In this document: piece after piece, positions 1 to 55,363 of the stretch | How the letters are laid out: every line of letters begins with the position of its first letter | How positions within the stretch are numbered: the stretch's first letter is position 1 | Source: Sandaracinus sp. | GTDB lineage: Bacteria; Myxococcota_A; Polyangia; Polyangiales; Houyiibacteriaceae | Direction: 5' to 3' | DNA: 55,363 nt | Assembly: GCA_002699025.1 (NCBI GenBank) | Contig: PABA01000207.1 | Span: 1-55,363 of the forward strand | The notes under the pieces: generated by a model | Seen by the model: only the letters and a program-made list of their open reading frames with translations | What the model was told of the DNA's origin: nothing | Databases searched by the model: none | Made by a program: the position numbers and the translations under genes

Positions 1-99
1 AGAACCGACCCGTGTGACGCGAGCGAAGCGAGCGCCGAGGGCCCCACGGGCCCGCTGGTAAGCCAAAGATAGCGAGCGTCAGCGAGCGGAAGAAGTGGC
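1..99. other. Intergenic tail downstream of pilP with AGCGAGCG repeats
   Basis: No gene is visible here. The stretch holds four copies of the octamer agcgagcg (or its one-base variant) and a short GGGCC...GGCCC hairpin near base 40. It lies between the end of pilP and whatever is encoded off the left edge, where pilQ would be expected from the usual pilMNOPQ order. The hairpin may be an intercistronic mRNA structure, but there is no T-tract to call it a terminator. Confidence 0.4.
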
Positions 100-894
100 T
101 CACATGGTGGAGACGTTCCCGCTGTTCGGCTCGATCTGGATGTTCAGGTTCACGGGCTCGCGGGTGGGGGCCGGCGCCGGCGCGACGGTGCGCTCGTCCT
201 CGCCCCGCTCCTCGAGCTCCCGCGCCAGCGCGCGGCGACGAAGCTCGAGCGGATCCTCGCCCTCCTCGTAGAGGGGGAGCGTCCGCGAGAGCGGCGGCCG
301 ATCGGGCGCCGTCGGATCCTCGCGCGTGAGGACCACCTCACCCGCCCGGATGCGCGCCACCCGCCAGTTCAGCGTCACGGGCATGCTGTCGGCGCCACCC
401 GCCTGAATGACCTCCGGCCGCCCGATGTAGTCGCCGCGCTTGACCACGTGACCCACGCGGTTGCCGTCCAGGAGCATCGCCCGGGGCTGCGCCACGCCGC
501 TGATGATGGCGATGAGGCGCATCTCGTCGATGCTCGTCGTCGGCATGATCACCGTGCGCTGCGGCGCGGCGACGGTGCGCTGGCGGAAGACCGAGGCGAA
601 GCTTCGGAACGGATCCCGGTTCTCCGTGTCGACCTCGACGAAGTCGTCGTCCTCATAGGAGAGCCCCGAGTCCGGCGTACCGGCGTCCGTCTCCAGCTCG
701 ACCGGCGCGGCGGGCGCGGGAGCCGGCCCCGGAGGCGGCGCCGGCGTCGTCGGACCGGCCTGCGGCGGCTGGGGGCCGACGACGACCGGATCCTCGCAGC
801 CCGCGGCGCCGAGCAGGCCGAGCAGCAGGGCCACGAAGGTCGCGCTCCGCTGCAGGAGCCGCGGACGCAGGATTCGCTGTCGCGTTCGCTTCAT
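100..894 (-). CDS. pilP: Type IV pilus alignment lipoprotein PilP
   Basis: A 264-residue inner-membrane lipoprotein that in characterised type IV pilus machines links the PilMNO platform to the outer-membrane secretin PilQ. A basic N-terminus and hydrophobic stretch end in a lipobox, LLGAAGC, with the lipidated Cys near residue 33. A long Pro/Ala-rich linker follows. The family signature DPFRSF sits near residue 95, followed by the beta-rich PilP core that ends before about residue 210. The ATG overlaps the pilO stop (ATGA), so translation is probably coupled. It is somewhat longer than typical PilP because of the linker and a charged C-terminal tail. Identification rests on the motif and on its place after pilM, pilN and pilO. 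Confidence 0.9.
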   Translation of the reverse strand: MKRTRQRILRPRLLQRSATFVALLLGLLGAAGCEDPVVVGPQPPQAGPTTPAPPPGPAPAPAAPVELETDAGTPDSGLSYEDDDFVEVDTENRDPFRSFASVFRQRTVAAPQRTVIMPTTSIDEMRLIAIISGVAQPRAMLLDGNRVGHVVKRGDYIGRPEVIQAGGADSMPVTLNWRVARIRAGEVVLTREDPTAPDRPPLSRTLPLYEEGEDPLELRRRALARELEERGEDERTVAPAPAPTREPVNLNIQIEPNSGNVSTM

Positions 895-1529
895 CGCGCA
901 CCTCCGGGGGCAACGGCGGCGCCGGCCGTCTGCGGCGGAGCCGAGGCCGGCCCCTCTTCGGCGGGGCGCCGGAACGTGGTCGCGAGCGCGTCGACCGTGA
1001 GCACCACCTCGTCGGCTTCGTTCGTCTCCGGGTCCCGCAGGGTGATGTTCTCGAGGTTGATGGCCCGCTCAAGCTGGCTGACGTTGTAGAAGAACTTCGC
1101 CAGCTGGTGGAACTTCCCGGAGAACTGCAGCTGCACCGGGATGCGGATGTAGAGCTGCTCCGCCTCCTCGGGCCGCGGCTCGACGAGCCGCATCTGCAGG
1201 CCGCTCAGCTCCGCGACGCGGTTGAGATCCTGGAGGAAGGCCGGGATCTCGGCGTCCTCCGGGAGCACGCGCTTGTTCTGCCGGTCGATGCCCTCACGGC
1301 TCGCCAGCTCCTGCGTGAGCTGCAGGTACTCTTGCTGGCGCTGCTCCGCCTCACGCAGCTCGTTCTGCAGGCGGGTGGCGCGGATCTCCTGGGCTTCGAT
1401 GTCCTCCGCGAGGCTCATGTGGAAGGCGAAGTAGTAGATGGCTCCCACCACGGCGATGATGAGGCCGAGGATGAAGAGCTTCCCGACCAGCGGGAGGTTC
1501 TCGAACGACGAGTCTTTCTTGGCCGCCAT
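891..1529 (-). CDS. pilO: Type IV pilus inner-membrane protein PilO
   Basis: A 212-residue bitopic protein of the pilus alignment subcomplex; PilO pairs with PilN in the periplasm. A short cytoplasmic N-terminus (MAAKKDSSFENLPLVG) leads to a transmembrane helix at about residues 16-38, then a coiled coil rich in Glu, Gln and Arg (about 40-85), then the ferredoxin-like periplasmic domain. The phrase QLQFSGKFHQLAKFFYNVS near residues 130-150 is typical of PilO. A Pro/Ala-rich tail ends the protein. It starts 12 bases after the pilN stop and overlaps the pilP start, as expected in a pilMNOP operon. Confidence 0.92.
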   Translation of the reverse strand: MAAKKDSSFENLPLVGKLFILGLIIAVVGAIYYFAFHMSLAEDIEAQEIRATRLQNELREAEQRQQEYLQLTQELASREGIDRQNKRVLPEDAEIPAFLQDLNRVAELSGLQMRLVEPRPEEAEQLYIRIPVQLQFSGKFHQLAKFFYNVSQLERAINLENITLRDPETNEADEVVLTVDALATTFRRPAEEGPASAPPQTAGAAVAPGGAR

Positions 1530-1541
1530 CGTGAATCTCCC

Positions 1542-2219
1542 TCAGTAGATGACCTGGCAGGTCAGCTCGAAGCCGATGAGCTCCAGCTCCGACTCCCGGT
1601 CCACGACGCGCTCGGTGCGCTGCAGCGTGACCTGATCGAAGAGCTCGGAGAGCGCGAGGCGGCGCAGGAACTCGGCCACGTCCTCGTTCGTCCGACCGCG
1701 GCCCCGCATGCGGCACTCGCGGTTCTCTTCCTCGAAGTGCAGCAGCCAGAGGCGCCGCACGTCCCAGCTCCGGTTGTAGCCGGCGAGCGGGTTCTCGCGC
1801 CGGAGCTCCTCCAGGGCCTGCGGGTCTATCGTCGGGCCCACCTCCTCGCAGCTCTCGCCGGCGGGGCAGGCGCTGAGGATCCGCGAGAGCTCCATGATCG
1901 CCCGGGTCGGTCCGGTCCGCGCCTTGTTCAGATCGGCGACGACCTCCTCGAGGGCCCGGCTCTGCTCCAGCTCCGCCCGCACCTCCTCGAGCCGCGCGCT
2001 CTTGGTGCGCAGCTGATCGATCTGGGTCTGGAGCGCGTTGTTCGCCCGCCTCTTCTCCTCCAGCTCACTGTCGTAGCTGAAGTAGATGACGGCCAGGATC
2101 GCGCCCCAGACGAGGACCCCGAAGAAGTAGACGCCGGCCCAGACCTGGCTGCCGCCGCTCGGGCCCGAGGCCACCCGCGCCTGGCGCTTCGCCTCGGGCA
2201 GCAGATTGATGCGGATCAT
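1542..2219 (-). CDS. pilN: Type IV pilus inner-membrane protein PilN
   Basis: A 225-residue bitopic protein. The start MIRINLLPEAKR is the conserved cytoplasmic tail (INLLP) that docks into PilM. A single transmembrane helix lies near residues 27-48, followed by a coiled coil and a periplasmic domain. The segment near residues 100-170 carries extra material with several Cys (CPAGESCEE, ECRMRGRG) not present in short PilN proteins, which could form a disulfide outside the cytoplasm. The ATG overlaps the pilM stop by four bases, so the two are probably translationally coupled. Confidence 0.93.
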   Translation of the reverse strand: MIRINLLPEAKRQARVASGPSGGSQVWAGVYFFGVLVWGAILAVIYFSYDSELEEKRRANNALQTQIDQLRTKSARLEEVRAELEQSRALEEVVADLNKARTGPTRAIMELSRILSACPAGESCEEVGPTIDPQALEELRRENPLAGYNRSWDVRRLWLLHFEEENRECRMRGRGRTNEDVAEFLRRLALSELFDQVTLQRTERVVDRESELELIGFELTCQVIY

Positions 2220-3271
2220 GCGTTCCTCCGCTCACGCTCCTTGCGGAGCGCCAGCCCCATGGCGACGACGGCCTGCGCCGTGCGCCCCTGGAGCGACATG
2301 GGGTCCAGCTTGCTGTCCGGCTGAGCCACGCGGAGCGGGTCCAGCACCTCGACGGGCACCCGCGCCCGGTCCTGCACCGAGTCGAGGAGCGCCCGCACGT
2401 TCGCGGTGCCGCCCGACACGTAGATGCGCGTCAGGTCCCGGTCACCGCTCGTGGCCAGGTAGAAGTCGAGCGAGCGCTGGATCTCCCCGGCGAGCTGCTC
2501 GACCACCGTATTGATGATCTCCGGCACCTCGCGCGGGACGATGCCGCGCCCGTCTCCGCCGCACTTGTAGGCCTCGGCCTCCTCGCGGCTGATGCTCAGC
2601 TGGCGCTGGATCTCCTCGGTGATCGCGTTGCCGCCGTTCGCGATGTCGCGCGTGAAGGCGGTCGTCCCGTCGGCGAGGATGTTCACCGTCGTCAGCGACG
2701 CGCCCACGTGGATCAGCACGACCGTCTCGTGCGGCTGCGGCACGCCGTAGCCGACCTCGAGGACGTTCTGCACGGTGAAAGCGTCGAGGTCGACGCACAT
2801 CGGCTTGAGCCGCGCCTCGACCGCCAAGTTCGTGAGGTCCGCGATCTCCTCGCGCTTCGCCGCGACCAGGAGCACGTCCATCTGACCTTCGTCCTCGCGC
2901 CGGTGGAGGATCTGGTGGTCGATGTGGACCTCGGCCAGGTCGAAGGGGATGTGCTGTTCCGCCTCCCAGCCGATCTGCTCCTGGAGCTCCGCGGGCGTCA
3001 TCAGCGGCATGGCGATCTTCTTGATGATCACCGAGTGCCCGCTGGCGCGCAGCGCGACGTTTCGCCGCCGGACCTTGTGGAAGAGCTTCTCGAGCCCCTC
3101 CACGACCGCGCCGGAGTTGATGATGTGGCCGTCGACGATCGTCTCCGGTGGCAGCGGATGCAGTCCGAAACGAACCAGCTTCCGCGAGCCCCGGCTCTCT
3201 TTGATCTCTACGACCTTGATGGACGTCGAACCAATGTCGACGCCGATCAGGTTCTTGCCTTCGGAAGCCAT
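2216..3271 (-). CDS. pilM: Type IV pilus assembly ATPase-like protein PilM
   Basis: A 351-residue cytoplasmic actin-like protein that binds ATP and the PilN tail at the inner face of the membrane. The phosphate-1 motif is GVDIGSTSIKVVEI (about residues 10-23); the C-terminal nucleotide-binding region contains YVSGGTANVRALLDSV near residue 285. Length and layout match PilM (about 350 residues). It begins ten bases after the upstream HTH gene and overlaps pilN, so the HTH gene and pilMNOP are probably one transcript. Confidence 0.95.
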   Translation of the reverse strand: MASEGKNLIGVDIGSTSIKVVEIKESRGSRKLVRFGLHPLPPETIVDGHIINSGAVVEGLEKLFHKVRRRNVALRASGHSVIIKKIAMPLMTPAELQEQIGWEAEQHIPFDLAEVHIDHQILHRREDEGQMDVLLVAAKREEIADLTNLAVEARLKPMCVDLDAFTVQNVLEVGYGVPQPHETVVLIHVGASLTTVNILADGTTAFTRDIANGGNAITEEIQRQLSISREEAEAYKCGGDGRGIVPREVPEIINTVVEQLAGEIQRSLDFYLATSGDRDLTRIYVSGGTANVRALLDSVQDRARVPVEVLDPLRVAQPDSKLDPMSLQGRTAQAVVAMGLALRKERERRNA

Positions 3272-3281
3272 CCGACCACGT

Positions 3282-3788
3282 TCACTCCTCCTCGCCGAAT
3301 ACCTTGACTCGGTCCGCGAGGCTGAGACCCAGAGCCTCGAGAATCTTCCGCTTCGTACTCATGCGGCACCCGAAACCCTTTTCGATTCGGGCGATCGTCA
3401 ACGCCGAGAGGTTGGCGCGTCGGGCGAGCTCGGCCTGCGAGAGGCAGAGTTCCTGGCGGTACTTGCGGAGATGATTCGGCTTGGGCTTACGCGGTGTTTT
3501 GGGCTTCCGCTTCTTCTTCGCCGGGCTGGCCGGAGCCGCTTCTCCCTGGGCCGCTCCCTGAGCTGCAGCCGGAGGCTGAGCCGGTGGGGTGGACGGATGG
3601 GGGTTGGGCGGATGCGGACCGGGCGGGTGCGGTGGAGCGGCGGCTTTCGCCGGCCCGCTCGGGCCGCTCGGCGCGTCGACGCGGTCGTCCTCGTGAGAGG
3701 GCTCGACCGGGACCCCGACCTCGGACGACCGGCCTCCCTCGGGAATTCCCGTGGAGGCTGCCTTGGTCGCCTTTCCTTCGTGGTCCAT
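3282..3788 (-). CDS. XRE-type HTH protein with Pro-rich N-terminus, first gene of the pil operon
   Basis: A 168-residue protein if read from the ATG at 3788. The first 100 residues are low-complexity Pro/Ala/His, then comes a Lys/Arg-rich patch (KKKRKPKTPRKPKP). The last 65 residues form a Cro/C1-type helix-turn-helix: LRKYRQELCLSQAELARRAN, then LTIARIEKG as the recognition part. I chose 3788 because GGAG sits ten bases upstream; a GTG at 3881 in the same frame would add 31 residues but has a weak ribosome site. The HTH family binds DNA, so a role as autoregulator of the pil operon is inferred only from position, ten bases before pilM. Confidence 0.75.
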   Translation of the reverse strand: MDHEGKATKAASTGIPEGGRSSEVGVPVEPSHEDDRVDAPSGPSGPAKAAAPPHPPGPHPPNPHPSTPPAQPPAAAQGAAQGEAAPASPAKKKRKPKTPRKPKPNHLRKYRQELCLSQAELARRANLSALTIARIEKGFGCRMSTKRKILEALGLSLADRVKVFGEEE

Positions 3789-3888
3789 CGACGCGTCGCT
3801 CCGACTTGGTCGCCCGCCTTCCTCCTCGCGATTCCCCAATGATTTCAGGGGATTCAAAGCTCGCTCGGCGGAAGACGGCACGGGTCCG

Positions 3889-4326
3889 GGGTAGTGATTC
3901 GGCGGGGGCGTCGACCCCCGACGACCACGCCTCGAACCCTATGGTGCGAACCTGAGAGCGTCAAGCAATTCCCGGTAAATTCATGCAAAATTAGCGGTAA
4001 TTGATAGGTATTTTAGGGGTACCCGAGGGAGGCTGCGGTGCATCCCGCGGGCCTGTCCCCGATCGCCCTTTTCGCTCTCTCACTCTTCGCTTCTCTCGAC
4101 CCGTGCCGCACCCGTCCGCCGCTCCCTGCGCGGCCGCTCGGAATCGAACGGTCGCGCGGAGAGCCACGCCTCGGTCGCGACCTCGGGTCGATCCAGGCGC
4201 CTCGAAGGGCCCTTGGGGGACCCTCTTCGGCGCCGAGCTCGTCGTGGCGCGTTCCTCTCGGTTGTCAACGAACGCCTGGTTTAGACCGCGGTCATCGTCG
4301 CATCGGGGGACAACGGGAGCAAAAAA
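3889..4326. other. Intergenic region between the divergent pil operon and LysM gene
   Basis: No convincing gene. It contains the candidate minus-strand promoter, an AT-rich block around 3960-4018 that stands out from the surrounding GC-rich DNA, and further GC-rich sequence. A good ribosome site, GGGAG followed by seven bases, occurs at its right end just before the GTG at 4327. Open frames crossing this region have the codon use of shadows and no recognisable motif. Confidence 0.4.
3936..3964 (-). promoter_or_regulatory. Candidate sigma-70-type promoter of the HTH-pilMNOP operon
   Basis: On the minus strand TTGACG (3964-3959) is followed by exactly 17 bases and TAGGGT (3941-3936). The -35 matches the consensus at five of six positions, the -10 only at the outer T, A and T. 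It lies at the edge of the one clearly AT-rich block in this part of the window (about 3960-4018), 150 bases before the ATG at 3788. Support is pattern match only. Confidence 0.4.
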
Positions 4327-5511
4327 GTGGAGGGTCTCGCGACGACCGGCGCGGGTTTTCCCCTTGCGGGACGTCTCACACGCGGGACACTGGCCCGCCG
4401 AATGCGCGATTGCCTCCGCCGTGGCGCCCTGCTGGTCGCCCTCCTGCTCTTCCCGCTCCTCGCCGCGCCCTCCCCCGCCGAGGCGCGCGAGCATCGGGTG
4501 CGGTCCGGCCAGTCGCTGAGCCGGATCGCCCGGCGCTACCGGGTCCGCGTGCACGACCTCGCGGCGGCGAACGGGCTCCGCGTGACCTCCGAGCTCCGCG
4601 AGGGGCAGGTCCTCCGCATCCCCGAGCGAGGCACCCACTACGTCCGCGCTGGCGAGTCGCTCTCGCTCATCGCCCAGCGCCGCAACGTCTCCGTGGAGGC
4701 CCTCCGCCGCGTCAACCGGCTTCGCCGCGGCGCGACCCTCCAGCTCGGTCAGCGCCTCCTCTTGCCCGGCCACGACGCCCTCGAGGAGCGCGAGCGGGCC
4801 GAGAGCCGCTGGGGCCGGCCGCGCCGCCCGGGCGTCGTGACCCTCTACCGACCCGCGCTGCGCGAGCGGGCGCGCATGCGCCTCGTGGACCGCTCCCAGC
4901 GCCCGCGCCGCGCCGCGCGCCGTCGCCTGGCGCGGCTGATGCGCCACCGGCGGACCGGCCGGGCGCACCGGCCCCACCCGCGCCTCTTGCGCATGCTCAC
5001 GCAGATCTCGGACCACTTCGGGGGCCGCACCATCCACCTGATGAGCGGCTTCCGCCCCGCCGGGGGCTACACGCGCGAGTCGAGCCGGCACACGAGCGGG
5101 CATGCCATCGACCTCCGCGTGCAGGGCGTGCCGAACCGGGTGCTCCGCGACTACCTCCGGCGCGCCTTCGATCGGGTCGGAGTCGGCTACTACCCGAACA
5201 GCACCTTCGTGCACCTCGACGTGCGTCGGGAGTCGGCCTACTGGGTCGACGTCTCCGGGCGCGGCGAGGCCCCGCGCTACGTGCGGGACCGAGCGGCCCG
5301 GGAGCGCATCGACGCCGGCGAGGCCGACGCGCCGGAAGAGAGCGCAGAAGCGGAGAGCGCGGACGCGGAGCGCGCGGAGGCAGAGGACGCGGACGGCGCG
5401 GAGACGGCGGAGGCGGCCGACGAGACCGCCGACGCGCCCACGGCAGCGAACGACGACGACGCGGCACACGAGCACGCCGCCGCCCGCCGCGAAGCCGACC
5501 CCGCCGGCTGA
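4327..5511 (+). CDS. Secreted protein with two LysM domains and an M15/DUF882-like peptidase domain
   Basis: A 394-residue exported protein predicted to bind and probably cut peptidoglycan. The signal sequence core ALLVALLLFPLLAAPSPAEA is followed by two LysM repeats at about residues 55-98 and 101-145 (each with GQSLSRIARRY- or GESLSLIAQRR-type starts). After a basic linker, residues about 215-310 match the DUF882/peptidase M15 fold: MSGFRP, SRHTSGHAIDLR with the metal-ligand His and Asp, and VHLDV. A Glu/Ala/Asp-rich tail ends it. GTG at 4327 has a strong ribosome site (GGGAG, seven-base spacing) but gives a long n-region; ATG at 4402 gives a compact signal peptide and no clear site. Confidence 0.85.
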   Translation: MEGLATTGAGFPLAGRLTRGTLARRMRDCLRRGALLVALLLFPLLAAPSPAEAREHRVRSGQSLSRIARRYRVRVHDLAAANGLRVTSELREGQVLRIPERGTHYVRAGESLSLIAQRRNVSVEALRRVNRLRRGATLQLGQRLLLPGHDALEERERAESRWGRPRRPGVVTLYRPALRERARMRLVDRSQRPRRAARRRLARLMRHRRTGRAHRPHPRLLRMLTQISDHFGGRTIHLMSGFRPAGGYTRESSRHTSGHAIDLRVQGVPNRVLRDYLRRAFDRVGVGYYPNSTFVHLDVRRESAYWVDVSGRGEAPRYVRDRAARERIDAGEADAPEESAEAESADAERAEAEDADGAETAEAADETADAPTAANDDDAAHEHAAARREADPAG

Positions 5512-5704
5512 GGGCCGCCCGCCCGCATCGCCCATCGGGTCACCCGACGCGTCGGCCCGGACCTCCCGCTCGAAGCGGCCCCTGGGGGTCCGGCGCGCTC
5601 GGTCCGGCGCGGTCGAGGGGCCGGTCGGAGGCTCGGGTCCGGACGCCGCGGTCTAGGGCGTCGCGCGTCGGCGCTGGGCGGAGCGAGGAGCGCGAGGAGT
5701 GCGC

Positions 5705-5911
5705 TCACTCGTCGCAGGGCAGCGCCCGCGACGGCTGCTGCTCGCAGTACCCGTGCACGCAGGCGTAGACGACGCCGCAGGGCGCCTCCGCGGGCGTGCA
5801 CTGGTCGTCGGTCACGCACGCCTCCCCGTCGAGGGGCGGCTCGGGCTCCTCCACGTCCCGCGGGCAGGCCAGCAGGAGACAGGAGCAAGCGACGAAGAAG
5901 AGGGCTCTCAT
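5705..5911 (-). CDS. Small Cys-rich lipoprotein
   Basis: A 68-residue predicted lipoprotein. The start MRALFFVACSCLLLAC gives a short signal peptide with a lipobox LLLAC (Cys16). The mature part has six further Cys in a spacing suggestive of a small disulfide knot (EACVTDDQCTP, APCGVVYACVHGYC, LPCDE), resembling the Cys-rich modules in myxobacterial surface proteins of the type C-x(5)-DxCxxG. The ATG has a ribosome site GGGAG ten bases upstream. It follows the sigma-54 activator gene on the same strand after 67 bases. No function can be assigned. Confidence 0.7.
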   Translation of the reverse strand: MRALFFVACSCLLLACPRDVEEPEPPLDGEACVTDDQCTPAEAPCGVVYACVHGYCEQQPSRALPCDE

Positions 5912-5978
5912 GGCGGGACCGCTCCCACGGTATCTCGTCCTCCCGGGAGCGTCGACCGCCGCCCTCCGCCCACCGCGC

Positions 5979-8420
5979 TCAGAGGATCTCGTACTCCTTG
6001 AGGCGCCGGTAGAAGGTGCGGCGTGGGATCCCGAGCTCCCTCGCCGCCGCCGCGCGGTTCCAGCCGTTCTCCTCGAGGGCCCGCAGGATGCGCTGCTTCT
6101 CCGACTCCTTGAAGTCCTCGAGCGACTGCGCCGGCGGGCGCCCACCGACGGGGGCCGGCTCGGGGAGGCTCGGCACCTCGACGAGGTCGTTCGCCGCCGT
6201 GTCCTCCCCGAGCGCCAGGTCCTCGGCGCCGATGGTGTCCCCCTCGCTCATGACGCAGGCGTTGAGGAGCAGGTGCTCGAGCTGGCGCACGTTCCCCGGC
6301 AGCGGGTGGCGCGCGAGGCGGAGCAGCGCCTCCCGGCTGAGGTGCTTGCGCGGCTGCCCCTCCTGCTCGGCGATGCGCGTGAGGAAGTGGTCCACCAGGA
6401 GCGGCACGTCCCCTTGGCGCTCGCGGAGCGGCGGCAGGCGGAGCTCGACGACGTTGAGCCGGTAGTAGAGGTCCTCGCGGAACTCGCCCTTCGCGACCAG
6501 GTCCCGGAGCGACTTGTTCGACGCGCTCACGATGCGCACGTCGACGGCCTCCTCCTCCTCACCGCCGATGGGCCGCACGACCTTCTCCTGGAGCACGCGC
6601 AGCAGGTCGACCTGCATCTTCGCGGGCATGTCGCCGACCTCGTCGAGGAAGAGCGTCCCGCCCGAGGAGCGGACGAGCACGCCCTTGCGGTCCCGGTCGG
6701 CGCCCGTGAAGGCGCCGCGCACGTGCCCGAAGAGCTCGCTCTCGAGGAGCGCCTCCGGGATCGCCGCGCAGTTCAGGGCGACAAAGGGCGCCTTCCGGCG
6801 CGGCCCCCCGTAGTGGATGGCGCGGGCGACGAGCTCCTTGCCCGTCCCGCTCTCGCCCTGGATGACGACGGGCACGTCGGTCTCGGCGACCCGATCGAGC
6901 ACGGCGAAGACCTTCCGCATCGGCTCGCTCCGCCCGATGATCCCGCTCCGCTCGTGGCGGCTGCGAAGCTCCCCGCGCGTCCGGTCGAGCTCCCGCTTCG
7001 TCTCCTCGAGCTCTCCCGTACGCGCGACGAGCACGCGCTCGATCTCCGCCTTCGCCGCCTCGAGCTCCTCGTTGGCCTCCTCGAGCGCCGCCTTCCGCTC
7101 CGCGAGCTCGCCGACGAGGCGCGCGTTCTCGAGCGCGATGGCGGCCTGGTCCGCGAAGGCGAGCAAGAGATCGAGGTCCGCCTCGGAGAAGCGCCCGCGG
7201 CGCATGCGGTGCTCGAGGTAGAGGACGCCCACGGCTCCCGAGCGGCCGCGGATGGGGAGGCACGCCACGGACTTCAGCGAGAGCTGGTGCACCGAGAGGT
7301 ACTCGTTCAGGCGCCGGTCGTCGCGGGCGTCGACGGTGAGGATGGGCTCGCCGTCGATGAGGACGGCCTCGGCGATCGAGCGGGAGAAGGCGACGGAGGG
7401 ATCGTCGGGCGCCGTGCCCGCGGCGCGCACGAGGCGAGGCTCGAGCTCGCCGGCGTCGTCGGGGAGGAGGACGAAGCCGCGCTCGGCGCCGGAGAGCTCC
7501 ACGGCCGCGTCGGTGATGCGCTCGAGGAGCCGATCGAGCTCGTGCTCGCTGGCCAGGCGCTTGAGCAGGTCGAGGAGGCGGCCCACGCGCCCCTCGAGGG
7601 CCGAGGGCTCGGGCCCGGGCGCGTCCTCGCGGCTCGTGAAGAAGCGGTCCGTGCTGGCACTCGCGCGCAGCCGGAGCGCCCTGCGCTCCGGGTCCCGCCA
7701 GAAGGGCTCGCGGAGGGCCCGCGGGAGCGCGAGGACGATCCCCTCGAGGACCTCCATGGCCGCCTGGTCGTGGCGGCGCGCGGCGAAGTCGGCGCCCTGC
7801 GCCACCTGGAGCTGCGCCAGGGCCGCGAGCGTGCGCCACTCGAGCTCCCGATGGGCCGCGGCGCGGGCCTCCTCGAGGAGCGCCTGCAGGTCGCTCACGG
7901 CGCCCTCCACGTCGTGCGTGACGAAGCGGCCGCGGGCGAGGAGCAGGCGCAGCTCGAGGCGGAGGGACGGGTCCGCCGCGTCGCCCTCGTCCAAGAGGCT
8001 GCGCGCGTCGGCGAGGCGGCCCACGGCGGCCGAGCCGTCCGCGGGCCCGTCGCGATCGAGGAGCACGCGCGCCCCCTCGAGCAGCGCCCGCACCTGCGGC
8101 GCGAGCTGCTCGCTCGCCCGCGCCCGCGCCGCCGCGTCGTCGAAGCGCAGGAGCGCCGTCTCGGGCTCGCTCCGGGCGGCCGCCACCCGACCGAGCGCCA
8201 GGCTCGCCCAGGCCGCCGCCGGGTGCGCCTCGTCGACGGCCTCCGCGTCCGCCACGGCCCCCTCGAGATCACCGAGCTCCGCCCGAAGCCAGGCCCGATG
8301 GGCCCGCGCCCCCGACGCCTCCGCCTCGACGGCTTCCTCGGCCGCCCGGAGCGCCGCCGGGAGCGCTCCCCGCGACACCGCCTCCTCGATTCCGGCGAGC
8401 CCTGCGCCCTCCTGTGCCAT
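5979..8420 (-). CDS. Sigma-54-dependent activator: TPR-like, GAF, AAA+, Fis HTH
   Basis: An 813-residue enhancer-binding protein. Residues 1-250 are Ala/Leu/Glu helical repeats of TPR type. A GAF sensor domain covers about 275-435, followed by a coiled coil (about 440-487). The AAA+ domain has Walker A GESGTGKE near residue 519, the sigma-54 contact loop GAFTGA near 568, and Walker B LFLDEVGDMP. The C-terminal Fis-type HTH reads RAAAARELGIPRRTFYRRLKEY. All parts needed to open sigma-54 promoters look intact. The ATG at 8420 is preferred to one 42 bases upstream because family similarity begins only after it. The gene follows a Ser/Thr kinase after 111 bases, so it may be regulated by that kinase (inference). 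Confidence 0.93.
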   Translation of the reverse strand: MAQEGAGLAGIEEAVSRGALPAALRAAEEAVEAEASGARAHRAWLRAELGDLEGAVADAEAVDEAHPAAAWASLALGRVAAARSEPETALLRFDDAAARARASEQLAPQVRALLEGARVLLDRDGPADGSAAVGRLADARSLLDEGDAADPSLRLELRLLLARGRFVTHDVEGAVSDLQALLEEARAAAHRELEWRTLAALAQLQVAQGADFAARRHDQAAMEVLEGIVLALPRALREPFWRDPERRALRLRASASTDRFFTSREDAPGPEPSALEGRVGRLLDLLKRLASEHELDRLLERITDAAVELSGAERGFVLLPDDAGELEPRLVRAAGTAPDDPSVAFSRSIAEAVLIDGEPILTVDARDDRRLNEYLSVHQLSLKSVACLPIRGRSGAVGVLYLEHRMRRGRFSEADLDLLLAFADQAAIALENARLVGELAERKAALEEANEELEAAKAEIERVLVARTGELEETKRELDRTRGELRSRHERSGIIGRSEPMRKVFAVLDRVAETDVPVVIQGESGTGKELVARAIHYGGPRRKAPFVALNCAAIPEALLESELFGHVRGAFTGADRDRKGVLVRSSGGTLFLDEVGDMPAKMQVDLLRVLQEKVVRPIGGEEEEAVDVRIVSASNKSLRDLVAKGEFREDLYYRLNVVELRLPPLRERQGDVPLLVDHFLTRIAEQEGQPRKHLSREALLRLARHPLPGNVRQLEHLLLNACVMSEGDTIGAEDLALGEDTAANDLVEVPSLPEPAPVGGRPPAQSLEDFKESEKQRILRALEENGWNRAAAARELGIPRRTFYRRLKEYEIL

Positions 8421-8531
8421 CGTGCCGGAGCGTAGCAGAACGCGCCGGGCAGCGTGTGTCACCGGCTCGTCCGGGACGTGCCGTTCACGCGGGCGGCGAG
8501 CTACCGCGGCGAAGTCGGAATGGCGTGGGAA

Positions 8532-9875
8532 TCAGCCGTCCGACTCGGCGTCGTCGTCCAGCTCGAGGCGGCGCATCAGGTCCTCGAGGTAGCCCTCGTC
8601 CTCCTCGTCGCCGTCGCTCTTCTTCGCGTCGAGCAGCACGACCGGCCGATCGCCGGTCGCGTCGGGGTCGTCGAAGCCGGCCAGGGGCTCGGGCGGGAGG
8701 GACGCCGCGTCCGAGCGGGGCTCGCTCCCCTCGTCGGATGCGGCGGAGGCGGGCGCATCGGCGATCGGCTCGGGCAGCTCGAGGCGCGCGAAGGAGGGGC
8801 CCGCTTCCTTCGCGGGCTCTTCGTCGCCGAGCAACTCGACCTCGCCCGAGATGTCCTCGATCTCCTCGACGACCTCGGCCGCGGGCGTTCGGGGCTCCGC
8901 CGAGGGGTCGCTGGGCGGGACGAGCGCGACGTCCTCCTCGGCGACGCGCTCCACGGGGAAGATCTCGCCGAGGTAGTGGGCGATCGCGCGCGGGCCGACG
9001 AGCAGCCCGTGCCGCATGGCGAAGTGCTCGAGGTGGAGCGCCAGGTCCGCGGCGCTGGCGATGCGCGATCGCGGGTCGCGCCGGAGCGCGGCGAGGACGA
9101 TCTCCTCGAGGTCCGCCGGGTACTCGGGCATGCGGCTCGTCGGCGGCGGCGCGTCCTGCTCGACGACCTGCGTCATCACCTGCATGTCGTTGCCGCGGTA
9201 GAGGCGCGAGCCGGTCGTGAGCTCGTAGAGGATCACGCCCACGGAGAAGACGTCGGCGCGCCGGTCCACCGGGCGGCTGCGCACCTGCTCGGGGGCCATG
9301 TAGGAGAACGTGCCCTTCACGGCGCCCGCCTCGGTCTCGGCGCGCGCGTCGGTCTTGGCGACGCCGAAGTCCATCAGCTTCGCCACGCCGTCCCGGGTGA
9401 GCATCACGTTCTGGGGCGTCACGTCCCGGTGGACGATGCGGAGCGGCCGGCCCGCCTTGTCGCGGGCCTCGTGCGCGTGGTGGAGCGCCTCGCAGACCTG
9501 CATCACGACGCCGAGCGTGACGTGGAGGGGCATGACGTTCCGGGCGCGGACCCCGGCGCGCCAGACGTCCGCGACGTTCCAGCCGTCGACGTACTCCATG
9601 GCGAGGAACCAGGTGCCGTCGGCGATGCCGAGGTCGAAGACCTGCGGGATGTTCGGGTGGCCGAGGTGGGCCAGCAGGCGCGCCTCGTACTGGAACATGC
9701 GGAGCGTCGGGCGATGCTCGACGAAGTTCGTGAAGAGGCGCTTGATGACGACGTCGCGGAAGAAGCCGCCCTCGCCCCACTGGCGGGCGAGGTAGATCTC
9801 GGCCATCCCGCCCGCCGCGATCTTGCGGAGGAGCTCGTAGCGGCCGTACGGCGTTCCCTGCGACGTTCCCTGCAA
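8532..9875 (-). CDS. Eukaryote-like Ser/Thr protein kinase (cytoplasmic)
   Basis: A 447-residue Hanks-type kinase. The glycine loop reads KIAAGGMAEIYLA, the ATP-binding Lys is in VVIKRL, the catalytic loop is HRDVTPQN (Asp present), the metal-binding DFG is MDFGVAK, and MAPEQ is the APE motif. The kinase domain occupies about residues 10-285; the remaining 160 residues are acidic low-complexity sequence with no transmembrane helix. The start is a TTG preceded by GAGGGAG. The next gene downstream on the strand is the GAF/AAA+ sigma-54 activator, an obvious candidate partner. HRDVTPQN, with Val-Thr for the common Leu-Lys, is frequent in myxobacterial kinases. Confidence 0.92.
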   Translation of the reverse strand: MQGTSQGTPYGRYELLRKIAAGGMAEIYLARQWGEGGFFRDVVIKRLFTNFVEHRPTLRMFQYEARLLAHLGHPNIPQVFDLGIADGTWFLAMEYVDGWNVADVWRAGVRARNVMPLHVTLGVVMQVCEALHHAHEARDKAGRPLRIVHRDVTPQNVMLTRDGVAKLMDFGVAKTDARAETEAGAVKGTFSYMAPEQVRSRPVDRRADVFSVGVILYELTTGSRLYRGNDMQVMTQVVEQDAPPPTSRMPEYPADLEEIVLAALRRDPRSRIASAADLALHLEHFAMRHGLLVGPRAIAHYLGEIFPVERVAEEDVALVPPSDPSAEPRTPAAEVVEEIEDISGEVELLGDEEPAKEAGPSFARLELPEPIADAPASAASDEGSEPRSDAASLPPEPLAGFDDPDATGDRPVVLLDAKKSDGDEEDEGYLEDLMRRLELDDDAESDG

Positions 9876-10011
9876 CCTGCTCCCTCGAGGCGGCGTCGCC
9901 CCCCGCCGAGCCTATCATCGAAGCGCCGAGCGACGTCGATGGCGTGAGGCGACGGGCCAGCCGAACCGTACTACAACGAGGGGGCGCGGGGAGTCCGCCG
10001 ATGGAGACGAG

Positions 10012-10866
10012 ATGAGCGAAGGCGACGGCATCCGAGACCAGGTGTTCATCGTGACGGGCGCGGGCCGGGGCGTGGGGCGCGCGACGGCGGAGCTGCTCGG
10101 GAGCCGGGGTGCGAAGCTGGTCCTGGCGGACGACGGACGCGGGCCCGATGGCGAGGGGAGCGACGCGGAGGTGGTCGAAGAGGCCGCCGAGGCGATCCGC
10201 GCGGCGGGCGGCGAAGCGATCGCCCGGGCCGTGGACGTGACCGGAGCGGGCGCGGCGGAGGCGCTCGTCGCGGACGCCCTCGAAGCCTTCGGGGGCCTCG
10301 CCGGCGCCGTCTCCTGTGCGGGCATTCGCCTCGATCGCGGCCTCCTCAAGCTCGAGGACGCCGATCTCGAGCGGGTCCTCGCGCACCAGCTCCACGCCCC
10401 CATGCGCCTGCTCCGGGCCTCTGCGCGGCACCTCGTCGAGGCGCGGCGCCCCGGGAGCGTCGTCCTCGCGGCCGGCCCCGAGGCCTTCTTCGGGACGGCC
10501 CGGCACGCGGCCAACGCGGCCGGAGGCGCCGCCTTGGTGGCGCTGGCCCGGAGCGCGGCCATCGAGCTGCGCCGCCACGGCGTGCGGGTGAACGTCGTCG
10601 CCCCGACGGCGCGGACGCGGCTCACGGAGGACCTGGCGCTCTTCCGCAAGATCGGCGCCGGCTCCATGGAGCCGGAGCACGCCGCGCCGCTCTTCGTCCA
10701 CCTGCTCTCGGATCGCGCGTCCGACGTGAACGGCGAGGTGCTCGGGGTCGCGGGGGGCCGCGTCTACGCCTTCCAGAGCCGGGAGACGACCGGCGCCTTC
10801 GTCGAGGGGCGCGGCTTCGAGCTCGAAGAGCTGCCCGAGGCCTGGAGCGAGATCACCCGCGGATGA
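10012..10866 (+). CDS. SDR-fold protein lacking the catalytic Ser-Tyr-Lys
   Basis: A 284-residue Rossmann-fold protein most like the short-chain dehydrogenases of the multifunctional-enzyme type (the phrase VNVVAPTARTRLTEDL is typical). The NAD(P) loop TGAGRGVG (about residues 15-22) is intact. The expected catalytic Ser in the strand GSVVLAAG is Ala, and the expected YxxxK stretch reads ARHAANAAGGAALV, with no Tyr or Lys. The only Tyr in the protein is near the C-terminus. The reading frame is clean and has a good ribosome site (GGAGACGAG before ATG), so it is not an obvious pseudogene. Loss of dehydrogenase activity is inference. Confidence 0.85.
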   Translation: MSEGDGIRDQVFIVTGAGRGVGRATAELLGSRGAKLVLADDGRGPDGEGSDAEVVEEAAEAIRAAGGEAIARAVDVTGAGAAEALVADALEAFGGLAGAVSCAGIRLDRGLLKLEDADLERVLAHQLHAPMRLLRASARHLVEARRPGSVVLAAGPEAFFGTARHAANAAGGAALVALARSAAIELRRHGVRVNVVAPTARTRLTEDLALFRKIGAGSMEPEHAAPLFVHLLSDRASDVNGEVLGVAGGRVYAFQSRETTGAFVEGRGFELEELPEAWSEITRG

Positions 10867-11068
10867 GCGCCCGGAACCGAGCGCAGGGAACGCGGGGGCG
10901 ATCCACGCCGGCTCGACCGGCGCGCGATCGATCCGGGCGAGCGACGCACCGGCGATCCCCCCTCACCGGGGAGCGGCCGCCGTGTCCAGACCGACCGCCG
11001 TGTCCAGACCGATCGGCGCCGCCCGCATCGAGGACGATGCGTCACGGGGCCGCGGGCCGGCGGGCCGC

Positions 11069-11254
11069 TCAGCTGAAGAGGTCGATGACCACCACGCCGC
11101 GGTCCGAGGACTCGTCGTCGCGCTGCGGGTCGCTCGCCGGCTTCGGGGCGATGGGCTTCGGAGCGATGGGCAGCTCGACGACCGGCCGCTCGTGGCGACG
11201 GTGCTCGTCGTCCTCGCGCTTGCGGATCTGGTCGATGATGAAAGGGGGAAGCAT
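11069..11254 (-). CDS. Small charged protein beginning MLPPFIIDQIRKRE
   Basis: A 61-residue open frame with a hydrophobic start (MLPPFIIDQI), a basic/acidic helix (RKREDDEHRRHERP), a Pro-rich middle (LPIAPKPIAPKP) and an acidic end closing with RGVVVIDLFS. I recall similar small hypothetical proteins with an MLPPFII...RGVV-like layout in myxobacterial genomes, but I cannot verify it here. The longer frame to 11365 reads through the divergent neighbour's start region and is not supported. No good ribosome site is visible. It lies divergently, 58 bases from the DUF4350 gene. Confidence 0.55.
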   Translation of the reverse strand: MLPPFIIDQIRKREDDEHRRHERPVVELPIAPKPIAPKPASDPQRDDESSDRGVVVIDLFS

Positions 11255-11312
11255 CGCGAGAGAGGGCCCGGAAGCGGACCGCGCCCGTGGCCCCGAATAT
11301 AGCAACCGGCCC

Positions 11313-12605
11313 GTGCAGGACAAGAGTTCGACGCGCCGCGGGCCCCTCGCGCGGGCGATCGTCACCTTCGCTCTCCTCCTCGGCCTGAGTCCCGCCCCCG
11401 CCGAGGCCCAGAGCCCCGACTACCGGCTCGAGAGCACCGCCTGGAACGGCCTGAGCGAGCTCCTGGCGATCGGCCAGAGCACAGGTATCCGGATCGACAC
11501 CTCGGCGGAGATCGATCTGGCGACGCTCGCGCCCGAGGACGCGCTCCTGATCCTCTACCCCCGCGAGGATCTCCCCCGGGCGAGCCTGGCGTCCTTCCTC
11601 CGGGCCGGCGGGCGCATCGCGATCGCCGACGACTACGGCGCGGCGCCCCCCTTCCTCCGCCTCTACGGGATCGAGCGCCGCGATCCGGGCGACCTCGAGG
11701 GCGTGCCCCGGCTCCGCGGCAACCCGGCCCTCCGGCTGGCCCACCCACGCTCGCGCCACCCGCTCGTGGAGGGCGTGCCCGTGCTGGCGAGCAACCACCC
11801 GCAGGTGCTGCGCCACGCCGACCTCGAGCCCATCCTCGCCTTCGACGACGGCGGCGACGCGCTGGTGCTCGCGGGGGCCGTCGAGCGCGGGCGTCTGGTC
11901 TCCATCGGCGACCCCAGCGTGCTGATCAACAACATGCTGCGCTTCCGGGGCAACCGGCGCTTCGCCGAGAACCTCTTCACCTACCTCGAGGGCGGCCGGG
12001 GCGGCCGGGTCTTCGTCGTGCCGCCCTCGGTGCGCCTCGAGGGACGCTACGGCGGCGAGGTCGGGACGCCCGTCGACCGGCTCCGGGACTGGCTCTCCGA
12101 GGCCGCCCACGCCGAGCCCCCGCCCCTCGCCCTGACGCTCACGGCGCTCGTGATCGTGGCGATCCTCATGGTCTTCGCCGTCTCCACCCTCCCCCTCCGC
12201 TCGCCCTACGGGGGCGCCCTGCTGCGGGACGCCGGGCGCGGGGGTGGCGGCTTCGCCGGGCGGGTGGCCTTCTTCGCGCGGCGGAAGGGGAACCTCGTGC
12301 ACCCGGCGCTGGTCTACAAGTACGAGTTGGAAGGCGAGCTCACGCGCCGGCTCGGCCTGGAGGGCCGGCCCCTGCTGAAGGACGTCCTCGCGGCCGCCCG
12401 CGCCGCCGGCCTCCCGGAGCGCGATCGGGAGGCCCTCCGCGGGCTCCTGCGCGAGCTCGACGACCTCCGCCGCCGCGTCGACCTTCCGCCCGGCCCGCCG
12501 CGCGTGACGCCCCGCGCCCTTCGTCGCATGGTAGACACCGGAGAGCGGATCCTCGCCGCGCTCCCGCCGGCCCCGCCGTCCTCGACCCCCCGCCCCACGC
12601 CGTGA
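11313..12605 (+). CDS. DUF4350-like membrane protein of a MoxR-DUF58 operon
   Basis: A 430-residue exported, membrane-anchored protein. From the GTG at 11313, a signal sequence (LARAIVTFALLLGLSPAPAEAQ) leads to a GldG/DUF4350-like domain (TAWNGLSELLAIGQSTGI, LLILYPREDLPRASLASFLRAGGRIAIADDYG), then a transmembrane helix near residues 275-297 (LALTLTALVIVAILMVFAV), then a cytoplasmic helical tail. DUF4350 proteins typically sit next to MoxR AAA+ ATPases and DUF58 proteins, as here: the stop overlaps the MoxR GTG by four bases. The frame stays open upstream to 10863 but lacks any signal before 11313. Confidence 0.78.
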   Translation: MQDKSSTRRGPLARAIVTFALLLGLSPAPAEAQSPDYRLESTAWNGLSELLAIGQSTGIRIDTSAEIDLATLAPEDALLILYPREDLPRASLASFLRAGGRIAIADDYGAAPPFLRLYGIERRDPGDLEGVPRLRGNPALRLAHPRSRHPLVEGVPVLASNHPQVLRHADLEPILAFDDGGDALVLAGAVERGRLVSIGDPSVLINNMLRFRGNRRFAENLFTYLEGGRGGRVFVVPPSVRLEGRYGGEVGTPVDRLRDWLSEAAHAEPPPLALTLTALVIVAILMVFAVSTLPLRSPYGGALLRDAGRGGGGFAGRVAFFARRKGNLVHPALVYKYELEGELTRRLGLEGRPLLKDVLAAARAAGLPERDREALRGLLRELDDLRRRVDLPPGPPRVTPRALRRMVDTGERILAALPPAPPSSTPRPTP

Positions 12606-13579
12606 ACGACCCCGCGACCGTCCGCGATCTCTCCGAAGCCGCCCTCGCCCAGGCCGCCGAGCTCACGCGCTCCGTCGTGGACGAGGTGCAGGCGGTCTAC
12701 GTGGGCCCGCGGGAGGTGCCCGAGCTGCTGCTCATCAGCCTGCTCGCCCGCGGCCACGCGCTCCTCGAGGGCGTCCCCGGCGTCGCCAAGACCACGCTCG
12801 TGAAGGCCTTCGCGGCCACCATGGGCTGCTCCTTCCGCCGCATCCAGTTCACGCCCGATCTCCTCCCGGCGGACATCACGGGCACCTTCGTGCTCTCCCC
12901 GAAGGAGGGCACCTTCTCGCTCCGCGAGGGGCCGATCTTCGCGAACATCGTCCTCGGCGACGAGATCAACCGCGCCCCGGCGAAGACCCAGAGCGCGCTC
13001 CTCGAGGCCATGCAGGAGCAGCAGGTCACCATCGAGGGCGAGACGCGCGCCCTCCCCTCGCCCTTCCTCGTGCTCGCCACGCAGAACCCGGTCGAGCAGG
13101 CGGGCACCTACCCGCTCCCCGAGGCGCAGATCGATCGCTTCCTGATCCGCCTGCTGATCGGCTACCCGGAGGCGCGGGACGAGCGGGGCATCCTCCGGCG
13201 CTTCCTCACCGGCGCGCCGGAGCCGCGCACCGTGCTCCAGCCCCAGGACATCCTCCGGCTCCAGGAGCTGGTGCGCTCGATCCACGTCGAGGACGAGGTG
13301 CTCGACTACGTGGTGCGCCTCGCCACCTTCACCCGCGAGCACGCGCGGCTCTTCCTCGGCGTCTCGCCGCGCGCCTCGCTGGCGCTGGTGCAGGCGGCCC
13401 GGGCGCGGGCGCTGGTCGAGGGGCGTGGCTACGTGCTCCCGGACGACGTGAAGGCGCTCGCCGCGCCGGTCCTCGCCCACCGGCTGGTGCTCACGCCGGA
13501 GGCCGAGATGGAGGGCACGCGCCCGGAGCGGATCATCCGGCAGGCGCTCGAGCAGGTGCCGCCCCGGCGCGAGGGCTGA
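12602..13579 (+). CDS. MoxR-family AAA+ ATPase
   Basis: A 325-residue cytoplasmic AAA+ ATPase. Walker A is GVPGVAKTTLVKA (about residue 57), Walker B is VLGDEINRAPAKTQSALLEAMQE (about 119), and the sensor region reads LVLATQNPVEQAGTYPLPEAQIDRF, a MoxR hallmark. MoxR proteins act as chaperone-like ATPases with VWA/DUF58 partners, and the DUF58 gene follows after 31 bases. The GTG start overlaps the upstream stop (GTGA), indicating coupled translation. Confidence 0.95.
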   Translation: MNDPATVRDLSEAALAQAAELTRSVVDEVQAVYVGPREVPELLLISLLARGHALLEGVPGVAKTTLVKAFAATMGCSFRRIQFTPDLLPADITGTFVLSPKEGTFSLREGPIFANIVLGDEINRAPAKTQSALLEAMQEQQVTIEGETRALPSPFLVLATQNPVEQAGTYPLPEAQIDRFLIRLLIGYPEARDERGILRRFLTGAPEPRTVLQPQDILRLQELVRSIHVEDEVLDYVVRLATFTREHARLFLGVSPRASLALVQAARARALVEGRGYVLPDDVKALAAPVLAHRLVLTPEAEMEGTRPERIIRQALEQVPPRREG

Positions 13580-13610
13580 CGGTGCGGGGCGCCGCGAAGG
13601 AGACGCGCTA

Positions 13611-15248
13611 GTGCTGCCGATCCCCACGGGGACGGCGGTGCTCGTCTTCTTCGGGCTCGTCGGCATGCTCGCCGCCGGGCTGACCACCCAGTCGGCGCCG
13701 ACCATCGCCCTGGCGAGCGGCGGCTTCGTGGGCGTGGGGCTGGTGCTCGCGGCGACCATGCCCCTCGGGCGGCGGCTCCGGCGGCAGCGCCTGGAGTTCG
13801 CCTGGTGGCTCGACCACGGGACCGGCGTCGCGAGCGGCGCGGCCGTCCCCCACTCCCCCTTCGTCGTGCGCTGCTACGTGCGCCATCGAGGAGCGGAGGC
13901 GATCACCGTGGAGGCGCTCGAGCCCCTGCTCTCGGCGGGCGCCGAGCTCCTCGAGCGACCCCGGGCCGTGCGCCTCGACGGGCGGAGCCGCACCGAGTTC
14001 ACGCTCCGGCTCACGGCCCCGGCGGCCGGGCGGGTCGTGCTCCACGGGCTCGCCGTCCAGCTCCGCGGACCCTTCGGGCTCTTCTCGACGCCGCTCTACT
14101 TCCCGAACCCGCTGGTCATCAAGGTGCTCCCGCGGGCCGCCGCCGGCCGGACGCGCCGGGCCCCCATCGCCCAGGCCTCGTCCATGGAGCGCGCCGGGCG
14201 GACCATGGTGCGGCGGCGCGGGGGCGGCACGGAGCTGCACGAGCTGCGCGAGCTCGTCCCCGGGGATCCCTTCAAGAGCATCGCCTGGAAGGCGAGCGCG
14301 CGGCGCGGGCGGCTGATGGTCAAGGAGGTCGAGCAGGAGGTGCAGCAGACGCGCTGGATCCTGGTCGACGTGAGCGGGACGATGCGGGCCGGCGAGCCGG
14401 GCGAGCGGAAGCTCGACTACGCGCTCGAGGCCGCGGCGGCGGACGCGCGGGAGGCGCTCGAGGCGGGGGATCGGGTGGGGCTCGTCACCTTCGACGGGCG
14501 CATCGTGAGCCACGTGCCGGCCGGCGAGGGGAAGGCCCAGCGGCTGCGCATCTACGAGGCGCTCCTCGCGGCGACGGAGATCGTCGACGAGGACCTGACC
14601 GACCTGAGCGAGGCGGAGCTGCTGGGGCGCGTGGCGCGCTACGTGCGGCAGCAGGACGGCATCGACTTCGCGCGCGGGAAGGGGCGCGGCGGGCGGACGC
14701 AGCTGGTCGATCGGAGCGGGCTGGCGGCGCACGTGCGGCGCATGCTCGGCGACGAGGCGGAGGCGAAGCCCTTCGAGCGGGAGGTGCAGGCCGAGAGCGC
14801 CACGGGGCGGCTCCTGCGGCGCTTCTGCCGGGCGCGCGGGCTCCCCCTGCCGCACCGAGCCGACCCCGGCGACCACGCGAAGGCGCGGGCGCTCGCCAGC
14901 GCGCTCCAGGCCGTGGGCGGGCGGAGCCGGTCGCCGGCGGCCCTCCTCGTGTGCACGGACTTCGACACCATCGACGACGCGACGCCGGTGGTGAAGGCGC
15001 TCCAGCTCGTGAAGGCGCACGGGCATCGGGTGGCCTTCGTGCTGCCGGATGGGCGGAGCTTCGCCGACGAGTGGGAGGGCGTGGCAGCCGACCTGGCGCG
15101 CATCTACGGGCGCGTGGAGGCGCGGCGGCTCGACGAGGCGCGGCGCCTGCTCGGGGGGCTCGGCGTCAGGGTGGTGGTGGCGCAGCGGAGCGACCCGCCC
15201 GGGCTGGCGGCGATCCGGGCGCGGGCGGCGCGGCGGCGGGCCGCGTGA
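13611..15248 (+). CDS. DUF58 / VWA-like protein, extended form
   Basis: A 545-residue protein. Two hydrophobic segments occupy the N-terminus (about residues 5-25 and 28-48), followed by a beta domain, the DUF58 core (GTELHELRELVPGDPFKSIAWKASAR near residues 204-230) and a VWA-like part with a MIDAS-type LVDVSGTMR near 248. It is about 100 residues longer than common DUF58 proteins; the extra part lies after about residue 340. GTG start with GAAGGAGA upstream. The stop overlaps the rsmA GTG by four bases. Partner of the MoxR ATPase by operon context. Confidence 0.88.
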   Translation: MLPIPTGTAVLVFFGLVGMLAAGLTTQSAPTIALASGGFVGVGLVLAATMPLGRRLRRQRLEFAWWLDHGTGVASGAAVPHSPFVVRCYVRHRGAEAITVEALEPLLSAGAELLERPRAVRLDGRSRTEFTLRLTAPAAGRVVLHGLAVQLRGPFGLFSTPLYFPNPLVIKVLPRAAAGRTRRAPIAQASSMERAGRTMVRRRGGGTELHELRELVPGDPFKSIAWKASARRGRLMVKEVEQEVQQTRWILVDVSGTMRAGEPGERKLDYALEAAAADAREALEAGDRVGLVTFDGRIVSHVPAGEGKAQRLRIYEALLAATEIVDEDLTDLSEAELLGRVARYVRQQDGIDFARGKGRGGRTQLVDRSGLAAHVRRMLGDEAEAKPFEREVQAESATGRLLRRFCRARGLPLPHRADPGDHAKARALASALQAVGGRSRSPAALLVCTDFDTIDDATPVVKALQLVKAHGHRVAFVLPDGRSFADEWEGVAADLARIYGRVEARRLDEARRLLGGLGVRVVVAQRSDPPGLAAIRARAARRRAA

Positions 15249-16081
15249 GCGGGCCGGCCTGGGAGGATCCGCGGCGGGTCCTGGCGCGGCACGGGCTCCG
15301 GCCGAGTCGGCGCTTCTCACAGAACTTCCTCGTGAGCGAGGGGGTCGTCGAGCGCATCGCGGAGGCGCTCGGGCCGGCCGAGGGGGAGCGCGTGGTGGAG
15401 CTCGGCCCGGGGGCGGGGACGCTGACGGCGGCGCTGCTCCGGCGCGGGGCGCGCGTGCTGGCGCTGGAGATGGACCGGCGCATGCTCGGGCTGCTCGAGG
15501 CGGAGCTCGGCGAGGAGCCGGGGCTCGAGCTGCGCGAAGGGGACGCGGCGGCGCTCGACCTCGCGGAGCTGGGGCTCGCGGGCCCGGTCGCCGTGTGCGG
15601 GAACCTGCCCTACGCGGTGACGGGGGCGATCTTCCGGCGGCTGGTCGCGCAGCGGGAGCGCGTGGACCGGGCCGTGCTGATGATCCAGCGGGAGGTGCGG
15701 GACCGGCTGCTGGCCGAGCCGGGGACGAAGGCCTACGGGGCGCTGACGGTGTTCACGACGGCGGCGTTCGCCGTGGAGCCCGTGATGCTCGTGAAGCCGG
15801 GCGCGTTCCACCCGCCGCCGAAGGTGACGAGCGCCGTGCTTCGGCTCCGGCCGGCGCCGCGGGCCGAGGAGACGCCGGCCTTCCGGGCGGTGGTCAGCGC
15901 GGCCTTCGAGAAGCGTCGGAAGACGCTGCGAAACGCGCTCGGCGCGCTGGCCCCGCGGGAGGTGCTCGACCCGGCGTTCGAGGCGGTGGGCATCGACCCG
16001 CGCCGGCGCGGGGAGACCCTCTCGGTCGAGGAATTCGCCGCGCTCGCCGCGACGCTCGAGCCGGCCCTCGACGCGCGCTGA
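15245..16081 (+). CDS. rsmA: 16S rRNA (adenine1518-N6/adenine1519-N6)-dimethyltransferase RsmA
   Basis: A 278-residue KsgA/RsmA enzyme that dimethylates two adjacent adenines in the 3' hairpin of 16S rRNA during small-subunit maturation. The N-terminus has the family signature RFSQNFLV; the SAM-binding motif is VVELGPGAGTLTAALL (about residues 50-65); the catalytic motif is NLPYAVTG (about 121). The C-terminal part KRRKTLRNAL is conserved in RsmA. The GTG overlaps the DUF58 stop (GTGA), placing a ribosome-maturation enzyme at the end of the DUF4350-MoxR-DUF58 transcript. No motif is missing. Confidence 0.95.
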   Translation: MSGPAWEDPRRVLARHGLRPSRRFSQNFLVSEGVVERIAEALGPAEGERVVELGPGAGTLTAALLRRGARVLALEMDRRMLGLLEAELGEEPGLELREGDAAALDLAELGLAGPVAVCGNLPYAVTGAIFRRLVAQRERVDRAVLMIQREVRDRLLAEPGTKAYGALTVFTTAAFAVEPVMLVKPGAFHPPPKVTSAVLRLRPAPRAEETPAFRAVVSAAFEKRRKTLRNALGALAPREVLDPAFEAVGIDPRRRGETLSVEEFAALAATLEPALDAR

Positions 16082-16238
16082 GGCGCGAGCGGGCGCGCCA
16101 CATCTTCGACGCCTGCTCCGGACGCCCGCTCTGGACGCCCAGAACGGATGTCCCATCTCGAGGCCCGTTCTCGGCGCCGCTCTCGACGCGCCGGGCCGCG
16201 CGCGCTCCGGGCCGAAGCATCGCCCGGCCGGGCCGCGG

Positions 16239-16760
16239 TCACTCGGCCGGCTCGGCCGCGGGCTCCGGGGCGAGCTGCCCGAGGGCGTCCGCCGTGAAAG
16301 CCGCGAGGCGGCGGAGGTCCGCCCGGGCGCTCTCGTCGGCCGCGACCGCGGCCCAGGCCCCTCGCGCCTCCCGGAGGGGCGCGAGAGGGACCTCGCGCGC
16401 CGCCAGATCCCCGGGCTCGAGGCGCGAGGCGATCGCCCAGCCGGCCTCGGCGGCCACGGGGGCGAGGAGGGGATCGTCCCCGCCGGCGATCGCCGCGAGG
16501 GGCGCGAGGGCCCGCTCGGGCGCGTCGATCCAGGGCGCCACGCGCGCCGCCGCCCAGCGCTCCGCCCGCGCCGTCTCCGCCGCATCCGCCAAGGCCGCGA
16601 GCACGGCCTCGTCCGCGTCCCGCGCGATCCGCGCGAGCTCCATCGGGTCGGCGCCGACCGCGCGGACCCGGGCCGCGAGCGAGGCGTCCTGGGCGGCCGC
16701 GCCGGGCGGGGGAGCGAGCGGCGCGGCGAAGAGCGCCGCGAGGAGGAAGACCGTGCGCAC
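16239..16760 (-). CDS. Small secreted Ala-rich helical protein, function unknown
   Basis: A 173-residue protein if started at the GTG 16760. A signal peptide VRTVFLLAALFAAPLAPPPGAAAQ is followed by an almost wholly helical Ala/Glu/Arg-rich region with weak 30-residue periodicity, compatible with degenerate HEAT-type repeats. The tail is Pro/Ala/Glu. The frame is open for 39 more codons upstream but those lie before the signal sequence. It is convergent with rsmA and divergent from the HEAT-repeat gene at 16905. No known family recognised. Confidence 0.6.
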   Translation of the reverse strand: MRTVFLLAALFAAPLAPPPGAAAQDASLAARVRAVGADPMELARIARDADEAVLAALADAAETARAERWAAARVAPWIDAPERALAPLAAIAGGDDPLLAPVAAEAGWAIASRLEPGDLAAREVPLAPLREARGAWAAVAADESARADLRRLAAFTADALGQLAPEPAAEPAE

Positions 16761-16904
16761 GGCCGGACCATGCGCGAGCGCCGCCTTCGGATCAACGCCG
16801 CGCCCGCGGAGCACGGTTGAAACGCAAAGGCCGGCGCGATACCACCTCGCCGGAGCGTCGGGGGGCTGGCTCCTCACCCCCTCGCCGCCGAGGAGGAGAC
16901 CGCC

Positions 16905-17771
16905 ATGAGCCCGTCCCGGACCCGGCCCCGTTCGAGGGGCGCTGCGCCGCCCGCCGGATCACGCGCGCTCCCGCGCACCGCCGGATCACACGCGCTCCCG
17001 CGCACCGCCGTGCTCGCCGCGCTGCTCGCCCTCGCGCCGCTCGCTGGCGCGACCCCCGCCCAGGCGCAGGGGCTCTCCCTGAACGAGGCGCGCGAGATGC
17101 TGAACGCCGAGAGCGCCGACGAGGTCCGCATGGGCATCGAGGCCCTCGGGACCATCGGCTCCGCGCGCATCGTCGAGCCCCTGGCCGAGCGCATCCGGCG
17201 CGGTCTCCCCGCGCCGCTCCTCGACCTCGCCATCGAGACCCTGGGCCTCACCGGCCGGCGCGAGGCGGGGCCCATCCTCTTCGAGCTCGCCCGTCACCGC
17301 CGCGCCACCGCCCGGCAGCGCGCCCTCGAAGCCCTCGTCTCCTGCCGCCCCCGAGGCGCGAGCCGGGCCCTCGTCCAGGCCCTCAGCGACGCAGACCCGC
17401 GCGTCCGCGCGACCGCCGCCCTCGGCCTGGGCCAGCTCGAGGCCGCCGACGCCGTCGACCCGCTCTTCCACGCCTTCGACCGCGGCGTGAACGAGGCCTC
17501 CACCTCCCTCGGCCAGCTCGTCGACGCGGACGGCGTCGAGCGCCTGCTCGGCTTCCTCGGGCAGCGCCCCCTCAACTCGCTCACGCCCGCCCTCGACGAG
17601 GTGCTCGCCCGCGACGACATGGCCACGAACGTGAAGCTCGAGGTCGTCGGGCGCCTCGCCGAGCTCGCGACCCCGGAGGTCCGCACCTACCTCGAGGGCC
17701 TCGCCGAAGCTCTCCCCCCCGGACCCCTGGCCGACGCGGCGGAGCAGGCCGCCCTCCGGATCGTCCAATGA
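16905..17771 (+). CDS. Exported HEAT-repeat protein
   Basis: A 288-residue protein. An Arg/Pro-rich n-region holding a perfectly repeated nonapeptide-like unit (AGSRALPRT / AGSHALPRT) leads to a signal core VLAALLALAPLAGATPAQAQ. The mature part has about six HEAT-type helical pairs, for example RVRATAALGLGQLEAADAVDPL. HEAT arrays usually form protein-binding solenoids; the cargo is unknown. The start ATG has a strong ribosome site (GAGGAGGAGACC). The stop overlaps the next lipoprotein's start (ATGA), so the two are probably made together and may work in the same envelope complex. Confidence 0.85.
   Translation: MSPSRTRPRSRGAAPPAGSRALPRTAGSHALPRTAVLAALLALAPLAGATPAQAQGLSLNEAREMLNAESADEVRMGIEALGTIGSARIVEPLAERIRRGLPAPLLDLAIETLGLTGRREAGPILFELARHRRATARQRALEALVSCRPRGASRALVQALSDADPRVRATAALGLGQLEAADAVDPLFHAFDRGVNEASTSLGQLVDADGVERLLGFLGQRPLNSLTPALDEVLARDDMATNVKLEVVGRLAELATPEVRTYLEGLAEALPPGPLADAAEQAALRIVQ
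16953..17006 (+). repeat. 27-bp tandem duplication inside the signal-peptide region
   Basis: Two adjacent 27-bp copies starting gccggatca, differing by a single base (acg versus aca at position 11-12 of the unit). They are in frame and duplicate nine residues of the n-region of the HEAT-repeat protein's signal peptide. Confidence 0.85.
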
Positions 17772-19897
17772 CCATCGCACGCGCCCTCCTCGCCCCGGCC
17801 CTCCTCCTCGCCCTCGCCTCCTGCGGGGGCGGCGGCGGGAGCGCCTTCGGGCCGACCTTCCCCGACAACCGCGAGGCCGACATCGCCGCCGTGCTCCAGC
17901 GCCTGCGCGCGGCCCCGGCCCGCTCGGCGCCGCCGGTCGCCCTCGGGATCGGCACCGAGCGGCTCTTCGCCGTCGACCTCACCTCCGGCGCGCTCCGCTG
18001 GTCCGAGCCGGTCTCGAGCCCGGTCTCGGCGCCACACGTCGCCGGTCCCCTCGCCGTGCTCCACGAGTCGAGCGGCGTCGTCGCCCGCGACCTCCAGACG
18101 GGCGCCGTGGCCTTCACCGTCCCGGACGAGGCCCTCCACCTCGCCGGGGCCGATGGCGAGGGGAACCTCTCCGTCCTCGCGCTGACGACCGGCGGCGGCG
18201 TGGGGGCGCGCTCGAAGATCGTCGTCGCCCGGGGGGGCTCCATCGCCTGGGAGCGGAGCGTCGGCCACGCGATCGGCGCGCCGGCGGTCGCCGGCGATCT
18301 GCTCTTCGTGCCCTGGGCGACACAGAACGTGAGCGTCCTCGACGCCGCCACGGGCGACGAGCTCGCCCGGCTCCGCGCCGCGGACACGCCCGTCGGCCAC
18401 GCGCTCCGCGTGGACGGGGACGTCTACTACGGGCAGCGCGGCATCTTCCGGCTGACGCCGAGCGCGCGGACGGGCTCGAGCGAGCAGGCGGCCTTCTTCG
18501 CGCCCCTCGAGCGCGACCTCCCGGGCTCGCCGAGCTTCCTCGTCGACCCCTACCGACCGGCGCCCTCCCCCTCGAGCGCGGTCCACAAGATCCGCTACGT
18601 CTGGCGCCCGGCCGGTGGCGGCGAGACCGTCTCCCTCGAGGACGACACGCTCTACGCGGTCTTCTACCGCATCGTCTTCGCCCTCGACCCGGACGAGGAC
18701 GCCGTGCGCTGGGTCTACCAGCACGACGAGGACATCGTCGGTGCCTCGGCCCAGCCGGGCGGCCTGCTCCTGGCCGACCAGGGCGGCGGCTACGCCTTCG
18801 TGGGGGCGGCCGACGGGCTGCGGCGCTGGAGCGCCAGCGTGGACGCGGCCCCGACCGCGGTCCGCTTCGCGGCGGGCGACTTCGCGCCGAGCGGCGGGCC
18901 CGAGGGCGCCGCCCCGAGCCTCGAGGACCAGCTCCTCGCCACGGCGCAGAACACGGACGCGCGCCTCGTGCCGGCGCGGACCCTGGCCGTGCGCATGCTC
19001 CGCGCGCTCCCGGACCCGGCGGTCACGGGGCACCTCATCGCCCTCTGCGAGGACGCGCGCGCCCCCGAGGCCGTGCGCGGCGAGGCCTGCGGGGCGCTGG
19101 CCCGGCGCGAGAGCGGCGAGGCGCACGTGCTGGAGGCGCTCCAGCGGCACGCCGGCTTCCTCGAGGGGACCAGCGCGCCGCCCGTCGGACCGCTCGCGCG
19201 GGCGGCCGTGGCCATGGAGTCCGAGGCCGCCGTGCCGCACCTCATCGCCCACCTGCGCGATCCGGCGACGCCGGCCAGCGCGCTGAGGCCCCTGCTGGAC
19301 GCGCTGAAGGCGCTCGGCGCGCGCGCCGCGGTCGAGCCCATCGGCGACTTCCTCCGCCTCTACCACGCGGAGGCCCGGGACGAGGCGCTCGCCGACGGCG
19401 TCGTCGCCGCCGCCGAGGCGCTGGTCGCGCTCCAAGGGCCCGCCGCCGAGGAGCTCCTGGTGGAGGTCCAGGGTGACCCGCTCGCGCCGCCCGCGCTGCG
19501 CGGCCGCCTCGCCGAGGTCCTCGAGGCCCTGCGCGCCGCAGGCGAGGAGCCGGAGAGCGAGGGAGGCGAGGGCGATGGCGACGAGGGCGATGGCGACGCC
19601 GAGGCCGCGGAGGCGAGCGAGGGCGACGAGCCCGAGCTCCCGCAGCGGGTCACCCGGCGCCACGTCGAGGCCGCGCTCGAGCCCGTGATGCAGGACATCC
19701 GCCAGTGCCTCCGCGACGACGAGCGCGCCGTCACCGGTCGGCTGGTGATCGTCCTCGAGGGAGACGGCGAGGTCGCCATGGTCTCCGTCCGCCCGCGCCG
19801 CCTCCAGGGCTGCGTCGAGCCCCTGGTCCGCCGCAGCAGCTTCCCCGGCAACCGCCGGAACGTGCGCGAGCAGATCAGCCTCGACCTCCGCCGATGA
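17768..19897 (+). CDS. Lipoprotein with PQQ-like propeller, HEAT repeats and AgmX/TonB-like C-terminus
   Basis: A 709-residue lipoprotein. The lipobox is LALASC (Cys19). Residues about 50-370 resemble a PQQ/WD-type propeller (FAVDLTSGALRWS, SVLDAATGDELARL, FALDPDEDAVRWVYQHDED). Residues about 385-590 are HEAT-like repeats. An acidic Gly/Glu/Asp linker follows, and the last 85 residues (RHVEAALEPVMQDIRQCLRDDERAVTGRLVIVL... FPGNRRNVREQISLDLRR) resemble the AgmX/PglI C-terminal domain with two Cys. AgmX-type domains are found in myxobacterial gliding proteins. The ATG overlaps the preceding HEAT gene's stop. The three-part combination is unusual; function is unknown. Confidence 0.82.
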   Translation: MTIARALLAPALLLALASCGGGGGSAFGPTFPDNREADIAAVLQRLRAAPARSAPPVALGIGTERLFAVDLTSGALRWSEPVSSPVSAPHVAGPLAVLHESSGVVARDLQTGAVAFTVPDEALHLAGADGEGNLSVLALTTGGGVGARSKIVVARGGSIAWERSVGHAIGAPAVAGDLLFVPWATQNVSVLDAATGDELARLRAADTPVGHALRVDGDVYYGQRGIFRLTPSARTGSSEQAAFFAPLERDLPGSPSFLVDPYRPAPSPSSAVHKIRYVWRPAGGGETVSLEDDTLYAVFYRIVFALDPDEDAVRWVYQHDEDIVGASAQPGGLLLADQGGGYAFVGAADGLRRWSASVDAAPTAVRFAAGDFAPSGGPEGAAPSLEDQLLATAQNTDARLVPARTLAVRMLRALPDPAVTGHLIALCEDARAPEAVRGEACGALARRESGEAHVLEALQRHAGFLEGTSAPPVGPLARAAVAMESEAAVPHLIAHLRDPATPASALRPLLDALKALGARAAVEPIGDFLRLYHAEARDEALADGVVAAAEALVALQGPAAEELLVEVQGDPLAPPALRGRLAEVLEALRAAGEEPESEGGEGDGDEGDGDAEAAEASEGDEPELPQRVTRRHVEAALEPVMQDIRQCLRDDERAVTGRLVIVLEGDGEVAMVSVRPRRLQGCVEPLVRRSSFPGNRRNVREQISLDLRR

Positions 19898-20282
19898 GCG
19901 CCGGGCTCCGGCCCGACCCGGGACGCCCCCCGACCGTCCTCGCGCCGCTCTTCCGCGGCCCGCCCGACCGCCCTTCTCCCAACCGGATGCACCGAATCGC
20001 GCGCCAGCGGCCGCGCGGACGCTCGTACCTCTGCCCGGAAGTTCCTATTCGAGGAGGTCGGCGCGCGACATGCGCGCCGAGGGCCGCAGATACCCGGTTC
20101 GAACTTCCGGGCAGAGGTACCAGCCCGGATTCGTCACCCGTCGACGCGCCCTCGTCCGATCCTTCGGGCCCGCAGCGGATGCTCGCTTCGCCGAAATACA
20201 GCCCGTATTCCTTGCTCCGCGAGAATCCACCGTGAACCCGAGACCTCGCACGATCATCACGCCGGGTGGTGACTCATCCGGG
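19898..20282. other. Intergenic region between convergent genes, with large inverted repeat
   Basis: No gene is supported. The main content is the nested inverted repeat at 20025-20120, listed separately. The region separates the plus-strand PQQ/HEAT lipoprotein from the minus-strand reductase. Frames crossing it are continuations of shadows. Confidence 0.6.
20025..20120. repeat. 96-nt nested inverted repeat (20-bp arms, inner 9-bp hairpin)
   Basis: The 20 bases at 20025-20044 (gtacctctgcccggaagttc) are the exact reverse complement of 20101-20120. Almost at the centre, tcggcgcgc (20058-20066) and gcgcgccga (20072-20080) form a second perfect 9-bp stem around a five-base loop. The element can fold on either strand and could act as a bidirectional terminator, an mRNA end-protecting structure, or a mobile palindrome. 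There is no T-tract and no target-site duplication that I can see. Confidence 0.9.
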
Positions 20283-21038
20283 CTAATCGTAGCGCTCGGT
20301 GTGGATGCGCTTGCGGTCGAAGCCGTGCGTCTCCTTCAGCGCCGCGCGCACCGCGTCGATCATCGCGCGGAGCCCGCAGACGAAGGCGTGGGGCTCCCCG
20401 CCGAGCTCCGCGAGCGCCGCCGCCAGATGCCCCTGCACCCAGCCGCGCCGCCCCTCCCAGGCCTCGCTCCCCTTCGAGAGCGTCGTCCAGATCGCGAGCC
20501 GCTCGTGCGCCGCCGCCCACTCCGCGAGCTCCTCCGGCCAGAGCCGGTCCGCCTCCGTGCGGCACCCGAAGAGCAGGCCGACGCGCCGCTCCCGCCCGCT
20601 CGCCAGCTCCGCCTCGAGCATCGCCCGGATCGGCGTCAGCCCCGTGCCCGTCGCCACGAAGAGCAGGGGCGCGTCCTCGGGCGCCCGGTCCAGCGTGAAG
20701 ACCCCCCAGGGGCCGTCCAGCTCCAGCTCGGCGCCGACCGGCAGCCCGTGCAGCGCCTCCGAGCCCGGCCCGCCCTCGACCCGCGTCACGGCGAAGCGGA
20801 GCCGCCCGTCCGCGCGCGGCGCCGCGGCCATGGAATAGGAGCGCGCGAGCGGCGCGTCCGATCGGCCAGCGAGGTGCAGGTTCACGTACTGCCCCGGTGC
20901 GAACGCGACTGGGCTCCCCTCGCGCACGACGAAGTCGAGCTCCCGCACCGCCGGCCCCAGCATGCGCGCCCCGACCAGCTCCGCCCGACGCCGCTCCCGC
21001 GCCGCCCTCATCGCCGCCCGCCTCGCCTCCGCGTCCAT
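20283..21038 (-). CDS. FAD/NAD(P)-binding oxidoreductase, ferredoxin-reductase type
   Basis: A 251-residue protein of the ferredoxin-NADP reductase superfamily. The N-terminal beta barrel carries the flavin motif RSYSM (about residue 67) after APGQYVNLHL; the C-terminal nucleotide domain has ATGTGLTPIRAMLEAEL (about 130), FGCRTEADRLW, and FVCGLRAMIDAV near residue 225. It lacks any ferredoxin or globin extension, so electrons must pass to a separate partner, unknown from context. ATG at 21038 is accepted; a second ATG 27 bases in is possible. It stands alone between convergent and divergent neighbours. Confidence 0.88.
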   Translation of the reverse strand: MDAEARRAAMRAARERRRAELVGARMLGPAVRELDFVVREGSPVAFAPGQYVNLHLAGRSDAPLARSYSMAAAPRADGRLRFAVTRVEGGPGSEALHGLPVGAELELDGPWGVFTLDRAPEDAPLLFVATGTGLTPIRAMLEAELASGRERRVGLLFGCRTEADRLWPEELAEWAAAHERLAIWTTLSKGSEAWEGRRGWVQGHLAAALAELGGEPHAFVCGLRAMIDAVRAALKETHGFDRKRIHTERYD

Positions 21039-21166
21039 CCGCGAGGCATAGCATGGCGGCCGTCGCGGAAAACTTGCCCGCCCCCCGGGCCCCTGGCACC
21101 GGTGGCATCATGGAGGTGGTCCGTCCACACGCCGGGCGTGCCCTCGCCGCCCTCGAAGAGGCCGTC

Positions 21167-23056
21167 ATGCGCGCCCTGATCCTCGCCCTCGCCACCTGCG
21201 CGGCGCTCCTCGCCGCCTCCGGATGCCCCCGCGGCCCCACGGAGCCCACCCTCCCCGTCGTGACCACCGACGACCCGGAAGCCGAGGCCGCCCTCCGCGA
21301 GGCGCGCGAGGCCTCCGAAGCCGGGGACCTCGAGACGGCCGACACGCGCTACCGGGCCTTCCTGGAGCGCTACCCCGGCGATCCGCTCGTCCCCGTCGCG
21401 AAGCTCGGCCTCGGCCGGGTCCTCCTCGCCGCCGGCGATCCCGGCGCGGCGCGCGGTCTCTTCGCCGAGGTCGCCACCCACGAGGACGCGCGCCTCGCCG
21501 AGCGCGGGCGCTTCTACGAGGGCGTCGCGCTCCAGCTCCTCGGCGAGAGCGAGGCCGCCATCGAGCGCCTCCGCCCCCTCGTCGGGCGCACGGTCGACCC
21601 CGAGGAGACGGCGCTGCTGCTCCGCACGCTCGGCGCCGCGGCCGAGCAGCTCGAGCGGCGCGCCGAGGCCGTCGAGGTGTACGACCGGCTCGCCGCCGCC
21701 AGCGTCGACGCGGCCGCCCGGGACGAGGCCCGCGCGCGCCTCGACGCGCTGATCGCCGAGCTCGAGCGCGACGAGCTCGACGCGCTCCTCGAGTCCCTCC
21801 CGCGCGACGGCGTCGCTTGGCCGGCCGTCGGTCGCCGGGCGCTCCGCGCCGCCTTCGAGGCCGGCGAGCTCGGTCGCGTGCGCACCATCGCCGAGGCCCT
21901 GAGCGAGGCGCGCGTCCCCCTCGAGCGCGAGCTCCAGTCCATGGCCCTCCGCGCGCAGCGCACGGGGCGGACCGACCTCGGCGCGATCGGCGCCATCCTC
22001 CCGCTGAGCGGCCGCGGTCGCGAGGTCGGACAGAACGCGCTCCAGGGGCTGATGCTCGGCGCCGGCCTCCCCCTCGACGGGCCGCCGGATGGGGACACGC
22101 CGCGCGTCTTCTTCCGCGACGGCGCCGGGGATCCGGAGCGCGCCGCGCAGGCCGTGGACGACCTCGTCACGCTGCACCAGGTGGTCGCCATCCTCGGCCC
22201 CATCGACGGCCGCTCCGCCCGCGCCGCCGCGCGCCGGGCGGAGGAGCTCGGCGTGCCGCTCCTGACACTCACGCCCGATCCGCGCATCGTCGACGAGGGG
22301 CCGATGGTCTTCCGCCTCTTCCCGGCGCCGAGCGACGAGGCGCGCGAGCTGGTCGCCGAGGCCCGGCGGCGCGGCGTCACGCGCATCGCGGCGCTCGTGC
22401 CCGAGCACGGCTACGGCGCGACCATGCGCGAGGCGTTCCGGGTCGCCACGGAGGAGGCCGGGCTCGAGTGGGCGGGCGCCGCGGGCTACGCCGCCGACGC
22501 GACCAGCTTCCGCGAGCCCCTCGAAGAGCTGAAGCGCCTCCGCTTCGACGGGCTCGTGCTCCCGGACCACGCGCGCAAGCTCGTGCTCCTCGCGCCGGCC
22601 CTCGCCGCGGCCGATCTCTGGAGCCACGACGGCGAGGCCCCGGTGCCGGACGGCGCGCGCCCCGTGCGCCTGCTCATCCCGAGCGTGGGCCTCGACGGCC
22701 AGCTCGTGCGGAGCGCGGGCCGCTACCTCCAGGGCGCGCTCTTCTCCCAGCCCTTCCACGGCCCCTCCGCCACCGGCCCGGGCCGCCGCTTCGCCGACGC
22801 CTTCCGCGACCGCTACGAGCGCCCGGCCGACGTCTTCGCCGCCGCCGCCTTCGACGGCTTCCGGCTGGTGCGCGGCGTGGTCGACGCCGGCGCCCAGAGC
22901 CGCGCCGAGGTCGCCGAGCGCCTCCAGCAGAGCGCCGGCGCCGAGACCGCCAGCGCCGTCCGCGGCTTCCGCCCGGACCGCCAGCCCTACCGCGGCACCC
23001 GCGTCCTCGAGCTCCGCGGCCCGATGCTCTCCCCCACGCTCGGCGACGCGGACTGA
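21167..23056 (+). CDS. LpoA-like lipoprotein: TPR domain plus periplasmic-binding-protein fold
   Basis: A 629-residue outer-membrane-type lipoprotein. The lipobox LAASGC follows a short signal (MRALILALATCAALLAASGC). Residues about 35-230 are TPR-like (ASEAGDLETADTRYRAFLERYPGDP). Residues about 280-600 form a type I periplasmic binding domain like branched-chain amino acid receptors (IGAILPLSGRGREVGQNALQGLMLG, AILGPIDGRSARAAA). This layout is that of LpoA, the activator of PBP1A, and its relatives; a role in murein synthesis is inferred from architecture only. The ATG has no strong ribosome site but is the start of the signal peptide; the frame is open further upstream. Confidence 0.82.
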   Translation: MRALILALATCAALLAASGCPRGPTEPTLPVVTTDDPEAEAALREAREASEAGDLETADTRYRAFLERYPGDPLVPVAKLGLGRVLLAAGDPGAARGLFAEVATHEDARLAERGRFYEGVALQLLGESEAAIERLRPLVGRTVDPEETALLLRTLGAAAEQLERRAEAVEVYDRLAAASVDAAARDEARARLDALIAELERDELDALLESLPRDGVAWPAVGRRALRAAFEAGELGRVRTIAEALSEARVPLERELQSMALRAQRTGRTDLGAIGAILPLSGRGREVGQNALQGLMLGAGLPLDGPPDGDTPRVFFRDGAGDPERAAQAVDDLVTLHQVVAILGPIDGRSARAAARRAEELGVPLLTLTPDPRIVDEGPMVFRLFPAPSDEARELVAEARRRGVTRIAALVPEHGYGATMREAFRVATEEAGLEWAGAAGYAADATSFREPLEELKRLRFDGLVLPDHARKLVLLAPALAAADLWSHDGEAPVPDGARPVRLLIPSVGLDGQLVRSAGRYLQGALFSQPFHGPSATGPGRRFADAFRDRYERPADVFAAAAFDGFRLVRGVVDAGAQSRAEVAERLQQSAGAETASAVRGFRPDRQPYRGTRVLELRGPMLSPTLGDAD

Positions 23057-23309
23057 ACGCGACCTCGCGGCAACTCGTCGCGGGGTTCTGCACGCGCGCG
23101 GGCTCGTCACGCGGGCTCGTCACGCTGGCCCGTCGCACTGGCCCGTCGCAGTCGCCCGGCGCACTCGCGGTCGCCCGTCGCGCCGACTGGCCGGCGACCA
23201 GGCCGGCGAGATGCCCACGGCGAGCTCCACGAGTGGCAGACCCGCTCTCGCCCGCGACGGATCAAGGCGCGCACGAGCGGCCCGTCGGCGACGCGACGTC
23301 GCCGAGGAT
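23057..23309. other. Intergenic region with GTCGC/GCCCGTC-type degenerate repeats
   Basis: About 250 bases between the convergent LpoA-like gene and the zinc-ribbon kinase gene. It has loosely repeated gcccgtcgc and gcgggctcgtcacg units. No gene, hairpin with a T-tract or other structured site stands out. Confidence 0.4.
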
Positions 23310-24557
23310 TCAGCGCAGGAAGAAGTACGCGAGCGCGCCGCCGACCAGGAGCGCCGCGACGGCGATGCCCACGATCAGGCCGACGCCCGGGCCCTTCGAA
23401 CCGCCGTGGATCTCCGAGGCGTGCATGCCGATGGGCTCGGTCGCCCGGCGGGTGTCCTCCGTCGGCGCGCTCGGCGCCGTCGGCGCCGCGGCCGGGGCGG
23501 TCGGCGCGGGAGCGGCCGGGGCGAGCGGCGCGGGCTCGGGCGGCGTCGTCACGCTCAGCGCCCGCGCCACCTCCTCGAGCGACGCCGCGGCCCACTTCCC
23601 GTGGTCCCCGTCAAGCCCGAAGCTCTTCACCACCCGGTCCGCCAGCTCGCCCACGCTGCCGGGCCGCTGCGTCTTGTCCTTGCGCAACCCCCCGAGCACC
23701 ACGTCGTCGAAGGCCGCCGGGTACTTCGGGCTCATGCTGCTCGGCGGCGGCGGGTCCTCGTTCACGATGCGCATCAGGATCTGCGCGACGTTCTGCCCCT
23801 CGAAGGCGACCTTGCCCGTCGCCATCTCCCAGGCGATGGCCGCCGCCGCGAAGACGTCGGTCCGCTGGTCCACGTCCAGCTTCCCCATCGCCTGCTCCGG
23901 CGACATGTAATACGGGGACCCGAGCGTCGTCCCGAAGGCCGTCAGCTTCGGCCCGGTCTCCATCTGGAGCTTCACCGATCCGAAGTCGAGCACCTTGACC
24001 ACGTCCCCCTCCTCGCCGGCGACGAGGAAGACGTTGTCGGGCTTGAGGTCGCGATGGATGAAGCCCCAGGAGTGCGCGTGGTCGAGCGCCGCCGCGAGCT
24101 GGCAGAAGATGCGCACCATGCGGTGCGGCGCGATCGCCCCCTCGTCCTCGAGGAGCCCGGTCAGCTCGGTCCCCGAGAGGTACTCCATGGTCATGAACCA
24201 GGAGCCGTCCCCGGTCTCGCCGAAGTCGATCACGTCCACGACGTTCGGGTGGTCGAGCTCCTCCGCCGTCTCGTACTCGCGCTTGAAGCGCTCCACGGCG
24301 ACTTGGTCCCGCGCCACGTCCTCGTGCAGGACCTTCACGGCGACCTGCTGCTTCGTCTCGAGGTGCCGCCCCTCGTAGACCCGCCCCATCGCCCCGTCCG
24401 CGACGCGCGCGACCACCACGTAGTCCCCGAGCTGCGACCCGAGCCGGGCGTCGTGGTCGGCGGGATCCTGCTCCTGGATGGTGATGGTGCCGTCATGTCC
24501 ACAGAAGAACATGTCGTCGCCATAAACCGTCCCGCAGCTGGGGCACTTCCGAGCCAC
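23310..24557 (-). CDS. Ser/Thr protein kinase with N-terminal zinc ribbon and C-terminal membrane anchor
   Basis: A 415-residue kinase. The N-terminus CPSCGTVY...FFCGHDG (Cys5, Cys8, Cys19 and His21) is a zinc-ribbon-like knuckle. The kinase domain spans about residues 45-300: loop VADGAMGRVYEG, ATP Lys in VAVKVL (about 75), catalytic HRDLKPDN, metal-binding LDFGSVK, and YMSPEQ. A Pro/Ala-rich stretch links to a transmembrane helix (LIVGIAVAALLVGGALAYFF) at the very C-terminus, with almost nothing outside, so there is no extracellular sensor. GTG start. It is the last gene of a minus-strand run that also holds an FHA-domain activator and a Roadblock-like protein. Confidence 0.92.
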   Translation of the reverse strand: MARKCPSCGTVYGDDMFFCGHDGTITIQEQDPADHDARLGSQLGDYVVVARVADGAMGRVYEGRHLETKQQVAVKVLHEDVARDQVAVERFKREYETAEELDHPNVVDVIDFGETGDGSWFMTMEYLSGTELTGLLEDEGAIAPHRMVRIFCQLAAALDHAHSWGFIHRDLKPDNVFLVAGEEGDVVKVLDFGSVKLQMETGPKLTAFGTTLGSPYYMSPEQAMGKLDVDQRTDVFAAAAIAWEMATGKVAFEGQNVAQILMRIVNEDPPPPSSMSPKYPAAFDDVVLGGLRKDKTQRPGSVGELADRVVKSFGLDGDHGKWAAASLEEVARALSVTTPPEPAPLAPAAPAPTAPAAAPTAPSAPTEDTRRATEPIGMHASEIHGGSKGPGVGLIVGIAVAALLVGGALAYFFLR

Positions 24558-24603
24558 GGCCGGATGGTACCGCCCCGCCGGCCCTCCAGAAAGTTCTCTT
24601 CGC

Positions 24604-25302
24604 CTACCAGCGGAGCCAGCGGCCCTCGGCCTCGTCGTAGGCGAGCGTCAGCTCCGTGTCGTCCTCGGTGCGCACGCGGAAGCAGACGAGGTGGTCCCCG
24701 GCCAGCCCGCCGGCCTCCTCCCAGCGCCCGAGCACGTGCGCGATCGCATGCCGCTTCCCCGACTCGGTGAAAGAGACGGGCGCGAACTCCCAGCCGACGG
24801 CCTCCCGCACGCTCACCTCGAGCTCGAGCTCCGGGTCCCAGGTCGGCACGCTCAGCCCAGCCTCTTCCCGGAGCCGCTGCACCGCCCGCTCCATCCCGTG
24901 GAGCACCCGCTGGTCCGCGCCGCCCGAGGCCACGATCACCACCAGCAGGTATCCGTCGTCGAGGCGGCGCAGCACGATGTCCCGCTGATCGCCGTTCACC
25001 TCGAGCATGGCCGGCTCCCCCGCCCCCACCTTCTCGGCGAAGCCCCTCACGGTGAAGAGGATGGCCTGCATGTGCGCGCCGGCCACCTTCGCGTCGAAGG
25101 GCGGGAGCGACGAGCAGTAGTCCACGCACTCCCCCTCCGGGTCCACGAAGACCGCCGCCATGACATCGGGCTCGTTCGCCCAGAGCTCCCGGAGGATCGG
25201 CGTGAAGGTGCTCTCCCCCTGATCGCGCTCCGCCTCGTCCAGCGGGGAGCGGAAGACGTGGACCGAGTTGCGGCGAGGCCGCGGGTGGCGCCCGCTGGTC
25301 AC
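24604..25302 (-). CDS. Roadblock/LC7-like protein
   Basis: A 232-residue protein. Residues about 25-140 resemble the Roadblock/LC7 fold used by small-GTPase regulators such as MglB: LRELWANEPDVMAAVFVDPEGECVDY, AHMQAILFTVRGFAEKVGAGEPAMLEV, and DIVLRRLDDGYLLVVIVASGGADQ. The C-terminal 90 residues form a separate alpha/beta region of unknown type. The GTG start overlaps the stop of the parvulin gene (GTGA), and the kinase gene follows after 46 bases, so it probably belongs to the same signalling unit. No GTPase gene is nearby. Confidence 0.78.
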   Translation of the reverse strand: MTSGRHPRPRRNSVHVFRSPLDEAERDQGESTFTPILRELWANEPDVMAAVFVDPEGECVDYCSSLPPFDAKVAGAHMQAILFTVRGFAEKVGAGEPAMLEVNGDQRDIVLRRLDDGYLLVVIVASGGADQRVLHGMERAVQRLREEAGLSVPTWDPELELEVSVREAVGWEFAPVSFTESGKRHAIAHVLGRWEEAGGLAGDHLVCFRVRTEDDTELTLAYDEAEGRWLRW

Positions 25303-26231
25303 GAGCCGAGATCCCACTCGGCGTGGAGCGCCGCCTCGATGGCCTCTTCCCGCCGGTCGACGCCGAGCTCCTCCTGGAGTCGCCCGACGAGCTGGACCAG
25401 CGCCCCATAGCGCGCCCGCTTGGCCATCTCCTCGCGTACCAGCGCCTCCGCCTGGGCGAGCTCGGGCTCCACCCCGGGCTCGATCCGCTTCAGCACGATC
25501 GCGTGCCAGCCGTACTGGGTCCGCGCCGGCTGGGGGAGCGCCCCGGGCGCCTCCGCGGCGAAGAGCGGGTCCTCGAAGCCCGCGTCCAGCCCCTGACCGC
25601 GCGCCACCGCCGGCACGGCCTCGGTCAAGAGCTCGAAGCCCTCGAGGCGCTCGAGCCCGCGGTAGCGCGCGATGGCCTCCGGGGAGCGCGCGAGCTCCCC
25701 GGCGATCGCCGCCGCCACGGCCCGCGCCCGCTCGTCCTCGGCGCTCCCCTCCGCCGTCCCTTCGGGCAAGCGCACCAGGACGTGCTCGGCCTCCCGCCGC
25801 TCCGGCCGCCCGAAGCGCTCGGCGTGCGCCTCGAAGAAGTCCCGCACCTGCTGCTCCGAGAAGGACTCGGGCGGGTGCTCCGCCTCGATCTCCGCGAGGA
25901 GCGCCTGCACCAGCGCCTTCTCCCCCGCCCGCCGCACGGCCGCGCCCGTGCCGTAGCCACGCCGCGCCGCCTCCGCCGCCAGGAGCGCCTCGTCCTGCAG
26001 CGTCCGGAGCGCCTCCGCCGGCGAGCTCCCCGCCCCCGCGGCCTGCTCCTGCACCTCGGCGAGCGTGATGGGCGCGCCATCGACGGTGCTCACGACCTCG
26101 CCGCCGATTTCGGCGTCGCCGCGCATCTCCGGCTCGCCCCTCGGCGCCTCCGGGACGTCCCCGGGGCCGCAGCCGAGCGGCAGGGCGGACGCGATGAGCG
26201 CGACGAGGGTCAGGGCGATGCCCGCCCGCAC
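25299..26231 (-). CDS. Parvulin-type peptidyl-prolyl isomerase lipoprotein
   Basis: A 310-residue lipoprotein if started at the GTG 26231. Lipobox ALPLGC (Cys21). Residues about 45-140 are SurA/PrsA-like helices (VVSTVDGAPITLAEVQEQAA, SFSEQQVRDFFEAH). The parvulin core runs from REAEHVLVRLPEG (about 150) to ARTQYGWHAIVLKRIE (about 255), with the conserved GWH. It probably folds secreted proteins at the envelope. The frame remains open through a 15-bp tandem repeat upstream in which most units carry a GTG with GGGGAG at good spacing, so the N-terminus may be heterogeneous. It overlaps the Roadblock-like gene. Confidence 0.82.
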   Translation of the reverse strand: MRAGIALTLVALIASALPLGCGPGDVPEAPRGEPEMRGDAEIGGEVVSTVDGAPITLAEVQEQAAGAGSSPAEALRTLQDEALLAAEAARRGYGTGAAVRRAGEKALVQALLAEIEAEHPPESFSEQQVRDFFEAHAERFGRPERREAEHVLVRLPEGTAEGSAEDERARAVAAAIAGELARSPEAIARYRGLERLEGFELLTEAVPAVARGQGLDAGFEDPLFAAEAPGALPQPARTQYGWHAIVLKRIEPGVEPELAQAEALVREEMAKRARYGALVQLVGRLQEELGVDRREEAIEAALHAEWDLGS

Positions 26232-26407
26232 GGTGTCTCCCCGCACGGTGCCTCCCCGCACGGTGTCCTCCCAAACGGTGCCCCTCCGCACGGTGTCCTC
26301 CCGCACGGCGTCTCCCCGCGCGGTGTCCCCCCGCACGGCGTCTCCCCGCGCGGTGTCCCCCCGCACGGTGCCTCCCCGCACGATGCCCCGCCGCACGCCG
26401 CTCACTC
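26228..26407 (-). repeat. 12-copy, 15-bp tandem array of Shine-Dalgarno plus GTG units
   Basis: Twelve units begin at 26228, 26243, 26258, 26273, 26288, 26303, 26318, 26333, 26348, 26363, 26378 and 26393, in perfect 15-bp register. On the minus strand a typical unit is GTGCGGGGAGACACC, so GGGGAG lies five bases before the next GTG. In the lipoprotein frame it encodes a V-R-G-D/G-T pentapeptide repeat. Two kinds of variant unit (GCG or GTT in place of GTG) are interspersed. Confidence 0.9.
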
Positions 26408-26581
26408 CCCCGTCGACGGGCGCAAGAGCTCCACCGCCGCGCCGAGCAGCGCCAAGCCGATCACCACGAGCACGATCGCGGCCACGTAGTCGTGTCCCCG
26501 GAGCTGGAGCACGCCGTGGAAGAGGGTCGCCGCCGCGGAGAGCAAGAGCAGCCCCCCCGAGCCCTCGCGCAGCCAGCTCAA
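26402..26581 (-). CDS. Small two-pass membrane protein (TTG start)
   Basis: A 59-residue frame read from a TTG at 26581, preceded by GGGAG with seven-base spacing. The sequence begins MSWLREGSGG, then hydrophobic LLLLSAAATLFHGVLQL, a polar turn RGHDY, and a strong second helix VAAIVLVVIGLALLGAAVELL, ending RPSTGE. Codon use and hydrophobicity fit a real gene rather than the competing frame. It sits between the FHA activator gene (61 bases upstream) and the SD-GTG repeat array before the parvulin lipoprotein. Function unknown. Confidence 0.65.
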   Translation of the reverse strand: MSWLREGSGGLLLLSAAATLFHGVLQLRGHDYVAAIVLVVIGLALLGAAVELLRPSTGE

Positions 26582-26642
26582 GGCCGCGCTCCCGGTCGCT
26601 CATGCCGCACGACGGGAGCATACCCCGGCCCGCGCCGACGCA

Positions 26643-28565
26643 TCACGTCATGCCGTAGTTCTTCAGCTTCTTGTGCAGCCCCTCACGGGTGATGCCGAGC
26701 GTCGCGGCCGTGCGCGTCTTGTTGTTGTCGTGCTCGGCCAGCGCCTCGCGGAGCAGCTGCTTCTCGATGGTCTCCATCATCTCCTTGAGCGTGCCCTTCT
26801 TCGGGCGTGCCCGGTCGATGAGACCCTCGGCCTGCTTGATGCGCGGGCTCAGGTGCTGGGGCTGGATGAACTGGTCCGCCTCCACCTGGATGACGAGGCG
26901 CTGCACCTCGTTCTCGAGCTCGCGCACGTTCCCCGGCCAGGCGTAGCTCTGGAGCGCCTCCATGGCCTGCTGGCTGAAGCCGCGCACGCTCATGCCGAAC
27001 TCCTCCGAGTAGCGCGTGAGGAAGTGGCCCGCGAGGAGCGGGATGTCCTCCTTGCGCTCGCGGAGCGGCGGGAGGCGGATCGGGAAGACCTTCAGCCGGT
27101 AGTAGAGGTCCTCGCGGAAGCGCCCCTCCTCGACCTCCTTCTCGAGGTTCCGGTTGGTCGCCGCCACGATGCGCGTGTCGACCTTCTTCGTCCGGTTCGA
27201 GCCCACGGGGCGGATCTCGCCCTCCTGCAGCACGCGGAGGAGCTTCGCCTGGAGCTGGAGCGGCATCTCGCCGACCTCGTCCAGAAAGAGCGTCCCCTCG
27301 TGGGCCAGCTCGAAGAGGCCCTTCTTGTCGTCCGTCGCGCCGGTGAAGGAGCCCTTCTTGTGCCCGAAGAGCTCGCTCTCGAGGAGGTTCTCGGGCATGG
27401 CCGCGCAGTTCTGGGCGACGAAGAGCTTCTCGCGCCGGTTCGACCAGTAGTGCACGGCGCTCGCGACGAGCTCCTTGCCCGTGCCCGTCTCGCCCTCGAT
27501 GAGCACGGTCACGCGCGTGTCGACGACCTTCTTCAGCTGCTCGAAGAGCTGCTTCATGGCCCGGCTCTCGCCGATGATGCCGTCGAAGCGCCGCTGCTCC
27601 TCGCGCTGCTTGAGGTAGGTGTTCTCGTTGCGCTGCTGCTCCTCGGCCATGCGCAGCCGCCGCACGAGGCGCGCGTTGGCGAAGCCCTGGCTCGCCGACT
27701 GGGCGAGGAGCGCGAGCACGTCGAGGTCGCGCTCCTTGAAGAGGCCCTTCGAGGCGCGGTTGTCGACCTGGAGCACGCCGAGGATCTCCTCGCCGCGCCA
27801 GAGCGGCACGCCCATGGTCGAGAGGATCTGCGCGGCCATCAGCGAGGCCGTCTCGCCCACGTCCCGGCGCGCGTCCGCGGCGAGCACGGCGGCCCGCTCC
27901 TTGACGACCTTCTTGAAGACCGAGCGCGTGATGGGGACGGCCTCCTGGGCGCCCTCGGCGTCGCGCACGCGGGTCCCGATGGGCACGTAGCGCGAGGACT
28001 TCTTGCTGCGGCCGTTCGCGTCCTCCTCGCGGAGGGCCACCGTCACGTGCGTCGCCCGCGGGAGGAAGCGGAAGACCCGCTCGGCGACGCAGTCGAGCAC
28101 GTCGTCGAGCTCGACCGTCGCGCTGATCGCCTTCTGCGCCTCGTAGACGCCCTGGAGCAGCTCTCGATCCGCGGCCTGCTCGACCGCGTCGAGCTCGGAG
28201 ACCGAGCGCGTCGAGACGATGCGCGCGTCGTCCTCGTCCTCCTCGAAGGCGACCCCGACCTCCACGGCACCGCCCTCCTCGCCCAGGAGGATCGCGTCGC
28301 CGGGCGCGAGCACGAGCTCCCGGCCCGGCTGCTTGGCGAGGTCGAAGGTCTCCTCGCCGCGGCGCACGCGCGTGCCGTTGGTGCTGTAGTGGTCGCGGAG
28401 GACGTAATGCTCGCCGTTGAAGACGACCGAGGCGTGCTCCCCCGAGACGTGGTGGTCGGCGAGGACCAGGTCGCAGCCGTCCGCACGGCCGATCTTGATC
28501 AGGTCCGCCTCGCTCTCGAGGTGGGCGCCGGCGGACTGGCCCTGGGTGACGTCGAAGCGGATCAT
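26643..28565 (-). CDS. Sigma-54-dependent activator with FHA and GAF domains
   Basis: A 640-residue regulator. The N-terminal FHA domain (IKIGRADGCDLVLADHHVSGEHASVV; about residues 10-95) should bind phospho-Thr. A GAF domain covers about 140-310. The AAA+ domain has GETGTGKE (Walker A), GSFTGA as the sigma-54 contact loop (Ala to Ser variant of GAFTGA), and LFLDEVGEMP (Walker B). The Fis-type HTH ends the protein (KTRTAATLGITREGLHKKLKNYG). ATG at 28565 starts directly on the FHA domain; ATG at 28613 is an alternative, neither having a strong ribosome site. FHA plus the kinase gene downstream in the same run suggests kinase-controlled transcription (inference). Confidence 0.93.
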   Translation of the reverse strand: MIRFDVTQGQSAGAHLESEADLIKIGRADGCDLVLADHHVSGEHASVVFNGEHYVLRDHYSTNGTRVRRGEETFDLAKQPGRELVLAPGDAILLGEEGGAVEVGVAFEEDEDDARIVSTRSVSELDAVEQAADRELLQGVYEAQKAISATVELDDVLDCVAERVFRFLPRATHVTVALREEDANGRSKKSSRYVPIGTRVRDAEGAQEAVPITRSVFKKVVKERAAVLAADARRDVGETASLMAAQILSTMGVPLWRGEEILGVLQVDNRASKGLFKERDLDVLALLAQSASQGFANARLVRRLRMAEEQQRNENTYLKQREEQRRFDGIIGESRAMKQLFEQLKKVVDTRVTVLIEGETGTGKELVASAVHYWSNRREKLFVAQNCAAMPENLLESELFGHKKGSFTGATDDKKGLFELAHEGTLFLDEVGEMPLQLQAKLLRVLQEGEIRPVGSNRTKKVDTRIVAATNRNLEKEVEEGRFREDLYYRLKVFPIRLPPLRERKEDIPLLAGHFLTRYSEEFGMSVRGFSQQAMEALQSYAWPGNVRELENEVQRLVIQVEADQFIQPQHLSPRIKQAEGLIDRARPKKGTLKEMMETIEKQLLREALAEHDNNKTRTAATLGITREGLHKKLKNYGMT

Positions 28566-28677
28566 GCGGCGCGGCGGGCGAGGGGAAAGAGCGGCATCAC
28601 GGGGGCCGAGCATGCGTCACGCCCGACGCCGAGGCCACCGAAGCCTCGAACGCCGGGCGCAGACGACGTTCACTTCT

Positions 28678-30354
28678 TCACTGCATGCGAGCGCGGAGGC
28701 GCGCCTCGATGGGCAGGGCCTCGCGGGCGAACTGGTTCCAGATGGCCCGGCCCTGTTCCTGCTCGCGGAGTTGCTCGATCTTTTCGATGGCGGCCTCGGA
28801 GCCCTCCGTCGCGACCCGGTCGAGGGCCTGCACGGCGGCCATGCGGACCTCGAGCTCGCCATGGTCGAGCTTGCCGACGAGCGCCTCGATGACGGCCTCG
28901 TTGCCGCGGCCCAGCCGGCCGAGCATGAACGCGGCCTTGCGGATGACGGCCTTGTCCTCGTCGTCGAGCTTGCCGATGTAGCACTGGACGTCCTCGTCGC
29001 ACTCGATGGCCGTGGCGAGGGCCTTCTCCGTCGTCTGCGAGAAGTTGTCGTGGTAGGGGTCGTCCTCGTTCGCCGCGAGCCAGGCCTGAAGCGCCTCGGC
29101 CTGCGCCTTGTTGGCGAGGAGCGCGTAGGAGCTCATGGCCTCGAGGCGGACCACCGGGTGGTTGTCCTCCTCCTTGGCCTGCTCGAGGAAGAAGTCGAGG
29201 TAGCCCGGATCGTAGAGGCTGCGCATGGCGGCCGTGAGCTGGGCCTTCATCTGCACCGACTGGGCGTCGTCGGCGAAGCCCGTGTAGATGCTCTGGAGGC
29301 GCTCGCGGACGCGCGGCAGGTCCGACTCGTTCATGTTGAGGCGGACGAGGGCGATGGCGCCGTTGAGGCGGCGGAAGGTGTCCTCGGCCTCGGTCTCGGC
29401 GAAGAGCGGATCGAAGGCTTCGCGGAAGCCGAGCGCGCCGAGCGCGTAGGTCGCCTCGCCGCCGATGTGCTGCTCGACGCTCATCCGCTCGGCGGCCTGA
29501 TCGTCGCGCTGGCGGACGGCCTCGATGTAGGCCTCGGCGATGTCGTTGGCGGCCTCGTTCTCGCCGCGGAGCGTGGCGAGGAGGGGCTGGAGCGAGGGCT
29601 GGCCGATGCGGACGAGGGCCTCGGCGGCGACGTCGTTCATGCGCATGCCCGGGTTGCTCGGCGCGAAGAGGTAGAGGCCGAGGATCATCTCGTCGACCGC
29701 CTCCGGGTCGCCGAGCTCACCGAGCTGCTGGGCCGCGAGCCGGTTGATGAGGAAGTTCTGCTCCTCGATCTGCTGGGTCGCGACCTTCGTCAGGTGCGGG
29801 GTGGCCGCCGTGGAGTCGAGCGAGCCGAGCGCGCGGATCATCTCGACCCGGAGCCGGTTGTCGACCGGGCGCGCCTGCCGGACCTTCTCCAGGGCCTCGC
29901 CGAGGGCGCTGGCGACGTCGGCCTTCTGCCCCTCCTCGAGCTCGAGGATCTGGATGGTCTGCGCCGCGCGGATGGCGTGCTCCTCGTTGACCTCGGCGCG
30001 CCAATCGAGGGCCGCGACGAGCGCCGGGAGGGCCCGCGGGTCCTCCATCTCCTTCATGAGCTGGAGCATCGCCAGGCCGTTCTGGTTGTCCATGCGGTTG
30101 TCGATGTAGGCCTGCGCGAGCTTGTCGATGACGGCGTCGGCGACCTCGCGCACGTTGGCGGCGGAGCGGTCCCCGTCGGCCTCGCGGAGCGCGTTCGACC
30201 AGATCTTCTGCAGGTTCCGGATGGCGTTGGTGCGGCGCACCGGATCCGAGAGCTCCTCCGCCTGGCCGGCCGGGTCGTCCTCGGCTGCGTGACAAGCCAC
30301 CAGCGCGACGGTCGCGAGCGTGCTCACGAATAGCGAGATCGCGATCTTCTTCAT
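28678..30354 (-). CDS. HEAT-repeat lipoprotein
   Basis: A 558-residue lipoprotein. The signal MKKIAISLFVSTLATVALVAC has the lipobox ALVAC (Cys21). Almost the entire mature protein is HEAT-type helical repeats, such as RVEMIRALGSLDSTAATPHL, EVRMAAVQALDRVA and AFMLGRLGRGNEAVIEAL. Two Cys (ECDEDVQC) in one repeat may form a disulfide. A good ribosome site (GGAAGG) precedes the ATG. It resembles the large HEAT protein at 38744-41113 in repeat style but has a lipid anchor instead of a transmembrane helix. Likely a protein-binding scaffold at the envelope; partner unknown. Confidence 0.85.
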   Translation of the reverse strand: MKKIAISLFVSTLATVALVACHAAEDDPAGQAEELSDPVRRTNAIRNLQKIWSNALREADGDRSAANVREVADAVIDKLAQAYIDNRMDNQNGLAMLQLMKEMEDPRALPALVAALDWRAEVNEEHAIRAAQTIQILELEEGQKADVASALGEALEKVRQARPVDNRLRVEMIRALGSLDSTAATPHLTKVATQQIEEQNFLINRLAAQQLGELGDPEAVDEMILGLYLFAPSNPGMRMNDVAAEALVRIGQPSLQPLLATLRGENEAANDIAEAYIEAVRQRDDQAAERMSVEQHIGGEATYALGALGFREAFDPLFAETEAEDTFRRLNGAIALVRLNMNESDLPRVRERLQSIYTGFADDAQSVQMKAQLTAAMRSLYDPGYLDFFLEQAKEEDNHPVVRLEAMSSYALLANKAQAEALQAWLAANEDDPYHDNFSQTTEKALATAIECDEDVQCYIGKLDDEDKAVIRKAAFMLGRLGRGNEAVIEALVGKLDHGELEVRMAAVQALDRVATEGSEAAIEKIEQLREQEQGRAIWNQFAREALPIEARLRARMQ

Positions 30355-30703
30355 GGCGCGTTCTACCTTCCCCTGGTCCCTCGGAACGTGGTCCCCTGCT
30401 GAGCTTCCCCGACGAAGCGCGGCGGCGGGGCCGCCGACGAGGCTTGCGCCGGGCTCCGCCGATGGGCCCTCACGGCCCGCGGCGTGCGCTTTCGTCGTGG
30501 TCCCGAATACTTCCGCCCTTCCCCGAAAGTCAACGGGGCAGAGAGGGGACACGCACGGGGGAGCCGCGCCGCGGGGCCTCCCGAGCGTGGAGATCACGCG
30601 GCTTTCGGGTCCTCGAGCGAGCGACGGGCGCGCTTCGGGCGCCGGCCTCGAGCAGCGGGCCCTGGAGAGCGGCGCGCGCGCCCCCGACGCGGCCCGCGAT
30701 GGC
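30355..30703. other. Intergenic region upstream of the HEAT lipoprotein
   Basis: About 350 bases without a supported gene. It holds the candidate promoter described at 30504-30533 and GC-rich sequence elsewhere. An open plus-strand frame through this region overlaps the whole lipoprotein gene at 30704-31390 in antisense and has no recognisable domain, so I treat it as a shadow. Confidence 0.45.
30504..30533 (-). promoter_or_regulatory. Candidate sigma-70-type promoter of the HEAT lipoprotein gene
   Basis: On the minus strand TTGACT (30533-30528) is followed after 18 bases by TATTCG (30509-30504). The start would give a leader of about 145 bases before the ATG at 30354. The -35 matches five of six consensus bases; the -10 begins TAT but ends poorly. 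Pattern evidence only. Confidence 0.35.
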
Positions 30704-31390
30704 TCAGTCCGCGCGTCGGGCGACCGTGGGCTCGTCGGCCTCGCCCTCTTCGCCGAAGACCCACTTCAGATCGAGCTGGCCGCGGGCGCCGGCGAAGCGG
30801 AGCACCACCCAGCTCGAGTCGGCGGGGATGGTCTCGCTCCCGTCCTCCCGGCGCACCGGGAAGACGATGCGGAAGGCCTGCCGATGCGGGCCGACGGTGG
30901 GGAAGTAGACCTGCTCGGCGGCGGTCGGGCGGCGGACGCGCTGGATCTCGGCCGGGGTCGTCTGCCGGCCGTCCTCGTCGACGAGCAGGACCCGCCAGGC
31001 CGAGCGCTCCGAGGCGAGGTTCTGCTCGCGGAAGACGGGCCCGGAGAGCGTGACGAAGAAGCGGTGGTTCCGGCGCGCGTCGTCCAAGGTGGCCCGGAGC
31101 ATCGCCGTGCGCGCGTCGTCCTCGAGGCTGTGGTCGCGCGCGTAGCGGACCACGTAGGCCCAGCGGAACTCCCAGGCCTCGTAGGTGGCCGTGACCAGGA
31201 GCACGTCGTTCATGCGCGTCCAGGCGAAGTCCGTCTGGTCGCGGGTCCAGGCGTCGTAGACGCGCTCGTAGTCGTCCGCGGTGAAGGAGCGCGTGCCCGT
31301 CTCGAGGGCGATCGACTGCGTGGCGCAGCCCGCCAGCGCGAGCGCGAGGAGCAGCGATGCGAGCGGCAAGCGGCCCATCGCGCGGAGCAT
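30704..31390 (-). CDS. Lipoprotein of unknown function
   Basis: A 228-residue lipoprotein. From ATG 31390 (MLRAMGRLPLASLLLALALAGC) the lipobox is LALAGC (Cys22); GGGGAG nine bases upstream supports this start over the ATG at 31378. The mature protein is beta-rich with several conserved-looking aromatic segments (YDAWTRDQTDFAWTRM, WEFRWAYVVRYA, AFRIVFPVRREDGSETIPADSSWVVLRFAG). It starts 32 bases after the pyrE stop, so it may be part of the same transcript. No known domain recognised. Confidence 0.75.
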   Translation of the reverse strand: MLRAMGRLPLASLLLALALAGCATQSIALETGTRSFTADDYERVYDAWTRDQTDFAWTRMNDVLLVTATYEAWEFRWAYVVRYARDHSLEDDARTAMLRATLDDARRNHRFFVTLSGPVFREQNLASERSAWRVLLVDEDGRQTTPAEIQRVRRPTAAEQVYFPTVGPHRQAFRIVFPVRREDGSETIPADSSWVVLRFAGARGQLDLKWVFGEEGEADEPTVARRAD

Positions 31391-31422
31391 AGCGGACTTC
31401 TCCCCGGGACGAGCGAGCGCCC

Positions 31423-31974
31423 TCACGCGGGGATGAAGTCGGTCCGCGTGTAGAGCGGGCGGAACGGCAGCTTCGCCTCCTCGAAGGCTTCGGCGGCGCC
31501 CTCGAGCCGGTCGACGACGGCGGCCACGCCGGTCACGCGGAAGCCGGCGCGCCGCAGCTCCTCCACGGCGCGGAGCGTGGAGCCGCCCGTGGTGACCGTG
31601 TCCTCGACGACGACGAGCGGCGCGCCCTCGCCGAGGTGGGCGGCCCCCTCGATGCGGTTGCGGCTGCCGTGGTCCTTCGTCTGCTTGCGCACGTAGACGG
31701 CGTCGAGCGGCGGCGGCTCGCCCTGGGAGGTCATGGCGACCGCCGAGGCGAGCGAGCACCCGCCGAGCACGACGCCGGCGACGGCCACCGGGGCGCCGGG
31801 CAGCGCGCGGATGGCGCCGAGGAGCGCGCGGCCGACGTGCACGTGGCCCTCGGCGCTGAGCACCGTCGGCTTGCAGTCGATGAAGAAGTCGCTCTCGCGC
31901 CCCGACGCGAGCGTGAAGGTGCCGCGCCGGAAGCTGCGCTGCCGGAGCATCTCGAGGAGGCGGTCGTCGCTCAT
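31423..31974 (-). CDS. pyrE: Orotate phosphoribosyltransferase
   Basis: A 183-residue enzyme of pyrimidine synthesis that converts orotate and PRPP to orotidine monophosphate. The PRPP-binding loop VVVEDTVTTGGST (residues 121-133) and the catalytic loop YVRKQTKDHG (94-103), with Lys and His, are both intact. The N-terminal GRESDFFIDCK segment is also typical. Its ATG overlaps the last base of the upstream bactofilin stop (TGATG), so it is read as part of a bactofilin operon, an unusual neighbour for a pyr gene. Confidence 0.95.
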   Translation of the reverse strand: MSDDRLLEMLRQRSFRRGTFTLASGRESDFFIDCKPTVLSAEGHVHVGRALLGAIRALPGAPVAVAGVVLGGCSLASAVAMTSQGEPPPLDAVYVRKQTKDHGSRNRIEGAAHLGEGAPLVVVEDTVTTGGSTLRAVEELRRAGFRVTGVAAVVDRLEGAAEAFEEAKLPFRPLYTRTDFIPA

Positions 31975-32753
31975 CAGGCTCTCCGGGTGCCTTCGGCGCG
32001 GCCCACGCGGGGCATGCGCAGAGCCGCGAGGGGCGGCAGCGCGACGCGGCGCGGAGGCGCGGGCTCGGTCGTCGGCTCGGGAGGCTCGGTCGCCGGCTCC
32101 CTCTCCGGCTCGGGGGCCGCGACCGCCACCGCCGGGGGCTCCGTCTCCGGCTCGAGGGACGCCACCTCCGCCGCCGGGGGCTCCGTCTCCGGCTCGAGGG
32201 GCGCGACCTCCGCCGCCGGGGGCTCGGGCGCCAGCTCGGCTCCGCGCGCCGCGTGGGGCAACGGGCGCGGCGCCTCGTCTCGGCCCGCTGCCGCGGCGTC
32301 CGGGCTCGGCGCGCCCGGGAGCGTGGGCGGCGCCGGGGCGTCGATGGCCCCGCTCGAGGTCAGCGGGGGGGCGGGCACGCCCGCGAAGGTGTGGAGGCTC
32401 GCGTCGTACACGCCGAGCCGCGGCTCCCCGACCGATCCGACGTGCACCTCGCCCCGGAAGCGGGCGCCCGGCACCACCTGCACGCGCGGGGCCGTGAGAT
32501 CGCCGACCAGCTTCGCGCCTCCGTCGACGCGAACGGCCTCGTCGCCGTAGGCGTCGCCCTTGAGCACGCCGCGGACGGTCACGGTGCGCGCCCGGACGTG
32601 CCCCCGGACGACGCCGCTCTCCTCCACGACCAGCGCGCCGCCCACGTGGATCGGTCCCTCGACCCGGCCGAAGACCACCAGATCCGTGTCGCCCTCGATG
32701 TCGCCGACCAGCGTCACGCCGCTCGGGATCACGGATGCCTTCTTCATCGCCAT
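31974..32753 (-). CDS. Bactofilin with long Pro/Glu/Ala-rich tail
   Basis: A 259-residue protein. The first 120 residues are a bactofilin core of short beta-helix turns (GVTLVGDIEGDTDLVVFGRVEGPIHVGGALVVEESGVVRGHVRA), the fold that self-assembles into cytoskeletal filaments. The second half is disordered Pro/Glu/Ala sequence with a 15-residue internal repeat and ends in a basic patch. The ATG (MAMKKAS) has GAGAGGA upstream. It lies between a short bactofilin and pyrE. Bactofilins in myxobacteria place polarity and chromosome-segregation proteins, so the tail may recruit a partner (inference). Confidence 0.87.
   Translation of the reverse strand: MAMKKASVIPSGVTLVGDIEGDTDLVVFGRVEGPIHVGGALVVEESGVVRGHVRARTVTVRGVLKGDAYGDEAVRVDGGAKLVGDLTAPRVQVVPGARFRGEVHVGSVGEPRLGVYDASLHTFAGVPAPPLTSSGAIDAPAPPTLPGAPSPDAAAAGRDEAPRPLPHAARGAELAPEPPAAEVAPLEPETEPPAAEVASLEPETEPPAVAVAAPEPEREPATEPPEPTTEPAPPRRVALPPLAALRMPRVGRAEGTRRA
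32130..32225 (-). repeat. 45-bp tandem repeat encoding the bactofilin tail
   Basis: Two and a part copies of a 45-bp unit that encodes EPPAAEVA(P/S)LEPET. The copies differ at only a few bases and keep the frame. Confidence 0.7.
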
Positions 32754-32796
32754 GGGGGTTCCTCTCGGCCGCGGGCGAGCCTTCGAACGCGAGCGC

Positions 32797-33159
32797 TCAA
32801 TCGACGAGGTCCCCGGGGAGCGTGACGTCCATGTCCACGGTGCCGTGGAGGGCGCCTCCGTCCTCGAGCCCCACGCTGAGGGCGCGCACGTCACCGAGGA
32901 GCTCGCCGCCGTCTTCGACCACCACGTCGGCGGCACCGACGGCCCCCTCGAGGCGCCCTCGGACGCCCACGTAGCTGGCCTGGACCGGCGCGCGCACGCG
33001 CCCGGTGGCGCCCACGACGACTCGCCCTCGAATGCTCATCTCGCCCTCGAACTGGCCGTCGATGCTGACGTCTCCCTCGCCCGAGAGGCGCCCACGCACG
33101 ACCAGCTCCGGTCCGATATACCCGCTGCTGGAATCCCTGGTCACGTTTTCGACGACCAC
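32797..33159 (-). CDS. Short bactofilin
   Basis: A 120-residue protein consisting of almost nothing but a bactofilin beta-helix core (VVRGRLSGEGDVSIDGQFEGEMSIRGRVVVGATGRVRAPVQASYVGVRGRLEGAVGAADVVVEDGGELLGDV). It is followed 43 bases later by the tailed bactofilin, and the two may co-assemble. A run of the sequence VVGATGRVRA and the Gly-Asp-Val pattern are typical of the family. No membrane anchor is present. It begins the minus-strand run through pyrE. Confidence 0.9.
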   Translation of the reverse strand: MVVENVTRDSSSGYIGPELVVRGRLSGEGDVSIDGQFEGEMSIRGRVVVGATGRVRAPVQASYVGVRGRLEGAVGAADVVVEDGGELLGDVRALSVGLEDGGALHGTVDMDVTLPGDLVD

Positions 33160-33381
33160 GCTATCCGCCCGGCCCCCGGCCCGTCCAGCGGGTCGGCGGC
33201 TGGTCCGTCCGCGCGCGAGGTCCGTGCGCGAGGATCATGGACGTTTCGCGTGGTGGTGCGGCTCGGCCGGTGCTACCGCTCGGCCGCAGCGCGCGGTGAC
33301 CAGCGCACGTAACGCCCCGTCACCCGCCGCGTCCCTACGCCAGGCGCGCCCCGCGCCCGTCCCGAGAGAGACCTCCCGACC

Positions 33382-34740
33382 ATGGCCGCCGACGCCCCCG
33401 ACGCGAACGAGCCCCTCCAGGGCTTCGACGACCTCCTCCGCCCCTTCCACGCCGCGGAGACGCCGCGCATGGGCTGGCGCATCGGCACCGAGGCCGAGAA
33501 GTTCGGCGTCGGCGGGGACGGCCGGGCGGCGCCCTTCGAGGGCGAGCGCGGCGTGCGCGCCGTCCTGGAGCGCCTCGTGGAGCGCCACGGATGGCACGAG
33601 CAGCGCGAGTGGGAGGGCGGCGAGGTCATCGCCCTTCACCGGGGGCGGGCGAACATCACGCTCGAGCCCGGCGCACAGCTCGAGCTCTCGGGCGCGCCGC
33701 TCGACACCATCCACCAGACCTGCGCCGAGTTCCGCGGACACATGGCGGAGCTGCGGAGCGTGTCCGAGGACCTCGGTCTGCACTGGCTCGGCCTGGGCTT
33801 CCACCCGCTGGCGACGCAAGACGAGCTCCCCTGGGTGCCGAAGCTCCGCTACGCGGTGATGCGCGAGTACCTGCCGACGCGGGGCGGCCACGCCCTCGAC
33901 ATGATGCGGCGGACCTGCACGGTGCAGGCGAACCTCGACTACGCCGATGTCGAGGACGCCTTCCGTAAGCTGCGCGTGGCCCTGCGGCTCCAGCCGATCG
34001 TGACGGCCATGTTCGCGAACAGCCCCTGGGTCGAGGGGCGGGCGACGGGCGAGCGGACGCACCGGGCGCGGGTCTGGCTCGACGTGGATCCGAATCGGCA
34101 GGGGCTGCTCCGCGCGCTCTGGGAGGGGCCGGCCCGCTACGAGCGCTACGTCGAGTGGGCGCTCGACGTGCCGATGTTCCTCGTGAAGCGCGGCGGCGAG
34201 ATCCACCGGAACACGCACCAGACCTTCCGCCAGTTCATGGACGAGGGCCTGGGGGAGCTGCGGGCGACGCGGGGCGACTGGGAGACGCACCTGAACACGC
34301 TCTTCCCCGAGGCCCGGCTGAAGAAGACGCTCGAGGTGCGCGGGGTCGACAGCCAGCGGACGGCGATGATCTGCGCGCTCCCGGCGCTCTGGAAGGGGCT
34401 GCTCTACGACGAGGCGACGAGCGCGAAGGCCGAGGCGCTGGCCGGGCGGGTCGACGGCGACGCGCTCGAGGCGGCGCGCCCCGAGATCGCGAAGAGCGCG
34501 CTCCGGGCGGAGCTGCAGGGCCGGCCCGTCCTCGCGTGGGCCCGCGAGGTGCTCGAGCTGGCCGAGTCCGGGCTCGAGCGGCTCGGCAACCTGAACGGGA
34601 GCGGAGACGACGAGCGCGTGCACCTCGCCCCGCTCCGCGCGCTCCTCGAGCGAGGCCTCTGCCCCGCCGACGTGCTCCTCGAACAGGTCCCCGGCGACGA
34701 GCCGGCGCTCGAGGGGATCCTCGAGCACGCGCACGTCTGA
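33382..34740 (+). CDS. gshA: Glutamate-cysteine ligase, plant/proteobacterial type
   Basis: A 452-residue enzyme of the GCS2 family that joins glutamate and cysteine, the first step of glutathione synthesis. The N-terminus has the substrate-binding start GWRIGTEAEKFGV; the middle holds ITLEPGAQLELSG and the strongly conserved RTCTVQANLDYADVEDAFRKLRVALRLQPIVTAMFANSPW. Cytoplasmic. ATG at 33382 with a modest ribosome site. Distinction from the related EgtA enzymes of ergothioneine synthesis depends on context, which is silent here, so the gene symbol is the most likely one rather than certain. Confidence 0.85.
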   Translation: MAADAPDANEPLQGFDDLLRPFHAAETPRMGWRIGTEAEKFGVGGDGRAAPFEGERGVRAVLERLVERHGWHEQREWEGGEVIALHRGRANITLEPGAQLELSGAPLDTIHQTCAEFRGHMAELRSVSEDLGLHWLGLGFHPLATQDELPWVPKLRYAVMREYLPTRGGHALDMMRRTCTVQANLDYADVEDAFRKLRVALRLQPIVTAMFANSPWVEGRATGERTHRARVWLDVDPNRQGLLRALWEGPARYERYVEWALDVPMFLVKRGGEIHRNTHQTFRQFMDEGLGELRATRGDWETHLNTLFPEARLKKTLEVRGVDSQRTAMICALPALWKGLLYDEATSAKAEALAGRVDGDALEAARPEIAKSALRAELQGRPVLAWAREVLELAESGLERLGNLNGSGDDERVHLAPLRALLERGLCPADVLLEQVPGDEPALEGILEHAHV

Positions 34741-34804
34741 CGGGTCGGCGCATCGACGGGCACGGCGCGCCCGCACCGCCCCGACCACGGCGGACGCCCC
34801 CGCC

Positions 34805-34972
34805 CACGCGTCCTGCGGACGCCCCCACGCGTCCTGCGGACGCCCCCACGCGTCCTGCGGACGCCCCCACGCGTCCTGCGGACGCTCCCACGCGTCCTGC
34901 GGATGCCGCCACGCGTCCTGCGGACGTCCCCACGCGTCCTGCGGACGTCCCCACGCGTCCTGCGGACCCCGG
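34805..34972. repeat. 21-bp by 8 tandem array with ACGCGT in each unit
   Basis: Copies of the core cacgcgtcctgcgga start at 34805, 34826, 34847, 34868, 34889, 34910, 34931 and 34952, with a perfect 21-bp period and only a few base changes, all in the six bases that separate cores. Each copy carries the palindrome acgcgt. The period equals two turns of B-DNA, so all cores face one side of the helix. Confidence 0.95.
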
Positions 34973-35104
34973 GGTCTTCCGCGGCGCCTGGTCGGTGTGG
35001 GCGCCGGGCTCGCGAGATGCCGAAATGCGGCATGATGACGAGAGCTTGCGTGGGGCACGGGTGAGTTTCCGCGGGCATCGGCACGGGGCGATCCGCCCCC
35101 GAAA

Positions 35105-35126
35105 CTGAACTTGACGTCGAGTTCAG
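35105..35126. promoter_or_regulatory. 22-nt near-perfect dyad between convergent genes
   Basis: The bases ctgaacttgac and gtcgagttcag pair perfectly except for one G-T wobble. It sits about 150 bases beyond the tyrS stop and may be a terminator stem or a protein site. It has no T-tract. Confidence 0.5.
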
Positions 35127-35275
35127 GTTCTCAGGGCGCTCGCCCCATCGCGGAGCACGCGGCGCCGCCACGCGCGCCGGGCAGCGCGCGGACGACGGAG
35201 CGCCGAGGGCCGCTCGCCGACGCTCCGCCGCCGACCGAACGCTGCCGCGTACCGACTCCGCGCCGCCGGCGCCGC

Positions 35276-36505
35276 CTACTTCACCGTGATCGCGGCCCAG
35301 TCGCGCTTGCCGGCCTTCACCACGTAGCGGCCCCCCTTCGCGAGCTGGGCCTGCGGGTCCGTGACCTTCTCGCCGTCGACCTGGATGGCCCCGGCCTTCA
35401 GGCGCCGCTTCCCCTCCGAGCTGCTCTTCAGCACCCCGGCGTCCGCCAGCGCCTTCGGGATCCACACACCGTCGCCGTCGATCTCGAGCGTCACCTCGCG
35501 CAGGTCCTCGGGCACCTGCCGCTTCGAGAACTGGGCGACCCACTTGCGCTCCGCCTCCGCGGCGGCCTCGTCGTCGTGGTAGCGGCCGACGATCTCCTTC
35601 GCGAGCGCCATCTTCACGTCCCGCGGGTTCGCCTCCCCGGACGCGCACGCCGCCTTCCGCGCCTTCACCTCGTCCATCGGCACGTCCGAGAGCAGCTCGT
35701 AGTAGCGCCACATCAGCGCGTCCGAGACGCTCATGAGCTTGCCGAGCTGCTGCTCCGGCGGCTCCGTGATGCCGACGTAGTTGTCGAGCGACTTGCTCAT
35801 CTTGTCGCCCACGATCTTCCCGTCCTCCTCGCGCGCGTCGAGGCCCTCGAGGATCGGCGTCGTCATCACGATCTGCGGCTTCTGGCCGTGCTGCCGCATG
35901 AGCTCGCGCCCGACCAGCAGGTTGAAGAGCTGGTCGGTGCCGCCGAGCTCGACGTCGCACTCGAGCTCCACCGAGTCGTAGGCCTGCGCGAGCGGGTAGA
36001 GGAGCTCGTGGATGGAGATGCTCCGGTTCTCCGCCCAGCGCGTCTTGAAGTCGTCGCGCTCCATCATCCGCGCGAGCGTGTACTTGCCGGCGAGGCGGAT
36101 GACGTCGTCGAAGCGCATCTCGCCGAGCCACTCGCTGTTGTAGACGAGGCGCGTCTGCTCCCGGTCGAGGATCTTGAACGCCTGCTCGGCGTAGGTCTTC
36201 GCGCCGTCGAGGATCTCCTCGCGGGTCGGGATGGGCCGGGTCGCGCTCCGGCCCGTCGGGTCGCCGATCTGCGCCGTGAAGTCGCCGACGATGAAGATGA
36301 CCTCGTGCCCGAGCTCCTGGAACTGACGCATCTTCTGCATCAGCACCGTGTGGCCGAGGTGGAGGTCCGGGCGCGTCGGGTCGAAGCCGGCCTTCACCTT
36401 GAGCGGGCGACCCGTCTTCAGGCGCGCGAGGAGCTCCTCCTCGACGTGCAGGTCGACGACGCCACGCGTGAGGATCGCGAGCTGTTCTTCGGGCGTGGGA
36501 GCCAT
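35276..36505 (-). CDS. tyrS: Tyrosyl-tRNA synthetase
   Basis: A 409-residue class I synthetase that charges tRNA-Tyr. The HIGH-type motif reads HLGH (residues 49-52) and the KMSKS loop is GDKMSKSLDN near residue 234, both intact. YNSEWLG and GGTDQLFNLLVGRELM are typical of the tyrosine family. A C-terminal S4-like RNA-binding domain (ESKRR-type: SSSEGKRRLKAGAIQVDG) completes it. Length and motifs match the TyrZ/TyrS2 branch. It begins 100 bases after the IHF gene on the same strand. Nothing unusual. Confidence 0.96.
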   Translation of the reverse strand: MAPTPEEQLAILTRGVVDLHVEEELLARLKTGRPLKVKAGFDPTRPDLHLGHTVLMQKMRQFQELGHEVIFIVGDFTAQIGDPTGRSATRPIPTREEILDGAKTYAEQAFKILDREQTRLVYNSEWLGEMRFDDVIRLAGKYTLARMMERDDFKTRWAENRSISIHELLYPLAQAYDSVELECDVELGGTDQLFNLLVGRELMRQHGQKPQIVMTTPILEGLDAREEDGKIVGDKMSKSLDNYVGITEPPEQQLGKLMSVSDALMWRYYELLSDVPMDEVKARKAACASGEANPRDVKMALAKEIVGRYHDDEAAAEAERKWVAQFSKRQVPEDLREVTLEIDGDGVWIPKALADAGVLKSSSEGKRRLKAGAIQVDGEKVTDPQAQLAKGGRYVVKAGKRDWAAITVK

Positions 36506-36611
36506 GGCCGCGGCGTATGCTTCACCGAGCGCTCCCGCAAGGCGAGCGCGCGGCGCGTTCGGAGGCGCTCCATCGGAGGAGCGGTCGCGACGAGCGGAAA
36601 CCCGGCGCCGT

Positions 36612-36944
36612 TCAGTCGTCCGAGCCGGCGCCGCTGCTGCCGGCCGCGCCGTCCGTGCCGCGCTGGAGCGGCTCGTTCACCAGCTCCTTGAGCTCCTTGC
36701 CGACCTTGAAGAAGGGCAAGCGCTTCTCGGGCACCGGGACGGGCTTGCCCGTGCGCGGGTTCCGGCCGTTGTAGGCCTTGTAGTGGCGCACGGTGAAACT
36801 ACCGAAGCCGCGAATCTCGATGCCCTCGCCTCGCTCGAGCGAGGACGTCATCGCCTCGAACACGCAGTTGACGACCTGTTCGGCGCGGCTCTTGGTGATG
36901 CGCGTTCGCTGGGCGACGGCGTCGATGAGCTCGGACTTCGTCAT
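36612..36944 (-). CDS. ihfB: Integration host factor beta-like DNA-bending protein
   Basis: A 110-residue HU/IHF family protein. The start MTKSELIDAVAQRT, the phrase IEIRGFGSFTV and GRNPRTGKPVPVPEKRLPFFKVGKELKELVN match IHF-beta closely, including the Pro-tip of the DNA-grasping arm (RNPRTGK). A short Gly/Ser/Asp tail is added. It bends DNA, and IHF often assists sigma-54 promoters, which fits a window with two sigma-54 activators. The ATG has AGGAGAGG upstream. HU-type naming is possible but the arm sequence favours IHF. Confidence 0.9.
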   Translation of the reverse strand: MTKSELIDAVAQRTRITKSRAEQVVNCVFEAMTSSLERGEGIEIRGFGSFTVRHYKAYNGRNPRTGKPVPVPEKRLPFFKVGKELKELVNEPLQRGTDGAAGSSGAGSDD

Positions 36945-37071
36945 GGACGATCCCTCTCCTGGCGGGGACCAGCCTACAACCGCCACGCCAGCCGGGTCAA
37001 CAGTGATTTCGGGCGGATTCCGGGCACTTGCAGCCATGCTCGGGCCCGCTGTAGCGTCGGAGACGAGTCCC

Positions 37072-38520
37072 ATGAGCGAGCCCCCCGAGCAGCCCGCGGC
37101 CGACCCGCCCCCGACCCTGGCCTGGGCCCTCCTCGCGCTGGCCCTGATCGCGTGGGGCGCGAGCCTGGCGACCCGCGAGCCCACCCCGCAGACGGCGGAG
37201 GCTCCGGTCCCCGCCGACGCGGGCGAGCCCGAGCCCGAGCTCCCGCCGCTCCCGCCGCCGCCGGAGGCGCTCCCCGAAGGGCTCGTGGACGCGGACGTGC
37301 GCGCCGCGCCGGGGCAAGCCGCGGCGCTCGCCGATCGCCTCGCCGCGGCCGGCGTGAACGCCGCGCTGAACGCCACCGGGGGCGCCGCCGGGAGCGGCCT
37401 CGGCCTCTCCGAGCAGGCCCGCGACGCCTCGAACGGCTTGCTCCAGCCGCTCTGCAACGTCGCCATCGCCGGCGTCGATCGCGAGGACTGGCCGGCACGC
37501 GTCGAAGAAGCCCTCGACGGCTGCGCGGAGGCCGAGGCGCGGGGGCTCTTCCTCCCGCGCACGCTCGGCCTCGGCATCTCGGCGCCGCCGACCCCGGGAG
37601 CGGGACCCAGCTTGCTCGGGCTGGACGATCCGCGCCTCGACCGGCTCTTCGAGGCAGCCACCCGGCGCGATCTGCCCATCGTGCTCGAAGTCGGCGGACC
37701 CCGGAGCTGGTTCGCCCCCCTCGAGGGGAACCCCGACCGCCCCTTCCTGGAGGCCCACCCCGAGCTCCACTTCCACGGCGAGCGGGTCGACGGGCTCCGC
37801 TGGCCGAGCTGGGAGGCGGTCTTCGCCGCCTTCGAGGCGCGCGTGCGGCGGCACCCGGAGGCCACCTTCGTGGTCGTCGGATGGGCGGGCGCGCAGGAGG
37901 ATCTCGACCGGCTCGAGGCGCTCCTCCAGGCGCACGCCGGGCTCCACCTCACCCTCGGCGCCCCGCGGCCGGCCCCCGAGGCGGTCGCGGCGCTGGTCCG
38001 GGCGCATCCGGAGCGCGTCCTCTTCGGCTCGGGCCTGGTCCGCACACCCGACGGCTTCGTCGTGCGTGGCCTCACCCGCGACGTGGACGACGTGCGCCGC
38101 CTCTACACCGAGGCGCTGGAGTACGCGGAAGCGCTCGATCTCCCCGCGGACGTCGCGCGGGGCGTCTTCGGCGCGAACGCGAGGCGGGGCTTCCGACTGC
38201 AGCCCGCCGCGAGCCAGGAGGTGGGCGCGGAGGAGAGCGGGGCCGCCGCCGATCCGGGCGAGAGCGCGCGTCCCGAAGCCGCGCCGACCTCCCCTGCCGC
38301 CGGCGCGCCTGCCGCCGACAGCCCCGCGACCGGCACGCCGACCGCCAACGCGCCCACGACCGCCCCCACGACGACCACCCCCGCGACCGGCGCCCCGGCC
38401 GCGCCCCGAGCGCCGAGCCCCCCGCCGGAGCCCGCTCCGACCGAGGCGATCGCCGACGCCCCTCCCCGACCGGCCGAGCCCCCTCCCACGGAGGCCCCGG
38501 AGCCCGCGCCCGAGCTGTAG
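37072..38520 (+). CDS. Membrane-anchored amidohydrolase-like protein with lost metal ligands
   Basis: A 482-residue protein. Residues about 18-38 form a transmembrane helix (LAWALLALALIAWGASLA), so the domain faces the periplasm. Residues about 65-380 resemble the amidohydrolase-2 TIM barrel (EATFVVVGWAGAQEDLDRLEALLQAHAGLHLTLGAP..HPERVLFGSGL). The usual metal ligands seem absent: the expected DxHxH is VDADVRA, the HxG is VVGWAG and FGSD is FGSG. A 100-residue Pro/Ala/Thr tail follows. ATG with GGAGACGAG upstream. Likely binding rather than hydrolysis; inference from alignment by eye only. Confidence 0.7.
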   Translation: MSEPPEQPAADPPPTLAWALLALALIAWGASLATREPTPQTAEAPVPADAGEPEPELPPLPPPPEALPEGLVDADVRAAPGQAAALADRLAAAGVNAALNATGGAAGSGLGLSEQARDASNGLLQPLCNVAIAGVDREDWPARVEEALDGCAEAEARGLFLPRTLGLGISAPPTPGAGPSLLGLDDPRLDRLFEAATRRDLPIVLEVGGPRSWFAPLEGNPDRPFLEAHPELHFHGERVDGLRWPSWEAVFAAFEARVRRHPEATFVVVGWAGAQEDLDRLEALLQAHAGLHLTLGAPRPAPEAVAALVRAHPERVLFGSGLVRTPDGFVVRGLTRDVDDVRRLYTEALEYAEALDLPADVARGVFGANARRGFRLQPAASQEVGAEESGAAADPGESARPEAAPTSPAAGAPAADSPATGTPTANAPTTAPTTTTPATGAPAAPRAPSPPPEPAPTEAIADAPPRPAEPPPTEAPEPAPEL

Positions 38521-38591
38521 TTTTCCGGCCTGCCGCGACGGGACGGCGACCCCGGAAAAGCAGACGTGTTCCGCACCCTTCGACGCTATTG

Positions 38592-38610
38592 AAGGGGCGG
38601 CACCCCTTTT
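38592..38610 (+). terminator. Rho-independent-type terminator candidate
   Basis: AAGGGG (38592-38597), loop cggca, CCCCTT (38603-38608), then further T (38609-38610), about 70 bases downstream of the amidohydrolase-like stop. It is a six-base-pair stem with a short T-run (TTTT including the stem), a good match for this GC-rich genome, and lies before the HEAT gene's likely promoter. Confidence 0.6.
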
Positions 38611-38743
38611 GTATGGTGGCGCCCTCGTGTGGGGGCCGGGTGGGCCTCCGGGAAGCGTTCGAGGCCCTCGCCGCGCGTGGTCGCGCGGCGCCGGCGGAGC
38701 GCCTCCCCGGGCAGGTGCCCGGCGCGTTGACGGAGAATCTGGG

Positions 38744-41113
38744 ATGTCCGACGACCTTCAGCAGCAGGCCGACCTCGACGACCTGAGCGCGTTCGACGAT
38801 CAGGCCCCGATGGGCGGGCCGATGCTCGGCAGCGACGACGAGACCCTCAAGAAGATCAACCGGCGCACGACGCCGGTCGGGAAGATCTTCTTCGTCGTGA
38901 TCGTCGTCGGCGCCCTCGGCACGGGCGCCTGGGCGTTCATGCAGAGCGAGAAATACGACGCGCGCATGGAGGTCTTCGAGCCGATCGCGTCCATGGACGA
39001 CGCCGACCAGCGCAACGCCGCGCTGCGCGAGGCCCTGCAGAACGCCGAGTTCACGGACGTGAAGCAGCGCGCGATCATGAACCTCGGCCACTTCCGGGAC
39101 AGCGCGGCGGTGCCCCTGCTCATCGCGGCCCTTGAGGACGACGCGCCCGTCGTGGTGCGCTCGGCGGCCTGGGCCCTCGCCCGCATCGGCTCGCCGGACG
39201 CGGACCAGGCCGAGGCCAAGCTCCTCGAGATCCTCCCGGAGACCGGCGAGGTCGACCGCAACCAGGTGGTCTGGACCCTCGCCATGCTCGGCTCCCAGGA
39301 CCAGGCCTTCATGGACGCGCTCATCGAGCGCTTCAGCGCGGGCGGCCTGCAGGAGCTCGACGGCTTCGACGACCGCGTCATCACGCGGGTGCTCGGCATC
39401 GAGCGGCTCAGCTCCGAGGAGCTGACGAACCACGAAGAGGAGTCGGTCCGCGTGCTCACGGCCCACGCCCTGGCCGAGGCCGGGAGCGACGCGGTCGTGG
39501 CGCCGCTCTCGCGCATGCTCACCAACGAGCTCGAGCGGGAGGGCGACGCCCAGAGCTCCGAGGTCATCCGCGCCGCCGCCGCCGGTCTCGGCCGGACCGG
39601 CTCGGCGAACGCCGCCGGCGCCCTCTTCCAGATGCTCCAGCGCGCCCCCGGCATGAACGACACGGTCATCGACGCGCTGAAGAAGTCGACGGCCGCCCCG
39701 CAGCTCGCCTCGCTGCTCGAGGAGGCCGAGGACGTCGACACGCAGCGCGACCTGGTGCGCCTGCTCGTCGAGACCCACGACCGGCGCGTCGTGGATACGC
39801 TCGCCGGCCTGCTCGGCCACGAGGACCTCGAGATCAAGTCCTCCGCGGCGCTCGCCCTCGCGCGCTTCGGCGACCGCCGGGCCGTGCCCACGCTCTTCGA
39901 GCTCACGGCGCTCGAGGACAACGACGACCTCGTGAGCGACTCGCTCGAGGCCTTCCGCAAGGTGGCCTCGCCGGAGATCACCGGCCAGCTCGCCGACCTC
40001 CTCGAGACGCACGCCTACCGGAAGGCGGCCATCCTCCGGGCCCTCGGCTCGACCGGCGACCCGGCCGCGGCCCGCTACATCGAGGCCGAGCTCGACGGCG
40101 ACGACGTGAACGCGGCGGCCCAGTCGCTCGCGCTCCTCGACCACGACGCGAGCTTCCGCAAGCTCCTCGGCTTCGTGGAGCGTCCCCGCGACGTGGACAT
40201 GACCGCCTACAACGCGGCCGATCGGCGCCTGAGCAACGAGATGCTCCTGGCGAAGCGGCGCGCGGCGATCATGAGCATGGGCTACTTCGGCCGCCCCGAC
40301 GCGCTCGAGGCGCTGATGACGGTCGTCGAGGACGACAACGACGACTACGAGCTGCGCGGGCTGGCGGCGGCGGCCATCGGTCAGATCGCCGACGCGGAGA
40401 CCATGCGGAACGTGATCCGCAAGCTCGGCGGCAACGAGATCAGCGAGGCCGCGAAGCGCTACTACGTGCAGGCGCTCTGGCAGAAGCCGCACTCGGAGCT
40501 GAACGCCGCCCTCCTCGAGGTCGTGGGCAGCGCCGAGGCCGAGCCGGAGCTCCGGCGCGCCGCGGCCCTGGCGCTCGGCTACGCCGCCGACGAGGCGAAC
40601 GACCAGCGTCTGATCGACATGCTGGAGGACGAGCAGGCGCGCCGGCACGCGGCCTTCGCCATCGTGCTCGGCGGCGGCGACGAGGCCGTGCGGGCGCTGA
40701 TGACGAAGCTGGGCGAGGACCGCGACCTCCGCGAGATCCTCCAGCAGTACGTCACCAACAGCGAGAACGACTGGTTCAACCTGCTGACCGCCGAGATGTT
40801 CGAGTCGGGCGCGATCTGGCGGCGCATGCGGGCCGCGCAGATCCTCCGCGAGGGCACCGAGGAGAACAGCTACAGCTACCCGTGGCAGAAGGTCATCGCC
40901 GTGCTTCGCTCCGGCTGGGGCGGCGCGGGCGGGGTGGACCCGCAGTACGTGCGCGACCAGCTCTGGGAGGGTCTCGCGGGCGACGACGCGACCCGCCGCG
41001 TGCTGGCCGCCGAGGCCTTCGGCGACATGCCGGAGCTCGGGCTGCTTCTCCGCGGCCGCGACGAGGGCGGCGAGACCGGCGAGGCCGCCCGCGACGTGCT
41101 GAACGCCAACTGA
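38744..41113 (+). CDS. Large membrane-anchored HEAT-repeat protein
   Basis: A 789-residue protein. An acidic cytoplasmic N-terminus (residues 1-40), a transmembrane helix at 47-66 (GKIFFVVIVVGALGTGAWAF), then an extended periplasmic array of roughly 15-18 HEAT-type repeats (AIMNLGHFRDSAAVPLLIAALEDDAPVVVRSAAWALARIG; KAAILRALGSTGDPAAARYIEAELDGD). No enzymatic motif is visible. It should make a long curved scaffold at the inner membrane. The ATG has GGAG nine bases upstream; the frame is open further upstream but without signals. A run of three hairpins follows the stop. Confidence 0.87.
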   Translation: MSDDLQQQADLDDLSAFDDQAPMGGPMLGSDDETLKKINRRTTPVGKIFFVVIVVGALGTGAWAFMQSEKYDARMEVFEPIASMDDADQRNAALREALQNAEFTDVKQRAIMNLGHFRDSAAVPLLIAALEDDAPVVVRSAAWALARIGSPDADQAEAKLLEILPETGEVDRNQVVWTLAMLGSQDQAFMDALIERFSAGGLQELDGFDDRVITRVLGIERLSSEELTNHEEESVRVLTAHALAEAGSDAVVAPLSRMLTNELEREGDAQSSEVIRAAAAGLGRTGSANAAGALFQMLQRAPGMNDTVIDALKKSTAAPQLASLLEEAEDVDTQRDLVRLLVETHDRRVVDTLAGLLGHEDLEIKSSAALALARFGDRRAVPTLFELTALEDNDDLVSDSLEAFRKVASPEITGQLADLLETHAYRKAAILRALGSTGDPAAARYIEAELDGDDVNAAAQSLALLDHDASFRKLLGFVERPRDVDMTAYNAADRRLSNEMLLAKRRAAIMSMGYFGRPDALEALMTVVEDDNDDYELRGLAAAAIGQIADAETMRNVIRKLGGNEISEAAKRYYVQALWQKPHSELNAALLEVVGSAEAEPELRRAAALALGYAADEANDQRLIDMLEDEQARRHAAFAIVLGGGDEAVRALMTKLGEDRDLREILQQYVTNSENDWFNLLTAEMFESGAIWRRMRAAQILREGTEENSYSYPWQKVIAVLRSGWGGAGGVDPQYVRDQLWEGLAGDDATRRVLAAEAFGDMPELGLLLRGRDEGGETGEAARDVLNAN

Positions 41114-41114
41114 A

Positions 41115-41199
41115 GGGGGCCCGCCTCCGGGCGGACCCCCGAGCGGGATTCGACGATCCCGCGGCGAGAGAGGCCCGGCTCCTTCGGGGGTCGGGCCTC
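41115..41199 (+). terminator. Three consecutive hairpins after the HEAT gene
   Basis: Stem 1: 41115-41140, GGGGG-c-CCGCC...GGCGG-a-CCCCC. Stem 2: 41143-41162, GCGGGAT tcgacg ATCCCGC. Stem 3: 41170-41199, GAGGCCCG...CGGGCCTC with an inner CTCC/GGGG pair. They begin one base after the stop codon region. No T-tract follows any of them, so they may act as strong mRNA 3' barriers or as intrinsic-like terminators in GC-rich sequence. Confidence 0.65.
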
Positions 41200-41345
41200 G
41201 ACGCGTTCACCTCGCCAGCCGCTCCGGGATCCAGCTCGGCTCCGGGCTGGAGGCGGGCCGCCACCTCAGGCTCCCGCTCCAAGCGGCGCTTCTGATCCGC
41301 GCTCGAGCGCCAGGCTCGCCTTCTCCCTTGGGCAACCGGCGGCCA

Positions 41346-42170
41346 ATGCGCGAGGCTGCTCGCGTGACCTCGGCCGCCGCGCTCCTCGTCCGCTTCGAGC
41401 GGGTCGCCTTCGCGACCGCCGAAGGACGCCTCCCGGGGGAGCTGGACGCTCCGCTCCGGGTCTGGCGCGAGCGTTGGGACGCCGGCCTACGCGCCCCCGA
41501 CCTCACCGCCCTCGAGCGCTGGCTCGACGCCGTGCCCGCGCCCCTGGGCCCGGCCACGCGTCCCCCCTCTCGCGGCTTCCTCACGCTCCGGTCCTGGGGC
41601 TTCGACACCATCCGCGGGTTCGCCAAGCGGCACCGAGACCGCACCTTCGTCGCCTTGGTCGAGGGCCAGCTCCTCCACTCCTCGGCCGCCGCGACGAGCG
41701 CCGGCTGGCGCGCGCGCCGCTCCCGCCTCCCACTCCTGGACCTCGTCGCGCTCACCGACGATGCGCTCCACGCAGCTCACGGGGAGCGGCTACCTCTCGA
41801 GCTCACCCCCCAGAGCCGTGCCGAGCTTCGGAAAGCGCTGGGCGTGCTCCCCCGTCGCCGCTCGCCCGAGTCGCGGACACTGGAGGCGCTCGTCGCAGCC
41901 CCGGCGCGACACCACGGCGAGGTCGTGCGCACGCGCGGACGCTGGCTCCACGGTTTCGAGACGAGTCGACTCGCCCCCGACACGGAACTGCGAGAGGACG
42001 CCCCTTGGTGCCGATGCGAGGGATCTCGGCCGCCCACCGGTACCCGAGTCGAGCTGGTCGGCTGGTTCTCCCACGCTCCGGAGGGCGGGCTCGGGCACCT
42101 CGGGAGCGCCGAGCGAGGCCTCTGGGTGTTCGACTGGCGAGCGCTCGACTCCGCACCCGAGGCGAAGTGA
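41346..42170 (+). CDS. Conserved-looking protein of unknown function
   Basis: A 274-residue cytoplasmic-looking protein with no signal or membrane segment. It has an Arg/Leu-rich helical N-terminal half and a C-terminal part (residues about 190-265) whose phrase HHGEVVRTRGRWLHGFETSRLAPDTELREDAPW resembles an OB-fold-like beta barrel of a type I associate with uncharacterised myxobacterial proteins. ATG at 41346 is preferred; the frame also has a TTG at 41328. No ribosome site is clear. I do not recognise the family. A DNA- or RNA-binding role would be a guess. Confidence 0.6.
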   Translation: MREAARVTSAAALLVRFERVAFATAEGRLPGELDAPLRVWRERWDAGLRAPDLTALERWLDAVPAPLGPATRPPSRGFLTLRSWGFDTIRGFAKRHRDRTFVALVEGQLLHSSAAATSAGWRARRSRLPLLDLVALTDDALHAAHGERLPLELTPQSRAELRKALGVLPRRRSPESRTLEALVAAPARHHGEVVRTRGRWLHGFETSRLAPDTELREDAPWCRCEGSRPPTGTRVELVGWFSHAPEGGLGHLGSAERGLWVFDWRALDSAPEAK

Positions 42171-42217
42171 GGCGCGCTCAGTCACGCGGAGTCAGGGGAA
42201 GCGAATCGCCCCAGACA

Positions 42218-42231
42218 TCCTCATATGAGGA
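42218..42231. promoter_or_regulatory. 14-nt perfect palindrome upstream of a surface lipoprotein gene
   Basis: The bases tcctcatatgagga read the same on both strands. It lies 51 bases before the ATG of the lipoprotein at 42282 and is one of few A/T-containing spots nearby, as expected for a dimeric operator. No regulator gene with a matching site is known from this window. Confidence 0.5.
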
Positions 42232-42281
42232 CGACACACGACTCCACGGGCGTGCTTCCGCCGCAATGCTAGCTTGCCAGG

Positions 42282-43739
42282 ATGCGCCTGGCGCGACCCT
42301 TTCTTCTGCTGCTTCCTTCTTTCTGTCTCACCCTCGGCTGCGCGGAGGGCGGCACTCGGCCCGTCGACGCGGGCGGCGCGCGTGACACCGGCTCGCCGGG
42401 CGTCGACGCTTCGCCCGTCGACGCTTCGCCCGGCCCGGACGCCACCGTGGACATCGACGCATCGAGCCCGACCGACGGCGGCGCGCCGAGCGACGGCGCC
42501 ACGCCGATGGACGCTGGCTCGAGCGACGCCGGCTCGAGTGACGCCGGCTCGAGTGACGCCGGCTCGAGTGACGCCGGCCCGAGCGACGCGGGCGCGGACG
42601 CCGGCCCGAGCGATGCGGGCGCGGACGCCGGCACCGACGCCGGCGACCCCTGCCTCGGCGTCGACTGCAGCGGGAGCGACGGCCTCTGCGTCGTGGGTCG
42701 CTGCGACCCGGCGACGGGCGCCTGCGTGACCGACCCCCGCCCCGACGGCACCAGCTGTGACGCGGACCCGGGCGACTGCGTGAGCTCGACCTGCCAGGCC
42801 GGCACCTGCGAAGACGAGACCGTCGCGGACTGCACGCTCTGCGACGGCGGCGTATGCAGCGCCGGCAGCTGCGGGGCCGCGCCGACCGAGATCCTCTTCA
42901 GCGGCTTCGAGGGTGGCGCCTTCGACGCCGGCTGGACCACGTCCGGCGACGCCAACTGGATCGTGACGAGCGTGCGCTCGTACGGCGGCTCCTTCTGTGC
43001 CCAGAGCGGCGACATCGGCCCGAGTCAGAGCACTTCGCTCCGCGCGACGCTCACCGCGCCGGTCGACGCCGCCCTCGCCTTCTGGGCGCTCACGTCGAGC
43101 GAGTCCGGCTACGACGAGCTCGAGGTCTGGGTCGACGGCGGCCGCGTCGCCGCGCGCTCCGGCACCGGCGGGGACTGGGAGCCGGTCCTGGTCCCGCTCT
43201 CGGCCGGCGCCCACGACATCGAGTGGCGCTACACCAAGGACGGCAGCGTCGACAGCGGCCTCGACGCCGTCTGGATCGACGAGGTGCGCCTCGTGCCGCA
43301 GCCCGGCTTCATCGACTTCGAGGACGGCACGCTCTCCGGCGCGCTCTCCACGGGCGGCGACATCGGCTGGGGCGCCTCCACGACGCAGAGCCACGGCGGC
43401 ACCTGGAGCGCCCGCTCCGGCGCCATCGGGAGCTCCTCGACGAGCTGGCTCCGCGCCGAGGTGAGCTACGCCGCCGCCTCCACGCTCGACTTCTGGTACC
43501 GGGTCAGCAGCGAGTCCGGCTACGACTACCTCGAGCTCTGGATCGACGGCTCCCAGCAAGACAGCTGGTCCGGCACGGTCGGCTGGACCGAGGCGAGCTA
43601 TCCCCTCGCCGCCGGCGCGCACACCATCGAGTGGCGCTACACGAAGGACAGCTCCATCTCGAGCGGCGACGACGCCGCCTGGGTCGACGACATCGATCTG
43701 GGGCTGCCACCGACGACGGGCGGCCTCTGCCCTCCCTGA
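42282..43739 (+). CDS. Surface lipoprotein with Asp/Ala/Gly linker, Cys modules and two beta-sandwich-like repeats
   Basis: A 485-residue lipoprotein. Lipobox LTLGC (Cys20). Residues about 25-125 are a low-complexity linker encoded by a 15-bp DNA repeat (GSSDA units). Residues about 128-200 hold a Cys-rich stretch (CLGVDCSGSDGLCVVGRCDPATGACVTD...). Residues about 205-340 and 345-475 are two copies of a domain with FxGFEGGAFDAGW / IDFEDGTLSGALS, SSESGYD(E/Y)LE(V/L)W(V/I)DG and IEWRYTKD, like MAM or carbohydrate-binding beta sandwiches. Such proteins bind surfaces or polysaccharide in related bacteria. No sorting tail is visible. Confidence 0.85.
   Translation: MRLARPFLLLLPSFCLTLGCAEGGTRPVDAGGARDTGSPGVDASPVDASPGPDATVDIDASSPTDGGAPSDGATPMDAGSSDAGSSDAGSSDAGSSDAGPSDAGADAGPSDAGADAGTDAGDPCLGVDCSGSDGLCVVGRCDPATGACVTDPRPDGTSCDADPGDCVSSTCQAGTCEDETVADCTLCDGGVCSAGSCGAAPTEILFSGFEGGAFDAGWTTSGDANWIVTSVRSYGGSFCAQSGDIGPSQSTSLRATLTAPVDAALAFWALTSSESGYDELEVWVDGGRVAARSGTGGDWEPVLVPLSAGAHDIEWRYTKDGSVDSGLDAVWIDEVRLVPQPGFIDFEDGTLSGALSTGGDIGWGASTTQSHGGTWSARSGAIGSSSTSWLRAEVSYAAASTLDFWYRVSSESGYDYLELWIDGSQQDSWSGTVGWTEASYPLAAGAHTIEWRYTKDSSISSGDDAAWVDDIDLGLPPTTGGLCPP
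42516..42650 (+). repeat. 15-bp tandem repeat encoding the lipoprotein linker
   Basis: Five units of ggctcgagcgacgcc (or a close variant) from 42516 to 42590, then degenerate gcggacgccggc-type units to 42650. The repeat encodes GSSDA and GADA units and keeps the frame. Confidence 0.85.
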
Positions 43740-43789
43740 GCGGTGGGTGAAGCCTGCGTCCGTTGGTTGGGCACGTTTGAACACCGCTC

Positions 43790-43871
43790 GTTGAACACCG
43801 CCCGTTGAACACCGCCCGTTGAACACCGCCCGTTGGGCACCGCTCGTTGGCCACCGCTCGTTGGCCACGGG
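43790..43871. repeat. 14-bp by 6 tandem array
   Basis: Units of gttgaacaccgccc start at 43790, 43804, 43818, 43832, 43846 and 43860; the last three are gttgggcac, gttggccac and gttggccac variants. Being 14 bp, the unit shifts frame in every copy, so it is not a coding repeat. It ends 34 bases before the phosphatase ATG. Confidence 0.92.
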
Positions 43872-43904
43872 TCTTTCCGCGGGTTTGGTCTAGACTCCCG
43901 CGCG

Positions 43905-44690
43905 ATGTTCGACCTCGATCGCATCGGCGGCGCCCACGCCCTCGACCACCTCGTCGACGCCGTCCTCGAGGCCGGCGAGATCGCCCTCCGCCTGTATCGC
44001 GGCGGCGCCGCCGCCCGCACCGAGCGCAAGCCCGATCGCAGCCCGGTCACGGAAGCCGACCGGGAGGTCGAGCGCCACCTCCGCGCCTACCTGGACGAGG
44101 CCCACCCCGCGGCCGCCTTCCTCGGCGAGGAGAGCGGCGAGGGCGCCGGCACCAGCGACCTCCGCTTCGTCGTCGACCCCATCGACGGCACCCGCGCCTT
44201 CGTCCGCGGCATCCCCACCTGGTCCATTCTCCTCGGCCTCGAGGCCGAGGGCGAGCCCGTGCTCGGCGTCGCCTACATGCCCGCCGCCGGCGACCTCTTC
44301 GTCGGCGTCCAGGGCCACGGCGCCACCGCCAACGGGCGCCCCTGCCGCGTCTCCCAGGTCGCCGACGCGGCCGACGCCGCCATCGGCCACGGCGCCCTCG
44401 CCCAGTTCACCGACGAGGGCATGGGCCCGGCCCTCGAGCGCCTCGCCGTGGGCACGGACACGCAGCGTGGCTTCGCCGACTTCGCCAACTACCGGGAGCT
44501 CCTCCTCGGGCGCCTCGACGCCGTCGTCGACCCGGGCGTCCAGCCCTACGACGTCTGCCCCGCCGCGGTCCTCGTCCGCGAAGCCGGCGGGCGCTTCAGC
44601 GACTTCGGGGGCGCCCCGACCATCCACGGGCGCGGCTTCGTCGCCAGCAACGGCCCCGTCCACGACGCCATCCTCGCCCTCCTCGCGTGA
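43905..44690 (+). CDS. Inositol-monophosphatase family phosphatase
   Basis: A 261-residue metal-dependent phosphatase. Metal-binding motifs are all present: GEESGE (residues 74-79), DPIDGT (91-96), and PYDVCPAAVLVREAGG near 209 (the family's WDxxP-type site with Tyr for Trp). Members act on inositol monophosphate, histidinol phosphate or PAP; the sequence does not decide. The ATG is immediately downstream of the 14-bp array and a TAGACT-like box eight bases upstream raises the chance of a leaderless message (weak evidence). It overlaps a possible earlier start of the next lipoprotein gene. Confidence 0.88.
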   Translation: MFDLDRIGGAHALDHLVDAVLEAGEIALRLYRGGAAARTERKPDRSPVTEADREVERHLRAYLDEAHPAAAFLGEESGEGAGTSDLRFVVDPIDGTRAFVRGIPTWSILLGLEAEGEPVLGVAYMPAAGDLFVGVQGHGATANGRPCRVSQVADAADAAIGHGALAQFTDEGMGPALERLAVGTDTQRGFADFANYRELLLGRLDAVVDPGVQPYDVCPAAVLVREAGGRFSDFGGAPTIHGRGFVASNGPVHDAILALLA

Positions 44691-44761
44691 AGGGAGCGCC
44701 CCGCTCCGCCGCTCGCGGCTCGGCCGACGCTCGGCCCGCCGCCGACCGCGCCCGAGCGGGC

Positions 44762-45466
44762 GTGCCCTCGTCGAGGAGGAAGACCGCGCGACTCCCCTCG
44801 CGCCCCCTCCCGACCGCGCTCGTCCTCCTCCTCGCTGCCCTCGGCTGCGGCGAGTGCGACGCGGAGGCGCCGCCGAACCTCCACTTCGAGGCCTTCCCCG
44901 CCGACCTCGAGGTCCCGGCGGCCGCCCGCATCGACGCGACGGCCCCGAGCGAGGCCCGCGTCCAGGTGCTCGCGGCGACCCGGCGCGGCGAGTGGCCGCC
45001 GACCTTCGTGGGCGCGAACATCTGGGACGGCATCGTGGTCGTCCCCGAAGACGCCGCGCGCCGCGCCTCCCTGGACGCCGGGCGCACCTACGTGCGCAGC
45101 GGGCCCGGCGCCCTGCGCCTCGACGTCCGCATGGGCGCGGGCGATCGCGGCGCCTTCATGGGCGGCACGCTCCACGCCGGCGCCGAGCGGGCCATGCTGC
45201 AGATCCGCGTCGAGGACCCGCAGACGCTCGGCGCCCGCTTCCAGCTCCGCATCCACGCCGTGGAGAGCGACGAGCGCCCCCGGGACGCCACGCCGCCCTA
45301 CCTCGAGCGCCCGGTCCCCCGCGGCATCTACCGGGCCTGGGTCGACATCCCGGCCCGCGGGGGGCGCTACCTCGTCGAGGTCTGGACCGTCGACCGGGAG
45401 GGCACGGTCCTCGGCCGCGCCTGGGCCAGCCCCATCGCCGTGGAGCGACCGTGGCTCGCGCGTTGA
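44762..45466 (+). CDS. Lipoprotein with beta-rich domain, unknown function
   Basis: A 234-residue lipoprotein read from a GTG at 44762 (VPSSRRKTARLPSRPLPTALVLLLAALGC; lipobox AALGC, Cys about 29). The mature protein is beta-rich, with APPNLHFEAFPADLEVPAAARIDATAPSEARVQVLA and a tail ending in the phrase RAWASPIAVERPWLAR. A GTG at 44687 overlaps the phosphatase stop (GTGA) and would add 25 residues with no signal. It overlaps the next gene's start. No known domain recognised. Confidence 0.65.
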   Translation: MPSSRRKTARLPSRPLPTALVLLLAALGCGECDAEAPPNLHFEAFPADLEVPAAARIDATAPSEARVQVLAATRRGEWPPTFVGANIWDGIVVVPEDAARRASLDAGRTYVRSGPGALRLDVRMGAGDRGAFMGGTLHAGAERAMLQIRVEDPQTLGARFQLRIHAVESDERPRDATPPYLERPVPRGIYRAWVDIPARGGRYLVEVWTVDREGTVLGRAWASPIAVERPWLAR

Positions 45467-46107
45467 GCCTGGTCGTCGGCGGGCTCCTCGTCGCCGCCGG
45501 GATCGCCTTCCTCGCGCCGGCCCTGAGCGGCCACGCCTCCGCGCGCGCCGCCTGGGAAGCCGAGCGCGCGCGCCTCGGCACCGCCGCCTACGACGCCGCC
45601 CGGAGCGACGCCCGCTACCTCGAGAGCCGACGCCACCACGCCCGGGCCGGGCACGCGGCCCTCCTCCTGGCGGCCGGGCTCCTCGTCCTCGGCGCCGTCC
45701 GGCCCGCGAAGCCGGAGCGCGAGGGTCCGCCGGCGTCCACCGCCCGTCGCGCGCGCGCCTCGCTCGTCGACCTCCTCCTCGTCGCCGCCCTCCTGGGCCC
45801 CCTCGCCCTCGACACCGGGGAGAGCGCCGCGCTCCACGCCCTCTCCCGCGCCGCGCCGCCGTTCGCGCTCGGCACCTTCGCCCTCCCCGCCGCCCGCGGT
45901 CAGACCCTCGGCCTCCGCCTCGCCGGCCTTCGCCTCCGTCGCGCGCCCTGGCCCCGCGTGCTCCTCGCGACGCTCGCCCTGCCCCTCGCCGCGCTCGCCC
46001 TCCTCGCCCTCCCCACCGCGCGCCGCGATCGCGCGCCTCGCCTCGCCGCGCCGCACCTCGCGCTCGCCGGTCTGCATCCCGTTGCGCTGCGCCCCGGCAC
46101 TGGCTAA
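45451..46107 (+). CDS. RDD-like integral membrane protein
   Basis: A 218-residue membrane protein with about five helices. The first is LSLVVGGLLVAAGIAFLAPAL; the second LLLAAGLLVLGAV; then an RDD-type core (ARRARASLVDLLLVAALLGPLAL, later ARGQTLGLRLAGLRLRRAPW with the Gly-Gln-Thr and Gly-Leu pattern), and a final LLATLALPLAALALLALP. RDD proteins include transporters and membrane-organising factors; function is open. The GTG at 45451 overlaps the upstream stop; a TTG at 45463 is an alternative. It is followed 12 bases later by a one-pass membrane peptide. Confidence 0.65.
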   Translation: MARALSLVVGGLLVAAGIAFLAPALSGHASARAAWEAERARLGTAAYDAARSDARYLESRRHHARAGHAALLLAAGLLVLGAVRPAKPEREGPPASTARRARASLVDLLLVAALLGPLALDTGESAALHALSRAAPPFALGTFALPAARGQTLGLRLAGLRLRRAPWPRVLLATLALPLAALALLALPTARRDRAPRLAAPHLALAGLHPVALRPGTG

Positions 46108-46119
46108 CGTCCGCCCGCG

Positions 46120-46332
46120 ATGGCCGACGAGCACCACGACGAGGGCGGGGTCCTCCCCGAGATCCACGACGAGGCCGCGGACACCCCGATGTGGGTGCCC
46201 GTCCTCGGCCTGAGCCTGCTGGCCCTCGCGGCCATCTTCCTCATCGTCCGAGCGGCCTTCGCCGACGCCGACGCCGAGGGCGCCCTCGAGGCCGCGCCCT
46301 CCGCGGCCCAGGTCGAAGCCGCCGCGCGCTGA
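46120..46332 (+). CDS. Small single-pass membrane protein
   Basis: A 70-residue protein with an acidic/His N-terminus (MADEHHDEGGVLPEIHDEAADTP), one transmembrane helix (MWVPVLGLSLLALAAIFLIV) and an Ala/Glu tail. The arrangement is of a membrane-tethered small subunit. It lies 12 bases after the RDD-like gene and is probably co-transcribed. No known family recognised. Confidence 0.75.
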   Translation: MADEHHDEGGVLPEIHDEAADTPMWVPVLGLSLLALAAIFLIVRAAFADADAEGALEAAPSAAQVEAAAR

Positions 46333-46754
46333 CCCCGGCTTCCGACGGCGCCCGCCGGCACGCGGCGGCCGAGGGAGCGACGGCCGAGGGAGCAACGGCC
46401 GTACAGCGGCCAAGGGAGCGACGGCCGTACAGCGGCCGAGAGGCCGGCGACCCCTGCAGGGGCCGAGAAGCCGGCCATCCTGGAGCGGCCGAGAGAGCTG
46501 CGGCCGACGCCGCACGCGTCGGTACCCGGTCGCCTTCCCGAGAACTCCGCGCCAGAGTTGGGCGCGACGAGGCCGAGGTGGCGAGGTCCGCTCGGCCGGT
46601 CGCCGTGACGGCGAGGACGTCCCGGTCCCTCCCCTCGGCGTGTGACCCGAGGCGGCGTGCGCGGGCGTACTCGAGAAGACGGGCGTCCCCTCGCGGACCG
46701 GTCGGCGTGCCACGGAGTCCGTAGCCCGAACCGTCGAGGTTCAGGCCCGGGGGC
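46333..46754. other. Intergenic region with degenerate tandem repeats and nested palindrome
   Basis: No gene is supported. Between 46365 and 46450 are units such as ggccgagggagcgac and ggccgtacagcggcc arranged in a mosaic, followed by the nested palindrome at 46442-46476. It separates the plus-strand membrane peptide from the minus-strand PHA-type regulator (convergent). Confidence 0.55.
46442..46476. repeat. Nested palindrome: GGCCGG...CCGGCC around CCCCTGCAGGGG
   Basis: The 12-base palindrome cccctgcagggg (46451-46462) is flanked by the complementary pair ggccgg (46442-46447) and ccggcc (46471-46476). It lies between convergent genes, which suggests a bidirectional terminator stem. No T-tract. 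Confidence 0.7.
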
Positions 46755-47471
46755 TCAGCCCTCTTCGTCGGCCGCCGCGTCCGTGTCGCCCGACTCGGCC
46801 GCCTTCGACTCGGCCGCCTTCGACTCGGCCGCCTTCGCGTCGGCCTTCGACTCCGCGCCCTTCTCGCTCTCCTTGCGGCCCACGAAGCTCGATAGCCGCG
46901 ACTCGAGCTCTTCGATGCGCTTCTGCAGGCGCCGCACCTCACCCTGGAGCTCCTGGTAGGAGCCGACGGCCGCCGCGACGATGCTCTTGAGCCGGTCGTC
47001 CGCCAGCCCTCTCAGCTCCTCGACGACCTCCTTCGGGGAGACCGTCTTCTTGGCCGGCCGCTCGTCCTTGGCCTCGGCCTTCTCGCCACCCTCGGCAGCG
47101 CCCGGCTCCACAGCCGCGGCCTCCGCCGCGCCCTCGCCTTCGACCTCGTCCTCGCGCAGCAGCTTCGAGAGCGGCGCCGGCAGGCTGCCGACGAGCCGGT
47201 CCCGCCCCTCCTGGATGAAGGACTTCAGGCTCTTCCCGCGCCCCTCGCCGCCCTTCTTCTCTTCCTCGTAGATGATCTGCGCGAGCGTGACGTTCGTCAG
47301 ATCCTCTTTCGACTTGTTGTCGATGATCTGAACGTCGTCGCCGCGCCGAACGAACTCGGCGATCTGCTGCAGCGTGACGTACCGGCTGTCCCGGGTGTCG
47401 TAGAGCTTTCGGTTCGCGTAGCGCTTGATGAGGCGCGGGCCGGTCGCGGCCTCTTCTGCCCTGGCGTCCAC
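46755..47471 (-). CDS. PHA/PHB accumulation regulator (PhaR-like)
   Basis: A 238-residue protein. Residues about 10-72 form the PHB_acc_N DNA-binding domain: LIKRYANRKLYDTRDSRYVT, LQQIAEFVRRGDDVQIIDNKSKEDLT and TLAQIIYEEEKK are close to the consensus. The second half has an acidic low-complexity stretch and a coiled coil (LKSIVAAAVGSYQELQGEVRRLQKRIEELESRLSSF) followed by AESKAAESK repeats. PhaR-type proteins bind PHA granules and control phasin genes. The GTG at 47471 has GGAGG eight bases upstream; the TTG at 47525 overlaps the candidate -35. No phaC gene is in the window. Confidence 0.85.
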   Translation of the reverse strand: MDARAEEAATGPRLIKRYANRKLYDTRDSRYVTLQQIAEFVRRGDDVQIIDNKSKEDLTNVTLAQIIYEEEKKGGEGRGKSLKSFIQEGRDRLVGSLPAPLSKLLREDEVEGEGAAEAAAVEPGAAEGGEKAEAKDERPAKKTVSPKEVVEELRGLADDRLKSIVAAAVGSYQELQGEVRRLQKRIEELESRLSSFVGRKESEKGAESKADAKAAESKAAESKAAESGDTDAAADEEG

Positions 47472-47495
47472 CCGGATAACCTCCGTCGAATCAAC

Positions 47496-47525
47496 GGTGT
47501 AGCCCGCCTCAACGCACCGCGTCAA
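47496..47525 (-). promoter_or_regulatory. Candidate promoter of the PhaR-like gene
   Basis: On the minus strand TTGACG (47525-47520) is followed after 18 bases by TACACC (47501-47496), and GGAGG lies before the GTG at 47471. This supports the GTG start. Pattern evidence only. Confidence 0.35.
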
Positions 47526-47553
47526 GGTCGGCCGTGGCGCTCTCCCCCTCCCG

Positions 47554-48279
47554 TCAGTGCTCGGGCGCCGCGTGGGCCGCCCGCGCGCAGGCTTCCCGGA
47601 TCGGCGCCCGCAGATCCGGCGCGTTCGCGAGCCTCCGCGCGTCCGGCGCCGTCAGGTGGTGAACGAGCCTCAACGCCACCGGAAGGGGACAGTACGGGTT
47701 CTGCACGAGCGCCCGGCGCACCCGGTAGCGCACGGCCCAGCGCGGCCGCTGGTAGATCGCCTCGAGGGAGCGCGGATCGATGGGCCGCGTCGCCGCGAGC
47801 CGGACGACGTCCTCCTCGGTCAGCGCCGGGTTGCCCAGGAGCACCTGGATGACGTCCGGGTGCGGATCGCGCAGGACCCGCCCCAGGAGCTGACGATCGC
47901 GCCTCCGCGCCAGCGTCTTGCGCTCCCCGAGCGTCAGCGGCCGCCCCCGGCCGAAGTCGGGCACCCGCAGCTCGCCGAGCTCCGGCGTCGCGTCCTCGTG
48001 GCTCCCGAGCAGCGCCACCACGTCCGGCAAGCCGTCCTTTGCCGCCCGCCGCGCCGCGGCCGTCCGCGCCGCGTCGACCTCCGCGGACCCGAGCGCGAGC
48101 GAGACCGTCAGGAGCGCGTCCGCGTGGGCCGGCGTCCGCCGCCGCAGGAGCTCGGCCACCAGCGCCACCATCTCCTCCGGCGCCATCTCGCGCAGGGCGT
48201 GCCGCACGTACGCCACGCGCATGTCCGCATCCATCAGGGCGGCGCAGCGACGGGCGAGGGTGGACGCCGGGCTCTCCAC
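47554..48279 (-). CDS. HEAT-like helical protein, function unknown
   Basis: A 241-residue all-helical protein. After an N-terminal helical region come repeated segments such as LLGRVLRDPHPDVIQVLLGNPALTEEDVVRLAA, SLEAIYQRPRWAVRYRVRRALVQNPYCPLPVALRLVHHLT, like the leucine-rich-variant or HEAT families that stack helices. The GTG at 48279 has AGGA seven bases upstream; the frame is open 18 further codons. It lies upstream of the PhaR-like gene on the same strand, separated by 82 bases. No enzyme motif. Confidence 0.65.
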   Translation of the reverse strand: MESPASTLARRCAALMDADMRVAYVRHALREMAPEEMVALVAELLRRRTPAHADALLTVSLALGSAEVDAARTAAARRAAKDGLPDVVALLGSHEDATPELGELRVPDFGRGRPLTLGERKTLARRRDRQLLGRVLRDPHPDVIQVLLGNPALTEEDVVRLAATRPIDPRSLEAIYQRPRWAVRYRVRRALVQNPYCPLPVALRLVHHLTAPDARRLANAPDLRAPIREACARAAHAAPEH

Positions 48280-48401
48280 GCTCCGATCCTGCGGCGCCCG
48301 GGCCGCCGACACAACTCGCCCCCGAGGCCCCACGCCGCATTGCGGGGAGCGGCGCGGGGGCGTAGCCTCGTGGGTACGGGCTCGGGCCCGATGGAGTCTT
48401 C

Positions 48402-48647
48402 ATGCCGAACCTCGGAATGGGTGAGCTGCTCATCGTCCTCGTCATCGTGCTGCTGGTGTTCGGCGCGAGCCGGCTACCGCAGATCGGCGAAGGCGTCGGC
48501 AAGGCGATCCGCAACCTCAAGCGCGGCCTCAACGAGAACGACGACATCGACGTGACCCCGAAGGACAAGCAGGTCACGAGCCGCAGCTCGGCCAAGAGCG
48601 CCAGCGAAGAGGTCGCGGACGCCGAGGTCGTGGAGCGCAACGGCTGA
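48402..48647 (+). CDS. tatA: Sec-independent translocase component TatA
   Basis: An 81-residue protein of the twin-arginine system, which exports folded proteins. It has a short periplasmic N-terminus (MPNLGMGE), a transmembrane helix ([13 protein letters not shown]), the conserved hinge and amphipathic helix starting [20 protein letters not shown], and a charged C-terminal tail. ATG with GGAG five bases upstream. tatB and tatC are not adjacent, so this may be a single tatA/tatE-type gene. Confidence 0.93.
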
Positions 48648-48779
48648 GGCCCGCGCGGCGGTCCGAGGGGGACGCCGCGGCGTGAGCCCCGGACGACGCT
48701 TGGGCCACCGGGCGCCACCGGGACGAGCGCCACCGGGACGAGCCGAAGCCGAGAGCGACGACCGGGGAAGGCACCGGAC

Positions 48780-49961
48780 ATGGGCACGATCACGCTGCGC
48801 GCGCGGCGCGTCCAGCCGATCTGGGCGGGCCACCCCTGGGTCTTCGCGCAGGCGATCGAGCGCGTCGACGGCGCCCCCGGCCGCGGCGATCCGGTGCGCG
48901 TGCGTGACCCCGAGGGCAAGTTCCTCGGCGCGGGCTTCTACACGCCCGAGAGCGCCATCCCGATCCGGCTGGTCACCCGCGATCCGGACGAGCCCCTGGA
49001 CGAGGCCGCCCTCGCCCGCCGCATCGAGCGCGCCGCGCGCTACCGGCGGGAGACGCTCGGCTTCCCCACGGAGGCGACGACCGGCTTCCGGATGATCCAC
49101 GCCGAGGGCGACGGGCTCCCGGGCCTGGTGGCCGACGTCTTCGGGGATGTCGTCGTCGCGCAGATCGGCACGGCCGGCATGAAGCGCCGCGAGGACGTCC
49201 TCTTCGGGCACCTCCAGCGCGTGACCGGCGCCAAGACGATCGTCCGCACGGCCAACCGGGTGAAGGCGGAGCACATCGACGACGAGTGGTCCGTCGTCCG
49301 CGGCCCCGAGCCGAAGGCGCTCCGCTTCCGCGAGCGCGGCTTCGAGTACGAGGTGCCGATCCAGCTGACCCAGAAGACCGGCTACTACTTCGACCAGCGC
49401 GACAACCGCGCCCGGGTCGAGGCCTTCGCCCACGGCCGGGTCCTCGACGCCTACTCCTACCTCGGCTCCATGGGCCTCGCCGCCGCCCGCGGGCGCGCCG
49501 AGTCCGTGCTCAGCGTGGACAGCTCGGCCCCGGTCGTCGCCGCCGGCGCGACCATCGCCCACCACAACGGGCTCGCCGATCGCATCGAGTTCCGGCGCGA
49601 CGACATCCGCAAGATCCTCCCGGTCCTCGCGCAGCGCGGGGAGCGCTTCGACGTCGTGATCGTCGACCCGCCCAAGCTCGTCCCGACCCGCAAGCACCTC
49701 GAGCGGGGCCGCCGCGCCTACGTCGAGCTCAACCGGCTCGCCGCCAAGCTCCTCGAGCCGGGCGGCCTCCTCGTGAGCTGCTCCTGCTCGGCGGCCATGC
49801 GCCCCGGCGACCTCCTCCGCGCCGTGAACCTCGGCGCGCGGAAGGCCGGCAAGCACCTCACGCTCGTCGACATGGGCGCCCAGGGCGCGGACCACCCGAC
49901 GCCGGCCGCCTTCCCGGAAGGCCGCTACCTGAAGGCGATGTTCCTGCGGGTCGACGCATGA
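48780..49961 (+). CDS. PUA-domain class I SAM methyltransferase, RlmI type
   Basis: A 393-residue RNA methyltransferase. Residues about 1-75 form a PUA domain (RVQPIWAGHPWVFAQAIERVDG; GDPVRVRDPEGKFLG). The methyltransferase domain includes DGLPGLVADVFGD, TGYYFDQRDNRA (the catalytic-domain entry), VLDAYSYLGSMGLAAARGRA and the IVDPPK motif near residue 295. This is the layout of RlmI, which methylates a cytidine of 23S rRNA; the exact target is not proved by sequence. The stop overlaps the HAD gene's ATG by four bases. Tandem 15-bp pairs lie before the ATG, which has a GGAAGG site. Confidence 0.9.
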   Translation: MGTITLRARRVQPIWAGHPWVFAQAIERVDGAPGRGDPVRVRDPEGKFLGAGFYTPESAIPIRLVTRDPDEPLDEAALARRIERAARYRRETLGFPTEATTGFRMIHAEGDGLPGLVADVFGDVVVAQIGTAGMKRREDVLFGHLQRVTGAKTIVRTANRVKAEHIDDEWSVVRGPEPKALRFRERGFEYEVPIQLTQKTGYYFDQRDNRARVEAFAHGRVLDAYSYLGSMGLAAARGRAESVLSVDSSAPVVAAGATIAHHNGLADRIEFRRDDIRKILPVLAQRGERFDVVIVDPPKLVPTRKHLERGRRAYVELNRLAAKLLEPGGLLVSCSCSAAMRPGDLLRAVNLGARKAGKHLTLVDMGAQGADHPTPAAFPEGRYLKAMFLRVDA

Positions 49962-50764
49962 GCGCGCCCCCGCCCGATCGGCTCCGCCCCCTGAGCGAGC
50001 TCGACGCCCCGGCCTGCGCCGGCGTCGAGGGCGTGCTCTTCGACGTCGACGACACGGTCACCAAGGACGGCCGGCTCGAGCGCGTGGCCTACGACGCCCT
50101 CTGGGCTCTCCGCGACGCGGGCCTCCGGCTGGTCGCCGTCACCGGACGGCCCCTCGGCTGGGTCGACGTGCTCGCCCGGCACTGGCCCGTCGACCTGGCG
50201 ATCGGCGAGAACGGCGCCGGCTGGGTCTGGCGCGAGGGCGAGCGCTTCCGGGAGGGCTACTTCGACGACGCGCCCACCCGGGAGCGTCAGCGGGCGACCC
50301 TCGAGGACATCGCCGCGGCCGTCGCGGCCGAGCTCCCGGTGGCGCGGCCGGCCAGCGACCAGCGCGCGCGCCGCTGCGACCTCGCCTTCGACGTGGGCGA
50401 GGAGGTCCAGCTCGAGCCCGACGAGGTCGCCGCGCTCGTCGCGATCATCGAGGGGCACGGCGCCCGGACGACCGTGAGCTCGGTGCACTGCCACGCCGTC
50501 CCCGGCGCCTGGGACAAGGCCGCCGGCGCCGCCCGCGCCATCCCCGCGGCGCTGGGCATGCCGCTCGAGCCCGCCGCCTGGCTCTTCGTCGGCGACAGCG
50601 GCAACGACGAGGCCGCCTTCGCGCGCTTCCCGCTCAGCGCCGCCGTGGCGAACCTGAAGCGCGAGGCGCTCCGCGAGGCCTTCCCGCGCTTCCTCGCGCG
50701 CGGGGGCCACGGCGCCGGCTTCGCGGAGATCGCCGAGCACCTCCTCCGGGAGCGCGCACCTTGA
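49958..50764 (+). CDS. HAD-superfamily phosphatase, Cof/MPGP type
   Basis: A 268-residue phosphatase. Motif I is LFDVDDTVT (nucleophile Asp29, acid Asp31), motif II is VAVTGR near residue 57, and motif IV is GDSGNDEAAF near 210. The inserted cap is of the C2 type. Similar proteins act on sugar phosphates such as mannosyl-3-phosphoglycerate or sucrose 6-phosphate; the substrate is unknown. The ATG overlaps the upstream methyltransferase gene's stop, and the TTG of the next gene overlaps its stop, so the three are probably co-translated. Confidence 0.88.
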   Translation: MSAPPPDRLRPLSELDAPACAGVEGVLFDVDDTVTKDGRLERVAYDALWALRDAGLRLVAVTGRPLGWVDVLARHWPVDLAIGENGAGWVWREGERFREGYFDDAPTRERQRATLEDIAAAVAAELPVARPASDQRARRCDLAFDVGEEVQLEPDEVAALVAIIEGHGARTTVSSVHCHAVPGAWDKAAGAARAIPAALGMPLEPAAWLFVGDSGNDEAAFARFPLSAAVANLKREALREAFPRFLARGGHGAGFAEIAEHLLRERAP

Positions 50765-51321
50765 ACGCCGAGGCGAAGCCGAAGGAGCCGCGGCGCCTCT
50801 CGACGCCGCTCGTGCTCGCCCTCACCAGCGCCATGATCTGCGTGGGCGTCGCCGGCTTCCTCCTGCGCGGGGGCCCCGAGCCCGAAGAGCAGCCGGCCGA
50901 CACGCTCCCCGCCATCGTGGTCGACGACACGACGCCCGAGCGCGCCGCCGAGTCCTTCCTCGACGCCTGGCGGCGCCGGGAGCACGAGGTCGCCGCCGAC
51001 CTGAGCGTGGGCGAGGCGCGGGCCGCCGTGGATGAGCGCGCCGCCCGGGACGCCGCCATGAGCGACCACGAGCGCGAGCTGAAGCGGCAGGTCTGGGACG
51101 CCATGGCCGCCGAGCGCCTCGGGCTGGCGATCCGCGAAGCCGAGCAGCTCGAGGGCGGCCGCATGGCGCTCCGCGGCATCGCCGAGGGCACCTTCCTCGA
51201 CCAGCCCTACGAGCGCGAGATGGAGTTCGTGCTGCGCCCCGAGGCCGAGGTCTGGCGCGTCGAGGGCTTCCACTTCGGGGAGATCCTCACCGAGGTGCCG
51301 CGCCTGCTGGAGCTGGAGTGA
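50761..51321 (+). CDS. Single-pass membrane protein with periplasmic NTF2-like domain
   Basis: A 186-residue protein read from a TTG that overlaps the HAD stop (TTGA). A short cytoplasmic start (MNAEAKPKEPRRLSTP) leads to a transmembrane helix (LVLALTSAMICVGVAGFLL). Residues about 55-186 resemble an NTF2-like/DUF4878 domain (PERAAESFLDAWRRREHEVAADLSVGEARAAVDE; EMEFVLRPEAEVWRVEGFHFG). Function unknown. The 3' end of the gene runs into the 14-bp repeat at 51312-51367. Confidence 0.7.
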   Translation: MNAEAKPKEPRRLSTPLVLALTSAMICVGVAGFLLRGGPEPEEQPADTLPAIVVDDTTPERAAESFLDAWRRREHEVAADLSVGEARAAVDERAARDAAMSDHERELKRQVWDAMAAERLGLAIREAEQLEGGRMALRGIAEGTFLDQPYEREMEFVLRPEAEVWRVEGFHFGEILTEVPRLLELE

Positions 51322-51367
51322 GCGGGCTGGAGTGAGCGAGCTGGAGTGAGCGAGCTGGAATGACCGA
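51312..51367 (+). repeat. 14-bp by 4 repeat carrying stop, ribosome-site and start signals
   Basis: Units of gctggagtgagcg(a/g) start at 51312, 51326, 51340 and 51354. The first contains the stop codon of the upstream gene; the last contains the ATG of the methyltransferase at 51360; GGAG in each unit is a ribosome-site sequence. Since 14 bp is not a multiple of three, each copy resets the frame. Confidence 0.9.
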
Positions 51368-52157
51368 CCCGGAGACCACGCGTGTCGGGAGCCAGGCCCA
51401 CTACGAGGACCCGGCCTACTACGACCAGGCCTACCGCCGGCGCCGCGAGGACGTGCGCTTCTACGCCGACCTCGCCGAGGCACGCGGCGGCCCCGTGCTG
51501 GAGCTCGGCTGCGGCACCGGCCGCGTGAGCCTCGCCCTCGCCGAGCGCGGCGTCGAGGTGCTCGGCGTCGACGCCATGGCGCCCATGCTCGAGCGGGCCG
51601 AGGAGCGCCTCGCCAAGCGCCCGGCCCGGGTCCGCGAGCGCGTCGCTTTCCGCCGCGGGGACCTCCGCGCGCTCCGCCTGAAGCGGCGCTTCCCGCTCGT
51701 CATCGCGCCCTTCAACGTCTTCATGCACCTCTACACGCGCCGCGACGTCGAGCGCGCCCTCGCCACCGTGAAGCGCCACCTCCGCCGCGGCGGCCGCTTC
51801 GCCTTCGACGTGCGCATGCCCGACGCCCGCGAGCTCGCGCGCGATCCGGAGCGCGTCTACAAGGCCGGCAAGGTCACGCGGCCCGAGACCGGGCGCCGCT
51901 ACCACTACCGGGAGCGCTTCGCCTACGATCCGGTCGATCAGATCCAGACCATCGAGATGGCCTTCGTCGGCGACGGCGACCCGCTCGACTTCCACCTGAC
52001 GCCGCTCACGCACCGGCAGTTCTACCCCGCCGAGCTCGAGGCGCTCTTGCACTACAACGGCTTCACGCTCCTCGAGCGCTGGGGCGACTTCGAGCGGGGC
52101 CCGCTCGACGAGGCGAGCGAGAGCCAGGTGCTCCTCTGCCGCGCCCGCGGGAAGTGA
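51360..52157 (+). CDS. Class I SAM-dependent methyltransferase
   Basis: A 265-residue methyltransferase. The SAM-binding loop is LELGCGTGRVSLALAERG (about residues 46-63), followed by VLGVDAMAPMLERAEERL and a typical LVIAPFNVFMHLYT strand. The C-terminus holds beta strands with HLTPLTHRQFYPAELEALLHYNGF. Such proteins are often named for small-molecule or ubiquinone/menaquinone-like methylation, but the substrate is not visible. The ATG is in the last unit of the 14-bp repeat, 39 bases after the upstream stop. Confidence 0.85.
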   Translation: MTDPETTRVGSQAHYEDPAYYDQAYRRRREDVRFYADLAEARGGPVLELGCGTGRVSLALAERGVEVLGVDAMAPMLERAEERLAKRPARVRERVAFRRGDLRALRLKRRFPLVIAPFNVFMHLYTRRDVERALATVKRHLRRGGRFAFDVRMPDARELARDPERVYKAGKVTRPETGRRYHYRERFAYDPVDQIQTIEMAFVGDGDPLDFHLTPLTHRQFYPAELEALLHYNGFTLLERWGDFERGPLDEASESQVLLCRARGK

Positions 52158-52185
52158 GCACGGGGAGTGGGCGCGGGAGCAGCGG

Positions 52186-52266
52186 CCCGCGAAGCAGCCG
52201 ACGTCCCCGCGACCCGAGCGAGGAAACCGCGCCCGCGAAGCGGCCGACGCCCCCACGACCCGAGCG
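52186..52266. repeat. 35-bp imperfect direct repeat, 46-bp period
   Basis: Copy 1 (52186-52220) and copy 2 (52232-52266) match at 32 of 35 bases, both ending gacccgagcg. The copies lie in the 175-base gap between the methyltransferase and the convergent kamA. Confidence 0.75.
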
Positions 52267-52332
52267 CGCGAGGCGGCCCGACCGACCACCGGCGGCACGT
52301 CGCGGCACGCGGACCGCGCCGGGCCTCCGGAG

Positions 52333-53730
52333 TCAGTCGCTCTCGAAGCTGACGCGCGCCTGCTCGAGCGCCTCGTCGATCATCTTCCCGTGCTCGGCCT
52401 CGTCGGCCCAGCGCGCCTGACCCTCCTCCGGGAGGAGGTCGATCGGGTCGAAGTAGAGGAAGTACTGCCCGGGCTTCACCCGCGGCGCCGTGTAGACGCT
52501 GATGCCCGTCGTCCGGTCGTAGTGCTCGTAGCTGTGTACGCCGCGCTTGCCGCCGCCGCCGGGGGCGTCGACCACGAAGGTGGGCGTGTTGAAGCCGGCC
52601 ACGGTGCCGCGCACGTGCTTCTCGAGCACCTCCGCCGTGTGCACCGTCGTCCGCAGCTCCTCGGTGCCCTTCACCATGTCGTGTTGGTAGACGTAGTAGC
52701 CGTGCGCGCCGATCCAGGCGAGGCGCCGCGCGAGCAGGATCTGCGTGTCGACGTCGTCGTTCACGCCCCGCTGCAGCACCGTCTGGTTCCGCGTGTGCAC
52801 GCCCGCCGCGAAGAGCCGGCCCATCGCCTTCATGGTGATGTCCGTGATCTCGTTCGGGTGGTTGAAGTGCGTGTGGAGCATCACGTCCTTCTGGAGCTCC
52901 CGGCCGCGCTTCGTGACGCCGATCAGCGCCTCGGCCCAGGCGTCGTCCGTGAGCACCTTCTGCGGCAGCACGGCGAGCCCCTTGGAGGCGAAGCGCATGC
53001 GACGGACGTGCGGGATCTCGAGCAGGCGCGTGCCGAGCGCCTCGATCTGCGCCGCGCGGAGGTTCCAGGCGTCGCCGCCGCTGATGACGATGTCCTCGAG
53101 CTCCGGCCGCGAGGCGATGTAGTCGAAGATCACCTCCCAGCGCTTCGGGCTGGCCTTCAGGCTGACCTTCTCGACCATCTCCTGGTCCGGCCCGACGGCG
53201 TAGCTGCGCGTGCAGAAGCGGCAGTAGACCGGGCAGGTGTCGAGGGCGAGGAAGAGCGCCTTGTCCGGGTAGCGATGCGTGAGGCCGGGGACCGGCGCGT
53301 CGCCCTGCTCGCCGAGGCTGTCGAAGGTGAGCTTCGGGTGGTCCGGCAGGCGGGTCGAGGCGGTGGGGATGAACTGGCGCCGGATCGGATCGTCGTAGGG
53401 GTGGGTCCAGTCGATCAGGCTGAGCATGTAGGGCGAGACGCGGACCGCCATGGGCGCGATGCGGAAGCCCTCGGCGGCGTCCTTCAGGAACTCGTCGCTC
53501 GCCAGCCCCATCACCGCCTGGAGGAGCTTCTCCGGCTTGGTGATGGTGTTCTTCATCTGCCAGCGGTGGTCGAGGAAGGTCGCCTCGTCCACGTCGGCGA
53601 AGGCGGGGATCACCTGCCAGAAGGGACCCGAGCGGAGATCGCGATGCGCGAGCGTCGCGGGGTCGACGGGCGGCCTCTGGGGGCGCGCCTCGTCCTTCTC
53701 TTCCTGAACCACCGGCAGCTGATCGACCAT
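52333..53730 (-). CDS. kamA: Lysine 2,3-aminomutase family radical SAM enzyme
   Basis: A 465-residue radical SAM enzyme. The iron-sulfur cluster motif CPVYCRFC lies near residues 165-172, and the PLP-attachment stretch PGGGGKRGV near residue 395. Segments such as THFNHPNEIT and TRNQTVLQRGVNDD are typical. KamA turns L-lysine into beta-lysine; related enzymes act on glutamate or on EF-P. The longer length fits a KamA-like subgroup rather than the short EpmB. ATG at 53730 has GAGGAGAG upstream; the ATG at 53760 has none. No efp gene is in view. Confidence 0.88.
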   Translation of the reverse strand: MVDQLPVVQEEKDEARPQRPPVDPATLAHRDLRSGPFWQVIPAFADVDEATFLDHRWQMKNTITKPEKLLQAVMGLASDEFLKDAAEGFRIAPMAVRVSPYMLSLIDWTHPYDDPIRRQFIPTASTRLPDHPKLTFDSLGEQGDAPVPGLTHRYPDKALFLALDTCPVYCRFCTRSYAVGPDQEMVEKVSLKASPKRWEVIFDYIASRPELEDIVISGGDAWNLRAAQIEALGTRLLEIPHVRRMRFASKGLAVLPQKVLTDDAWAEALIGVTKRGRELQKDVMLHTHFNHPNEITDITMKAMGRLFAAGVHTRNQTVLQRGVNDDVDTQILLARRLAWIGAHGYYVYQHDMVKGTEELRTTVHTAEVLEKHVRGTVAGFNTPTFVVDAPGGGGKRGVHSYEHYDRTTGISVYTAPRVKPGQYFLYFDPIDLLPEEGQARWADEAEHGKMIDEALEQARVSFESD

Positions 53731-53986
53731 GTCTCTCCTCGATCCGAAAAGTCTAACCATTCCGAGAGCGAACGGCCCATCCCGGCCGCGGCCCGCCCCC
53801 CGAACGGCGCTGGCAGGGAGCTAGCACGCGCCCCCCGACGCGTCATCCCCGACCTGTGAGGTCGGGAACACGCGCGCGCCCCGGGCCGCCCATCCCGGGC
53901 CGAGAGCCGCGGCGGCGCCCTCGCCAGGCCGATCGCCGAGCGCCGGCTTCTTGCGCCCGGGCGGGCGGGCGGTGCAGGAAGGGGAC
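53731..53986. other. Divergent intergenic region between kamA and the sulfotransferase gene
   Basis: About 256 bases with a perfect eight-base-pair hairpin at 53848-53866 and GC-rich sequence. It should hold the promoters of both neighbours, but no confident -35/-10 pair is visible. Confidence 0.45.
53848..53866. promoter_or_regulatory. Hairpin CCCGACCT-gtg-AGGTCGGG in divergent promoter region
   Basis: A perfect 8-bp inverted repeat with a three-base loop between kamA and the sulfotransferase gene. It may be an operator or the stem of a leader structure; there is no adjacent regulator gene. Confidence 0.5.
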
Positions 53987-55003
53987 GTGCAGGACCAACT
54001 GATCTTCGTCATCTCCCCTCCCCGCGCCGGCTCGACGCTGCTCCAGCGCATGCTCGGCACGCACTCGGAGATCTTCACGCACCCCGAGCCGCATCTGGTG
54101 ACGCCGCTCGCCTTCCTCGGCTACCACGACACGGTCGACGCGGCGCCCTACGATCACGTCAACGCCGCCGAGGCGATGCGGAGCTTCGTGGACGGCCTGC
54201 CGCGGGGCGAGGAGGACTACCTCGACGCGCTCCGGGCCTACGCCGACACGCTCTACGGGCGCATGCTGGCGACGCAGCCCGACAAGACGCGCTTCCTCGA
54301 CAAGACGCCCGCCTACGCGCTGGTCCTGCCCTTCCTGGCGAAGCTCTACCCGACCGCGAAGTACGTCGTCCTGACGCGCCACCCGCTCGCCGTCTTCAGC
54401 AGCTACGCCCACAGCTTCTTCGACGGAGACTGGGTCGAGGCGCGCCGCTACAACCCCGTCGTCGAGCGCTACGTCCCGGCCATGGCCGCCTTCCTCCGCG
54501 AGCGCCCCGTGCCGCTCGTGCACGTCGCCTACGAGGAGCTCGTGAGCGAGCCCGAGAAGCAGCTCGAGCGCATCTTCGCCTTCCTCGGCCTCGAGCACGA
54601 GCCCGAGGCCGTCGAGTACGGGGACACCGAGATGAAGGCCGGCATGGGCGACCCGATCGGCGTGCAGCAGCACAAGCGCCCGACCACCGCCTCCCTCCAC
54701 AAGTGGGCCGCCGACGTGCGCGCCGACGAGAAGAAGGCCGCGCTCGCGCGGGACGTGATCGCGCGGGTCGCCGACGAGGACCTCGAGGAGTGGGGCTGGC
54801 CGCGGGAGCGCATCTGGGACGCGCTCGAGGAGGTCGGCGGGAAGAAGCCGCCGAAGACCGTCCTCAACAGCTACACCATGCAGCGACGGGTGATGCTGGC
54901 GCTGCGCAAGGGCGTGCACGCGAAGCCGCAGGGGGAGAAGCTCGTGAGGCGGGTGCGGTACTACTGCGACGTGCTGTTGAGGGATACGCTGGACGCGCGC
55001 TGA
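53987..55003 (+). CDS. Sulfotransferase family protein
   Basis: A 338-residue sulfotransferase-like protein. The 5'-phosphosulfate-binding motif is ISPPRAGSTLLQRML (about residues 8-22), and the 3'-phosphate-binding region is LTRHPLAVFSSYAHSF near 133. Together they bind PAPS as sulfate donor; the acceptor is unknown. GTG at 53987 begins directly at the fold; TTG at 53951 and GTG at 53972 in frame would add 12 or 5 residues. Such enzymes decorate extracellular polysaccharides or lipids in related bacteria. No PAPS-synthesis gene is nearby. Confidence 0.85.
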   Translation: MQDQLIFVISPPRAGSTLLQRMLGTHSEIFTHPEPHLVTPLAFLGYHDTVDAAPYDHVNAAEAMRSFVDGLPRGEEDYLDALRAYADTLYGRMLATQPDKTRFLDKTPAYALVLPFLAKLYPTAKYVVLTRHPLAVFSSYAHSFFDGDWVEARRYNPVVERYVPAMAAFLRERPVPLVHVAYEELVSEPEKQLERIFAFLGLEHEPEAVEYGDTEMKAGMGDPIGVQQHKRPTTASLHKWAADVRADEKKAALARDVIARVADEDLEEWGWPRERIWDALEEVGGKKPPKTVLNSYTMQRRVMLALRKGVHAKPQGEKLVRRVRYYCDVLLRDTLDAR

Positions 55004-55073
55004 CCGGGGGCGGGGGCGAGGCGCGGGAGGGGCGGGAGCGACGGGCCGAGCGGCAGCGCGAGCTCGGGGCCCA

Positions 55074-55363
55074 GTGGAGCCCGAGCGGGAGCGGGAACGG
55101 CTGCGGGAGCGCCAGCGCGAGCCCGAGCCCAAGGAGGAGCAGGAGCGCAAATCGGAGCGGGAGCTCGAGCCCGAGCCCAAGCAGGAGCGGGAGCTCGAGC
55201 CCAAGCGGAAGCGCGAGCCCAAGCGGAAGCGCGACCCCAAGCGGAAGCGCGACCCCGAGCCCAAGCAGAAGCGCGAGCGACAGCGCGAGCGACAGCGCGA
55301 GCGACAGCGCGAGCGACAGCGCGAGCGACAGCGCGAGCGACAGCGCGAGCGACAGCGCGAGCG
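55074..55363 (+). repeat. Low-complexity repeat run at the right edge, 12-bp unit gcgagcgacagc
   Basis: From about 55074 the frame with codons starting at multiples of three is open and encodes only charged sequence (EREREL, KRKRDP, then RERQ repeats). From 55272 onward it is a 12-bp tandem repeat, gcgagcgacagc, at least seven copies, cut by the edge. It could be the start of an Arg/Glu-rich protein or a simple minisatellite; no upstream ribosome site or start is convincing. Confidence 0.6.

Follow-up and report, generated by a model that had tools for sequence, protein, structure and literature searches.

The locus examined here raises the question of why a lipoprotein gene should begin in a tandem array whose units mostly resemble a ribosome-binding site followed by a start codon, and what such an array does. 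It lies in a window of 55,363 nucleotides, the whole stretch of DNA that was analyzed, which is contig C218 of the Sandaracinus sp. genome under study (G000, an assembly of 9.24 Mb; other G numbers denote relatives). The gene encodes a parvulin-like peptidyl-prolyl isomerase lipoprotein (25299..26396, minus strand) with a match to Pfam PF13145 (Rotamase_2, E 6.8e-10) and, in NCBIfam, a weak NifM-like match that falls far under its cut-off. The array consists of twelve 15-bp tandem units at 26217..26396 on the minus strand, running from U1 (26396-26382) to U12 (26231-26217), as delimited by Tandem Repeats Finder (TRF) and by reading the sequence. The unit consensus read in this way, GTGCGGGGAGACACC, encodes VRGDT-like pentapeptides. 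TRF reports the array at 26225-26397 as 15 bp x 11.5 with 0% indels (score 206), with a second solution of 30 bp x 5.8 (score 234). In translation, the units read VRRGI VRGGT VRGDT ARGDA VRGDT ARGDA (U1-U6) and VREDT VRRGT VWEDT VRGGT VRGDT VRAGI (U7-U12). Directly 3' of the array, the translated sequence continues as ALTLVALIASALPLGC (26169..26216, minus strand), the hydrophobic core of a signal peptide that ends in the lipobox ALPLGC.

A preliminary description of this DNA had reported twelve 15-bp units in perfect register, and this is borne out by the absence of indels and by the single frame that all twelve units share. Its placement of the array at 26228-26407 is about 11 bp off the GTG register, which spans 26217-26396. 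Whole-unit gain or loss would preserve the frame, as was also proposed, since a 15-bp period cannot shift it. The array is too regular for chance, and arrays as such are common in G000.

In nine of the twelve units, a GTG stands in frame with the lipoprotein; U4 and U6 carry GCG instead, and U9 carries GTT. A GGAG, GAGG or AGGA core precedes the GTG by 3-9 nt in eight of these nine units, so the earlier observation that most units combine a Shine-Dalgarno (SD)-like tract with a GTG at workable spacing in the lipoprotein frame holds; at U12, for example, GGGGAG lies five bases 5' of the GTG. Pairing of the tracts before array GTGs with the anti-SD sequence ranges from -5.6 to -11.0 kcal/mol, whereas predicted genes have a median of -5.0, and the SD-GTG pairs mostly reach at least the 80th percentile of genome starts. 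The eight in-frame pairs and their strength favor a multi-start module, in which ribosomes would enter at several of the SD+GTG units while slippage by whole units tunes expression or the length of the signal-peptide n-region, and a simple duplication is disfavored by internal SDs whose strength exceeds the genome median. We nevertheless consider such a module rather unlikely, in part because the three units with no start codon retain tracts that are equally strong (-9.4 to -10.0 kcal/mol). The SD-likeness is therefore largely a property of the G-rich unit and is not tied to the start codon.

The junction with the upstream gene helps to locate the original start of the lipoprotein gene. A gene for an FHA-GAF-sigma54 activator is followed by one for a membrane protein of about 59 amino acids (26402..26581, minus strand), which has no Pfam match and no NCBIfam match. 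This small gene is co-directional with the lipoprotein gene, and its TGA stop (26404-26402) abuts the array, 5 nt before the GTG of U1. The last codons of the small gene contain a conserved SD-like GGGGGAG (26405..26411, minus strand; pairing -8.6 kcal/mol). In orthologous loci, the lipoprotein gene is likewise preceded by this small membrane-protein gene, whose end is GGGGGAG-TGA or a near variant of it. This junction is found as GGGGGAGTGATG in G016, G011 and G007, as GGGGGAGTGACGTTTG in G044 and as GGGGGAGTGAGCGCGTG in G049, and the start codon overlaps it or directly follows. The comparison covers related genera, as the 57 relatives include no genome of the same genus and a scan of contigs found none either. 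No orthologue from these genera has an array at the lipoprotein start, where the same junction was inspected. A shared junction that lacks the array in the orthologues implies that the GTG of U1 is the ancestral start site. The array is then a lineage-specific in-frame expansion within the n-region of the signal peptide, with eleven extra units before the hydrophobic core. U1 (VRRGI) and U12 (VRAGI) are alike, as expected if an ancestral MRRGI-ALTLV start was expanded. This lipoprotein family does include long n-regions: that of the G011 orthologue is rich in Arg and runs for about 30 residues up to the hydrophobic core. The array had been described as lying directly upstream of the gene; it does adjoin the signal-peptide core, but with U1 as the ancestral start it extends the n-region from within the gene.

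The array is thus probably a lineage-specific minisatellite that arose by slippage or duplication and is tolerated in the n-region, with its multiple starts incidental. This reading builds on the direct observations of the anatomy of the array, its absence in orthologues and the abundance of arrays in G000. Slippage or unequal recombination most likely multiplied the opening 15 bp, comprising the start codon of the gene and four further codons. As the unit that was duplicated is rich in G and includes the start codon, most copies resemble a ribosome site plus GTG. The expansion would have been tolerated as the frame is kept and the added residues belong to the n-region of a lipoprotein signal peptide, which is cleaved off. 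Main initiation probably still occurs at the ancestral GTG of U1, behind the conserved GGGGGAG, and additional initiation at later GTGs could bring the start nearer to the hydrophobic core. A start at the GTG of U1 gives 365 amino acids and adds a 55-residue tail, whereas one at the GTG of U12 (26231) gives 310 and yields an ordinary signal peptide.

A census of arrays (TRF score at least 80, at least 3.5 copies) was performed on 1.63 Mb, or 17.6% of the 9.24-Mb assembly, using gene calls from a home-made codon-usage gene finder, so that gene starts are predicted ones. The 194 arrays found (79 coding, 108 intergenic and 7 mixed) have periods mostly of 12-18 bp, and the period is divisible by 3 in 78/79 coding arrays versus 55/108 intergenic ones. 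Their density in G000 is about one per 8 kb (0.123 per kb), roughly twice the 0.055 per kb of the sampled G044. Coding arrays in the G000 census cluster near protein ends. Perfect register was rejected as a mark of translation, with 11/26 coding arrays being indel-free versus 12/40 (p 0.43).

The units of these arrays are diverse in sequence. Across 177 arrays, likeness to the lipoprotein-array unit is slightly above that of shuffled units: excluding the lipoprotein array itself, 11 matches are observed 4 times versus 1.95 expected and 10 matches 16 times versus 10.85. A dispersed family with a shared unit was rejected, as the similarity of units between arrays is near chance. These results also bear on the reading of the array as a set of binding sites, either for a CsrA-type translational regulator on the repeated GGA or for a DNA-binding protein on CACCGYG. 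GGA and CACCG motifs are indeed repeated, and the pattern CACCGYG..GGRR..CACCG marks several arrays in G000, with 37 matches versus 1 for the reversed pattern, an excess that is circular, as those very arrays served to design the pattern. Given in addition the near-chance unit similarity in the unbiased census, the differing periods (14 and 15) and an RNA folding that is weakly above shuffles (z -1.75), we regard binding sites as extremely unlikely.

Several further arrays were noted in the window and elsewhere in G000. At 51310-51374 (plus strand), a 14-bp array of GAGCTGGAGTGAGC x4 lies where two co-directional genes meet; each unit carries GGAG and a TGA stop, the next gene seems to start at the ATG that ends the array, and the 14-bp period cannot preserve the frame. 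Another 14-bp array, TTGAACACCGCCCG x6.2 at 43777-43863 (plus strand), separates two co-directional genes and lies some 40 bp ahead of the next predicted start. An intergenic 21-bp array at 34803-34967 (CCCACGCGTCCTGCGGACGCC x7.9, 95% matches) contains the inverted repeat GCGTCCTGCGGACGC. The window itself ends within a long tandem array of AGCGCGAGCGAC and variants (55114-55363, plus strand), which is probably the reason that the contig stops. Similarly, two other contigs end in a 15-bp array of GGGAAGACACCGCGC (L161 8514-8619 at the end of C58 and L162 1-92 at the start of C27); these are probably parts of a single array that separates two co-directional genes and was split by an assembly break, and its units have no start codon. 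Three 15-bp units at L077 6404-6447 (PSRRA VSRRA FLRRA) look like a repeated twin-arginine motif in a signal peptide of the Tat type.

An in-frame start codon is also repeated before a signal peptide at four further sites in G000 (arrays or duplications), on contigs C61, C165, C162 and C148. The SD motif is repeated as well in two of the four, at C61:149000-149078 (unit GGGGAGCACCGTGAT x5.3; MGCTVTGSTVMGSTVMGSTVTGRLVPPLALALTLL) and at C165:30357-30434 (unit ATGGAGGACACCGCG x5.2; MESTAMEDTAMEDTAMEDTAMEGTA...MLLALAAACG), both of which begin at a TGATG stop/start overlap. C148 has a two-copy duplication of SD+ATG before a lipoprotein signal. A hydrophobic N-terminal segment follows all of the start-site arrays, versus 37% of genes generally. 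Under random duplication of a start-containing 15-mer, 7-31% of arrays (mean 14%) are expected to have every start preceded by an SD, and the observed frequency among start-anchored census arrays is 3/4, or 2/3 without the lipoprotein array, in a set that is tiny, includes two members found by the SD criterion and relies on gene starts from a home-made script. The comparison is suggestive of a modest excess of SD-bearing start arrays over the expectation of a simple duplication model. The similar layouts at C61, C165 and C148, all before signal peptides, are the second point in favor of a multi-start module.

Other start regions argue in the opposite direction. At C162, the start units (MTLRR) are repeated with no SD at all, and the SD+start combination is missing from many arrays near gene starts in G000. 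The array at C61 is missing from orthologues of its gene that share 62-75% identity. Two consecutive 15-bp SD+RTG units show no excess over a reversed control in G000 (3 vs 5 and 6 vs 6) or in relatives. G016 contains a near-identical SD-spacer-GTG array (GGAGACACCGTGGTG x9) that is out of frame with any gene. The preliminary description had called for a search of related genomes for 15-bp SD+GTG repeats at gene starts; among matches with called genes, this gave no clear start-site array, and most lie in or antisense to coding sequences or are intergenic and out of frame. The idea of a dedicated regulatory family is not sustained, given arrays at about one per 8 kb with unrelated units, a pattern no more frequent than its reversed control and the out-of-frame array in G016. 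A further candidate on C61 (L043 19291-19378) was rejected as a start-anchored array, as its open reading frame probably starts earlier at a TGATG. This 15-bp array codes for (VPPLG)n and seemingly is itself the hydrophobic core (h-region) of a lipoprotein signal peptide.

The translated product could also matter in its own right, for instance if the VRGDT-like N-terminus slows export or engages a partner ahead of signal-peptide cleavage. The frame is open through all twelve units from the ancestral start, and G000 has other N-terminal pentapeptide arrays. Differences among the units mostly change amino acids (V/A, R/W, G/E/R, G/D and T/A/I), however, and do not favor third codon positions among the twelve units compared; the orthologues have no such tail. 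The array's score against the GETHR pentapeptide repeat (PF05671) is 20.0 bits, below the Pfam gathering cut-off of 22.4. A functional tail is, on this evidence, very unlikely.

Comparison with known systems places the array closest to the minisatellites or VNTRs of bacteria, which are likewise built of short head-to-tail units, in frame when coding, and lineage-specific. Its 15-bp head-to-tail units fall in the range of about 10-60 bp and are absent at orthologous sites. It differs from a typical minisatellite in including the start codon and in having an SD-like tract in most units. Mycobacterial interspersed repetitive units (MIRUs) are described as short, mobile repeats whose internal ORF is coupled at -4 nt; they occupy start codons where genes lie close together, and there they carry initiation signals and disturb expression little (PMC12548453). 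The lipoprotein array also sits at a start codon between closely spaced co-directional genes, but its 15-bp units are arranged head to tail, are mostly unrelated between loci and show no sign of mobility; where MIRUs are one conserved dispersed unit, the units of other G000 arrays are about as similar to this one as shuffles are. TAACTGA direct repeats precede the start codons of many genes in Beggiatoaceae and others, as a fixed heptamer of little SD character that usually ends just before the start codon (PMC4679880). These are also short tandem repeats at a ribosome-binding region, whereas the unit here is not that heptamer but a locus-specific 15-mer that contains an SD-like tract and a start codon. 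In Neisseria modA, simple repeats at the 5' end with alternate initiation codons shift the frame and switch expression on and off (PMC2667262). The lipoprotein gene shares the 5' repeats and more than one possible start codon; its 15-bp units cannot shift the frame, which sets it apart from frame-shifting phase-variable genes. A search of one open-access library found no precedent for a tandem unit that holds both an SD-like tract and a start codon in whole codons.

Copy-number tuning of the lipoprotein gene is possible. That the arrays form a recurrent class in initiation regions at operon junctions before exported proteins, acting as slippage-adjustable rheostats rather than on/off switches, appears quite improbable. 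If the internal starts are used, the array would parallel repeat-based phase variation in a graded form that is safe for the frame. It would do so in the n-region of exported proteins, where extra residues either do no harm or are cut away. Such arrays can mislead the annotation of start sites, as with the 365 versus 310 amino acids of this lipoprotein. Even if the array is neutral, it shows that in-frame minisatellites can reside where exported proteins start.
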